From positions 1-50,886 of the forward strand of contig SVPK01000002.1 of assembly GCA_015065875.1 (NCBI GenBank): a stretch of DNA of 50,886 bases. Direction: 5' to 3'. The position numbers and the translations under genes were made by a program. Source of the stretch: Oscillospiraceae bacterium. Its GTDB lineage: Bacteria > Bacillota > Clostridia > Oscillospirales > Acutalibacteraceae. This document shows, piece by piece, positions 1-50,886 of this stretch (position 1 is its first letter; each line of letters starts with the position of its first letter). The notes beneath the pieces are model-generated. The model made no database searches. It was not told where the DNA came from and worked only from the letters and a program-made list of their open reading frames with translations.

Positions 1-1
1 C

Positions 2-157
2 CATAACGATTGCTCAGTTATTATTTATTACGCGGAAAGAGGAGAATTAACCTGGAATATAGCGAAACGATTTAATGCTTCTCCCGAGGATATTATGTCG
101 GTTAATTCTGTAAGCAGTGTAATTCCCGAAAATATGCCTTTGGTTATATCCTGCTAA
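2..157 (+). CDS. C-terminal end of a LysM-domain protein (5' end outside window)
   Basis: Open frame from window edge: ...CSVIIYYAERGELTWNIAKRFNASPEDIMSVNSVSSVIPENMPLVISC*; LysM-like pattern. Confidence 0.7.
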   Translation, partial: HNDCSVIIYYAERGELTWNIAKRFNASPEDIMSVNSVSSVIPENMPLVISC

Positions 158-160
158 ATT

Positions 161-189
161 AAAACCCCCGAAAATTTCGGGGGTTTTTG
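161..189 (+). terminator. Rho-independent terminator
   Basis: aaaacccccgaaaatttcgggggttttt. Confidence 0.8.
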
Positions 190-246
190 TTGATATTATT
201 CGGCCGCCGTGATAAAATAGATAAAAAATATTCAAGAAGTGAAAAC

Positions 247-1131
247 ATGGATTTTTTTAAACCTAAAATTGAAGATTATGAAAGACTTAAATCAATCATT
301 CAAACTGATGAATTAACCTGCGAAAATCTTTTCCTTAATGCTCTCATTTGGCAGGACATATATCATCATGAATTTGCCTTTTTCGATGATAAAACGGTTG
401 TTATTCGCCTGTTTGAGGGTGAGGGATATATCTATCTCTTGCCGCTTGGCGAATCATTTTTTCCGGCTTTGGAGGCCGAAATTAAAATGCTCGGTGAATA
501 TGACCGCCTATCCGCTTCGGATGGCCGAAGATTGGATAAATTATTAGGTCATTTGGGTAAAAATATCGAATTAATTCCCGCACCTGAAAATTTTGATTAC
601 ATCTATAACACCGAGGAATTAGCAACTCTTACAGGTAAAAAGTTTCATCAAAAGCGTAACCATATCTCCGCATTTAGCCGAAAGTATAATTGGCGCTATG
701 AATCAATTGGAGAGGGTAACGTTAATGATTTTTATCTTGTCGCCGAGAAATGGGCAAGCGAGCGTTATGAGTCTGCACCCGATCCGGATATCGAATGTGA
801 GTTAAGGGCCATAAAAGAAATTTTGCCGCATTTTAAAGAACTCGATATTTTAGGCGGAATTATTTATGTTGATGATAATCCTATAGCCTTTTCCTTTGGC
901 GCCCCAATAAACGATAGGGTTTTTGATGTTACAACCGAAAAAGCCTTATCAGATTTTCAGGGCGCATATGCTGTTATTAATAATTCATTTGTAAAGGCCG
1001 AACTCTTTGGGGTTTATGAACTTATAAACAGGGAAGACGACCTGGGCCTTGAAGGTCTTAAGCGTGCAAAAAAATCGTATAATCCTGTTTTGATACTAAA
1101 TAAATATTTGGTAGAAATAAAAAAGCCGTAA
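247..1131 (+). CDS. DUF2156 / phosphatidylglycerol lysyltransferase C-terminal-like (GNAT-fold) protein
   Basis: ORF 187..1131; likely ATG at 247 (MDFFKPKIEDYERLKSII); FHQKRNHISAFSRKY and NREDDLGLEGLKRAKKSYNP motifs typical of DUF2156. Confidence 0.75.
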   Translation: MDFFKPKIEDYERLKSIIQTDELTCENLFLNALIWQDIYHHEFAFFDDKTVVIRLFEGEGYIYLLPLGESFFPALEAEIKMLGEYDRLSASDGRRLDKLLGHLGKNIELIPAPENFDYIYNTEELATLTGKKFHQKRNHISAFSRKYNWRYESIGEGNVNDFYLVAEKWASERYESAPDPDIECELRAIKEILPHFKELDILGGIIYVDDNPIAFSFGAPINDRVFDVTTEKALSDFQGAYAVINNSFVKAELFGVYELINREDDLGLEGLKRAKKSYNPVLILNKYLVEIKKP

Positions 1132-1151
1132 TCGATTTGATTACGGCTTTT
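1121..1151. terminator. Bidirectional terminator between convergent genes
   Basis: aaaagccgtaatc-gattt-gattacggctttt. Confidence 0.85.
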
Positions 1152-1153
1152 AA

Positions 1154-1714
1154 TTATTCTGCATTATTAATTTTATTAAACATTGCGGTAAACTCTTCAA
1201 GCTGGCGGGTAGAATCCTCGTTGCGCTCAATTAACTCTTGTTTGGTATCGGTAAGTGAAGCGGCAAGAGCATCAACTTCAGAAATAAAGTTATCAGCGGT
1301 TCTGCGAACACTTTCCTTGATATCGGCCAAAGCGGAATGAGCATTTTCGATGCTATCAATATTTTTAAATATCTCTTCATTAGCCTGGCGAGAGGATTCA
1401 ACAGAGTTATTGATTATGTTTTTAGCGCTATTTTGCGAAACAAGATAAAGCTTTCCGATACTTAAACTTAACTGCTCAATCTCGTCACAACGGCTCTTAA
1501 AACTATCAAGCTCGGCCATAAGAGCTTCTTTTTCGGCCAAAAGCGCTGCCATTTGAAGCTCGGCGGCCTCAAGTTTTTTCTCGGTTTGCTCGATTTGAGC
1601 ATTAAGCTCACCCTCGCGCTTTGAGAATTTGGCCTGTGCGCTCTGTATGTAATTTACAACATCATCACAATTAAAGCCTAAAAAGCTTTTGCGAAATCCT
1701 GCCATAAAATTCAC
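1154..1714 (-). CDS. DivIVA-like coiled-coil protein
   Basis: N-terminus GFRKSFLGFNCDDVVNYIQ resembles DivIVA; long Glu/Ala-rich coiled coil. Confidence 0.6.
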   Translation of the reverse strand: MNFMAGFRKSFLGFNCDDVVNYIQSAQAKFSKREGELNAQIEQTEKKLEAAELQMAALLAEKEALMAELDSFKSRCDEIEQLSLSIGKLYLVSQNSAKNIINNSVESSRQANEEIFKNIDSIENAHSALADIKESVRRTADNFISEVDALAASLTDTKQELIERNEDSTRQLEEFTAMFNKINNAE

Positions 1715-1876
1715 CTCATAATTTCATCTCTCGGGAATTATATCACTATTTCGCGCTTTTTACAAGTTTTTTGTATAAATATTTATGCATTGGACGAAAA
1801 ATATCGGCTTTTTTTATTGAAAAATTGTCCTATATAGTATATTATATAATTGCATAATTATGAAAGTTGGTGTTCT

Positions 1877-2275
1877 ATGAACCGCAAAACCGCAAGAGAA
1901 AATGCATTTATATTAATTTTTGAACGTTGCTTCCGTGAGGACTCGGTTGAAGCCATTATCGAGGATGCTATAGAAGCGCGTGAATTTGAATATGATGATT
2001 ATGTTGAATTGGTTTTTAAGGGAGTTTGCGAAAAATCTCTTGAAATCGATGAAGTAATAATCGCCAACCTTAAGGGATGGAACATTAATCGTCTTTCTAA
2101 GGTTGCACTTTCGCTTTTAAGATTAGCAATTTATGAAATGCTTTATGTCGATTCTATTCCTGTTAAGGTTTCAATCAATGAGGCAGTTGAGATTGCTAAA
2201 AAATATTCAACCCAAGAGGATGCTGCATATATCAACGGCGTTTTAGGTTCCGTTGCCGCAAATATTGAAAAGTAG
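1877..2275 (+). CDS. nusB: Transcription antitermination factor NusB
   Basis: MNRKTARENAFILIFE...RLAIYEMLYVDSIPVKVSINEAVEIAKKYSTQEDAAYINGVLGSV. Confidence 0.95.
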   Translation: MNRKTARENAFILIFERCFREDSVEAIIEDAIEAREFEYDDYVELVFKGVCEKSLEIDEVIIANLKGWNINRLSKVALSLLRLAIYEMLYVDSIPVKVSINEAVEIAKKYSTQEDAAYINGVLGSVAANIEK

Positions 2276-2284
2276 GTTTTTATT

Positions 2285-3487
2285 ATGCGTGTAGCCGTTA
2301 TATCGGTAAAACAGCTTAATAGTTATGTAAAATCGCTTTTAGAATGTGATGAGCATCTTTGCTCTTTCTATCTGAAGGGCGAAATTTCAAATTTTAAGGA
2401 CCATTATCAAAGCGGTCACCTTTATTTTTCCCTCAAGGATTCCGATGCAGTAATAAGAGCGGTTATGTTTCGCTCCAGTGCCGCATATTTAAAATTCAAA
2501 CCGCAGGATGGTATGTCGGTAATTTGCCGTGGTAGAGTTTCGCTATATGAGCGCGATGGTTCTTACCAATTTTATGCTGAAGAAATGATTCCCGATGGTG
2601 TTGGCGATTTAACCGTTGCCTTTAACCAAATTAAGGAAAAGTTAGAGGCTAAGGGATATTTCGACCCCGAAATAAAGAAGCCCATTCCCGAATTTCCAAA
2701 ACGCATTGCTGTTATAACCTCTGATACAGGCGCCGCCGTTCAGGATATCCTCAATATTACCTCTCGTCGCTATCCGCTCTGTGAGATTATTATGTGTCCC
2801 GTTAGGGTTCAAGGCGATAGCGCGGTATTTGAACTTATTGATGCCATAAAGCGCGTTGATAAATTATTCCTTGTTGATACTATCATTATCGGCAGAGGTG
2901 GCGGCTCAATCGAGGATCTATGGGCCTTTAACAGTGAGGAGTTAGCCGAAGCGATACACGAATGTAAAACTCCGGTTATTTCTGCAGTTGGCCATGAAAC
3001 CGATTTTACCATCTGTGATTTTGTTTCTGATCTACGCGCTCCAACCCCGTCGGCAGCGGCCGAGCTTGCGGTTCCCGATATAGGGGAGCTGCGCTCTTAT
3101 ATTAAGAACCTTACCGACCGTATTGCTCTGCGCGAATCGGAAATGCTAAAAAATACCCGGCTGAAAATTGAAAGTCTTTTTAATATCAGAATTAAGAATC
3201 ATATCGAAAGTCTGATAAATCAACAGGATATGCGAATCGATAAACTGCTTGACTCGCTTATGAATAATATTAACTTAAGGCTCCAAAAGGCCGACCATTC
3301 TTTTAGAAAAAGTGTGGCACAGCTTGATGCCTTAAGTCCGCTTAATGTGTTAGCGCGAGGATACTGTATTCCTGAAAAGGATAGCGCTCCCGCAAGCCTT
3401 GAAAAATTGAATGTTGGCGATAGAATTGATTTGATATTTACAAACGGTAAAGCCGAATGTTCTGTTGATAAAATAATTAAGGAGTAA
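2285..3487 (+). CDS. xseA: Exodeoxyribonuclease VII large subunit
   Basis: SVKQLNSYVKSLLE...LKGEISNFK; RGGGSIEDLWAFN; AVGHETDFTICDFVSDLRAPTPSAAAE. Confidence 0.97.
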   Translation: MRVAVISVKQLNSYVKSLLECDEHLCSFYLKGEISNFKDHYQSGHLYFSLKDSDAVIRAVMFRSSAAYLKFKPQDGMSVICRGRVSLYERDGSYQFYAEEMIPDGVGDLTVAFNQIKEKLEAKGYFDPEIKKPIPEFPKRIAVITSDTGAAVQDILNITSRRYPLCEIIMCPVRVQGDSAVFELIDAIKRVDKLFLVDTIIIGRGGGSIEDLWAFNSEELAEAIHECKTPVISAVGHETDFTICDFVSDLRAPTPSAAAELAVPDIGELRSYIKNLTDRIALRESEMLKNTRLKIESLFNIRIKNHIESLINQQDMRIDKLLDSLMNNINLRLQKADHSFRKSVAQLDALSPLNVLARGYCIPEKDSAPASLEKLNVGDRIDLIFTNGKAECSVDKIIKE

Positions 3488-3491
3488 AACG

Positions 3492-3689
3492 ATGACCGAA
3501 AAGACCTTTGAAGAAAATATTAAGCGACTTGAAGAAATCGTTAGGATTTTAGAGGAAGGAAAATGCTCTCTCGATGAATCCTTAAAGCTTTTTGAAGAGG
3601 GAATAGAGCTTTCTAAAAAATGCAATATAACCCTCGATGATGCAAAACAAAAGATAACACTTCTTTCTGAACTCGAAAGCGGGGAATAA
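3492..3689 (+). CDS. xseB: Exodeoxyribonuclease VII small subunit
   Basis: TFEENIKRLEEIVRILEEGKCSLDESLKLFEEGIEL; directly downstream of xseA. Confidence 0.95.
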   Translation: MTEKTFEENIKRLEEIVRILEEGKCSLDESLKLFEEGIELSKKCNITLDDAKQKITLLSELESGE

Positions 3690-3690
3690 T

Positions 3691-4575
3691 ATGACTGCAA
3701 AGCAGATATTAGAAAGCGGCAAAGCTTTAACCGAGCAAAAAATTATTGATGTTTTAAATATGCCTGCGTGCAGATATGATTCGGTAATCAATGCTATGAA
3801 ATATAGCGCTCTCGCGGGTGGAAAGAGACTTCGCCCCTCGCTATTACTCGAATTTTATCGACTCTGTGGCGGAGAGTATATTGATGATGCTTTGTGTTTT
3901 GCTGCCGCTCTCGAATTTATACACACCTATTCGCTAATACACGATGACCTGCCCTGTATGGATGATGATGATATGCGTCGCGGTCGCCCCTCATGCCATA
4001 TAAAATTTGGCGAGGATACCGCCCTTTTGGCCGGAGATGCTTTGCTTACTTTGGCATTTAGAGTAGCCTCATCGACCCAAAATACAAAACCTGAACTGAC
4101 TTTAAAGGCAATTAATTTATTGGCTGAACGTAGCGGAGTTCATGGTATGATTGGCGGTCAGGTTATTGACCTGGCAATAGAGAATAGCGGCGCCGACCTT
4201 GATACTGTTTTTGATATGTATTCAAAGAAAACGGGTGCGCTTATCCGCGTGGCCGCCGAGATTGGTTGTATTCTTGCAGGTGCTGATGATAAAAAAATTG
4301 CTGCAGCTATAGATTATGCAAATAATATTGGTCTTGCTTTTCAAATAACCGATGATATTCTTGATTTAACCTCAACCGCCGAGGAACTTGGCAAACCCAT
4401 AGGAAGCGATCAGAAGAATAATAAATCTACTGCCGTTTCAATTCTTGGAATTGAGAGTGCTGCCGAATATGTTGAGAGGTTATCTTCCAATGCCGCCGAA
4501 AGCTTATCTGTTTTCGGTCCGCAGGCCGATGGCTTACTCGAATTATCTAAAATACTTATTAACCGAAAAAATTAG
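3691..4575 (+). CDS. ispA: Polyprenyl (farnesyl) diphosphate synthase
   Basis: GGKRLRPSLLLEFY, DDLPCMDDDDMRRGRP, DDILD motifs. Confidence 0.95.
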   Translation: MTAKQILESGKALTEQKIIDVLNMPACRYDSVINAMKYSALAGGKRLRPSLLLEFYRLCGGEYIDDALCFAAALEFIHTYSLIHDDLPCMDDDDMRRGRPSCHIKFGEDTALLAGDALLTLAFRVASSTQNTKPELTLKAINLLAERSGVHGMIGGQVIDLAIENSGADLDTVFDMYSKKTGALIRVAAEIGCILAGADDKKIAAAIDYANNIGLAFQITDDILDLTSTAEELGKPIGSDQKNNKSTAVSILGIESAAEYVERLSSNAAESLSVFGPQADGLLELSKILINRKN

Positions 4576-4586
4576 GAAGTGCAATT

Positions 4587-6419
4587 TTGGAGTATAAAAT
4601 TTTAAGTGGAATTAAATCTCCCGTAGATTTAAAAAAACTTAATAGCGATCAGATTGAGCCCTTATGCGAAGAGATACGTGATTGCCTTATTAACGCTGTT
4701 TCAAAAAACGGCGGTCATTTGGCGTCTAATTTGGGCTCGGTCGAGTTAACGGTTGCACTCCATAGAGTTTTCAATTCTCCGCAGGATGCAATAATTTTTG
4801 ACGTTGGACATCAATGCTATACGCATAAGCTTTTAACCGGACGATACGATAGGATTGATACTATAAGAACCGAGGGCGGCATTTCAGGTTTTATGCGCCC
4901 TGGCGAGAGTGAGCATGACCCCGTTGTAACAGGTCATTCCAGCAGTTCAATTTCTGCCGCCTACGGCATTTATAAAGCAAAGGCGCTTTCAGGAGAGAAG
5001 GGAACAGCCATTGCCGTTGTTGGCGATGGTGCGCTAACCGGCGGAATGGTTTATGAAGCACTGAATAACGCAGGCGAAAAGAAGGGCAATTTTATTGTTG
5101 TTATTAATGATAATAAAATGTCGATTTCCAAGAATGTTGGTTCGCTTGCGCGTTATCTTTCGGCCATTCGTTCGCGTCCTAAATATCATAGATTTAAAGG
5201 CCGAGTTGAAAAGTTTCTTTTAAAGATTCCCTTTATCGGAAAATATATTTCTCGCGGAGTTTTCAAATCTAAAACCATAATTAAAAACGCAATTTATCAT
5301 ACAAATATTTTTGAAGGACTCGGCTTTAACTATTTGGGACCCGTTGATGGCCATAACGAAAAGGTTCTTGAAAATATCTTTACTATTGCAAAAAATCAAA
5401 CCCGTCCCGTTATTGTTCATGTAATGACCAAAAAAGGTAAAGGCTATAAATTTGCCGAGGAATGTCCCTATGATTATCACGGTGTTAAACCGTTTGACGT
5501 TAATAGCGGTGCGAATTCGGGCGGCGGAAACGATTTTTCCTCTGCTTTTGGTGAGTCTCTTTGCGCTTTGGCAGAAAAGGATTCCCGCATTTGTGCTATT
5601 ACCGCCGCAATGACGCAAGGAACAGGACTTGCGGATTTTTCTCATAAATATAAGAACCGATTTTTTGATGTTGGCATTGCCGAGCAACACGCAGTTACCT
5701 TTGCCGCGGGGCTTGCAAAGGGCGGAATGCGACCGGTTTTTGCCGTTTATTCCTCATTCCTTCAACGCGGATTTGACCAGGTTATCCATGATGCTGCCAT
5801 TAACAATGTTCCCATAACATTATGTGTTGACCGTGCAGGATTTGTTGGTGAGGATGGCGAAACCCATCAAGGCTTATTTGATACCGCCTTCCTTTCGCAA
5901 ATTCCAAACGTTAAAATTTATGCCCCCTCAAATTTTGAGGAACTCGATATAATGCTCAAGCTCGCAATCTACGATAATTGTGTTTCGGTAGTTCGTTATC
6001 CCCGCGGTGGCGAGTTTTTAAACTGTAAGGATATTAAGTATTCAAACGAGCCGTTTTCGGTTTACGGCAGCGGTAAAACCGCTATTATCTCATATGGCAG
6101 AATTGTTGGTAATGCGCTTGAGGCCGCTCAAAAGCTCGATAATGCCGCCGTTATAAAACTGAATGTTTTAACCGAGATTGGAAAACCGCTTATTGACGAA
6201 CTCAAAAAATATGATTCTGTCTTCTTCTTTGAGGAAGGTATTAAGCATGGCGGAATTGGTGAGCATATTGGCAGCCTGCTTGCGGAATCAAATATCGATT
6301 GTAGCTATAAACATATAGCGGTTGATTCGCAGTTTGTTGAAGCCGCAAGCGTTGATTCCCAAATAAAAAAATTCGGTCTTGATACCGATTCGATTATTAA
6401 AACTGTTAAAGGTGAATGA
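4587..6419 (+). CDS. dxs: 1-deoxy-D-xylulose-5-phosphate synthase (TTG start)
   Basis: GHQCYTHKLLTGR, GDGALTGGMVYEALNNAG, transketolase-type domains. Confidence 0.97.
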   Translation: MEYKILSGIKSPVDLKKLNSDQIEPLCEEIRDCLINAVSKNGGHLASNLGSVELTVALHRVFNSPQDAIIFDVGHQCYTHKLLTGRYDRIDTIRTEGGISGFMRPGESEHDPVVTGHSSSSISAAYGIYKAKALSGEKGTAIAVVGDGALTGGMVYEALNNAGEKKGNFIVVINDNKMSISKNVGSLARYLSAIRSRPKYHRFKGRVEKFLLKIPFIGKYISRGVFKSKTIIKNAIYHTNIFEGLGFNYLGPVDGHNEKVLENIFTIAKNQTRPVIVHVMTKKGKGYKFAEECPYDYHGVKPFDVNSGANSGGGNDFSSAFGESLCALAEKDSRICAITAAMTQGTGLADFSHKYKNRFFDVGIAEQHAVTFAAGLAKGGMRPVFAVYSSFLQRGFDQVIHDAAINNVPITLCVDRAGFVGEDGETHQGLFDTAFLSQIPNVKIYAPSNFEELDIMLKLAIYDNCVSVVRYPRGGEFLNCKDIKYSNEPFSVYGSGKTAIISYGRIVGNALEAAQKLDNAAVIKLNVLTEIGKPLIDELKKYDSVFFFEEGIKHGGIGEHIGSLLAESNIDCSYKHIAVDSQFVEAASVDSQIKKFGLDTDSIIKTVKGE

Positions 6420-6420
6420 T

Positions 6421-7224
6421 TTGTCAGAAAAGATGAGATTGGATGCCGCTGTTTTTGAGCGTGGTCTTGCCGAGAGCAGAGAAAAGGCAAAAGCATATAT
6501 TATGGCCGGCGTTGTTTTTGTTAATAACGAGAAGGCTGATAAGGCGGGTATGCCCATAAAACCCGATGATAATATCGAGGTTCGAGCTAATCCGCTTAAA
6601 TATGTTAGTCGCGGCGGCCTAAAGCTTGAAAAAGCCATGCAGGTATTTCCCATTGAACTTACAGATGCCGTTTGTGCAGATATTGGCGCTTCAACCGGAG
6701 GATTTACCGATTGTATGCTTCAAAACGGCGCAAAGAAGGTTTATGCAATAGATGTTGGCTATGGTCAACTCGCCTGGAAGCTTCGAACTGATGAGCGCGT
6801 TATTAATTTAGAGCGAACCAACTTTAGATATGTTGATAAAACCCAGGTGCCTGATGAACTCGATTTCGCATCGGTCGATGTTTCATTCATATCTCTAAAG
6901 CACATTTTACCTACCATGAAGACCCTTCTTAAGGACGGCGCAACCGCCGTTTGTCTTATTAAACCTCAATTTGAAGCAGGTAAGGATAAAGTCGGTAAAA
7001 AGGGTGTTGTTCGCGATAGCGTAGTTCATATTGAGGTTATCGAAAATGTAAAGGGTTATATTTTATCAAACGGTTTTTCATTACTTGATTTGGATTTTTC
7101 TCCAATAAAGGGACCTGAAGGTAACATTGAGTATCTAGCCTATATCCGTTCTGATGCCGAGGCTTCAGATTATTGTTCGGTATCGGTTGAGGAATTAGTA
7201 TTAAGGTCTCATAATTCATTATAA
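6421..7224 (+). CDS. tlyA: TlyA family rRNA methyltransferase / hemolysin
   Basis: S4 domain followed by ADIGASTGGFTDCMLQNGAKKVYAIDVGYGQL; TTG start at 6421. Confidence 0.93.
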   Translation: MSEKMRLDAAVFERGLAESREKAKAYIMAGVVFVNNEKADKAGMPIKPDDNIEVRANPLKYVSRGGLKLEKAMQVFPIELTDAVCADIGASTGGFTDCMLQNGAKKVYAIDVGYGQLAWKLRTDERVINLERTNFRYVDKTQVPDELDFASVDVSFISLKHILPTMKTLLKDGATAVCLIKPQFEAGKDKVGKKGVVRDSVVHIEVIENVKGYILSNGFSLLDLDFSPIKGPEGNIEYLAYIRSDAEASDYCSVSVEELVLRSHNSL

Positions 7225-7237
7225 AGGGGTTTTGTTT

Positions 7238-8023
7238 TTGAAGGCAATAATTATCCCAAACTATGAAAAAAACGGAACTGAATATATTTTAGGCTCCGTT
7301 AAAACTATTCTAACAAATAATAAAATTGGGTTTTCTGTTTTTGATGGTAAAACAAGTATCAAGGATTTTGATATTATTATAACCATCGGAGGAGACGGAA
7401 CAATTATTCATGCCGCAAAGGCCGGAGCAACCGAAAATATTCCGATTTTGGGTATTAATGCGGGCCGCATCGGCTATCTTGCCGATATTTCTCATGATGA
7501 GCTCGAGCTTTTATCGGCATTAAAAGATAATACATATTCTATCGAGGAGCGTATGCTTTTAGAGGTAACTTTGGGTGAAAACAAGTATTATTGTCTTAAC
7601 GAGGCAGTTATAACCAAGGGTTCGCTTTCGCGCATGATTGATATTAAGGTATCGGTTGACGGATGCCCCGTATCATACCGTGCCGATGGTCTAATTGCTG
7701 CAACGCCTACCGGCTCAACCGCCTATTCAATGTCAGCGGGAGGCCCGATTGTTGACCCCGCGCTCGACCTCTTTATTTTAACACCCATATGCTCTAACTC
7801 TCTGTTTGACCGTCCGCTCCTGCTTAATAAGGATTCGGTTATAAGTATTTCAACGCTTTGCCCGCCTAATGCCGAGGTTTATCTTACTATTGATGGCGAG
7901 CAATCGATAAAGCTTTCGCCGGACGATACTTTAAAAATAAAGCGCGCTAATCATACTGCAAAACTCATACGAATTAAAAACAGTTCCTTCTATGAGACTC
8001 TATCGGAAAAAATGCGAGGTTAA
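7238..8023 (+). CDS. nadK: NAD kinase
   Basis: GGDGTIIHAAK, GINAGRIGYLADI, TPTGSTAYSMSAGGPIVDP; likely TTG start with aaaggggt upstream. Confidence 0.95.
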   Translation: MKAIIIPNYEKNGTEYILGSVKTILTNNKIGFSVFDGKTSIKDFDIIITIGGDGTIIHAAKAGATENIPILGINAGRIGYLADISHDELELLSALKDNTYSIEERMLLEVTLGENKYYCLNEAVITKGSLSRMIDIKVSVDGCPVSYRADGLIAATPTGSTAYSMSAGGPIVDPALDLFILTPICSNSLFDRPLLLNKDSVISISTLCPPNAEVYLTIDGEQSIKLSPDDTLKIKRANHTAKLIRIKNSSFYETLSEKMRG

Positions 8024-8027
8024 TATT

Positions 8028-8483
8028 ATGAAAAATAAACGTCAAGATACCCTGCTTAAAATGATACGCGAGAATGTTATCTCTACGCAGGAAGACCTTA
8101 TGAACTCATTGCTCTCCCTGGGTTATAAGGTAACTCAATCAACAATTTCGCGCGACATTAAAGAGCTTCGCATTGTTAAAGCGCTTGATAGCGAGGGTAA
8201 TTACAGATATACCTGTGCTTTTGATAACGGAGCAACCGAAAACGATAATTTAGGTAAATATGCCGATATATTTTCGAGCTCTGTAATTTCAATTAATCAT
8301 TCAATGAATGATATCGTTATTAAATGCTATCCCGGTATGGCATCGGGCGCTTGTGTTGCCGTTGATTCATTATATGGCAATATGATTTTAGGCTCACTTG
8401 CAGGCGACGATACAATTTTTATCATAACCAACGGCGAAGAAGCCGCAACCGAACTTGCAAAAGAATTAAATAAAATGCTTTAA
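8028..8483 (+). CDS. argR: Arginine repressor ArgR
   Basis: STISRDIKELRIVK and C-terminal oligomerisation domain; between nadK and recN. Confidence 0.95.
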   Translation: MKNKRQDTLLKMIRENVISTQEDLMNSLLSLGYKVTQSTISRDIKELRIVKALDSEGNYRYTCAFDNGATENDNLGKYADIFSSSVISINHSMNDIVIKCYPGMASGACVAVDSLYGNMILGSLAGDDTIFIITNGEEAATELAKELNKML

Positions 8484-8500
8484 TTTACAGAAGGTGAATT

Positions 8501-10159
8501 ATGCTTAAATATCTGCATATTGAAAACATAGCGGTTATCGAAAAATCAGATATTGAGTTTTATAATGGATTTTGTGTTCTCTCGGGCGAAACGGGTGCGG
8601 GTAAGTCAATTATTATTGATGCCTTAAATGCCGTTTTGGGTGAACGCACTTCGAAATCATTGATTCGCGGCGGTGAGAAGAAAGCGGTTGTAACTGCGCT
8701 CTTTTCTAACCTCAACAGTGTCGCAACTGCGGCGCTTGAAGAGCTCGATTATCCGCCCGATGAGGAAGGTAACATCTTAATTAAAAGAGTTATTAGTGCA
8801 GACGGTAACAGCACCGTTAAAATTAACGGTCAACCTGCTACCGCAGCGGTCTTGCGCGAGATATCCGCATATCTCGTTAATATTCACGGGCAACACGATA
8901 ACCAAACCCTCCTCAATAATGATACTCATTATAAATTTGTTGATAAGGTTGCCGATAATACGGCGGTTTTGGAAAAATACCTTAACGAATTTAACCGATA
9001 TCGCAGTATCAATAATGAAATCAAGAAACTCACTGTTGATGATGATACCAAAAACAGAAAAATTGAATTACTTAAATATCAGATAAACGAGATAACTGCC
9101 GCGACTATAACACCAGGCGAAACCGAAGCGCTTGAGCGCAAATCTGAAATTTTCCGCAATTATGATAAGCTTGTTCGCAACATTTCAAATGCCTTCAGTT
9201 TTCTTGATGGTGGGGAAGAGGATGGTGCGGTTGCGCTAATAAATAATGCTAAATCTGCAGTTTCAGCTGCAGATTCAAAGGAATTTTCACAAATTGCCGA
9301 GCGCTTGGCCTCATTAGAGATAGAAGCCGATGATATCAGAAACGAGCTGCAACGCTTTATTTCAGGCTTTGAATATGACCCCGAGGAAATCGATAAAACC
9401 GAAAAGCGACTCGCGTTTTTACATGAGCTCTATTCAAAATACGGAAAAAGCGAGGCCGCAACCCTCGAATTTCTCGAAACTGCAACAAACGAGCTCGAAA
9501 ATATTACCTTTTCGGACAAGCGTATTGCAGAGCTCGAGGTCGAACTCGATGCCTGCACAGAACGGCTTGTTAAATGTGGTGATGAACTAACCGCATCGCG
9601 AAAAAAAGCGGCTCTTGATTTTGAACGTAGGGTTTGCGATGTTCTTAAATTTCTCGATATGCCGCAGGTTAAGTTTGTTGTTGATATAAACAAAGGCAAA
9701 TATACCAAAATAGGCTGCGATATTATCGAATTTTTAATTTCCGCCAATGCAGGTGAAGAGCCAAAGCCGCTATCAAAAATCGCTTCAGGCGGCGAATTAT
9801 CGCGAATTATGTTGGCTATTAAGAGTATTCTTGCCGATAAGGATGAAATCGATACCCTAATTTTTGATGAAATTGATACAGGAATTAGCGGTCGTGCGGC
9901 CCAAAAGGTTGGCTATCAGCTCAAGAAGGTTGCCGAAAACAAACAGGTTATTTGCGTTACTCATTTGGCGCAGATTGCCGCAAAGGCCGATAATCATCTT
10001 TATATCGAGAAAAATACCGTCGATGGCCGAACTGTTACACAAATTTCACCCCTTGATTTTGAGGGACGCAAGGTTGAACTTGCGCGCATAATTGGCGGCG
10101 AAATAACCGAGCAAAATTTAATTTCTGCACAAGAAATGTTATTAAATACAAATATCTAA
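8501..10159 (+). CDS. recN: DNA repair protein RecN
   Basis: IENIAVIEKSDIEF...LSGETGAGKSIIIDAL; LASGGELSRIMLAIK-type signature. Confidence 0.97.
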   Translation: MLKYLHIENIAVIEKSDIEFYNGFCVLSGETGAGKSIIIDALNAVLGERTSKSLIRGGEKKAVVTALFSNLNSVATAALEELDYPPDEEGNILIKRVISADGNSTVKINGQPATAAVLREISAYLVNIHGQHDNQTLLNNDTHYKFVDKVADNTAVLEKYLNEFNRYRSINNEIKKLTVDDDTKNRKIELLKYQINEITAATITPGETEALERKSEIFRNYDKLVRNISNAFSFLDGGEEDGAVALINNAKSAVSAADSKEFSQIAERLASLEIEADDIRNELQRFISGFEYDPEEIDKTEKRLAFLHELYSKYGKSEAATLEFLETATNELENITFSDKRIAELEVELDACTERLVKCGDELTASRKKAALDFERRVCDVLKFLDMPQVKFVVDINKGKYTKIGCDIIEFLISANAGEEPKPLSKIASGGELSRIMLAIKSILADKDEIDTLIFDEIDTGISGRAAQKVGYQLKKVAENKQVICVTHLAQIAAKADNHLYIEKNTVDGRTVTQISPLDFEGRKVELARIIGGEITEQNLISAQEMLLNTNI

Positions 10160-10173
10160 CGGAGGACCCCAAA

Positions 10174-11394
10174 ATGCAAATCTATGAAGAACTTGTTGCC
10201 CGCGGACTTATCGCGCAGGTAACCGATGAACAGGAAATAAGAGAACTTATCAATAACGGTAAGGCTACCTTCTATATTGGCTTCGACCCAACCGCCGATA
10301 GCCTTCATGTTGGTCATTTTATGGCTCTTTGCCTTATGAAGCGCCTTCAGATGGCGGGTAATAAACCCGTTGTTTTGGTTGGTGGAGGAACCGGATACAT
10401 TGGTGACCCCTCCGGCAGAACCGATATGCGTTCTATGATGACGCCTGAAACGATACAGCATAACTGTGATTGCTTTAAAAAGCAGATGGAGCGCTTTATT
10501 GAGTTTGGCGATGGCAAGGCTATTATGGTTAATAATGCCGATTGGCTCTTAAAACTCAATTATGTTGACCTTTTACGTGATGTTGGTGCCTGCTTCTCGG
10601 TTAATAATATGCTTCGTGCAGAATGCTATAAGCAGAGAATGGAAAAGGGTCTTAGCTTCCTTGAATTCAACTATATGATAATGCAGAGCTATGACTTCTA
10701 TCATCTCTTTAAGGAATATGGCTGCAATATGCAGTTTGGCGGCGATGACCAGTGGTCTAATATGTTAGGCGGAACCGAGCTCATACGTAAAAAGCTTGGC
10801 AAGGATGCCTATGCCATGACCATAACCCTTCTTATGAACTCCGAGGGCAAAAAGATGGGTAAAACCGCTTCGGGCGCTGTTTGGCTTGATGCTAATAAGA
10901 CTACTCCTTACGAGTTTTATCAGTATTGGCGAAACGTTGGCGATAAGGACGTTTTAAAATGCATCCGTATGTTAACCTTTATTCCCGTTGAGGAAATCGA
11001 TAAGATGGATGCTTGGGAAGGTAGCCAGCTTAACGATGCTAAAGAAATTCTCGCTTTCGAGCTTACAAAGCTTGTTCATGGTGAGGAAGAGGCTCAGAAA
11101 GCGCAAGACGCTTCTCGCGCAATTTTTGGTGGTGCAGGTGTTAGCGAAAATATGCCCTCTACAACCGTTGATGACTCTATTTTCCAGGATGGAACCGTTG
11201 GTATACTCGACCTTATGCAGGCCTGCGGTTTAATCGCTTCAAAGGGCGAGGGAAGACGACTTGTTCAGCAGGGCGGTGTTTCGGTTAACGACCAAAAGGT
11301 AACCGACCCCAATACAAGATTTACACCCGATGAGGTTAAGGCTGAGCTTATAATCAAAAAGGGTAAAAAGGTTTTCCATAAGGTTAATATGTAA
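10174..11394 (+). CDS. tyrS: Tyrosyl-tRNA synthetase
   Basis: FDPTADSLHVGH, KMGKT (KMSKS-like), C-terminal S4 domain. Confidence 0.97.
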   Translation: MQIYEELVARGLIAQVTDEQEIRELINNGKATFYIGFDPTADSLHVGHFMALCLMKRLQMAGNKPVVLVGGGTGYIGDPSGRTDMRSMMTPETIQHNCDCFKKQMERFIEFGDGKAIMVNNADWLLKLNYVDLLRDVGACFSVNNMLRAECYKQRMEKGLSFLEFNYMIMQSYDFYHLFKEYGCNMQFGGDDQWSNMLGGTELIRKKLGKDAYAMTITLLMNSEGKKMGKTASGAVWLDANKTTPYEFYQYWRNVGDKDVLKCIRMLTFIPVEEIDKMDAWEGSQLNDAKEILAFELTKLVHGEEEAQKAQDASRAIFGGAGVSENMPSTTVDDSIFQDGTVGILDLMQACGLIASKGEGRRLVQQGGVSVNDQKVTDPNTRFTPDEVKAELIIKKGKKVFHKVNM

Positions 11395-11397
11395 TTT

Positions 11398-11426
11398 AAA
11401 AAGGCTGTCAAACGACAGCCTTTTTT
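11398..11426. terminator. Terminator (tyrS / gerQ convergent)
   Basis: aaaaaggctgtc-aaac-gacagccttttt. Confidence 0.85.
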
Positions 11427-11895
11427 ATCTTGTATAAAGTCTTTCAAGATTAACATCATAAATAATGGTTATAAATTTTATTGAATAAAGGTCGCAAAGC
11501 ATTGTCGTTGAGGGTTCAAGCATTTTCAAAATTATATAGCTTGCTCCAACATCTAAAAGTTGACCAACCTTTTCCTCTAATATGTTGCCGATTAGAAATT
11601 CAATTCTCATCCAGCGGCCGATTTGATGTCTAAGATACGCGGGAATATATGCAGTATTGGTCATGGTTTCGGGCATGCTCTCTTCGGCCGAATAAATGCT
11701 TATTGCTTGCGGTGTTCCCGTTCTGACTTCAACCGAGGGGAGCATTGCGGTCTGTGACATATTCTGCATTTGTCCATTCCATCCGCTTTGCATAGTTCCG
11801 CTCATTCCATAGAGCGAGTTGCCCGAATCACCGAAGCCGTTATTCCAATCGGAATTATTACCATTATTCATATTGCCATAGTTTCTGTTACTCAA
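11425..11895 (-). CDS. gerQ: Spore coat protein GerQ
   Basis: SYIENILRLNKGK-type region: MRIEFLIGNILEEKVGQLLDVGASYIILKMLEPSTTMLCDLYSIKFITI; immediately follows cwlJ; TTG start inferred. Confidence 0.85.
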   Translation of the reverse strand: MSNRNYGNMNNGNNSDWNNGFGDSGNSLYGMSGTMQSGWNGQMQNMSQTAMLPSVEVRTGTPQAISIYSAEESMPETMTNTAYIPAYLRHQIGRWMRIEFLIGNILEEKVGQLLDVGASYIILKMLEPSTTMLCDLYSIKFITIIYDVNLERLYTR

Positions 11896-11906
11896 AAAAT
11901 CACCCT

Positions 11907-12347
11907 TTATGTGTCGTAATATGCAGGTGTTGGTCGATAAAAGCAATGATTGTTTATCCTGATATGAAAGGTTCCGGAATTACCCGGAAAAGCAGAACGG
12001 CAATTGCCCGAAAAGGGATTATAAAACCATAAGCAATCGCCAACGGGGTTAAATATATTGCCCGCCAATGCCCAATCCGCAATATCATAGTTTATCGGCT
12101 CGGGCGACATATTATAAATATTTTGTGAGTTGCTTTGTCCGTTTTTAACCGTCATAGCACAATCAAATTGACCCGGCTGCATAACAATTCTCTGAAGGCT
12201 GCCGTTGCCCGTTCGAAGATATTCTCCGCCGCTCGCTCTAACACGGTTCATTATAACGGTTGCAACCGCCTTCATACCGTCTTCTCCTTCTCCACCTGCT
12301 TCGCATTGAACCATTCGCGCAAGCAGTTCGCGGTCGTTAAAGGACAT
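11907..12347 (-). CDS. cwlJ: Cell wall hydrolase CwlJ/SleB-type (spore germination)
   Basis: ELLARMVQCEAGGEGEDGMKAVATVIMNRV...NPFSGNCRSAFPGNSGTFHIRINNHCFY; ATG at 12347 preferred over the ORF-track start. Confidence 0.85.
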   Translation of the reverse strand: MSFNDRELLARMVQCEAGGEGEDGMKAVATVIMNRVRASGGEYLRTGNGSLQRIVMQPGQFDCAMTVKNGQSNSQNIYNMSPEPINYDIADWALAGNIFNPVGDCLWFYNPFSGNCRSAFPGNSGTFHIRINNHCFYRPTPAYYDT

Positions 12348-12430
12348 TCGATCACCAACCTTCAAAATCATTATATGCTGCCTGTACATTTATTGATAAA
12401 AATGGGCATAGTAATGGGGGAGGCTTGATT

Positions 12431-12637
12431 ATGAAGGATAAAAAGAAAAAGGAACTTGATGTTGTTAAAGAGATATCGGCCGATGCCGTTATGTCGCAAC
12501 CGCGGGATTGCTTTGAGCTAATAAACAAATACGGAACCTATGAAATTCAACCCACAAGCGATTCGGACCAGGATTTCCCGAAAATTGCTCAAGGATTACC
12601 CAAAGCCAAAAACAGAAAAGTTCTTGATAATGATTAA
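12431..12637 (+). CDS. Small conserved-looking hypothetical protein (68 aa)
   Basis: Good SD (gggggaggcttgatt) and terminator; no recognisable domain. Confidence 0.6.
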   Translation: MKDKKKKELDVVKEISADAVMSQPRDCFELINKYGTYEIQPTSDSDQDFPKIAQGLPKAKNRKVLDND

Positions 12638-12673
12638 AAAAGAACCGACCATACTTTTATGGTCGGTTCTTTA
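12637..12673. terminator. Bidirectional terminator
   Basis: aaagaaccgaccata-cttt-tatggtcggttcttt. Confidence 0.85.
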
Positions 12674-12677
12674 AAAT

Positions 12678-13433
12678 TTACATATCAAGCATCATCTGCA
12701 TATCATACATACCTGCAGGTTTTCCTGCAAGGAATGCTGCGGCCTTAACCGCACCTGTCGCAAATAAAGCCTTGGATTGAGCGGTATGAGAAAGGGTAAT
12801 AACCTCGTCGTTGCCCGCAAAAATAACATCATGCTCGCCAACGATTGTTCCGCCGCGAACAGAATGCATTCCAATTTCGCTTTTTTTGCGTTTCTCACGC
12901 TTTATATGGCGGTCATACTCATATTCCTTTTTATCCTCAAAAACTGAATTAACGGCATTTGCAAGCATAATAGCGGTTCCACTCGGTGCATCAATCTTTT
13001 GATTATGATGCTTTTCGATAATCTCAATATCAAAATCATCGCCCAAAATTTTAGCGGCAGATTTAGCGAGCAACACCAAAACATTAACACCTAGCGACAT
13101 ATTAAAGGTAAAGAATATCGGAATATTTTTCGAAGCGGCCTTTATCTCTTCAATTTGCTCTGCAGTATATCCTGTTGTTGCGATAACTGCGGGAACATTA
13201 TTTTTTTGTGCAAATGCGAGTAAATCCGTGAGGTTTGAGGGGTCGGAAAAATCGATAATTACATCGGGTGTTTCCAAGACCTCGGAAAAATTTGTATAGG
13301 TAGGGAAGGAAGCAGTCATATCGCGGCACATATCAACACCCGAAATAACCTGCATATCCTCTTTTCCTGCGATAACACCTGCAACGGTAACACACATTTT
13401 ACCGAAGCAACCGCTTAATAAAACGTTTATCAT
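12678..13433 (-). CDS. dapB: 4-hydroxy-tetrahydrodipicolinate reductase
   Basis: NVLLSGCFGKMC, EIIEKHHNQKIDAPSGTA, SVRGGTIVGEHDVIF. Confidence 0.96.
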   Translation of the reverse strand: MINVLLSGCFGKMCVTVAGVIAGKEDMQVISGVDMCRDMTASFPTYTNFSEVLETPDVIIDFSDPSNLTDLLAFAQKNNVPAVIATTGYTAEQIEEIKAASKNIPIFFTFNMSLGVNVLVLLAKSAAKILGDDFDIEIIEKHHNQKIDAPSGTAIMLANAVNSVFEDKKEYEYDRHIKREKRKKSEIGMHSVRGGTIVGEHDVIFAGNDEVITLSHTAQSKALFATGAVKAAAFLAGKPAGMYDMQMMLDM

Positions 13434-13451
13434 AAATTCTCACTTCCGGTT

Positions 13452-14333
13452 TTATAAAACTCTTTTCAACTCCAATGAAAGCTTGGCCCTCAAGTTTTCA
13501 CTCATAGGGTATAACGGCATACGAACGGGACCAACATTCATACCCAAAATATTCATAGCCGTCTTAACGGGAACGGGATTAACATCACAAAACAGTGCAT
13601 CTATCAGTCTGATCAACTCAACCTGTCGTTTTGCGGCCTCTTTATAATTCCCTCGAAAACAGGAATTACATATATCCGCAATATCCCTTGGCAGGATATT
13701 TGATGCTACGGATATAACTCCCATACCGCCAACAGACAGAGAAGGAACTATTATATCATCGTTGCCGCTATAAAAGTATAGTTCATCGCCGCAAAGGTCA
13801 ATTGCTCTGATAAGAGCGGGAATATCGCCACTAGCTTCCTTGGCCGCAACTATATTTTTATGCCTTGATAATTCGCGATAGGTTTCGGGTTTAATATTAA
13901 CCCCGGTTCTTTGAGGAACATTATAAACTATAATAGGCAGGTCAACGCGGTCTGCAATATAGGTATAATGCGAAATAATACCGTTTTGAGATGTTTTATT
14001 ATAATAGGGGGTAACGATTAGCAATGCATCTGCGCCCAATTCTTCGGCCTGTTTTGCCAACATTAAAGCACGCATGGTATCATTGCTTCCTGCCCCCGCA
14101 ATAATTGGAACTCTACCGGCCGATTGTTCGCAAACTGCGGCAATATTTTTTGCCTGTTCATCAGCCGATAGGGTAGAGGCCTCGCCCGTTGTTCCGTTAA
14201 CAACTAATGCGTTTATTCCGTTTAAAATCTGATTTTCTGTAACTTCCTTAATTTTAGAAAAATTAATTGAACGGTCGTCGTTCATGGGTGTTACAATCGC
14301 AGTTGCCGCACCCTTGAAAATCAGCTTTTTCAA
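13452..14333 (-). CDS. dapA: 4-hydroxy-tetrahydrodipicolinate synthase
   Basis: GTTGEASTLSADE, IIVYNVPQRTGVNI, AAKEASGD. Confidence 0.96.
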   Translation of the reverse strand: MKKLIFKGAATAIVTPMNDDRSINFSKIKEVTENQILNGINALVVNGTTGEASTLSADEQAKNIAAVCEQSAGRVPIIAGAGSNDTMRALMLAKQAEELGADALLIVTPYYNKTSQNGIISHYTYIADRVDLPIIVYNVPQRTGVNIKPETYRELSRHKNIVAAKEASGDIPALIRAIDLCGDELYFYSGNDDIIVPSLSVGGMGVISVASNILPRDIADICNSCFRGNYKEAAKRQVELIRLIDALFCDVNPVPVKTAMNILGMNVGPVRMPLYPMSENLRAKLSLELKRVL

Positions 14334-14365
14334 ATATATTCACTCCGAGTTAAAAATCGGTTATA

Positions 14366-15445
14366 TTAGTCGATATAACCCTCGGCACAAAGAAGCTCTG
14401 CCAAAAGAACGGCACCGCCCGCAGCTCCGCGAAGTGTATTATGAGAGAGGCAAACAAACTTATAGTCATACTGTGTGTCCTCACGCAGACGACCGATAGA
14501 AACTGCCATACCATTCTCAAGATTGCGGTTAAGCTTGGTCTGCGGCATATTATCTTCTTCAAAGTAGTTTAAGAACTGCTTGGGAGCGCTGGGAAGGCCG
14601 AGAAGCTGGGGCTTACCCTTAAATTCGCGCCATGCCTTAAGAATTTCGCTCTTTTCGGGAGCCTTCTTAAAGGAAACAAAAACTGCTGCCATATGTCCAT
14701 CCGAAACGGGAACGCGTAAGCACTGTGCAGTAAATTTCGGATTGGTTGCATTTACAATCTTATCGCCCTCGATATGACCCCAAATCTTAAGCGGCTCCTG
14801 CTCGGATTTCTCTTCCTCACCCGAAATAAAGGGAATAACGTTATCAACCATTTCAGGCCATCTCTCAAAGGTCTTACCTGCGCCGGAGATTGCCTGGTAA
14901 GTACAAACAAGAACATTCTCTACTCCCATATCAGAAAGCGGGAATATAGCAGGAACATAGCTCTGAAGCGAGCAGTTAGACTTAACAGCAACAAAGCCGC
15001 GCTTGGTTCCGAGGCGCTTGCGTTGTGCCTCAATAATATTTATATGCTCGGCATTGATTTCGGGTATAACCATCGGAACATCGGGAGTAAAACGATGAGC
15101 ACTGTTATTAGAAACAACAGGGCATTCATGCTTTGCATATTCTTCCTCTAAAGCGCGGATTTCATCCTTTTTCATATCAACAGCGCAGAAAACGAAATCA
15201 ACCATAGAAGTAATGGTATCGATATCGGCAACGGCATCATAAACCATCATATCCTTCATCTTCTCGGGCATCGGAACGGTCATTGCCCAACGGTTACCAA
15301 CAGCCTCGCTATAGGTTTTTCCCGCAGAACGAGGACTTGCGGCGAGAGCCTTAACCTCAAACCACGGATGCTCCGCAAGAAGGAGAGCAAAGCGCTGTCC
15401 AACCATACCGGTGGCACCAACGATACCAACATTATACTTTTTCAT
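14366..15445 (-). CDS. asd: Aspartate-semialdehyde dehydrogenase
   Basis: VGIVGATGMVGQRFALLL, SNCSLQSYVPA, upstream of dapA-dapB. Confidence 0.95.
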   Translation of the reverse strand: MKKYNVGIVGATGMVGQRFALLLAEHPWFEVKALAASPRSAGKTYSEAVGNRWAMTVPMPEKMKDMMVYDAVADIDTITSMVDFVFCAVDMKKDEIRALEEEYAKHECPVVSNNSAHRFTPDVPMVIPEINAEHINIIEAQRKRLGTKRGFVAVKSNCSLQSYVPAIFPLSDMGVENVLVCTYQAISGAGKTFERWPEMVDNVIPFISGEEEKSEQEPLKIWGHIEGDKIVNATNPKFTAQCLRVPVSDGHMAAVFVSFKKAPEKSEILKAWREFKGKPQLLGLPSAPKQFLNYFEEDNMPQTKLNRNLENGMAVSIGRLREDTQYDYKFVCLSHNTLRGAAGGAVLLAELLCAEGYID

Positions 15446-15525
15446 ACTGATTCGGTCCTTTCACTGGCAAAAAACAGTTGAATATAATCGTTTTTTGCAA
15501 TATAATAATATTTAAATATCGATTT

Positions 15526-15554
15526 ATTTTATCATTCTATTATTTATTTGTCAA
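15526..15554 (-). promoter_or_regulatory. Sigma-A type promoter for asd-dapA-dapB
   Basis: On - strand TTGACA-N17-TAAAAT (15554..15549 and 15531..15526). Confidence 0.65.
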
Positions 15555-15582
15555 ACAATTATAGGCGGAGAGATATTTTTTT

Positions 15583-16602
15583 ATGAAAAAAAGCGACTTT
15601 TTCTATGACCTACCCAAGGAACTTATTGCACAAACACCAATTGAACCGCGCAATTCCTCGCGTCTTTTAGTTTTAAATCGTGAGAATGGCGCAGTTAATC
15701 ATACCGTTTTTTCGGATTTGGAAAACTATTTAAAAGCAGGTGACTGCTTGATTTTAAACGATACCCGCGTTTTACCCGCCCGAATTTTCGGAGAGCGAGT
15801 TGATACAGGCGCCGTCGTTGAATTTGTTTTGCTAAAAAGACTTTCGGATGACCGATGGGAAACAATTGCCGGCCCCGGAAAAAAGGCAAAGGCAGGCCAT
15901 AAATTTACATTTGGTGATAAGCTTTCTGCCGAGGTAATCGAGGTTCTCGAAAACGGCAACAGAATCATCGATTTTTCTTATAATGGCGAATTTTATGCTA
16001 TACTCGACGAGGTGGGCAATATGCCTCTTCCGCCTTATATTACTGAAAAATTGGATGATAAGGAACGTTATCAAACTGTTTATTCAAAAGAGCTCGGCTC
16101 CGCTGCCGCGCCAACCGCGGGTCTTCATTTTACCGAAGAAATGCTCGATAATTTACGCAAAAAAGGTGTTAATATCGGTTTTGTAACCCTCCATGTTGGT
16201 CTGGGAACCTTTAGGCCGGTTAAGGTTGATGATATTAAAGACCATGTTATGCATTCAGAGCACTACCATGTTCCGAAAATTACCGCCGACCTTATTAATA
16301 AAACAAAGGCCGAGGGCGGACGTGTTATATGCGTTGGAACAACAAGCTGCAGAACACTTGAAAGTGCCTATAATGATGGTAAAATTGAGGAATGCAGCGG
16401 TGATACATCGATTTTCATTTTCCCCGGATATAAATTCAAATGTATGGATGCGCTGATTACCAATTTCCATCTGCCCGAAAGCACGCTGATTATGCTCGTT
16501 TCTGCCTTTGCGGGCTATGACAATACAATGAATGCTTATAATACCGCCGTTGCGGAAAAATATAGATTTTTCTCTTTTGGCGATGCAATGTTTATAGAAT
16601 AG
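15583..16602 (+). CDS. queA: S-adenosylmethionine:tRNA ribosyltransferase-isomerase QueA
   Basis: [58 protein letters not shown]. Confidence 0.97.
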
Positions 16603-16609
16603 TTATTGA

Positions 16610-17749
<1,140 letters not shown>

Positions 17750-17824
17750 AAATAAAATTGTTCTTGAAATATTAATGTTTTACAGTTATAATGGTCATAG
17801 TTAATTTTTGGAGGTAAAAAAATT

Positions 17825-18223
17825 ATGGGTAACGGAACAATGAGTTCAGTAATAGCTTCTGCTGTTGATACAGCTTCGGAGGTAGTTTCCGGTGCAGGCG
17901 CAGGTTCGTCCAGTTCTGTAGCACCGCAAAGCGCCGCAGGTAGCATTTGGGTTATGGTAGCTTATGTTGCTATCCTTGGTCTTGCAATGTATTTCCTTCT
18001 TATCAGACCTAATAAGAAAAAGAAAAAGCAGGAACAGGCTCTTCGCGATGGACTTCAGGTTGGCGATGAGATTATAACCATCGGTGGTTTCTATGGACGT
18101 ATAATGTCGATCAAGGATGATAGCATCGTTATCGAATCCTTGGGTGACCGTTCCAAGCAGCGCATTGCTAAATGGGCAATTCAGCAGAATCTAACCATTC
18201 ATGATGAAGCACCTAAAAAGTAA
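17825..18223 (+). CDS. yajC: Preprotein translocase subunit YajC
   Basis: Single TM then YFLLIRPNKKKKKQEQALRDGLQVGDEIITIGGFYGRI. Confidence 0.93.
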   Translation: MGNGTMSSVIASAVDTASEVVSGAGAGSSSSVAPQSAAGSIWVMVAYVAILGLAMYFLLIRPNKKKKKQEQALRDGLQVGDEIITIGGFYGRIMSIKDDSIVIESLGDRSKQRIAKWAIQQNLTIHDEAPKK

Positions 18224-18239
18224 ATAAGAATATTTTTTA

Positions 18240-18278
18240 CCCCTCTCGAATAGGAATTATTCGGGAGGGGATTTTTTT
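18240..18278 (+). terminator. Terminator-like hairpin whose 3' arm is the SD of the next gene
   Basis: CCCCTCTCGAATA-ggaat-TATTCGGGAGGGG then a TTTTTTT(G). Confidence 0.7.
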
Positions 18279-18669
18279 GAAACTATTCGGAGAAAAAGAA
18301 AAAAATATAAAAAATTTAATTATAAGTTTCCTTTCCTCTGTGGCAATAATATTAGTAAGCCTTTTTATATTAGCGATGATTATGCATTTTTTTGAAATTG
18401 AAAAGAAATATGCTTCTTCGCTATCAGGAGTAGCGCTTGGAATCGGTTGCTTTTTTGGCGGTCTCATCTATTCAAAATTATGTGGTCAAAAAGGCTTACT
18501 TTGCGGCTTATTTGTTTCGGGGATTCTATTTTTATTTATAACTGTTATATCGCTAATTCTGGGAGCAAAACTCGGTGTTGCTACCGCAATACATTGCCTT
18601 ATTATGCTGCTATCGGGTGCAATAGGCGGTGTTTTAGGAGTAAACATGGGTAAAAAAATCAAAATTTAA
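18277..18669 (+). CDS. TIGR04086-type small membrane protein (yajC-adjacent)
   Basis: Four predicted TM segments; position after yajC; TTG start inside the T-tract. Confidence 0.65.
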   Translation: MKLFGEKEKNIKNLIISFLSSVAIILVSLFILAMIMHFFEIEKKYASSLSGVALGIGCFFGGLIYSKLCGQKGLLCGLFVSGILFLFITVISLILGAKLGVATAIHCLIMLLSGAIGGVLGVNMGKKIKI

Positions 18670-18736
18670 TTAACAAAAAATATCGCTAATAATTAATCCC
18701 TCACTGTTAATAATAAAAACAGGGAGGGATATTATT

Positions 18737-18928
18737 ATGAAAAGGTTTTTCTATGCCTTTACCTGCATCGCGCTTGTAGCCTGCTTATTTACAGGCTGCG
18801 GAAAGAAAAAGATTGAGGACGGTGCTTCTGATATCGAGAGCACAGTCAGTGATATTGCAAGCGATGTTGAATCAGGTGTATCGAGCATCGAAAGCGAGAT
18901 AAAGCCTTCGAGCTCAAATGTTCAATAA
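18737..18928 (+). CDS. Small putative lipoprotein
   Basis: MKRFFYAFTCIALVACLFTGCGKKK lipobox followed by Ser/Asp/Glu-rich tail. Confidence 0.65.
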   Translation: MKRFFYAFTCIALVACLFTGCGKKKIEDGASDIESTVSDIASDVESGVSSIESEIKPSSSNVQ

Positions 18929-19245
18929 ATAAAAGCACCACCATTATTAGGGAGTTGCGATTAGGGACGAAATCGGTTTTGAAACCAAATTTTGCCTTAA
19001 TGCTTTGCCTTTCCCCCTTGTAAGACACAAAGTATTACTTCGTGGCAAAGGCTTCGCCATAAAGCAAAATTTTAGGTTACAAAACTGCCCGCACCTAAAA
19101 AAGATAAATTTTTAGTGGAATAAAAGGCAAAACCCCGTGGTAACGCTGGCGCGTACCACGGGGTTTTAACACATTAGACCGCAAAAATTTGCTTTTTTAG
19201 GCGTTTTATCCCTAACCGCAACTCCCTTTGGGGTGGTGCTTTATT
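18929..19245. repeat. Non-coding element with imperfect terminal inverted repeats and several internal stem-loops (MITE-like or structured RNA candidate)
   Basis: Left agcaccaccattattagggagttgcgattaggga; right (revcomp) agcaccaccccaaagggagttgcggttaggga; internal stem aaaaccccgtggta...taccacggggtttt. Confidence 0.6.
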
Positions 19246-19248
19246 TTT

Positions 19249-19983
19249 TTAAACAACAAATCCGCCATTAGGGCTAATAACCTGACCGGTTATAAATTCT
19301 GCATCGCGAGAAGCCAAGAATAGGGAAGTAGAGGCAACCTCTTGGGGCTTACCAATTCTTCCAAGTGGTGTATCATCGGCCAAACCTACCAAAGCCTCAA
19401 CCGATAGGGAAGAGTTCATTCTTGTTCCTATAACACCAGGAGCAACACAGTTAACTCTAATACCGGATGGACCAAGCTCTTTTGCCAATGCCTTGGTAAG
19501 GCCAATAATGCCCGCCTTAACGGCACTGTAATGAACCTCACAAGAAGCGCCGGTCATACCCCAAATAGATGAAGTATTAATAATGCAACCGCTTTTCCTG
19601 TTAACCATCGAGGGAACAACGGCTCTGCAGCAGTTGAAGGTTCCTGTTAGATTGATAGCAATCATTCTTTCCCAATCATTATCGGTTATATCGGTAAATA
19701 ATCTCTGTTGTGCAATTCCGGCATTATTTATCAAAACATCGATTTTACCGTATTTATTAATAATATCATTTACCATTCGATTGGCTTCGTTTGATTTAGA
19801 AACATCCGCCATATATGACATCGCAGAATAACCATTATTCTTAAGCGATTTTTCAAGCAGTATTGCCGATTCAGCAGAGGAGTTATAGTTAATAATAACA
19901 TCATAACCATTTTCGGCGAATAGGATAGCGGTTGCTGCGCCGATTCCTTTTGATGCTCCCGTAATTAAAACTGTATTTGCCAT
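19249..19983 (-). CDS. SDR-family oxidoreductase, resembling EF-P 5-aminopentanone reductase YmfI
   Basis: TGASKGIG, NNAG, YSAVKAG; INTSSIWGMTGASCEVHYS matches the YmfI-type motif SSIWGxTGASCEVxYS. Confidence 0.75.
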   Translation of the reverse strand: MANTVLITGASKGIGAATAILFAENGYDVIINYNSSAESAILLEKSLKNNGYSAMSYMADVSKSNEANRMVNDIINKYGKIDVLINNAGIAQQRLFTDITDNDWERMIAINLTGTFNCCRAVVPSMVNRKSGCIINTSSIWGMTGASCEVHYSAVKAGIIGLTKALAKELGPSGIRVNCVAPGVIGTRMNSSLSVEALVGLADDTPLGRIGKPQEVASTSLFLASRDAEFITGQVISPNGGFVV

Positions 19984-20070
19984 TTCATCACCTCATTAAA
20001 CTATTTTGATTATAACACGTAACTAAAATAAAATAAATATTTTTTTAAAAATTTTATAACCACTACCTAT

Positions 20071-20134
20071 AGTTTACATAAAATATAAAATCTGCGATAT
20101 CGTGTGGTTTACATAATGCGTTTACATAATATTC
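20071..20134. promoter_or_regulatory. Cluster of GTTTACATAA motifs resembling the XerD half-site of Firmicutes dif
   Basis: AGTTTACATAA at 20071, GGTTTACATAA at 20106/7, CGTTTACATAA at 20119/20; further degenerate copies at 20154 and 20248. Confidence 0.4.
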
Positions 20135-20154
20135 TAAAACTTGAAAATATTTTG

Positions 20155-20183
20155 TTGACATAATACTTTAAATGTTGTATAAC
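20155..20183 (+). promoter_or_regulatory. Sigma-A type promoter upstream of spoIIM
   Basis: TTGACA-N17-TATAAC. Confidence 0.6.
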
Positions 20184-20371
20184 TAATTATACTGACGTTT
20201 CTGCGTTCGGTTATTTTTTCGCGTTTAATTTATAAATTAGCGCTTTAGGTTACATAATGTTCCCATATTTTCTATATATTGTTTATTCATCTTTGCTTGA
20301 CGCAATATATAGTTTTGCATTTTCGCGCCATCCTCTGCATATATTTTCAAAAAAGCAGGAGGGACAAGATA

Positions 20372-21004
20372 ATGCAAAAGACAACTATAGTTCACCTAAA
20401 GGCTAAAAGGATTACAGCCGTTTTAGCAGATAGTTATCCCATACTAATAATGTTCACGGTATATATAACCGGCATTATTCTAGGGGCCGCTCTGCTAAAG
20501 GGAAATGCCAAAACTATCAAGAAGGCTGAAACGCTTTACCAAAACTTTATATCCGCGCGTAACGGCAAGGGTTTTCTTTCTGTTTTCGGAACGGCGCTAA
20601 TGGAATGGCTACCATTTTTACTTGCGTTGTTTGTTTGCGGAACCTGTATAGCAGGCATGGTAATGCTTCCGTTTTTTGTTGGTTATAAGGGCTTTTGTTA
20701 CGGAGCCTTGGCAGGATATATCTATTCGCAATATTCGTTTGGCGGGATAGTTTTTGTGCTGATTTTTATCGTTCCCGCGACTATAATCGGTGCTTTTGGA
20801 TTGTTCTTTGCCGCTAAACGTTCGTTTTCGTTTTCGCTTTTATTGGCAAAAAGTGTTTTGCCGCGGGGCAGGGAATACAATATGTATAATGTCCTTATTC
20901 ATTATTGTAAGTCCTTTGCAGTCTTGGTATTAACATCCGTTTTTGCGGCGCTTACCGATGCAACCCTTTCGGGAGCATTTTGGGATAAAATAAAAATCAG
21001 TTAA
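20372..21004 (+). CDS. spoIIM: Stage II sporulation protein M-like membrane protein
   Basis: ATG with gcaggaggg SD; multi-TM; located directly upstream of xerD-like gene as in B. subtilis spoIIM-ripX region. Confidence 0.8.
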   Translation: MQKTTIVHLKAKRITAVLADSYPILIMFTVYITGIILGAALLKGNAKTIKKAETLYQNFISARNGKGFLSVFGTALMEWLPFLLALFVCGTCIAGMVMLPFFVGYKGFCYGALAGYIYSQYSFGGIVFVLIFIVPATIIGAFGLFFAAKRSFSFSLLLAKSVLPRGREYNMYNVLIHYCKSFAVLVLTSVFAALTDATLSGAFWDKIKIS

Positions 21005-21032
21005 ATTCATTTGGAAAGGAGGGGATTTTATA

Positions 21033-21920
21033 ATGCAGAATTCGGTTTTAAAATTTGAAGATTATCTTAAAAATGAAAAGAAAGCTTCGAAGAATACATT
21101 TGAATCATATATGCGCGATATCGGACAATTCCATGCATATTGTTCTGCCAATAAAATTTCCCAAGTTTCCACCATTACACAAGATACAATTACCCATTAT
21201 TTAAAGTTCTTAAGCTCGGTTGGAAAATCAGAGGCTACCGTTGCTCGCGTAACTGCTTCGCTGCGTTGCTTCTTTACCTATTTAATCAAGCAGGGAAATA
21301 TAGAAGATAATCCAATAAAAGCAGTGAAGCTTTCTCCTGCGCAGAAAAAACTTCCCGAAATATTAACAAACAAAGAGATTGTTCAGTTACTTTCTCAGCC
21401 CGATTGCTCAAATTATAAGGGATGCCGCGATAAGGCGATGCTCGAGCTTTTATATGCAACCGGAATTAAGGTTTCCGAACTTATAGATTTAAAAATAACC
21501 GATATTAACACCCAAATAGGAATACTGCATTTACATACCGAAACAAGCCAAAGAATTATACCGATATATCCCGAAGCGGTTAAATCCATTTCCAACTATT
21601 TAAGTGCCGTGCGCGAGGTTATCATTAGCGATGATTCGGAGGAAATGTTGTTTACTAATATGAACGGACAACCTCTGACTCGCCAGGGATTTTGGAAGAT
21701 TATTAAGCAGTATGCTCAAGCAGCAAATATAAATAAGGATATAACTCCGCATACTCTGCGTCATTCCTTTGCCGCTCATTTGCTCGAAAACGGCGCTCAA
21801 CTGCAGGATATTAAGGAAATGCTCGGTCATTCCGATATCTCCACAACGCAGGTTTACGCACAAATTATGAAGAATAAATATGCTAAGTCTTATAAAAAAT
21901 TCCATCCTATGGCAAGATAA
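21033..21920 (+). CDS. xerD: XerD-like tyrosine recombinase (divergent active site)
   Basis: N-terminal SAM-like core-binding domain; HTLRHSFAAHLLENGAQLQDIKEMLGHSDISTTQVYAQI; but YATGIKVSEL and LHLHTETSQRIIP. Confidence 0.85.
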   Translation: MQNSVLKFEDYLKNEKKASKNTFESYMRDIGQFHAYCSANKISQVSTITQDTITHYLKFLSSVGKSEATVARVTASLRCFFTYLIKQGNIEDNPIKAVKLSPAQKKLPEILTNKEIVQLLSQPDCSNYKGCRDKAMLELLYATGIKVSELIDLKITDINTQIGILHLHTETSQRIIPIYPEAVKSISNYLSAVREVIISDDSEEMLFTNMNGQPLTRQGFWKIIKQYAQAANINKDITPHTLRHSFAAHLLENGAQLQDIKEMLGHSDISTTQVYAQIMKNKYAKSYKKFHPMAR

Positions 21921-21926
21921 AATAAA

Positions 21927-21958
21927 AAACACCGCAGTATTAATTATTGCGGTGTTTT
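21927..21958 (+). terminator. Terminator after xerD
   Basis: aaaacaccgca-gtattaatta-ttgcggtgtttt. Confidence 0.75.
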
Positions 21959-21993
21959 AAAATAATTATGAACTTTACAGAAGGTGCGCCTTA

Positions 21994-22629
21994 ATGGCTA
22001 AAAAGCGAAAAAGAAAAAGAAATAAAAAAATTAAAAGATTAGCAGCAGTTTGCTCCATATTTATGGTTGCATTGTTGGCAGTTTTATTTTTCCTGCCAAA
22101 GGGTAATAAAATGACAATCAATGATTTAAAAAATATTGAGATTCCGGAATACATAGATATAATGCTAATACCTGTTGGCACCTCAAGAGAGGGGATAGAC
22201 CTGGAATCTGTTAATGATATAGTCATTCATTATGTCGGAAACCCCGGAACAACCGCAAAGCAAAACCATGATTATTTTGCAAACGAGGGCACAACAGTTA
22301 ACGCACATTTTGTTATAGGCCTAGATGGAGAAATTATACAGTGCGTTCCGATTTATGAGCGCTCATCAGCAAGCAACCATAGAAATAGCGATACAATTTC
22401 TATCGAGGTTTGTCATCCCGATGAAAGCGGTAAATTCAATCCAAAAACACGTGAATCGTTAATTAAGCTAACGGCATGGTTATGTGATACCTGTGGTCTT
22501 GGAAAGGAAAATATAATTCGTCACTACGATATAACAGGAAAACTTTGTCCGCTATATTATTCGGAAAACCAGGATGAATGGGAAAAACTACTTGATGATA
22601 TTAATAATTATATAGAAAAAGAGTTCTGA
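21994..22629 (+). CDS. Membrane-anchored N-acetylmuramoyl-L-alanine amidase (Amidase_2-like)
   Basis: TM anchor; IVIHYVGNPGTTAKQNHDYF...VNAHFVIGLDGEIIQCVP...IRHYDITGKLCPLYY. Confidence 0.85.
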   Translation: MAKKRKRKRNKKIKRLAAVCSIFMVALLAVLFFLPKGNKMTINDLKNIEIPEYIDIMLIPVGTSREGIDLESVNDIVIHYVGNPGTTAKQNHDYFANEGTTVNAHFVIGLDGEIIQCVPIYERSSASNHRNSDTISIEVCHPDESGKFNPKTRESLIKLTAWLCDTCGLGKENIIRHYDITGKLCPLYYSENQDEWEKLLDDINNYIEKEF

Positions 22630-22653
22630 TACATAAAATATCGGAACTCTTTT
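22617..22653 (+). terminator. Terminator after amidase
   Basis: aaaagagttctgata-cataaaa-tatcggaactctttt. Confidence 0.8.
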
Positions 22654-22696
22654 GATTTTATATATTTAAAAGGGAGGCCCCTGTTTCTCCAAATCT

Positions 22697-22726
22697 AATT
22701 ATACAAAATGAATATTTTGTATAATT
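22697..22726. repeat. Perfect inverted repeat
   Basis: aattatacaaaat-gaat-attttgtataatt (13-bp arms). Confidence 0.8.
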
Positions 22727-23205
22727 AAGGGGAGGACTTTTAGGGTAAATTATGCCAAATAAGCAATTTTAGGCTGTTTTCGAAGCCAAAACACCTATTT
22801 ACATAATATTACCCTGCAGTTAATGCACATTTGCAATTCGTTGATAACATTAAATAATCATTTTAAAAATTAATTTATCTATATTGCGAATTTTCTATTA
22901 AAAAATCCATCGAATAGAAATTTTCAATCCATACCCTAGGTATACCCGAAAAAAACTGAAAGGATGGAATTTTTATAAAAAAGCAATATTTACCACAAAT
23001 TTTCTAAAAAACTACTGAATCATGAAGTAAATAACAATATTACAAAATAAGTATATGAACTTTCACGATATGCCATATGCAAGAATTGTTTAAAAATACC
23101 GGTATTTAGTTATAATGTCTATTTCTGCTCATTCTTGCCTATTATGGTAAAAAACGAGTGAATTAGCTATAGCTTTATAGGATTGATTGGGCTGGAACAG
23201 CTTAA

Positions 23206-23262
23206 TTTAGGGCCTCAAACCCTATTTTGTTAAATTTTTAACAAAATAGGCATTCCCTAAAT
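23206..23262. terminator. Long hairpin overlapping the 3' end of the MBL gene
   Basis: ttaggg...cctattttgttaaa-tt-tttaacaaaatagg...ccctaa. Confidence 0.65.
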
Positions 23263-24009
23263 ATCAATCCTCATACCATCGAAGCCGACTATAAATCCAT
23301 CTTTCGCAACAATTTTACAAGTTTCTTCATAAGATTTATGTAAGCAACAAGCAATATGACTTAATATTATCCTTGACGACTCATTTATTATCTTTAGAGT
23401 TCTCATGGAATCAACAATAAGGCGCACCATCGGGATACTGTTATGCTCGCCAAGGCGCATATCGCCGCTATAGTCCCCTATCGTTGTATCTATGACAATA
23501 GCATTAAATTCACGTCTTTTAAGATATTCTGCGCTTTCATTTAATACCCAAGCACCATCTAAAGCATATAAAAGCTTTTTATCCCCATCGGTTATACATA
23601 AATGTTGAGGGAAAGAATTTTGCTCATGATTAGCCGGAACGGCAGTTACATTTAGTGAGCCAATATTATAAGGCTTAAATAACTCCATAAAGTTAATTTC
23701 AGCCAGGCAATCATCAACCGAGCCACCGCTTCGCAACCAAAGCCTAACACCGCCACAGGATGCAATTTTATTGATATTTTCGATATCAAAATGGTCTGAG
23801 TGACGATGCGTTACGATAATATCGGTTATATCATAAAGCGAAACCCCAGCAACAGATAAAGAATTTAAAGCATGCGGTCCGCAGTCAATCATAATACTGC
23901 CGTTAATCAGAGCACATGAGCATCTTCTATGGTCTTTATTTAAAAAATCGGTATCTTGCGGCAGATTCTTTCTGTCGGCCGCTCCGGTTCCCAAAAATAA
24001 TAATTCCAT
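23257..24009 (-). CDS. MBL-fold metallo-hydrolase (PhnP-like)
   Basis: MELLFLGTGAADR; VTHRHSDH metal-binding motif. Confidence 0.85.
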   Translation of the reverse strand: MELLFLGTGAADRKNLPQDTDFLNKDHRRCSCALINGSIMIDCGPHALNSLSVAGVSLYDITDIIVTHRHSDHFDIENINKIASCGGVRLWLRSGGSVDDCLAEINFMELFKPYNIGSLNVTAVPANHEQNSFPQHLCITDGDKKLLYALDGAWVLNESAEYLKRREFNAIVIDTTIGDYSGDMRLGEHNSIPMVRLIVDSMRTLKIINESSRIILSHIACCLHKSYEETCKIVAKDGFIVGFDGMRIDI

Positions 24010-24016
24010 AAAACAC

Positions 24017-26646
<2,630 letters not shown>

Positions 26647-26758
26647 AAAAAACACCCGCTTTCATACTACATAATACGAAAAAGCAGATATTTGTGCCAA
26701 CACGTGTTTTATTGCTTATATTGTATCATAAATATATATCTATTACAAGAAAAACCAC

Positions 26759-26787
26759 TTGACAATAGCACTCGTTTGGATTAAAAT
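26759..26787 (+). promoter_or_regulatory. Promoter of tRNA-Leu
   Basis: TTGACA-N17-TAAAAT upstream of the tRNA. Confidence 0.75.
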
Positions 26788-26798
26788 ATTGTTTGCGC

Positions 26799-26882
26799 GC
26801 GGGCGTGGCGGAATTGGCAGACGCACCAGCCTTAGGAGCTGGCGCCTTCGGTGTGCAGGTTCAAGTCCTGTCGCCCGCACCA
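26799..26882 (+). tRNA. tRNA-Leu (anticodon TAG), CCA encoded
   Basis: GCGGGCG acceptor pairs CGCCCGC; anticodon stem-loop CCAGC-CTTAGGA-GCTGG; GTTCAAGTC T-loop; long variable arm. Confidence 0.97.
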
Positions 26883-26883
26883 T

Positions 26884-26926
26884 AAAAAGACCGTAACTTT
26901 GATACTAAAGTTACGGTCTTTTTTTA
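26884..26926 (+). terminator. tRNA terminator
   Basis: aaaagaccgtaacttt-gatact-aaagttacggtctttttt. Confidence 0.9.
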
Positions 26927-27038
26927 GCGAAATAAATCGCTGATGGGATTTGTGAAATGCGCCTCGCATGTGAAATATATGTGGGCGCAGCAGATTTATA
27001 GAGCATTCACCTTTTGAATTTTGAAACTTAAAATAAAC

Positions 27039-27899
27039 TTATTCTTTAGGTCCCCAAAGGCCGAGGTTAGGCTTTGGAGTTCCGATGGATTTTAGCGACT
27101 TTCTTGCAAATATTGCCTTTGCGTTATCAACAAAGTCTTTATATTCAAGACGGCGACGTGCAATCGTTATTGGGCAATCAAGTCCCATCTCATACATCCA
27201 AACGCCCTTATATCCAACCTCTTCAAGCGCATCAATATTGGCTTTCCAATCAAGAACGCCTTCACCGGGAAGCCAATGACGTTCGTTGATGTTATCACGG
27301 TCGGATACGTGGACGGTTATTATCCTATCTCCAACCGCCTTGATAAACTCGGCAGTATCGTCGATAAGCGAATGGTTAAAATCGAGGCAAACGCGAAGCT
27401 TATCATTAGCACTTAAAAGTGTTAAATGCTCATCAATTGTATTACCGAGGCAGGTTCGTGGCAGATTCTCAAGCGCAATATAAACATTCTTCTTATATGC
27501 GTATTCCGCCAGAGTATCAAGGCAAGCCATCGCGTGTTTCACCTTCTCGCCGCGGGTAGACTGGTCAAAAGGTTCCATAGTATGGGTAGGATGGATAACA
27601 ACCTTATCGATACCAACTGCGCTCATACGGTTTATAAGCTCCGAAAGTTCTGCTATAGCGGCATCATTACTTTCCTTTTCAAGCGACGAAATATCAAAAT
27701 CGGGACGCATATGCGAATGAACAGACCAAAGCTCGATACCGGCAGCATCTGCGGCCTTGCGAGCGCTCGGAAAATCAAAATTCGCTATATTCCTACCGCC
27801 GCAATATTCAATAGCATCGATACCAACCGCTTTAAGTTCTGAAAGACCCTCGACCGTAACCGGAAAGCCGCAACAACTCGACATACCTATTTTAAGCAT
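27039..27899 (-). CDS. Sugar phosphate isomerase/epimerase (TIM-barrel, AP endonuclease family 2)
   Basis: EYCGGRN...SVHSHMRPDFD...VVIHPTH...LENLPRT...CLDFNHS...VHVSDRD...WLPGEGVLDW. Confidence 0.85.
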   Translation of the reverse strand: MLKIGMSSCCGFPVTVEGLSELKAVGIDAIEYCGGRNIANFDFPSARKAADAAGIELWSVHSHMRPDFDISSLEKESNDAAIAELSELINRMSAVGIDKVVIHPTHTMEPFDQSTRGEKVKHAMACLDTLAEYAYKKNVYIALENLPRTCLGNTIDEHLTLLSANDKLRVCLDFNHSLIDDTAEFIKAVGDRIITVHVSDRDNINERHWLPGEGVLDWKANIDALEEVGYKGVWMYEMGLDCPITIARRRLEYKDFVDNAKAIFARKSLKSIGTPKPNLGLWGPKE

Positions 27900-27968
27900 A
27901 CAATCATCCTCCAAATGCTAATATAATTTATATTTATCATAAATAACTTTATATGTCAATTTATAAAG

Positions 27969-27997
27969 AAAAAAGCCGAGAAAACTCGGCTTTTTTT
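27969..27997 (-). terminator. ilvE terminator
   Basis: aaaaagccgag-aaaa-ctcggcttttt. Confidence 0.8.
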
Positions 27998-28001
27998 AGT
28001 T

Positions 28002-29024
28002 TTATATCTTGCAAATCCAACCTTCAGGAGCAGGAATACGGCCCATTTGAATACCTGTTAAGGTATCATAAAGTTTTTGAATGGTTGGGCCCATTTTTTC
28101 CATACCCGAGCTAAATGTGATAACATTATCGCCATCAACAATTCGGCCAACCGGAGAAATAACGGCGGCGGTTCCGCAAAGACCACACTCGACAAAATCC
28201 GATACCTCATCAAGACGAACCTTTCTTTGTTCGGTTTCAAGGCCAAGATAATCTGCGGCTACCTGCATTAAAGAACGGCGGGTAATTGAAGGCAGTATTG
28301 TATCCGATTTGGGAGTAACAACCTTATTGTCCTTTGTTACAAACAAAACATTAGCTCCGCCGGTTTCCTCGATATAGGTTCTGGTTGCAGAATCGAGATA
28401 AACATTTTCATCATAGCCGCATTCATGAGCATCAACAATAGCATAAAGGCTCATAGCATAATTAAGCCCTGCCTTGATATGACCTGTTCCCTTCGGCGCT
28501 GCGCGGTCAAAATCGCAGGTACGAATTGTAAGCGGTTTGACTCCGCCCTTGAAATAAGGGCCAACAGGTGTTGCAAAAATGCGGAACTGGAATTCGGTTG
28601 CGGGCTTAACTCCGATAACGGCATTAGAGCCAAACATATAGGGACGCAGGTAAAGAGATGCGCCTGTTCCATAAGGCGGAACCCAATCGGCATTCGCCTT
28701 AACAACGGCCTTTACCGCTTCAACAAACTTATCCTCGGGGAAAACGGGCATTTTCATGCGCTCGCAGGAATCGGCCATACGCTTCGCATTAAGGTCGGGA
28801 CGGAAGCAAACTACATCACCATTTTCGGTTCTATAAGCCTTAAGTCCTTCAAAGCAGGTCTGTGCATACTGCAGAACGCAGGCGCATTCATTCATTGTGA
28901 TGTTCTCGTCCTCAATCAGGGCGCCATCATCCCATTTTCCATCCTTATAATTGGCAACAAATCGCTTATCGGTTTTTATATATCCAAAGCCAAGATTGCT
29001 CCAATCGATATCTTTTGGGGTCAT
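28002..29024 (-). CDS. ilvE: Branched-chain amino acid aminotransferase
   Basis: FEGLKAYRTENGDVVCFRPD...GHIKAGLNYAMSL...YIEETGGANVLFV. Confidence 0.95.
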   Translation of the reverse strand: MTPKDIDWSNLGFGYIKTDKRFVANYKDGKWDDGALIEDENITMNECACVLQYAQTCFEGLKAYRTENGDVVCFRPDLNAKRMADSCERMKMPVFPEDKFVEAVKAVVKANADWVPPYGTGASLYLRPYMFGSNAVIGVKPATEFQFRIFATPVGPYFKGGVKPLTIRTCDFDRAAPKGTGHIKAGLNYAMSLYAIVDAHECGYDENVYLDSATRTYIEETGGANVLFVTKDNKVVTPKSDTILPSITRRSLMQVAADYLGLETEQRKVRLDEVSDFVECGLCGTAAVISPVGRIVDGDNVITFSSGMEKMGPTIQKLYDTLTGIQMGRIPAPEGWICKI

Positions 29025-29148
29025 AAAAAATCTCCTCTCGCTGTGGGAAAATAGCGGAAGGTGTCAAGGAAGAACCCGACACCTTCACTTTCCAAAAAAT
29101 TATACAACTATATTTTTTCTTTGTCAATAGAATGGGATAAAAATCGAA

Positions 29149-29346
29149 TTAGCCAACAACCTTATAGCCGGCGTCCTCAACAACCTTAACGAGCACTTCC
29201 CTATCGCATTCACATTCAACGGTAGCAGTTCCGTCCTCGAGCGACATCAAAACCGATTTAACGCCCTCAACCTCATATAAGGCCTTTTCAACCCTTGCAG
29301 TGCAATGACCGCAAGCCATACCTTCAATTTTCAAAACAGTTTTCAT
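29149..29346 (-). CDS. Putative internally initiated CopZ-like copper chaperone (65 aa), in frame within copA
   Basis: AAGGAGG-N8-ATG on - strand (SD 29361..29355, ATG 29346): MKTVLKIEGMACGHCTARVEKAL...VVG. Confidence 0.5.
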   Translation of the reverse strand: MKTVLKIEGMACGHCTARVEKALYEVEGVKSVLMSLEDGTATVECECDREVLVKVVEDAGYKVVG

Positions 29347-31668
29347 ATTATTTTCCTCCTTAACATTATTTTCAGGTTCTATACCCTTAAATCTGCGTAA
29401 TCGCAGAGCATTGGTAACAACAAAAAGCGAGCTCAAAGACATTGCGGCCGAACCGAGCATAGGGCTCAAATGGATACCTAAAAAGGCTAAAGCGCCGGCG
29501 GCAACAGGTATGCCTATAGTATTATAAAAGAAAGCCCAAAACAGGTTCATCTTTATATTTTTAATTACCGCTCTGCTCAACTTAATTGCATTAATTGCAT
29601 CATAAATTGAGTTTTTCATCAAAACTACATCAGCGGTTTCAATCGCTATATCGGTTCCGGCGCCGATTGCAATTCCAACATCGGCGCGCGCCAATGCAGG
29701 CGCATCGTTTATGCCATCGCCCAACATTGCAACATGATGGCCTTTTGACTGCAGATTTCTAATATATGCCTCTTTATCGGCGGGCATTACCTCAGCAACG
29801 GCATCATCAATTCCTAATTCATTTTTAACCGATTGTGCTACGGCTGAATTATCTCCCGTCAGCATAACGGTCTTAATGTTAAGTTGCTTTAATAATGATA
29901 CACCATCAAACGAGGATTCGCGTATTTTATCCGAAAGTGCGATAACACCTATAACCACACCGTCCTGTGCAAACAGTAGTGCAGTTTTACCCTTTTTTGA
30001 GAAATTATCAACAAGTCCTTTTGAAATTATAGAGAGCTTAACCCCCGACTCTTTCATAAAAGAAACATTACCCGCAATAATTTCTTCATTAAGAATTTTG
30101 CCCTTTATTCCGCGACCCGATATGTTTTCAAAATCCATAACCTCGTAAAAATCAGAAGCGGATTTTTTATACTCGTTCACAACGGCTAATGCATATGGAT
30201 GTGTGCTTGCCGATTCAAGCGATGCCGCGCGTTTTAAAAACTCATCCTTGGTTATTGATTTAGAATAAAGAACAACATCAGTAACAACGGGTGTTCCTTC
30301 GGTTAATGTTCCCGTTTTATCGAAAACAACCGTATCAATCGAGTGAAGACGCTCCAAGCTTTCGGCAGAATGAACCAAAATTCCCATTCTGGCGGCTTTT
30401 CCCGTTCCAACCATTATAGCAACAGGTGTTGCAAGTCCAAGCGCGCAAGGACAAGAAATAACCAAAACAGAAACCGCATGTGTGAGCGCGGCTTCGGCAG
30501 AACCGCTTATTAAGAACCAAATTGCCGCAGTTATAATAGCAATAAGCATAACAATAGGAACAAATATACCGCTAACCTTATCAGCAATTCGTGCGATTGG
30601 TGCTTTTGAATTTCCTGCGTCGTCAACCAGACGGATAATCTGCGAAAGGGTTGTATCACTTCCAACCTTTAGGGCCTTAAACTTGAAAAAGCCGTTAATG
30701 TTTTGTGTAGCACAAATAACGGTATCGTCTATTCCCTTTTCAACAGGCAAGCTCTCGCCCGTAACGGCCGATTGATTGATAAATCCTCTGCCTTCAACAA
30801 TAACACCATCGGCAGGAATCGTATCACCCGGACGAATTACGATAATATCACCAACGGCAATTTCCTCTGCAGAAACCGTTAACTCTTTACCATCCCTAAC
30901 GACAAGAGCTGTTTTAGGAGCTAAATTAACAAGTTTTTCAAGCGAATCGGTGGTCTTGGCTTTAGAACGTGCTTCCAAAAACTTTCCAACAGTTACGAGC
31001 GCAAGAATCATTGCAGCAGATTCGAAATAAAGATGATGATAATAGCCGCCTGCTACCGCATAGTTGCCGTTTGTCGTATTATAAATCATCATACAAAGCG
31101 AAAACAGACTATATAAAAATGATGCCGCAGAGCCCATAGCTACCAGCGAATCCATATTTGGTGCTCGTTTTACGATACCACGAAAACCGGATATGAAAAA
31201 CTTTCTGTTTATAATCATAACAGATAGCGCTATGACTAGCTGAATTACGGCTGCATATACGCAGTATCGGTCGCCCCTTAAAAACCAAGGGAGCGGCAGA
31301 CCGATCATATGTCCCATCGCGATATACATAAGCGGTATTAACAGGCAAAGCGAAAGAATTACCCTTTTCTTTAGAGCCTTATCGGCCGCAATAGTTTTTT
31401 CTCTGCGCTTATCCCATTCGCTTTTTGATGATGAATCCGACTGCTCACTATAAACAGCCGCGCCATATCCGATGGCAACAACCGCATTTATAATTTCATC
31501 CGTATTAACGGTATTTTCATCAAAATCAACGGTCATACTGCCGGAAATCAGATTAACCGAAGCATCTATAACGCCCTCAAGCTTTTGAACACTATTTAAA
31601 ACATTAGCTTGACAGGCGGCACAAGTCATACCCGTAACGGAAAATTTTTGCTTAACTATTCTAAACAC
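29149..31668 (-). CDS. copA: Copper-translocating P1B-type ATPase with N- and C-terminal HMA domains
   Basis: GMTCAACQANV HMA; SCPCALGLATP; DKTGTLTEG; MLGDGINDAPALARADVGIAIG; C-terminal GMACGHCTARVEKAL HMA. Confidence 0.95.
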   Translation of the reverse strand: MFRIVKQKFSVTGMTCAACQANVLNSVQKLEGVIDASVNLISGSMTVDFDENTVNTDEIINAVVAIGYGAAVYSEQSDSSSKSEWDKRREKTIAADKALKKRVILSLCLLIPLMYIAMGHMIGLPLPWFLRGDRYCVYAAVIQLVIALSVMIINRKFFISGFRGIVKRAPNMDSLVAMGSAASFLYSLFSLCMMIYNTTNGNYAVAGGYYHHLYFESAAMILALVTVGKFLEARSKAKTTDSLEKLVNLAPKTALVVRDGKELTVSAEEIAVGDIIVIRPGDTIPADGVIVEGRGFINQSAVTGESLPVEKGIDDTVICATQNINGFFKFKALKVGSDTTLSQIIRLVDDAGNSKAPIARIADKVSGIFVPIVMLIAIITAAIWFLISGSAEAALTHAVSVLVISCPCALGLATPVAIMVGTGKAARMGILVHSAESLERLHSIDTVVFDKTGTLTEGTPVVTDVVLYSKSITKDEFLKRAASLESASTHPYALAVVNEYKKSASDFYEVMDFENISGRGIKGKILNEEIIAGNVSFMKESGVKLSIISKGLVDNFSKKGKTALLFAQDGVVIGVIALSDKIRESSFDGVSLLKQLNIKTVMLTGDNSAVAQSVKNELGIDDAVAEVMPADKEAYIRNLQSKGHHVAMLGDGINDAPALARADVGIAIGAGTDIAIETADVVLMKNSIYDAINAIKLSRAVIKNIKMNLFWAFFYNTIGIPVAAGALAFLGIHLSPMLGSAAMSLSSLFVVTNALRLRRFKGIEPENNVKEENNMKTVLKIEGMACGHCTARVEKALYEVEGVKSVLMSLEDGTATVECECDREVLVKVVEDAGYKVVG

Positions 31669-31722
31669 CTCTTTAAATTTTTACTGTTATATATTATAAT
31701 TGTTTACGTATGGAGGAAGGTT

Positions 31723-32760
31723 ATGAACGACTTATGGAACTCGCTTAAAACAAAGAATAAGCCCATTTTCATATATGGCATGGGAAACGGTGCCGATGCA
31801 GTTATAGATAAACTCTATTCAAACGGAATAGGGTTTAACGGCGTTTTTGCGAGTGACTCATTTGTTCGCGGGCAAACCTATCGCGGCCAAGTTGTTCAAA
31901 CCTATAATGATATTTGTTCGCAATATGATAATTTTATAGTTATAACCGCTTTTGGCAGTTCCCTACCCGAGGTTAGAAAAAACATCGAGAAAATCGCAAG
32001 CGAACAGGAGCTATATATTGCCGACGCGCCCGTATACGGCAATACATTTTTTGATATAAATTTTGTTAGGGTTCATAAAAATGAAATTAACCATGTATAT
32101 CAAAATCTTGCCGATGAACATTCGCAGAGAATTTTTGAAAACGTTGTTCGCTTTAAAATGAGCGGAATTCCGCAGTATCTTTTTAATGCGGAAAGCAACG
32201 AAACAGAAACGCTTTTAGATATATTCAAGTTGCCAAAAGGCGCAAATATTTTTGACCTTGGCGCCTTCATCGGCGATACCGCCGATAAATTTTCAAAGCT
32301 ATGGCCCGATTATGGAAAAATCATAGCGGTTGAAGCGAGCAAAAAGAACTATCAAAGACTGCTCCAAAACGCATCAAAAATTCCAAATACTCACTGCGTT
32401 AATGCAGCTATCGGATATTTAAACGGTAGCATCTTTTTTGATAGCGAGGGCGGCCGAAATCAAAGCGCCCATAGCGGAAAGCAAATAACTCCGAGCATAA
32501 CCATTGATTCACTAACCGAAAAATATGGCGCGCCCGATTTTATTAAGTTTGATATCGAGGGCGAGGAGCTATGCGGTTTAATCGGAGCCGAAAAAACCAT
32601 TAAAGAGCATAAACCCGCCATGCTGATATCTGCATACCACCGAAGCGAAGATATTATCAGTATCCCTAAAAAGGTTTTATCGCTTAGGAGCGACTATAAA
32701 ATGCACATTCGCCACTTCCCCTGCATACCCTGTTGGGATACATATTTCATCTTTAATTAA
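31723..32760 (+). CDS. FkbM-family methyltransferase with N-terminal Rossmann-like domain
   Basis: IFDLGAFIGDTADKFSKLWP...VEASKKNYQRLLQN...IKFDIEGEELCGLIGA; ATG with ggaggaagg SD. Confidence 0.8.
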   Translation: MNDLWNSLKTKNKPIFIYGMGNGADAVIDKLYSNGIGFNGVFASDSFVRGQTYRGQVVQTYNDICSQYDNFIVITAFGSSLPEVRKNIEKIASEQELYIADAPVYGNTFFDINFVRVHKNEINHVYQNLADEHSQRIFENVVRFKMSGIPQYLFNAESNETETLLDIFKLPKGANIFDLGAFIGDTADKFSKLWPDYGKIIAVEASKKNYQRLLQNASKIPNTHCVNAAIGYLNGSIFFDSEGGRNQSAHSGKQITPSITIDSLTEKYGAPDFIKFDIEGEELCGLIGAEKTIKEHKPAMLISAYHRSEDIISIPKKVLSLRSDYKMHIRHFPCIPCWDTYFIFN

Positions 32761-32873
32761 TTATATTAGCGGTTGCTAACTGTTGTCAAGAAAATTAAAA
32801 TAATTTATTGTCGATAATTGACTTTTGCAGTCGTTTATGATATATTTCCTTTTGTTGTTTTGGAGGGAGAAAA

Positions 32874-34064
32874 ATGAGAAAAATCAAAAACTTCTATATC
32901 CTGTTTTTAATCGGATATATATCATACTGTTTGGTTTATGTGGCGCGCCTTAACCTTTCTATCGTTTCTACCGAAGCGGAGTTTGTTAAGGTAATTAGTA
33001 TTAAGCAATACGGACTTCTCGGTAGCGCTTTTTTAATTTCATTTGCTTGCGGGCGACTGATTAACGGTATAATCGGTGATAAAATTCATCCGAGATTTAT
33101 GCTCTATATTGGCTTAACCCTTTCGGGTATCGCAAATCTCGGTCTTTCATTCCTGCCTGCTTTCCCGATATTTATTGCTCTCTGGTCGGTGAACGGCTAT
33201 GCTCAAAGTATGCTTTGGGGTTCTTTGCTTTCTTATATTTCCTATATTTCGCCCGCCGAAAAGCGCGTTACAAGCGTTTCGCTTTTGGTTTCATCGGTTG
33301 CAGTTGGCAGTGTTATAGGTCTTTTAATTGCAACCTTTGCAACAACAACCTTTGGCGTTGGCGCCGCTTTCTTAATCCCCGGTATTCTATCTATAGCCTT
33401 GGCTTTTCTCCCCTTACTCGCATTTACCGAAAAAATGGAAATAAAGAAAAGCGGAAAAAACAGTCATATACCTATGCACAAAATGCTCCGTATTCCCGGG
33501 ATTTATATAATGCTTCTCCCCGCAATACTCCATGGAGTTATCAAGGATAACATTTCCTCTTGGGCTCCAAAATTCTTCCAGTCAAGTTATGGCTTTACAA
33601 TCTCCCAAATGCAGATTTTTTTATACATAATACCTGTTATCGGTATGGTTGGAAGACTTGCATACCCGCGTTTTTACGGAATATTCCGTCATAAAGAAAA
33701 CGTTGTCTCGCTCGTATCGGCGGCTATTTGCGCCGTATCGATGCTACCTTTGGTTTTAGGTGTTAAAAATATTATTGTTGCTTCGATTTGCCTTTGTGTA
33801 ACAAATGCCGCAATTAATATTATCAATACCTCAATGCTATCAATGTTCCCGCTTCATTTTGCGGAAAGCGGCAATGTTTCATCGGTTACGGGAATTATGG
33901 ATTTCGCAACATATATGGGCGCCGGCCTCGGTTCAGCTTTCTATGGAGCAACCATGACGGGTCAAAACTATGGCCTTATGTTTGCAACCTGGCTCGGCAT
34001 CGCGGTTGCTATTTCCCTTCTGCTTACAATCATCATCAAAACTCCAAAATTCAATAAGGTATAG
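32874..34064 (+). CDS. MFS transporter (organophosphate/sugar-phosphate permease-like)
   Basis: 12-TM pattern; YISYCLVYVARLNLSIV...GRLINGIIGDKI. Confidence 0.85.
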   Translation: MRKIKNFYILFLIGYISYCLVYVARLNLSIVSTEAEFVKVISIKQYGLLGSAFLISFACGRLINGIIGDKIHPRFMLYIGLTLSGIANLGLSFLPAFPIFIALWSVNGYAQSMLWGSLLSYISYISPAEKRVTSVSLLVSSVAVGSVIGLLIATFATTTFGVGAAFLIPGILSIALAFLPLLAFTEKMEIKKSGKNSHIPMHKMLRIPGIYIMLLPAILHGVIKDNISSWAPKFFQSSYGFTISQMQIFLYIIPVIGMVGRLAYPRFYGIFRHKENVVSLVSAAICAVSMLPLVLGVKNIIVASICLCVTNAAINIINTSMLSMFPLHFAESGNVSSVTGIMDFATYMGAGLGSAFYGATMTGQNYGLMFATWLGIAVAISLLLTIIIKTPKFNKV

Positions 34065-34073
34065 AGGTGAATT

Positions 34074-36086
34074 ATGTTAAGCACTTTAACATTTACAAAA
34101 GAAAAAATTCCGGTAGCTGATTATTCAAAGGAAAGCAGCCTGCCCTCATTAAATAAAATTGGCAATAAGATAGTTGGTTATCGTTCTGAGCTTGACGAGG
34201 ATGATAATTTGTTTGTTGGATTCGGTGATGTTCGTGATATTTTCCCATATCGCATGCAAGATTTATATACACGTGACCGAAAACTTATTGACCTTGAAGT
34301 TGCAGTTTTAGAAAACAAATATATTAAAGCCACTTTCGCTCCTACTTTAGGAGGAAAACTTTTATCGTTAATCGATAAGACCCAAAACCGCGATTTATTA
34401 TTTAAAAATCCAGTTATTCAACCCTGTAATCTTGCGCTTCGAAATGCGTGGACAAGCGGAGGCGTTGAATGGAATATCGGCATGGTTGGTCATTCACCTT
34501 TTACCTGTTCTACTATGCATACTGTTTCCTTAAAAGCGACAGATGGAACTCCGATTCTCCGTATGTATGAATATGAGCGTATAAGAAAAGTTACATATCA
34601 AATGGACTTTTATATACCGAAAAACTCTAAATTTTTGCATTGTAGAATAAGAATCGTTAACCAAAACGATTCAATGGTTCCCATGTATTGGTGGAGTAAT
34701 ATGGCTGTTCCCGAGGATAAAAACTCACGAGTAATCACCTCTGCCAATTGTGCATATACCAGCGAAATTATTAATGGCGAACGAGTTGTTATGAAGCTAC
34801 CTATCCCCTTTTGTGATGGTTTTGATGCTACATATCCAACCAATACCCTCGACCGTAGCCGCGATTATTTTTATCGAACCGATGATTCTAAACCACGATA
34901 TATCGCTTACGTCGATAAAGATGGTTATGGGCTTCTACAAACATCAACCTCAAGACTTAAGGGCAGGAAACTGTTTGTTTGGGGTCAAGGCCCCGGGGCA
35001 AAACATTGGCAGGATTTTCTCTCCTTGCCCGGAAAAGGCGGATATGTTGAAATCCAAGCAGGTCTTGCACGTTCACAGTATGAGCATATCCCTATGCCGC
35101 CCAATACTGCATGGGAATGGATTGAGGTATATGGTGCTATAAGTTGCAAAGCAGGCAAAGTTCACAGCGATTACAAATCGGCTCAAGCCGAGATTGAGAA
35201 GCGACTCAACTCACTAATTAGTATTCCGAATCTCGAAACGGAATTAAAAGAAACAAAATCCGACTTTGTTTTAAAGAAAGCTGAAGAGCGTCACCATTAT
35301 GGTTCTGCATGGGGCAAACTCGAAAACGCGCTTCGCAAATCCGAAAAACGTCCTCTCCTTTCTGAGCACCTTGACTTTGGCAGAATCGGAAAAGAGCAGT
35401 CTGCATGGAACAGTTTACTTAAAGAAGGAACTGTTGGGGTGCACAATCCTAAAAACACCGTTCTTTCTTGGATGCTTCAGGATGAATTTACTGCCCTGCT
35501 TGAATCTGCTGTTGAAGCCAAAGACGCAGATAATTGGTATGCATGGTTGCAACTCGGCGCGATTTATCTCTGTATGGATAAATTTAAAAAAGCTGAAATA
35601 GCATTGCTTAAATCAATCAAGCTCGAAAAGAATGCATGGGCATATTATTGTCTTGCTGTTTTAAACATGTATTTAAAGAATTTTGATGAAGCAAAAAAGA
35701 ATGCTTTAGCGGCAATAAATGAAAAAGATGACGACCTTTCTTTATCAAAAGCAATATTCACCATGCTCAATAATTGCAGTGAATATAGCGCAGTAAAAAG
35801 GTTATATGAAGCCGCCAACCATGAAATTAAAAATGATTCACGCGCTAAGACAGCATATATTTACGCACTTGCTCATAGCGATGACCTTGAAACGGCACTC
35901 CATATGCTTATGGAAAATGGCGGACATATTCTCAATGACGTTAAGGAAGAGGAAGTAATACTTTCTGACCTTTTTGTTTATTGTGTTAAGGGCATAGCCG
36001 ACAAAAATGGTGAAAAGCTTAAAGATATTGAGGTTCCGCTTATCATTGATTTTAGGGTTAAACCTGAAAAATATACATTTAGATAA
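34074..36086 (+). CDS. DUF5107-like protein: mutarotase-like N-terminal region plus TPR-like C-terminal repeats
   Basis: LENKYIKATFAPTLGGKLLSLIDK...TSGGVEWNIGMVGHSPFT...MYWWSNMAVPE...VWGQGPGAKHWQDFL; TPR-like WYAWLQLGAIYLCMDKFKKAEIALLKSI. Confidence 0.8.
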   Translation: MLSTLTFTKEKIPVADYSKESSLPSLNKIGNKIVGYRSELDEDDNLFVGFGDVRDIFPYRMQDLYTRDRKLIDLEVAVLENKYIKATFAPTLGGKLLSLIDKTQNRDLLFKNPVIQPCNLALRNAWTSGGVEWNIGMVGHSPFTCSTMHTVSLKATDGTPILRMYEYERIRKVTYQMDFYIPKNSKFLHCRIRIVNQNDSMVPMYWWSNMAVPEDKNSRVITSANCAYTSEIINGERVVMKLPIPFCDGFDATYPTNTLDRSRDYFYRTDDSKPRYIAYVDKDGYGLLQTSTSRLKGRKLFVWGQGPGAKHWQDFLSLPGKGGYVEIQAGLARSQYEHIPMPPNTAWEWIEVYGAISCKAGKVHSDYKSAQAEIEKRLNSLISIPNLETELKETKSDFVLKKAEERHHYGSAWGKLENALRKSEKRPLLSEHLDFGRIGKEQSAWNSLLKEGTVGVHNPKNTVLSWMLQDEFTALLESAVEAKDADNWYAWLQLGAIYLCMDKFKKAEIALLKSIKLEKNAWAYYCLAVLNMYLKNFDEAKKNALAAINEKDDDLSLSKAIFTMLNNCSEYSAVKRLYEAANHEIKNDSRAKTAYIYALAHSDDLETALHMLMENGGHILNDVKEEEVILSDLFVYCVKGIADKNGEKLKDIEVPLIIDFRVKPEKYTFR

Positions 36087-36089
36087 TTT

Positions 36090-36119
36090 AAAAGCCTGAT
36101 GCATTTTGCATCAGGCTTT
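36090..36119. terminator. Bidirectional terminator
   Basis: aaagcctgatgc-atttt-gcatcaggcttt. Confidence 0.85.
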
Positions 36120-36127
36120 AATTTTAC

Positions 36128-37339
36128 TTAATTTTTGTTAAGTGTGATATTAATTTTGTTGTAGCTATTGTTATCAATCGTTAACTTAACTGTTTGGGTA
36201 GTTTTAGCAGCGGTATAACCTGCAGGAGCGGTTATGGTTAAGGTATAGTTACCATAATTAAGGCCGTCCTTTGTAACAACACCTTCTGCGTTTGTAGAAC
36301 CAAAATCAAACTTTCTGCCATCCTTTGAGGTGAGCGAAATCTTGGCTCCGGGAACAACTGCACCGTTTTGGTCCTTAACGATAACATCGGTCTTGGCGGC
36401 AAAACGCATATTAACAGGGGGCGAAATAACACTCAAGGGCCATACAGGGTCAGGTCCATAGCAGAAACGCTCGATAGCGCAAAACTCGGGGCCGTTATCA
36501 TTGCCAACGTGATATACCCAGTGGTAACCGTTTTTATATCCTGCATAGATAGAAACATGGCAAGCCCAGTTAGAGGATTTATTATTCATATCATTGCAAA
36601 GCAAGATGGAACCAATCGGGATATCCTGGTTCGCCTTAAAACGAATCTCACCGCCGCCCGAACGCGAAGCGGTAAAGGGAATCTCATAGGAATAACCCTT
36701 CTTAACCCAATCCAGAGCAGCACGATACCAGTCATTTGCAAGAGTCGGATTTTCGGGCTTGGTTAAAAACGAGGTATCAAGACCAACAACATTGGGCAGA
36801 TAGTTAAAGTAAACATAGGTTACATAGGAAGCGCAAACAAGGTCGTGCTTTTCAAAATAAGCTATATCGGGCAAGCCTTGTGCGTTAGTTTCATAGCCGC
36901 TTGTTCCGCCATCATAGTCATAGCTTATTTTAGAAAGCCATCCAAGACCTTTTTTATATTTAGATAAAACATACTCCCACATACGGCCATCGGCGCGGTG
37001 CTTTGCGAGATTGTAACCTGTATAAACCATTGAATCCATAAAGATATTATCTTCAATGTCTATATCATTATTAGGGTCATCCGCAACACTAACAATATTC
37101 TGCGGTCTTGAGGTTGTAGAGCTCTGCGGCTTCTGCGATGAAGGCTTATTTGAAGACGAAGAAGGCTCGGAAGAACTTGATGGAGCATCCTCGGAGGAAA
37201 CCGGTATATCGGAAGAAGAAACATCTGATGAATCAACCGACGAGGTATCAACCGGAACCTCTTCCCCTTTACAGGCAGCCATGCCAAACATTAATATCAA
37301 GGTCAAAGCAAAAGCAATGAGCCTAATAGATTTTGTCAT
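36128..37339 (-). CDS. Secreted lipoprotein: Ser-rich linker, NlpC/P60-like (Cys/His) region, C-terminal SpaA/Cna-B-like domain
   Basis: Lipobox FGMAACKG; DLVCASYVTYVYF and WACHVSIYAGY; C-terminal VIVKDQNGAVVPGAKISLTSKDG...NYGNYTLTITAPAGY. Confidence 0.65.
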   Translation of the reverse strand: MTKSIRLIAFALTLILMFGMAACKGEEVPVDTSSVDSSDVSSSDIPVSSEDAPSSSSEPSSSSNKPSSQKPQSSTTSRPQNIVSVADDPNNDIDIEDNIFMDSMVYTGYNLAKHRADGRMWEYVLSKYKKGLGWLSKISYDYDGGTSGYETNAQGLPDIAYFEKHDLVCASYVTYVYFNYLPNVVGLDTSFLTKPENPTLANDWYRAALDWVKKGYSYEIPFTASRSGGGEIRFKANQDIPIGSILLCNDMNNKSSNWACHVSIYAGYKNGYHWVYHVGNDNGPEFCAIERFCYGPDPVWPLSVISPPVNMRFAAKTDVIVKDQNGAVVPGAKISLTSKDGRKFDFGSTNAEGVVTKDGLNYGNYTLTITAPAGYTAAKTTQTVKLTIDNNSYNKINITLNKN

Positions 37340-37417
37340 TTATAAAACATTCCTCTCGATTATTTAATAACCGAGTAAATTTTAATGCTAAACTACGATT
37401 TTGTCAAGATAATTAAA

Positions 37418-37447
37418 GCATACCAACACCGGAAAGTATTGGTATGC
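37418..37447 (-). terminator. cotJ operon terminator
   Basis: agcataccaa-caccggaaagta-ttggtatgct. Confidence 0.7.
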
Positions 37448-37458
37448 TCATAAAATCA

Positions 37459-38064
37459 CTATTTACCGCACTTATCAAAGCTCGGGTTGAAGGCGTAGAA
37501 GTTTTTAGAATCAAGGCGGTCGGTTGCCAAACGCAGTCCCTCACCGAAGCGCTGATAATGAACTATCTCGCGTTGACGCAGGAATTTAATCGGGTCGGCA
37601 ACATCGGGGTCATCGCAGAAGCGGAGTATATTATCATAGGTCGTTCTTGCCTTCTGCTCGGCCGCAAGATTTTCATGCAGGTCGGTTAATACGTCGCCCT
37701 TCGACTGAATATAAGCCGCAGTAAAGGGTGTTCCTGATGCGGCTGCGGGGTAGATTCCCGTTGTATGGTCAACAAAGTAGGCATCGAAGCCGGAGGTTTT
37801 AATCTCTTCTTCGGTTAGGTTTTTGGTTAACTGATAAACTATTGCACCGATCATCTCGAGATGTGCGAGCTCCTCGGTTCCGATGTCTGTCAGTAGACCC
37901 TTAAGCTCATTATAAGGCATCGAAAAGCGTTGGCTCAAATAACGAAGGCTTGCTGCAAGCTCGCCATCGGGGCCACCATACTGCGAAATTATAATCTGTG
38001 CTAGCTTGGGGTTGCAGTTCTTAATATTAACGGGATACTGCAGTTTTTTCTCATATTGCCACAT
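37459..38064 (-). CDS. cotJC: Spore coat protein CotJC (manganese-catalase-like)
   Basis: MWQYEKKLQYPVNIKNCNPKLAQIIISQYGGPDGELAASLRYLSQRF; DIGTEELAHLEMIGA. Confidence 0.95.
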   Translation of the reverse strand: MWQYEKKLQYPVNIKNCNPKLAQIIISQYGGPDGELAASLRYLSQRFSMPYNELKGLLTDIGTEELAHLEMIGAIVYQLTKNLTEEEIKTSGFDAYFVDHTTGIYPAAASGTPFTAAYIQSKGDVLTDLHENLAAEQKARTTYDNILRFCDDPDVADPIKFLRQREIVHYQRFGEGLRLATDRLDSKNFYAFNPSFDKCGK

Positions 38065-38330
38065 TATTTAATCGACTCCTTTAAAGGCTCCCACGGCCAG
38101 GGACCTTTTATCCAGTCCCAGGTTGTATTGCCCATTGTTCCCATAGTTGTAATGGGGCCATAGTTTTGCTCATAGGCGCGAAGCAAAGCTTCATATTTAG
38201 CCTTATAAGAATTAAACATTTTCAGAGCCTCGCCGTTATCGGGATGCGTATCTAAAAAGAGATTGAGCTCAACGAGCGCAAAATGAATGCTTGAAAGTCT
38301 GCGAAGCTGCATTGCTTGCTCTTTATTCAT
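38064..38330 (-). CDS. cotJB: Spore coat protein CotJB
   Basis: FALVELNLFLDTHPDNGEALKMFNSYKAKYEAL; between cotJA and cotJC. Confidence 0.92.
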   Translation of the reverse strand: MNKEQAMQLRRLSSIHFALVELNLFLDTHPDNGEALKMFNSYKAKYEALLRAYEQNYGPITTMGTMGNTTWDWIKGPWPWEPLKESIK

Positions 38331-38581
38331 CGTGCATCTCTCCTATCACACTTGCAGCCTAAAAACGGCTTATCCAAATCGGGAAATACGGTTCCGCGGC
38401 AGAGCGCTTTATCGGGTTCATACATTACACCATAGCTCTGAAACGGCACATATGCCATCGTAAGCGGCAGGCTATCGATACAGTTGTTTATATTGTTCAT
38501 CGGCGGTTGTGAAACTGCGTGAATATTTCCCTGTTTTGCACCGCCGAATGCAAAACGCGAAAAATCAAAGAAATCTTCCAA
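38327..38581 (-). CDS. cotJA: Spore coat associated protein CotJA (TTG start)
   Basis: PLTMAYVPFQSYGVMYEPDKALCRGTVFPDLDKPFLGCKC. Confidence 0.9.
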   Translation of the reverse strand: MEDFFDFSRFAFGGAKQGNIHAVSQPPMNNINNCIDSLPLTMAYVPFQSYGVMYEPDKALCRGTVFPDLDKPFLGCKCDRRDAR

Positions 38582-38596
38582 AGTTTTCTCCTCCGT

Positions 38597-38625
38597 TTAT
38601 TATGATTTCTCTATACATAATATGC
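38597..38625 (-). promoter_or_regulatory. Possible sigma-E-type promoter for cotJABC
   Basis: - strand GCATATT-N14-CATAATAA. Confidence 0.35.
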
Positions 38626-38643
38626 GGACGAGACCATAATGTT

Positions 38644-38677
38644 AAAAGACCTAAACCGAGTTGGTTTAGGTCTTTTT
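38644..38677. terminator. Terminator of radA
   Basis: aaaagacctaaacc-gagt-tggtttaggtcttttt. Confidence 0.85.
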
Positions 38678-38678
38678 A

Positions 38679-40040
38679 TTATCTAACATATTCTAATGCA
38701 TCGCGCAAATAACGAACCGGAATAATCTCTATATCCGCTTTTATGCCCTCTAATTGTTTTAAATTCGTTTTTGGAACAATGCATCGCTTAAATCCAAGCC
38801 GTGCAGCCTCGTTAATTCGCATAGCGGCACGCGGAACATTTCGTATCTCACCCGAAAGACCAATTTCGCCGAAAGCAACCAAATCCTCGGGGAGCGGAAT
38901 ATCGCGCAGGGCCGAAACCAACGATAAAGCAACAGGCAAATCTGCCGCAGGCTCATCGAGTCGCATTCCGCCAACAATATTTAGATATGCATCAAGGTTT
39001 GAAAAGAATAGTCCGTTTCGCTTTTCGAGAACGGCGAGCATCAAGTTATAGCGATTATAATCATACCCTGTACACATTCTGCGAGGGTTACCGAAGCCTG
39101 TTGTTGTAACAAGCGCTTGAACCTCTGCTAAAATGGGTCTGGTTCCCTCTATAACGCAGGCAATGCTCGAACCCGATATATTTTTACTACGGCCCGATAA
39201 AAGCATCATAGAAGGATTTTCGACCTCGCGTAATCCCCCATCGCTCATCTCGAAAACACCAATCTCATTGGTTGAGCCATAGCGGTTTTTTATTGCCCTT
39301 AAAATTCGGTATGATTGATTTCGCTCGCCCTCAAAATAAAGAACTGTATCAACGATATGCTCTAAAACCTTCGGTCCTGCAATATCGCCGCCCTTATTAA
39401 CATGGCCGACAATAATTATCGGTATATCAAGGTTTTTACCTGTTCGCAGTAAAAGGTTGGTTGATTCGCGAACCTGAACAATGCTACCCGCCGAGGAGGA
39501 AAGCTCATCAATACACATAGTTTGTATCGAATCTATCATAACGAGGTCGGGTTTTTCGGTATTAATATATTCGCAAACGGCCTGTGTATCTGTAACGGTT
39601 AGAATTTTTAGGTTTTCGTTGTTTATTCCAAGGCGCTTGGCGCGAAGCTTAATCTGAACCGAGGATTCCTCGCCCGATACATATAAAATATTTAGCCCTG
39701 CATCAATTGCTCCGCAAATCTGAAGCAATATGGTTGATTTGCCTATACCGGGGTCGCCGCTTAAAAGAACAACCGAGCCCTTAACGATACCGCCACCTAA
39801 AACGCGGTCAAGTTCGCTAATATTGGTTATGTATCTATGCTCATCAACAACCGAAATCTCATCAATCCGCTTGGCGGAAACGGTTTTGATGGCTCTCGGT
39901 GCCACACCGCTTTTTTGAACCTCGGCTACGGTTTCCTCAAGGGTGTTCCATTCATTACATTCGGGACATTTTCCCATCCACTTGGGAGTTTCATATCCGC
40001 AAGCACTGCAAACATAAATACTTTTTAACTTCTGAGCCAT
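38679..40040 (-). CDS. radA: DNA repair protein RadA
   Basis: Zn finger CSACGYETPKWMGKCPEC; GDPGIGKSTILLQ; KNRYGSTNEIGVFEM. Confidence 0.97.
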   Translation of the reverse strand: MAQKLKSIYVCSACGYETPKWMGKCPECNEWNTLEETVAEVQKSGVAPRAIKTVSAKRIDEISVVDEHRYITNISELDRVLGGGIVKGSVVLLSGDPGIGKSTILLQICGAIDAGLNILYVSGEESSVQIKLRAKRLGINNENLKILTVTDTQAVCEYINTEKPDLVMIDSIQTMCIDELSSSAGSIVQVRESTNLLLRTGKNLDIPIIIVGHVNKGGDIAGPKVLEHIVDTVLYFEGERNQSYRILRAIKNRYGSTNEIGVFEMSDGGLREVENPSMMLLSGRSKNISGSSIACVIEGTRPILAEVQALVTTTGFGNPRRMCTGYDYNRYNLMLAVLEKRNGLFFSNLDAYLNIVGGMRLDEPAADLPVALSLVSALRDIPLPEDLVAFGEIGLSGEIRNVPRAAMRINEAARLGFKRCIVPKTNLKQLEGIKADIEIIPVRYLRDALEYVR

Positions 40041-40047
40041 TTTTTCA

Positions 40048-40755
40048 CTACCTTATTCCGTTACTGTAATTAATTATACCACAAAAAATGCAAAATGCCA
40101 TCATTCTTTGATAATTCTCATCCTTAAGCTTTTCGAGCTCTGCCTTATTGCTCAAAAAACCACATTCAACAATTATTGCAGGACAGGTTGCATTTTTCAG
40201 CAGATATATATTATTGTTCCCTTTTTTAATTTCTCGCTCGTTTTCGGGTTGAAGCATACCGATTATCATACTATGAACCGATTGCGCCAATTGCTCGCTT
40301 TTGGGGACATTTTGAGAATAAAAGGTTTGTGCTCCGCTAACATTTGTTGAGGTAAATTTGTTTAGATGAATACTAACAAAAATCGCATTATCGTATTTTT
40401 GCATTAATTGAAGGCGGTTATATAGGTCACTGGTTTTCTTATTTGACTTTCCGTTATCGCTTTCGGTTGAAACATCGCTTTCTCTGGTCATAATAACATC
40501 ATAGTTATAAAATTCTAAAAAATCACGCAAATTCTTTGCAATTTGCAGATTAATATCCTTTTCGGGTGTTCCATCCTCGGCAACAGCGCCGCCATCAAAC
40601 CCGCCATGGCCCGCGTCGATTATAATGGTTTTAACCGGTCTATATTCGCTCATTGCCGTAATCTCAATGTTTTCTTCAATATAAAAGAATGCACCGCAAG
40701 CGCAAACCAATAGGCAGAGAAATATCGGCAAAATTCCCCTCTTAAAAATTTTCAT
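40048..40755 (-). CDS. cwlD: N-acetylmuramoyl-L-alanine amidase CwlD (Amidase_3)
   Basis: IIIDAGHGGFDGGAVAEDGTPEKDINLQIAKNLRDFLE; FVSIHLNKF; IIVECGFLSNKAE. Confidence 0.88.
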   Translation of the reverse strand: MKIFKRGILPIFLCLLVCACGAFFYIEENIEITAMSEYRPVKTIIIDAGHGGFDGGAVAEDGTPEKDINLQIAKNLRDFLEFYNYDVIMTRESDVSTESDNGKSNKKTSDLYNRLQLMQKYDNAIFVSIHLNKFTSTNVSGAQTFYSQNVPKSEQLAQSVHSMIIGMLQPENEREIKKGNNNIYLLKNATCPAIIVECGFLSNKAELEKLKDENYQRMMAFCIFCGIINYSNGIR

Positions 40756-40862
40756 CTAATCATTCCCTAACTCTTTTTTGTAAAAAAATATGTTTTAGGG
40801 ACGAAATATATTCTATAAAATATATACAACATTCACTGTGACGATATTGGGACAATAAAAAT

Positions 40863-40894
40863 AAATGAGCATTCAAAAGACGAATGCTCATTTT
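40863..40894 (-). terminator. Terminator after spoVM
   Basis: aaatgagcattc-aaaagac-gaatgctcatttt. Confidence 0.75.
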
Positions 40895-40899
40895 ATGTA

Positions 40900-40983
40900 T
40901 TATTTATCTTCCTTTTTAAATCCAAAAATCATTTTCAGAATACCGCCTAAAAATTTTGGGCTCTTAAAAACTACAACCTTCAT
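40900..40983 (-). CDS. spoVM: Stage V sporulation protein SpoVM (27 aa; not in the ORF track)
   Basis: MKVVVFKSPKFLGGILKMIFGFKKEDK, close to B. subtilis SpoVM MKFYTIKLPKFLGGIVRAMLGSFRKD; GGAGG SD; downstream of prpC-prkC-rsgA. Confidence 0.93.
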   Translation of the reverse strand: MKVVVFKSPKFLGGILKMIFGFKKEDK

Positions 40984-40996
40984 AAAAATACCTCCA

Positions 40997-41146
40997 TCAG
41001 CATTTTGTGCATGAAATACCAAGGCAAACGATTGCGAGCGATAAAAGCATAATAAGTGTTCTTGTTGGACACATACAAGAAACTAAAAGGCCCGTTCCAA
41101 AGAATACTGCAGATACACCTCTGTTAAATCTTCTTCTGTTACGCAA
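40997..41146 (-). CDS. 49-aa hydrophobic Cys-containing protein (TTG start; not in the ORF track)
   Basis: MRNRRRFNRGVSAVFFGTGLLVSCMCPTRTLIMLLSLAIVCLGISCTKC; basic N-terminus plus hydrophobic segments; ggtgat upstream. Confidence 0.6.
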   Translation of the reverse strand: MRNRRRFNRGVSAVFFGTGLLVSCMCPTRTLIMLLSLAIVCLGISCTKC

Positions 41147-41206
41147 AAATATCACCGCTTTCGATAACCTATTAACAGTATACGAAAACGGTGAATTTTT
41201 GTTACT

Positions 41207-42100
41207 TTATTTAGTTTTTCCCTTAATTTCCCATTCCTTAAATTTCGAGAGCTCGGAATATAGACGTTTATAATTTTCGTATCGGCTCGCTTCAATCTCT
41301 CCGCGCTCCAATGCAGATGAAATAGCGCAACCGCGCTCACCTGTATGGGTGCAGGAGGTAAACTTGCAACCACCGATGTAATCACTAAACTCTCTAAAAG
41401 CGAACTGCAAATTCTCTTTAAAAATAAGGTCGGATTCCTCAATATCGATAGACGAAAATCCGGGAGTATCTGCAACAAAACCGTTATCTCCCGATGAGAA
41501 CAACTGAACATGCCTTGTTGTATGGCGGCCGCGTCCTAATTTTTCGCTAACATCGCCGGTTTTTAGCAACAAATCGGAAAACAACGCATTTAGCAAGCTT
41601 GATTTTCCAACACCGGTATTTCCCGCAAAAACCGAAACGCTGTTTTTGAGCTCCTCGCGAATGCCATCAATACCCTCACCCGTTGCCGCAGAAACAACAT
41701 AAACCCTAAAACCGCATTTTTTATAGATATCGGCAATATCATCAAAACTTCCGACATCACACTTATTAAATACAATTATAGGTTCGATATTTTTATCCTC
41801 GGCAATTGCAGTCATGCTATCGATAACAAAGGTATTAGGGGCAGGAGTTGAATAAGCTGAAACAATAAATAACTTATCAATATTAGCGATCGGCGGACGC
41901 TTTAGAGAATTTTTACGCGGAAGTATAGAGTTAACAACGCCACTTCCATCGGGCAGAACATCGATTTCAACATTATCGCCTACAAGGGGGCTATCATTAC
42001 TTTTTCTGAATAGCCCTCTCGCACGACATTCTATTACCGCTTCACCGATATCAACATAGTAGAATCCCGATAAAGCCTTAACAATAATACCCTTATTCAT
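41207..42100 (-). CDS. rsgA: Ribosome small subunit-dependent GTPase RsgA
   Basis: FAGNTGVGKSSLLNAL; circularly permuted GTPase; zinc motif CKFTSCTHTGERGCAI. Confidence 0.96.
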   Translation of the reverse strand: MNKGIIVKALSGFYYVDIGEAVIECRARGLFRKSNDSPLVGDNVEIDVLPDGSGVVNSILPRKNSLKRPPIANIDKLFIVSAYSTPAPNTFVIDSMTAIAEDKNIEPIIVFNKCDVGSFDDIADIYKKCGFRVYVVSAATGEGIDGIREELKNSVSVFAGNTGVGKSSLLNALFSDLLLKTGDVSEKLGRGRHTTRHVQLFSSGDNGFVADTPGFSSIDIEESDLIFKENLQFAFREFSDYIGGCKFTSCTHTGERGCAISSALERGEIEASRYENYKRLYSELSKFKEWEIKGKTK

Positions 42101-42113
42101 TAATTACCGCCTA

Positions 42114-44141
42114 TTATTGACTAACGTCACTACTTGTGTTGGTTCCGCTCGAAACATCACTTGTGGTAGTATCCTTAACGGGATAACCAAACTCACCAAT
42201 AATTGAATAACTATTGGTTTTCGGATAAAGCTCGATTTCTAAATAATCGTGATATTCCTTACCATCGGGGCTTAATCGAACCAATAAGGTAACGGTTTCC
42301 TTATCCGAAACAACGGTGAATTTATAATCCTCACCGTAATTATTAATGTTTATCTTTTTCTTATTCTTGTTGGGATTATGCTCACCAAAGGAGTATTCAC
42401 CCTTAACGCCATCCCATAATTCAACATATCCGTTATCGTATTTATAATCTTTCGGAAGCGGAATGCTTACATCAACACTATAGTTACCGCTGCTTACATA
42501 GATTATAACCTCACTGCCGAGCGGGGCTTGAGTAGTCTCATTCGGCGAAGGAGACTGCTTTGCAACAGTTCCGACGGGATAGGTTGTATTATCAATCGGC
42601 TCTTCCTTATATGCGAAACCTGCTTCTGCAAGGTCCTGCTTTGCTTTTTCTGCACTCAATCCAACAACATTGGGAACATTAACAAGAGGGGCATCAGAAC
42701 CTAAACTTACGTATATAGTAACAGTATCCTTCGGGTCCCACGGCTTGTCGGGTTCGGGGTCGGTTCTAAATACAACACCCGCCGCAACATGCTCGTTTTC
42801 CTCACGAATTATATCAACATGAAGGAAGCCTTTTTTATTAAGGGTCTTCTCGGCAACAACATCACGTTCACCTATAACGTTCGGCATCGTTATTGTTTCG
42901 GTTCCCAAGCTTACGTGAACTGTTATGGTATTGCCCTTTTTAACCTTACCAACACCCGCTTCGGGCGACTGCTTGAAAATAACACCGTATTCATATTGGT
43001 TATTGTTTTCCCAATTGGTGTAATCAATAGTATAATCCTTGGCATACTGACTGCTCAAAACCTCTTCAAGCGACATACCAACTAAATTCGGGCAATCAAC
43101 CTCTTCGGTTTTCTTATTAAACCAACCAAGAATTACTGCTACAACAACAAATGCTGCAACAACCAAGGCGGCCGCAACACCGGCCAAAATAGGAATTATC
43201 GGAAGCTTATCCTTTTCCTTATCATCAGAATCAACATATTCGTCCTCATTATCTGAAGCGATATACTTTGTAGGCGAATTATCTACAAAATATGAATAGT
43301 TAAAGGTTGAAGCAGGGTCCTTACGGAACGCATCTAAATCACAAAGCATTTCTGCGGCAGATTTATAACGACGAGATGCATCCTTCTGCATAGCATGCAT
43401 TGTTATCTGCTCAAGGCCGAGCGGTATCGAGCCGTTAATTTCTGTTGGAAGCGAGGGCTCGCGTTGCAGCTGCATTATAGCAACCGAAACGGCATTCTCG
43501 GCCTGGAAAGGCAACTGACCGGTAAGCATTTCGTATAAAATTACGCCAACCGAATAAACGTCACTCTTCTCATCGGTGAATTCGCCTCTTGCCTGCTCGG
43601 GGCTAATATAATGAACCGAACCAATTGCCTTATCGGTTATGGTTTTTTGCTCGCTACGTGCAAAACGAGCAATACCAAAATCGGTAACCTTAATGGTTCC
43701 ATCGTTTAGAACCATAATATTCTGCGGTTTTATATCGCGATGAACAATACCACGGTCATGTGCGTGTTGCAGACCGCGAAGAACCTGTAAAATAAAATGA
43801 ACGGCATCCTTCCAAGGAAGGCTTCCCTCGCGCTCGATATACTGTTTAAGAGTTATACCATCGATATATTCCATAACAATATATTGAATTAAATCTCCAA
43901 AGCTAACGTCATTAACCTTAACGATGTTTGGATGAGAAAGCATTGCAATAGCCTTAGATTCATTTTTAAATCTGCGAAGGAATTCTTCATTGGTTGAGAA
44001 CTCTTCCTTTAGAATCTTTATTGCAACAATCTTATCCTCTACGTTATCATAGGCCTTATAAACAACGGCCATACCGCCAACGCCGATAACTTCCTTAATT
44101 TCATAGCGTCCGTCAAGACGTTTACCAACATACTTATCCAT
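42114..44141 (-). CDS. prkC: Ser/Thr protein kinase with PASTA domains (PrkC/PknB type)
   Basis: HRDIKPQNIMV kinase motif; TM; three PASTA repeats; ctggagg SD before ATG 44141. Confidence 0.95.
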   Translation of the reverse strand: MDKYVGKRLDGRYEIKEVIGVGGMAVVYKAYDNVEDKIVAIKILKEEFSTNEEFLRRFKNESKAIAMLSHPNIVKVNDVSFGDLIQYIVMEYIDGITLKQYIEREGSLPWKDAVHFILQVLRGLQHAHDRGIVHRDIKPQNIMVLNDGTIKVTDFGIARFARSEQKTITDKAIGSVHYISPEQARGEFTDEKSDVYSVGVILYEMLTGQLPFQAENAVSVAIMQLQREPSLPTEINGSIPLGLEQITMHAMQKDASRRYKSAAEMLCDLDAFRKDPASTFNYSYFVDNSPTKYIASDNEDEYVDSDDKEKDKLPIIPILAGVAAALVVAAFVVVAVILGWFNKKTEEVDCPNLVGMSLEEVLSSQYAKDYTIDYTNWENNNQYEYGVIFKQSPEAGVGKVKKGNTITVHVSLGTETITMPNVIGERDVVAEKTLNKKGFLHVDIIREENEHVAAGVVFRTDPEPDKPWDPKDTVTIYVSLGSDAPLVNVPNVVGLSAEKAKQDLAEAGFAYKEEPIDNTTYPVGTVAKQSPSPNETTQAPLGSEVIIYVSSGNYSVDVSIPLPKDYKYDNGYVELWDGVKGEYSFGEHNPNKNKKKININNYGEDYKFTVVSDKETVTLLVRLSPDGKEYHDYLEIELYPKTNSYSIIGEFGYPVKDTTTSDVSSGTNTSSDVSQ

Positions 44142-44166
44142 AGGTTTTCCTCCAGACAAAACAGTA

Positions 44167-44901
44167 TTAATCGTTTTTAATCATAACAACCGTTATATTA
44201 TCGGTTCCGCCACCTGAATTGGCGGCATCAACCAACAATTTCGGACAATCTTCAAATTTATTGTTATCAATTATGTTAGACATCTGACCTGAATCTACAT
44301 AATTGGTAAGACCATCAGTGCAGAGGATGAGGATGGCGCCCTTTGGCAAAACCTCTTCGCCGAACTCAATTTCGATATCCTCTGAAACTCCGAGCGCTCG
44401 CGTTATAACGTTCTTTCGCGGGTCATTGCGCGCTTCGTCGGGAGTTATCTCGCCCCGCTCAATCATTTTTTGAACAACCGAGTGGTCACGCGTTATCTGC
44501 CTTAAGGCGCCCGCTTCATAAATATAAGCGCGGCTATCGCCTGCATGGGCCAAAATTATGCTCTCGCCATATGCAATGGCGGCAACAACCGTTGTTCCCA
44601 TTCCCGCGAGATCGGTATTTTCGGCCGCCTCATCATAAATATTGAGATTAGCGGCAATAATTGCCGATTCCAACATTGCAGAAATTCCGTTAGCACTCAT
44701 ATCGGAATGATAGGCCGCGGTTATACAATCGGATATCGTTTTAACCGCCTTACCGCTTGCGATGTTTCCGCCGTTTGCTCCGCCCATACCGTCGCAAACT
44801 ACCGCCCAGACGGCTCCGCGAATTTCGCCGGCCGAGAATGAATCTTGGTTCGACGAACGAACACGTCCGATATCGGACTTACTCGCAATTTTCACCATCA
44901 T
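44167..44901 (-). CDS. prpC: PP2C-family protein phosphatase
   Basis: GRVRSSNQDSF, VCDGMGGANGG, GDSRAYIY, TDGLTNYV; ggaggg SD before ATG 44901. Confidence 0.94.
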   Translation of the reverse strand: MMVKIASKSDIGRVRSSNQDSFSAGEIRGAVWAVVCDGMGGANGGNIASGKAVKTISDCITAAYHSDMSANGISAMLESAIIAANLNIYDEAAENTDLAGMGTTVVAAIAYGESIILAHAGDSRAYIYEAGALRQITRDHSVVQKMIERGEITPDEARNDPRKNVITRALGVSEDIEIEFGEEVLPKGAILILCTDGLTNYVDSGQMSNIIDNNKFEDCPKLLVDAANSGGGTDNITVVMIKND

Positions 44902-45943
44902 CCCTCCTTTTCTTTTGATTACGCAACTGACCGCAGGAAGCATTAATATCTGCGCCCAAGGTGCGTCTTATGGTTGTATTTATACCTTTGCTGTTTAGAT
45001 ATTCGCAAAAGCTATTAACATTTTTATCATCGGAACGTTTGAAATTATTCTCAACAACAGGATTTGCAGGAATCAAATTAACATGACACATAATTCCTCG
45101 CAAAAGCTTTATTAGCGCATCCGCGCATTCCTTTGAATCATTAACGTCCTTTATCATTGCGTATTCAAAGGAAATACGCCTACCTGTAACTCCCTGATAT
45201 TTTCGGCAAGCGGTTACTAGCGCCGCCAGATTCCATTTTTTATTAACCGGCATCATACGGCTTCGCATCTCATCAAAGGGCGCATGAAGCGAAATTGAGA
45301 GAGTTATGGGCATGTTCTCGGCCGCTAGCTTTTCGATTCCCGAAACGACACCCGAAGTTGAAAGCGAAATATGTCGCAGACCGATATTCATACCGTTATC
45401 ATCCGATACTAATCTTAAAAAACGAACCGAATTATCATAGTTATCAAGCGGCTCGCCCATTCCCATCATAACTACATTTGAAACCCGAATATCGTTATCC
45501 TTTTCGGCCATTTTTATCTGTGCCAACATTTCTGAAGCAGTAAGATTACGAACCCTACCGTTAAGGCCCGAAGCGCAAAAGCTGCAACCCATTCGGCATC
45601 CAACCTGAGTAGAAATACAAACGGTATAACCATGATTATAGCTCATCAAAACCGATTCGATATATTCACCATCATAAAGCCTATAAAGGTATTTTACCGT
45701 TCCATCAATCTCCGATACGAGCCTTCGTTCGATAGAAACATCGGCAATATAGCATTTTTCTTTTAAAACATTTCGAAGCGAAACGGGAATATTTAACATC
45801 TCATCGAAGGAAGGTGTTCCCGATTGAAGCCACGAAAAAAGTTGCTTTGCTCGAAACTTTGGTTGACCCAACTCATCCATCAATGAAGTTAGTTCTTCAA
45901 TTGTCATTGAACGGATATCGATGAGTTCCATAATACACCTCAT
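44879..45943 (-). CDS. rlmN: 23S rRNA (adenine2503-C2) methyltransferase RlmN
   Basis: CRMGCSFCASG radical SAM motif; MGMGEPLDNYDN. Confidence 0.97.
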   Translation of the reverse strand: MRCIMELIDIRSMTIEELTSLMDELGQPKFRAKQLFSWLQSGTPSFDEMLNIPVSLRNVLKEKCYIADVSIERRLVSEIDGTVKYLYRLYDGEYIESVLMSYNHGYTVCISTQVGCRMGCSFCASGLNGRVRNLTASEMLAQIKMAEKDNDIRVSNVVMMGMGEPLDNYDNSVRFLRLVSDDNGMNIGLRHISLSTSGVVSGIEKLAAENMPITLSISLHAPFDEMRSRMMPVNKKWNLAALVTACRKYQGVTGRRISFEYAMIKDVNDSKECADALIKLLRGIMCHVNLIPANPVVENNFKRSDDKNVNSFCEYLNSKGINTTIRRTLGADINASCGQLRNQKKRRDDGENCE

Positions 45944-47214
45944 TTTTCAATCAAAGCTGTAAAAAATCCGTCAGTTCCGTCATTTTGCGGGAGATAGGTT
46001 CGCATGGAAACCAATCTTGCAAACGGTTGCTCTTTTAAGAAACGATTAATAATATCTTCATTTTCGGCCTTTAGAATACTGCAGGTAGAATAAACCAATC
46101 TACCGCCTTTCTTTAAATAACCAAAGCCATTATTGAGTATTTTAAACTGAATTTCCGAAAGTTCATTCTCGGTCGAAAAATCTTTATATTTAATATCAGG
46201 CTTTCGCGCGATAACGCCGCTTCCGCTACACGGAACATCACAAAGCACGCGATTAAAACACTGCTCATATTGGGGCAAAAATTCGGTTGAATCGCAACAA
46301 ACTGTTTCAACAGCAGAAAGGCCCAATCTTTTTGCGCCATCCTTTATTAATCCCGCTCTTTGCTCATAAAGCTCGCAAGCAATAACCCGACCATCATTTT
46401 GCATCGTTTCACAAACGGTAAATGTTTTTCCGCCGGGCGCGGCGCATAAATCTATAAAGCTATCCCCTTTTTGTGCCTCAAGGGCAAGCGCACAAATCTG
46501 TGATGAGATATCCTGAACATGGAATCTACCCTCTAAAAACAAAGGATTACTCTCTAAACTACCAATATTTTCAATAAGTAGTGCGCCCGATATGTTAGTT
46601 TTGCGGGCGTTAATGCCGCAATTATTCAATAATTCGATTAGTTCATCATCACTATTTTTAAGAGGATTAACTCTAATATATAAATCACATTTTTCTAGTG
46701 CGGATGCTAAAAATTTTTCAGTTTCAGAAAAACCGTATTCTTTAATAAGACGGTCAGTTAGTGATTCACTACAAGAATAGCTAACCGAAAGCCCGCGAGC
46801 ACTGTTCTTTTCGGGCAAAGTTGGTCTTTCGCGCAAAAATCTTCGCAGTAAAGCATTAACATATCCGAAAGAACGCGATTCTTTTGATTTTTTAATTATC
46901 TTAACGGCTTCGTTTACCGCCGCAGAATCAGGAACCTTATCCATATAAAGGATTTGATATATTCCGCAACGCAAAACCTGAAGTGTTAAGGGGGAAACCT
47001 TACTTAAGGGTTGCGACGAAAGTGCACGAATATAATAATCGAGCGTTATCTTGCGCTCTAAAACTCCATAAAAAAGCTTTGAAGCAAAGGCCGCATCGGT
47101 TTTATTAAGTTCCGCACCCTTTATCGCATCATTAAGAACGATATTTGAAAAAGCGCCATCTTGTTCAACTCGCAGCAACGCTTGCGCCGCGACCTTGCGA
47201 GGATTACTCACCAA
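45940..47214 (-). CDS. rsmB: 16S rRNA (cytosine967-C5) methyltransferase RsmB
   Basis: N-terminal NusB-like domain; DLCAAPGGKTFTVCETM; DVPCSGSGVIARKPDI. Confidence 0.95.
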   Translation of the reverse strand: MVSNPRKVAAQALLRVEQDGAFSNIVLNDAIKGAELNKTDAAFASKLFYGVLERKITLDYYIRALSSQPLSKVSPLTLQVLRCGIYQILYMDKVPDSAAVNEAVKIIKKSKESRSFGYVNALLRRFLRERPTLPEKNSARGLSVSYSCSESLTDRLIKEYGFSETEKFLASALEKCDLYIRVNPLKNSDDELIELLNNCGINARKTNISGALLIENIGSLESNPLFLEGRFHVQDISSQICALALEAQKGDSFIDLCAAPGGKTFTVCETMQNDGRVIACELYEQRAGLIKDGAKRLGLSAVETVCCDSTEFLPQYEQCFNRVLCDVPCSGSGVIARKPDIKYKDFSTENELSEIQFKILNNGFGYLKKGGRLVYSTCSILKAENEDIINRFLKEQPFARLVSMRTYLPQNDGTDGFFTALIEK

Positions 47215-48133
47215 GCTTCATTCCTTTTTCTAGTTTGTGTCCGCGCAGGAGCTCTGCGCTCGACATTGCCTTGGAGCCTTCAAGCTGAACGGTATCAAGC
47301 CGCAAAACTGTTCCGCCGCCACAGGCAACACATATTCCGTTATCGGTTGAGCATATCTCCGAGGGGGCATATCCGCTATTATCATCTAAAACGGTTGCCG
47401 ACATAACCTTAAGACGCTTTCCGTTCCAGAAAGTGAATGCAGAAGGCCACGGGTCAAATCCACGAACAAGGTTTCTAACCTCGGTTGCGGTTTTATTAAA
47501 ATCTATCAGACCCATTTCTTTTTTGATTATGGGAGCATAGGTAGCCTGCGATTCATCCTGAACGATTCTTTGGGCTTTTCCGTTCGCTAAAGCCTCAAGA
47601 GTTTCTATTATTAAATCAGAACCTAACTCCGATAAACGATTATGAAGCGATTCATAATTATCATCCTCGGTTATATCGGTTTCGGCAGTCAGGAGCATAT
47701 CACCGGTATCAATTCCATCATTCATATACATGGTTGTTATGCCTGTTTTTTTATCGCCTTCAACGATTGCCCATTGAATAGGAGCGGCACCGCGAAGTCT
47801 GGGCAAAAGCGAACCATGAATATTTATACAACCGAGCTTTGGAAATTCTAAAATTTCGGTAGGAAGGATTTTTCCGTATGCAACAACAACAATTGCATCG
47901 GGAGCAAGCTTTTCAATAATGCTCATTGCCTCGCCATCACGAAGGATTGCGGGTTGATAAACGGTTATGCCGTTTTCCAAAGCACAAACCTTAACAGGCG
48001 GCGGAGTTAAAACACGATGCCTTCCAACAAACTTATCAGGTTGAGTAAAAACACCGACAACCTCATAGTTTTTGATTAATGCCTTTAATGTCGGAACCGC
48101 AAAATCCGGGGTTCCCATAAAAACTATCCTCAT
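47204..48133 (-). CDS. fmt: Methionyl-tRNA formyltransferase
   Basis: MRIVFMGTPDFAVPTLKAL; NIHGSLLPRLRGAAPIQWAI. Confidence 0.97.
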   Translation of the reverse strand: MRIVFMGTPDFAVPTLKALIKNYEVVGVFTQPDKFVGRHRVLTPPPVKVCALENGITVYQPAILRDGEAMSIIEKLAPDAIVVVAYGKILPTEILEFPKLGCINIHGSLLPRLRGAAPIQWAIVEGDKKTGITTMYMNDGIDTGDMLLTAETDITEDDNYESLHNRLSELGSDLIIETLEALANGKAQRIVQDESQATYAPIIKKEMGLIDFNKTATEVRNLVRGFDPWPSAFTFWNGKRLKVMSATVLDDNSGYAPSEICSTDNGICVACGGGTVLRLDTVQLEGSKAMSSAELLRGHKLEKGMKLGE

Positions 48134-48137
48134 AAAA

Positions 48138-48584
48138 TTATCCGTTCACTTTTAATTTATCTTTATAAACGATTCCATCGAGATGGTCGATTTCATGACA
48201 GAATGCTCTCGCTTTAAGTCCCTCTCCTGTTACGGTAAAGGTTTTTCCTGTTCTGTCCTGTGCTTTAACGGTAACCTTCATCGGTCGCTCAACAACGCCG
48301 AATTCTCCGGGGAAAGAGAGGCAACCTTCCTCACCAACCTGGGTTCCGCTTGATTCGATTATCTCGGGATTAATCAGTTCGATAAGGCCATCGCCGACAT
48401 CAACAATACAATAGCGGCGCAAAATACCAACCTGATTAGCGGCAAGACCGCAACCATCGGCCTCATACATTGTATCTGCCATATCATCAAGAATCTGCGC
48501 CAAGCGCTCATCAAAATTTAAAACACTTCTGCATACCTTGCGAAGCGCAGGGTCTTGGTCTGTAACAATATTTCTGATTGCCAT
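48138..48584 (-). CDS. def: Peptide deformylase
   Basis: GCGLAANQVG, EEGCLSFPG, FCHEIDHLDG. Confidence 0.97.
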   Translation of the reverse strand: MAIRNIVTDQDPALRKVCRSVLNFDERLAQILDDMADTMYEADGCGLAANQVGILRRYCIVDVGDGLIELINPEIIESSGTQVGEEGCLSFPGEFGVVERPMKVTVKAQDRTGKTFTVTGEGLKARAFCHEIDHLDGIVYKDKLKVNG

Positions 48585-48596
48585 TAATAAAACTCC

Positions 48597-50886
48597 TTAA
48601 ACATTACCTTCGGGGTTAACATCAACAGAAACGGTTGTTTTCTTGCCAAACTCGGTTTTGTAATAGCTGTCGATTGCTCGGCTTAACAACTCTCGTGTTT
48701 TGGAGGTCATTCTGCATTTGATAATAACTCTATGACGGTATCTATTATTAACTCGCGGAACAACATTTGGCGTTGGCCGCAAAATTATCATTTTAACATC
48801 TTTAAACTCGCCCTTTAATAATTCGGTTAAAACACCAACAAAGCTTTCTGCGCCCAAAGCGGCAAGCGATTGTGTTGCTGCCGATGTCATAACCGACACA
48901 ATATCGCAGTAAGGCGGATAAACCATTAACTTGCGGGTAAGAATCTCCTCATCATAGAAGGCTCTATAATCCTGCTTTGCCGCAAGTTTAATGATATTAT
49001 TATCGGGGTCGAGCGTTTGAATATATGCCTTTCCGGGACTTTCACCTCTGCCCGAGCGACCAACAACCTGCGTTAAAAGCGAGAAGGTTCGCTCAAAGCC
49101 TCTAAAATCTCCGGTATGCAACGATTGGTCGGCCGAAATTACACCAACCAAGGTAACATTCGGGAAATTTAGTCCTTTTGCAACCATCTGCGTCCCAACC
49201 AGAATATCATATTCCCCTGCCGCAAATGCCGAAAGCTTATCGCGGAAAGCATTTTTGGCCATGGTTGTATCAGCATCAAGGCGCAGAACGCGGGCCTCGG
49301 GAATTATTAAATTTAATTCATCCTCAAGCTTTTGGGTTCCTGCACCACTGTATTTTAAATGATTTCCCCCACAATTGGGACAAATCGGGGTATATGCCTT
49401 TGAATGACCGCAGTAATGACACATAAGACGTCCACTCGCGGAATGATATGTCATTGAAACACTGCAGTTTTCACAGGTTGCAACATATCCGCAGTTGGGA
49501 CAGGAGATATATGTATTATGCCCGCGGCGATTAAGAAGCAGTATCGCCTGTTTACCATCATTTATCGTATTGCGAAGCTCCTCCGCCAGGGTCATACTTA
49601 TTGTTCCCTTATTTCCGGCGGCGGCCTCTCCCCTCATATCGATGGGAATAACCGTTGGTAAAACGGCATTACCATAACGCTCGCTTAGGGTGCATAAAGT
49701 ATACCTTCCTGCAAGCGCCGCGCTATATGATTCAATTGAAGGTGTAGCCGAGCAAAACAGGCATGTAGCATGATGGTATGCCGCACGAAATTTTGCTATA
49801 TCACGAGTATGGAATCGCGGCGACTGTTCGGATTTATAGGTGTGCTCCTGTTCCTCATCCATAACAATAAGGCCTAAATCTGAAAAAGGAGCAAAAATTG
49901 CCGAACGGGTTCCGAGCGCAATATGCGCCTCACCGTTTTTAACTCGTTTCCACTCATCCAGTCGTTGTCCAAGTGGAAGTGCACTATGAAAAACAGCAAC
50001 ATCCTTACCAAAGCGCGAATAGAATAGTTCCAGCATTTGCGGGGTAAGCGAAATTTCGGGAACCATAACGATAACTCCTCTGCCATCGTTAATGGTTTGC
50101 TTTACAAGTTCTAAAAAGACCTGCGTTTTTCCGCTTCCTGTAACTCCATGCAATAAAACAGGAGAATACTCATGCGATTTAATCTTGTCTAAAATTGTAG
50201 CGGCAACAGATTTTTGTTGCTCTGTTAATGTAGTTTCGCTAACATCACGAGTGTTTGAAACAATTTCAGGGCGGCGATATATCTCGGTATCAAAAAACTC
50301 AACAACACCATATTTTTCAAGATTATTAATTACAACCGAGCTAACACCGGTAAAATAGGTTATTTCCTTAACCGATAGCGCACCAACATCGCGCAAAAGT
50401 TCAACAACCGAACGTTGCTTTGGTGTAAGCTTAATGGATTCAACATCCTCATTATCGGTAAGTCTAACTGTTTTAACGGTTGCATCGCCGATTTTTCTTA
50501 TGGGGTTGCTATCACGATATAGATAGCCCAAACGAGTAAGCTTTTCCAAAAGCTCTTCGGCACAAGCGAGTGAGAATTGTTTACTAACCTTTTCGGCCGT
50601 TACACTCCCACAGGCAGACACATACTCGGCAACAGTTTTCTCATCGCCTTCAAGAGCCTTAAAATCGCCGTTTTTAACGCTATACTCATTAACAAGCTTA
50701 ACACCTAACCCGCTGGGCAAAACGGCATGCAAGGCATCAAAATAGGTAGAAAAGGTATGCTCCTTTAATCGAATGACTAGTTTTATCATTTCGTCATTTA
50801 ATATCGGAGTTTTATCCATTACCGAAATGATACTCTTAAGCGACTCTGTAGTATCAGATTCTTTAACCGATAATACAAAGCCCTGC
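48597..50886 (-). CDS. priA: Primosomal protein N' (PriA helicase); N-terminus truncated by window edge
   Basis: LLHGVTGSGKTQVFLEL; DEEQEHTYK; zinc motifs CPNCGYVATCENC...CHYCGH...CPNCGG; frame stays open to 50886 (QGFVLSVKESD...). Confidence 0.96.
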   Translation of the reverse strand, partial: QGFVLSVKESDTTESLKSIISVMDKTPILNDEMIKLVIRLKEHTFSTYFDALHAVLPSGLGVKLVNEYSVKNGDFKALEGDEKTVAEYVSACGSVTAEKVSKQFSLACAEELLEKLTRLGYLYRDSNPIRKIGDATVKTVRLTDNEDVESIKLTPKQRSVVELLRDVGALSVKEITYFTGVSSVVINNLEKYGVVEFFDTEIYRRPEIVSNTRDVSETTLTEQQKSVAATILDKIKSHEYSPVLLHGVTGSGKTQVFLELVKQTINDGRGVIVMVPEISLTPQMLELFYSRFGKDVAVFHSALPLGQRLDEWKRVKNGEAHIALGTRSAIFAPFSDLGLIVMDEEQEHTYKSEQSPRFHTRDIAKFRAAYHHATCLFCSATPSIESYSAALAGRYTLCTLSERYGNAVLPTVIPIDMRGEAAAGNKGTISMTLAEELRNTINDGKQAILLLNRRGHNTYISCPNCGYVATCENCSVSMTYHSASGRLMCHYCGHSKAYTPICPNCGGNHLKYSGAGTQKLEDELNLIIPEARVLRLDADTTMAKNAFRDKLSAFAAGEYDILVGTQMVAKGLNFPNVTLVGVISADQSLHTGDFRGFERTFSLLTQVVGRSGRGESPGKAYIQTLDPDNNIIKLAAKQDYRAFYDEEILTRKLMVYPPYCDIVSVMTSAATQSLAALGAESFVGVLTELLKGEFKDVKMIILRPTPNVVPRVNNRYRHRVIIKCRMTSKTRELLSRAIDSYYKTEFGKKTTVSVDVNPEGNV

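Follow-up and report, generated by a model that had tools for sequence, protein, structure and literature searches.

A conserved array of XerD half-site-like boxes at the promoter of the spoIIM-xerD operon in Oscillospirales

Organization of the region upstream of spoIIM-xerD

The stretch of DNA analyzed here (the "window") is 50,886 nt long and comes from an Oscillospiraceae bacterium of the order Oscillospirales (GenBank assembly GCA_015065875.1, contig SVPK01000002.1). On its forward strand, a gene for a spoIIM-like membrane protein (20372–21004; 210 aa) is followed by xerD (21033–21920; 295 aa). The SpoIIM-like protein matches TIGR02831 with E = 1.8e-12 and 47.6 bits, under the curated cut-off of 100.2. 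XerD scores 321.2 bits against TIGR02225, which is also under the curated cut-off, 329.6, but is still the best-scoring family.

Upstream of these genes lie forward-strand copies of a box that resembles the XerD arm of dif. The original prediction reported three exact copies of GTTTACATAA, the first of them directly continued by AATATA, and all three are present: box 1 (20072–20081), box 2 (20107–20116) and box 3 (20120–20129). Boxes 2 and 3 form a close direct pair, with a step of 13 bp (13–15 bp in other genomes). Two of the degenerate copies that it listed are also there, with one mismatch each: box 4 (GTTGACATAA; 20154–20163) and, in the leader, box 5 (GGTTACATAA; 20248–20257). Box 4 includes the hexamer TTGACA (20155–20160) and doubles as the −35 of a sigma-A promoter, TTGACA-17-TATAAC, whose −10 hexamer is located at 20178–20183. 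A promoter consensus scan missed this −10 because the scan demands a T at position 6. The third, at 22797 (ATTTACATAA), falls in a different intergenic region, outside the conserved array and unrelated to it. No Rfam match was found in the array region.

The abundance of the box in the window is not unusual, with nine occurrences of GTTTACATAA at up to one mismatch versus 5.6 expected, so the signal lies in the clustering. Three or more exact copies were obtained in none of 5,000 Markov-1 resamples of the 388-bp intergenic region. The genome-wide count that had been suggested as a check gave 14 exact copies in 1.32 Mb, and their sole close cluster is the array upstream of spoIIM-xerD. A second pair elsewhere in the genome, 81 bp apart on contig C63, matches a pair that falls within coding sequence in the relative G002.

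Conservation of the array

In the window and its seven nearest relatives (L015–L021), the boxes keep the same spacing of 35, 13 and 34 bp, and then about 100 bp, box 1 holding its place in all seven; the motifs are thus conserved in related strains. The DNA between the boxes has diverged despite this fixed spacing. Within the alignment of the window and these relatives, TTGACATAA in box 4 is invariant and TATAA of the −10 is conserved. An element that immediately precedes box 2 in the window, GATATCGTGTG (20096–20106, forward strand), was matched by eye in the alignment to a ATATTGTG-like element in the relatives, and ATATTGTG-like elements were likewise seen by eye 5' of the pair in many members of the order. 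Just 5' of spoIIM, L015–L021 also carry a sigma-E-promoter-like element, ATATCTTGTCC...CATA, which looks degenerate in the window (20310–20370). A second group of loci (L022, L024–L027) has a fixed spacing of its own, about 33, 14, 20 and 14 bp, plus an inverted copy further on.

Evidence from a broader sample came from 80 loci fetched by XerD similarity alone. The 76 that had enough upstream DNA (191 kb in all) contain 46 exact boxes in the forward direction and two in the reverse direction; 400 shuffled motifs scored on the same loci gave a mean of 0.49 and a maximum of 5. The close direct pair was then defined as GTTTACATAAN{2,6}TTTACATAA, and 197 genomes from the order were searched for it. 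It occurs in 23, once per genome, versus none for the reversed control, and every one of the 23 pairs is upstream of, and co-directional with, an operon that contains xerD. These operons are of several types (spoIIM-xerD, proC-spoIIM-xerD, proC-xerD, and a small ORF followed by xerD); the genes ahead of xerD vary, and xerD is the only constant gene. In a sample of the class outside the order, 6 of 279 genomes had the pair, and no xerD match turned up in any of the 3-kb loci. Three loci in another family (L266, L267 and L268) have a 14-bp direct pair and a downstream inverted copy in front of an S-layer-like gene. This is the layout of the xerD array before an unrelated gene, and it counts against the reading of the boxes as XerD operators.

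The sequence, spacing and orientation of the boxes are thus conserved relative to the promoter of xerD's own operon, and the array is almost certainly a conserved operator array of that operon. A simpler explanation would be that the boxes are repeated −35-like hexamers (TTTACA) belonging to several sigma-A promoters. Box 4 does serve as a −35, and weak −10-like sequences accompany boxes 2 and 3. However, the whole 10-mer is conserved, including CATAA, and in the order's other families the pair stands about 75–105 bp 5' of a TTGaaa-17-TATatT promoter, with no good −10 at the right distance from it. We therefore regard repeated promoters as very improbable.

Candidate proteins that bind the array

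Given an operator array, the question becomes which protein reads it. We consider XerD itself the best candidate for three reasons: the box matches the conserved XerD arm of dif, xerD alone travels with the array, and the XerD of B. subtilis, RipX, has been reported to prefer the XerD half-site of dif (PMC5357621). Autoregulation of xerD through these boxes is accordingly the reading that we favor, as a probable one on the strength of sequence comparisons. One observation that counts against XerD as the binder is that no dif containing the box arm was found for the clade in the genomes searched, and the arm therefore cannot be checked against the clade's own XerD. The literature searched offered no paper that joins spoIIM, xerD and a promoter, and none that bears on XerD autoregulation, although such an absence is weak evidence.

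Another DNA-binding regulator, for example one linked to replication initiation, might instead read GTTTACATAA and control the xerD operon, in which case the match to the XerD arm would be a coincidence. Single boxes do occur between dnaA and dnaN, and also beside clusters of DnaA-box-like sequences, in several family members (G002, G006, G009 and G012), and in several members of the order a DnaA-box-like TAATNCACA follows the pair. Yet close pairs of boxes are found within the order only at xerD operons, and a strict test for a box together with a DnaA box was positive in 4 of 150 genomes, as compared with 2 of 150 when the reversed control was used, which does not support a general link. Moreover, xerD is the only candidate regulator gene that travels with the array. 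A regulator other than XerD thus seems unlikely. Loci L215, L227, L234 and L153 have the single box in the dnaA-dnaN intergenic region; in L001, L223, L225, L154 and L232 it lies beside DnaA-box-like clusters that adjoin a small conserved gene.

The XerD protein

Few bacterial proteins are as widely conserved as XerD, which is seen as half of a recombinase. When the XerD of the window was aligned to E. coli XerD (PDB 1a0p), the first catalytic Arg was found to be replaced by Lys146, and the hairpin GKGNKER by HTETSQR (within HLHTETSQR), which removes the beta-hairpin Lys. The catalytic set R-K-H-R-H-Y is thus incomplete, with H, R, H and Y kept. The change from Arg to Lys is common to the window and L015–L021. 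Lys in place of Arg lowers activity but need not abolish it in every tyrosine recombinase.

In a tree of 101 XerD sequences, in which some placements are weak, the Arg-to-Lys change arose about five times, and four of these origins lie within one half of the tree, the half to which nearly all loci with boxes belong. More sequences lack the hairpin Lys than show the Arg-to-Lys change, with the reservation that hairpin length varies and a neighboring Lys might serve in some sequences. Exact boxes are present in 22 of 47 loci without the hairpin Lys versus 0 of 29 loci with it, an association that follows the tree, is confounded by descent and is not an independent test. From these sequences, the XerD of the clade seems to be on the way to giving up its function as a recombinase, and it may be evolving into a regulator that binds DNA or into an SMC unloader.

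A palindrome and a second recombinase

The original prediction took a canonical dif as its point of reference. Searches of the relatives' genomes with two degenerate patterns for a canonical XerC/XerD dif gave no recurrent site, and the likely dif of the clade is instead a feature of the same window, 2.6 kb downstream of the array. This is the perfect palindrome TAATTATACAAAATGAATATTTTGTATAATTA (22696–22727), which we propose to be a single-recombinase-type dif. Its form is AATTATACAAAAT-NNNN-ATTTTGTATAATT, with invariant arms and a variable center, and it is present in 56 of the 197 genomes of the order (single in 52, double in 4), versus 3 genomes for the reversed control. In three complete genomes it lies, measured from dnaA, at 0.445 (G009), 0.51 (G020, assuming a rounded genome length) and 0.51 (G180) of the chromosome, and in G009 it coincides with the GC-skew shift. 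An intergenic location, one copy per genome in most carriers and, in three complete genomes, a place at the terminus are what a single-recombinase dif would be expected to have.

A second recombinase gene, encoding about 340 aa, is found beside several xerD genes, with the palindrome just 5' of it; the two are within about 250 bp of each other in 11 loci. In the window genome this gene is on another contig (L203, G000:C4). Unlike XerD, the second recombinase has R, K (in GKGNKER), H, R, H and Y all intact. Its best NCBIfam matches in L203–L211 are XerC, XerA, XerD and XerS, all below cut-off.

There are parallels with the XerS/difSL and XerH/difH systems, in which the counterpart is the palindrome and not the boxes: it is intergenic, at the terminus, mostly present once per genome, and often adjoins one Xer-like gene of about 340 aa. 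Differences are that the palindrome arms are ATACAAAAT/ATTTTGTAT, that the recombinase of the clade is under the cut-offs for XerS, XerC, XerD and XerA, and that the clade also keeps a degenerate XerD. On sequence grounds, the palindrome is likely the dif of the clade, and chromosome-dimer resolution seems to have passed to it and the second recombinase. If so, the palindrome would provide the dif that searches for the canonical site did not find in these gut bacteria.

The array itself was rejected as a canonical dif. No XerC arm follows any of the box copies in the window, as had been predicted, and the 28-bp layout of XerC arm, 6-bp core and XerD arm, with the arms inverted, is missing; in addition, there are 3–5 boxes in the one array and 14 exact copies in the genome, where a dif would be one site per chromosome. 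As in the canonical dif/XerCD system (CodV-RipX in B. subtilis), the box corresponds to the XerD arm, at least as the original prediction quoted that arm, but unlike that system the array has several direct copies. A dif composed of two XerD arms in inverted orientation was rejected as well, since such pairs occur in 3 of 197 genomes, the same number as in the control, and are no general feature. The box sequence, together with the proximity of the locus to the terminus in G009, could still suggest that the array is an unusual recombination site, a dif built of XerD arms. We find this hardly credible because the arms are direct repeats at a distance of 13–15 bp instead of an inverted pair flanking a 6-bp core, with no XerC arm, because the XerD of the clade lacks catalytic residues, and because the palindrome is a better dif candidate. 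The original view, in which the boxes are operators or isolated XerD sites and fall short of a complete dif, has therefore held up: the array is conserved, tied to the xerD operon and without a XerC arm.

Proposed roles of XerD

A different function for isolated XerD sites is known from B. subtilis, where, according to the account of Karaboja et al. (2021) cited in PMC10945525, XerD binding sites in the terminus region unload SMC. The array could be an XDS-like site of this kind, its place beside xerD being secondary. As in the B. subtilis sites so described, the boxes are XerD half-sites with no XerC arm, and xerD adjoins the proposed dif in the window, G180, G221, G055, G104 and L019. However, the distance between the array and the proposed dif is 2.6 kb in the window and about 100 kb in G009, and in G170 the two are on different contigs; in both of these genomes it stays with the promoter of xerD, and so follows the gene. 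SMC unloading would not need a conserved spacing to a promoter, whereas the array, unlike the B. subtilis sites as far as that account goes, has one at the xerD operon. A further difference from the B. subtilis system in the same account is that the XerD of the clade is catalytically degraded. An SMC-unloading site is, in our judgment, quite unlikely as the primary role of the array.

Under autoregulation, XerD protomers would bind the direct half-sites at the spoIIM-xerD promoter, and the bound protein would cover or bend the promoter region, where box 4 supplies the −35. The layout in other families, with the pair placed 5' of the promoter and an inverted copy near the transcription start, the latter seen by eye in 11 of the 23 pair-bearing genomes, suggests a bridged or looped arrangement. 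The level of XerD would be held at a set point, probably by repression. XerD would then work in the clade mainly as a sequence-specific DNA-binding protein, with the second recombinase and the palindrome resolving chromosome dimers. Taken to its full extent, which we do only tentatively, this would mean that the XerD of the order is no longer a recombinase but a regulator of its own operon, perhaps with a part in SMC release, and that a separate recombinase and a new dif palindrome resolve dimers. If this were true, the DNA-binding role of XerD, including SMC unloading in B. subtilis, would be separable from recombination, and could be tested directly in this clade.

In another family, L207 and L208 carry a variant palindrome, TTCAACAAAATTTTTATTTTGTTGA, 5' of the same recombinase, and palindrome and recombinase may thus have co-evolved.
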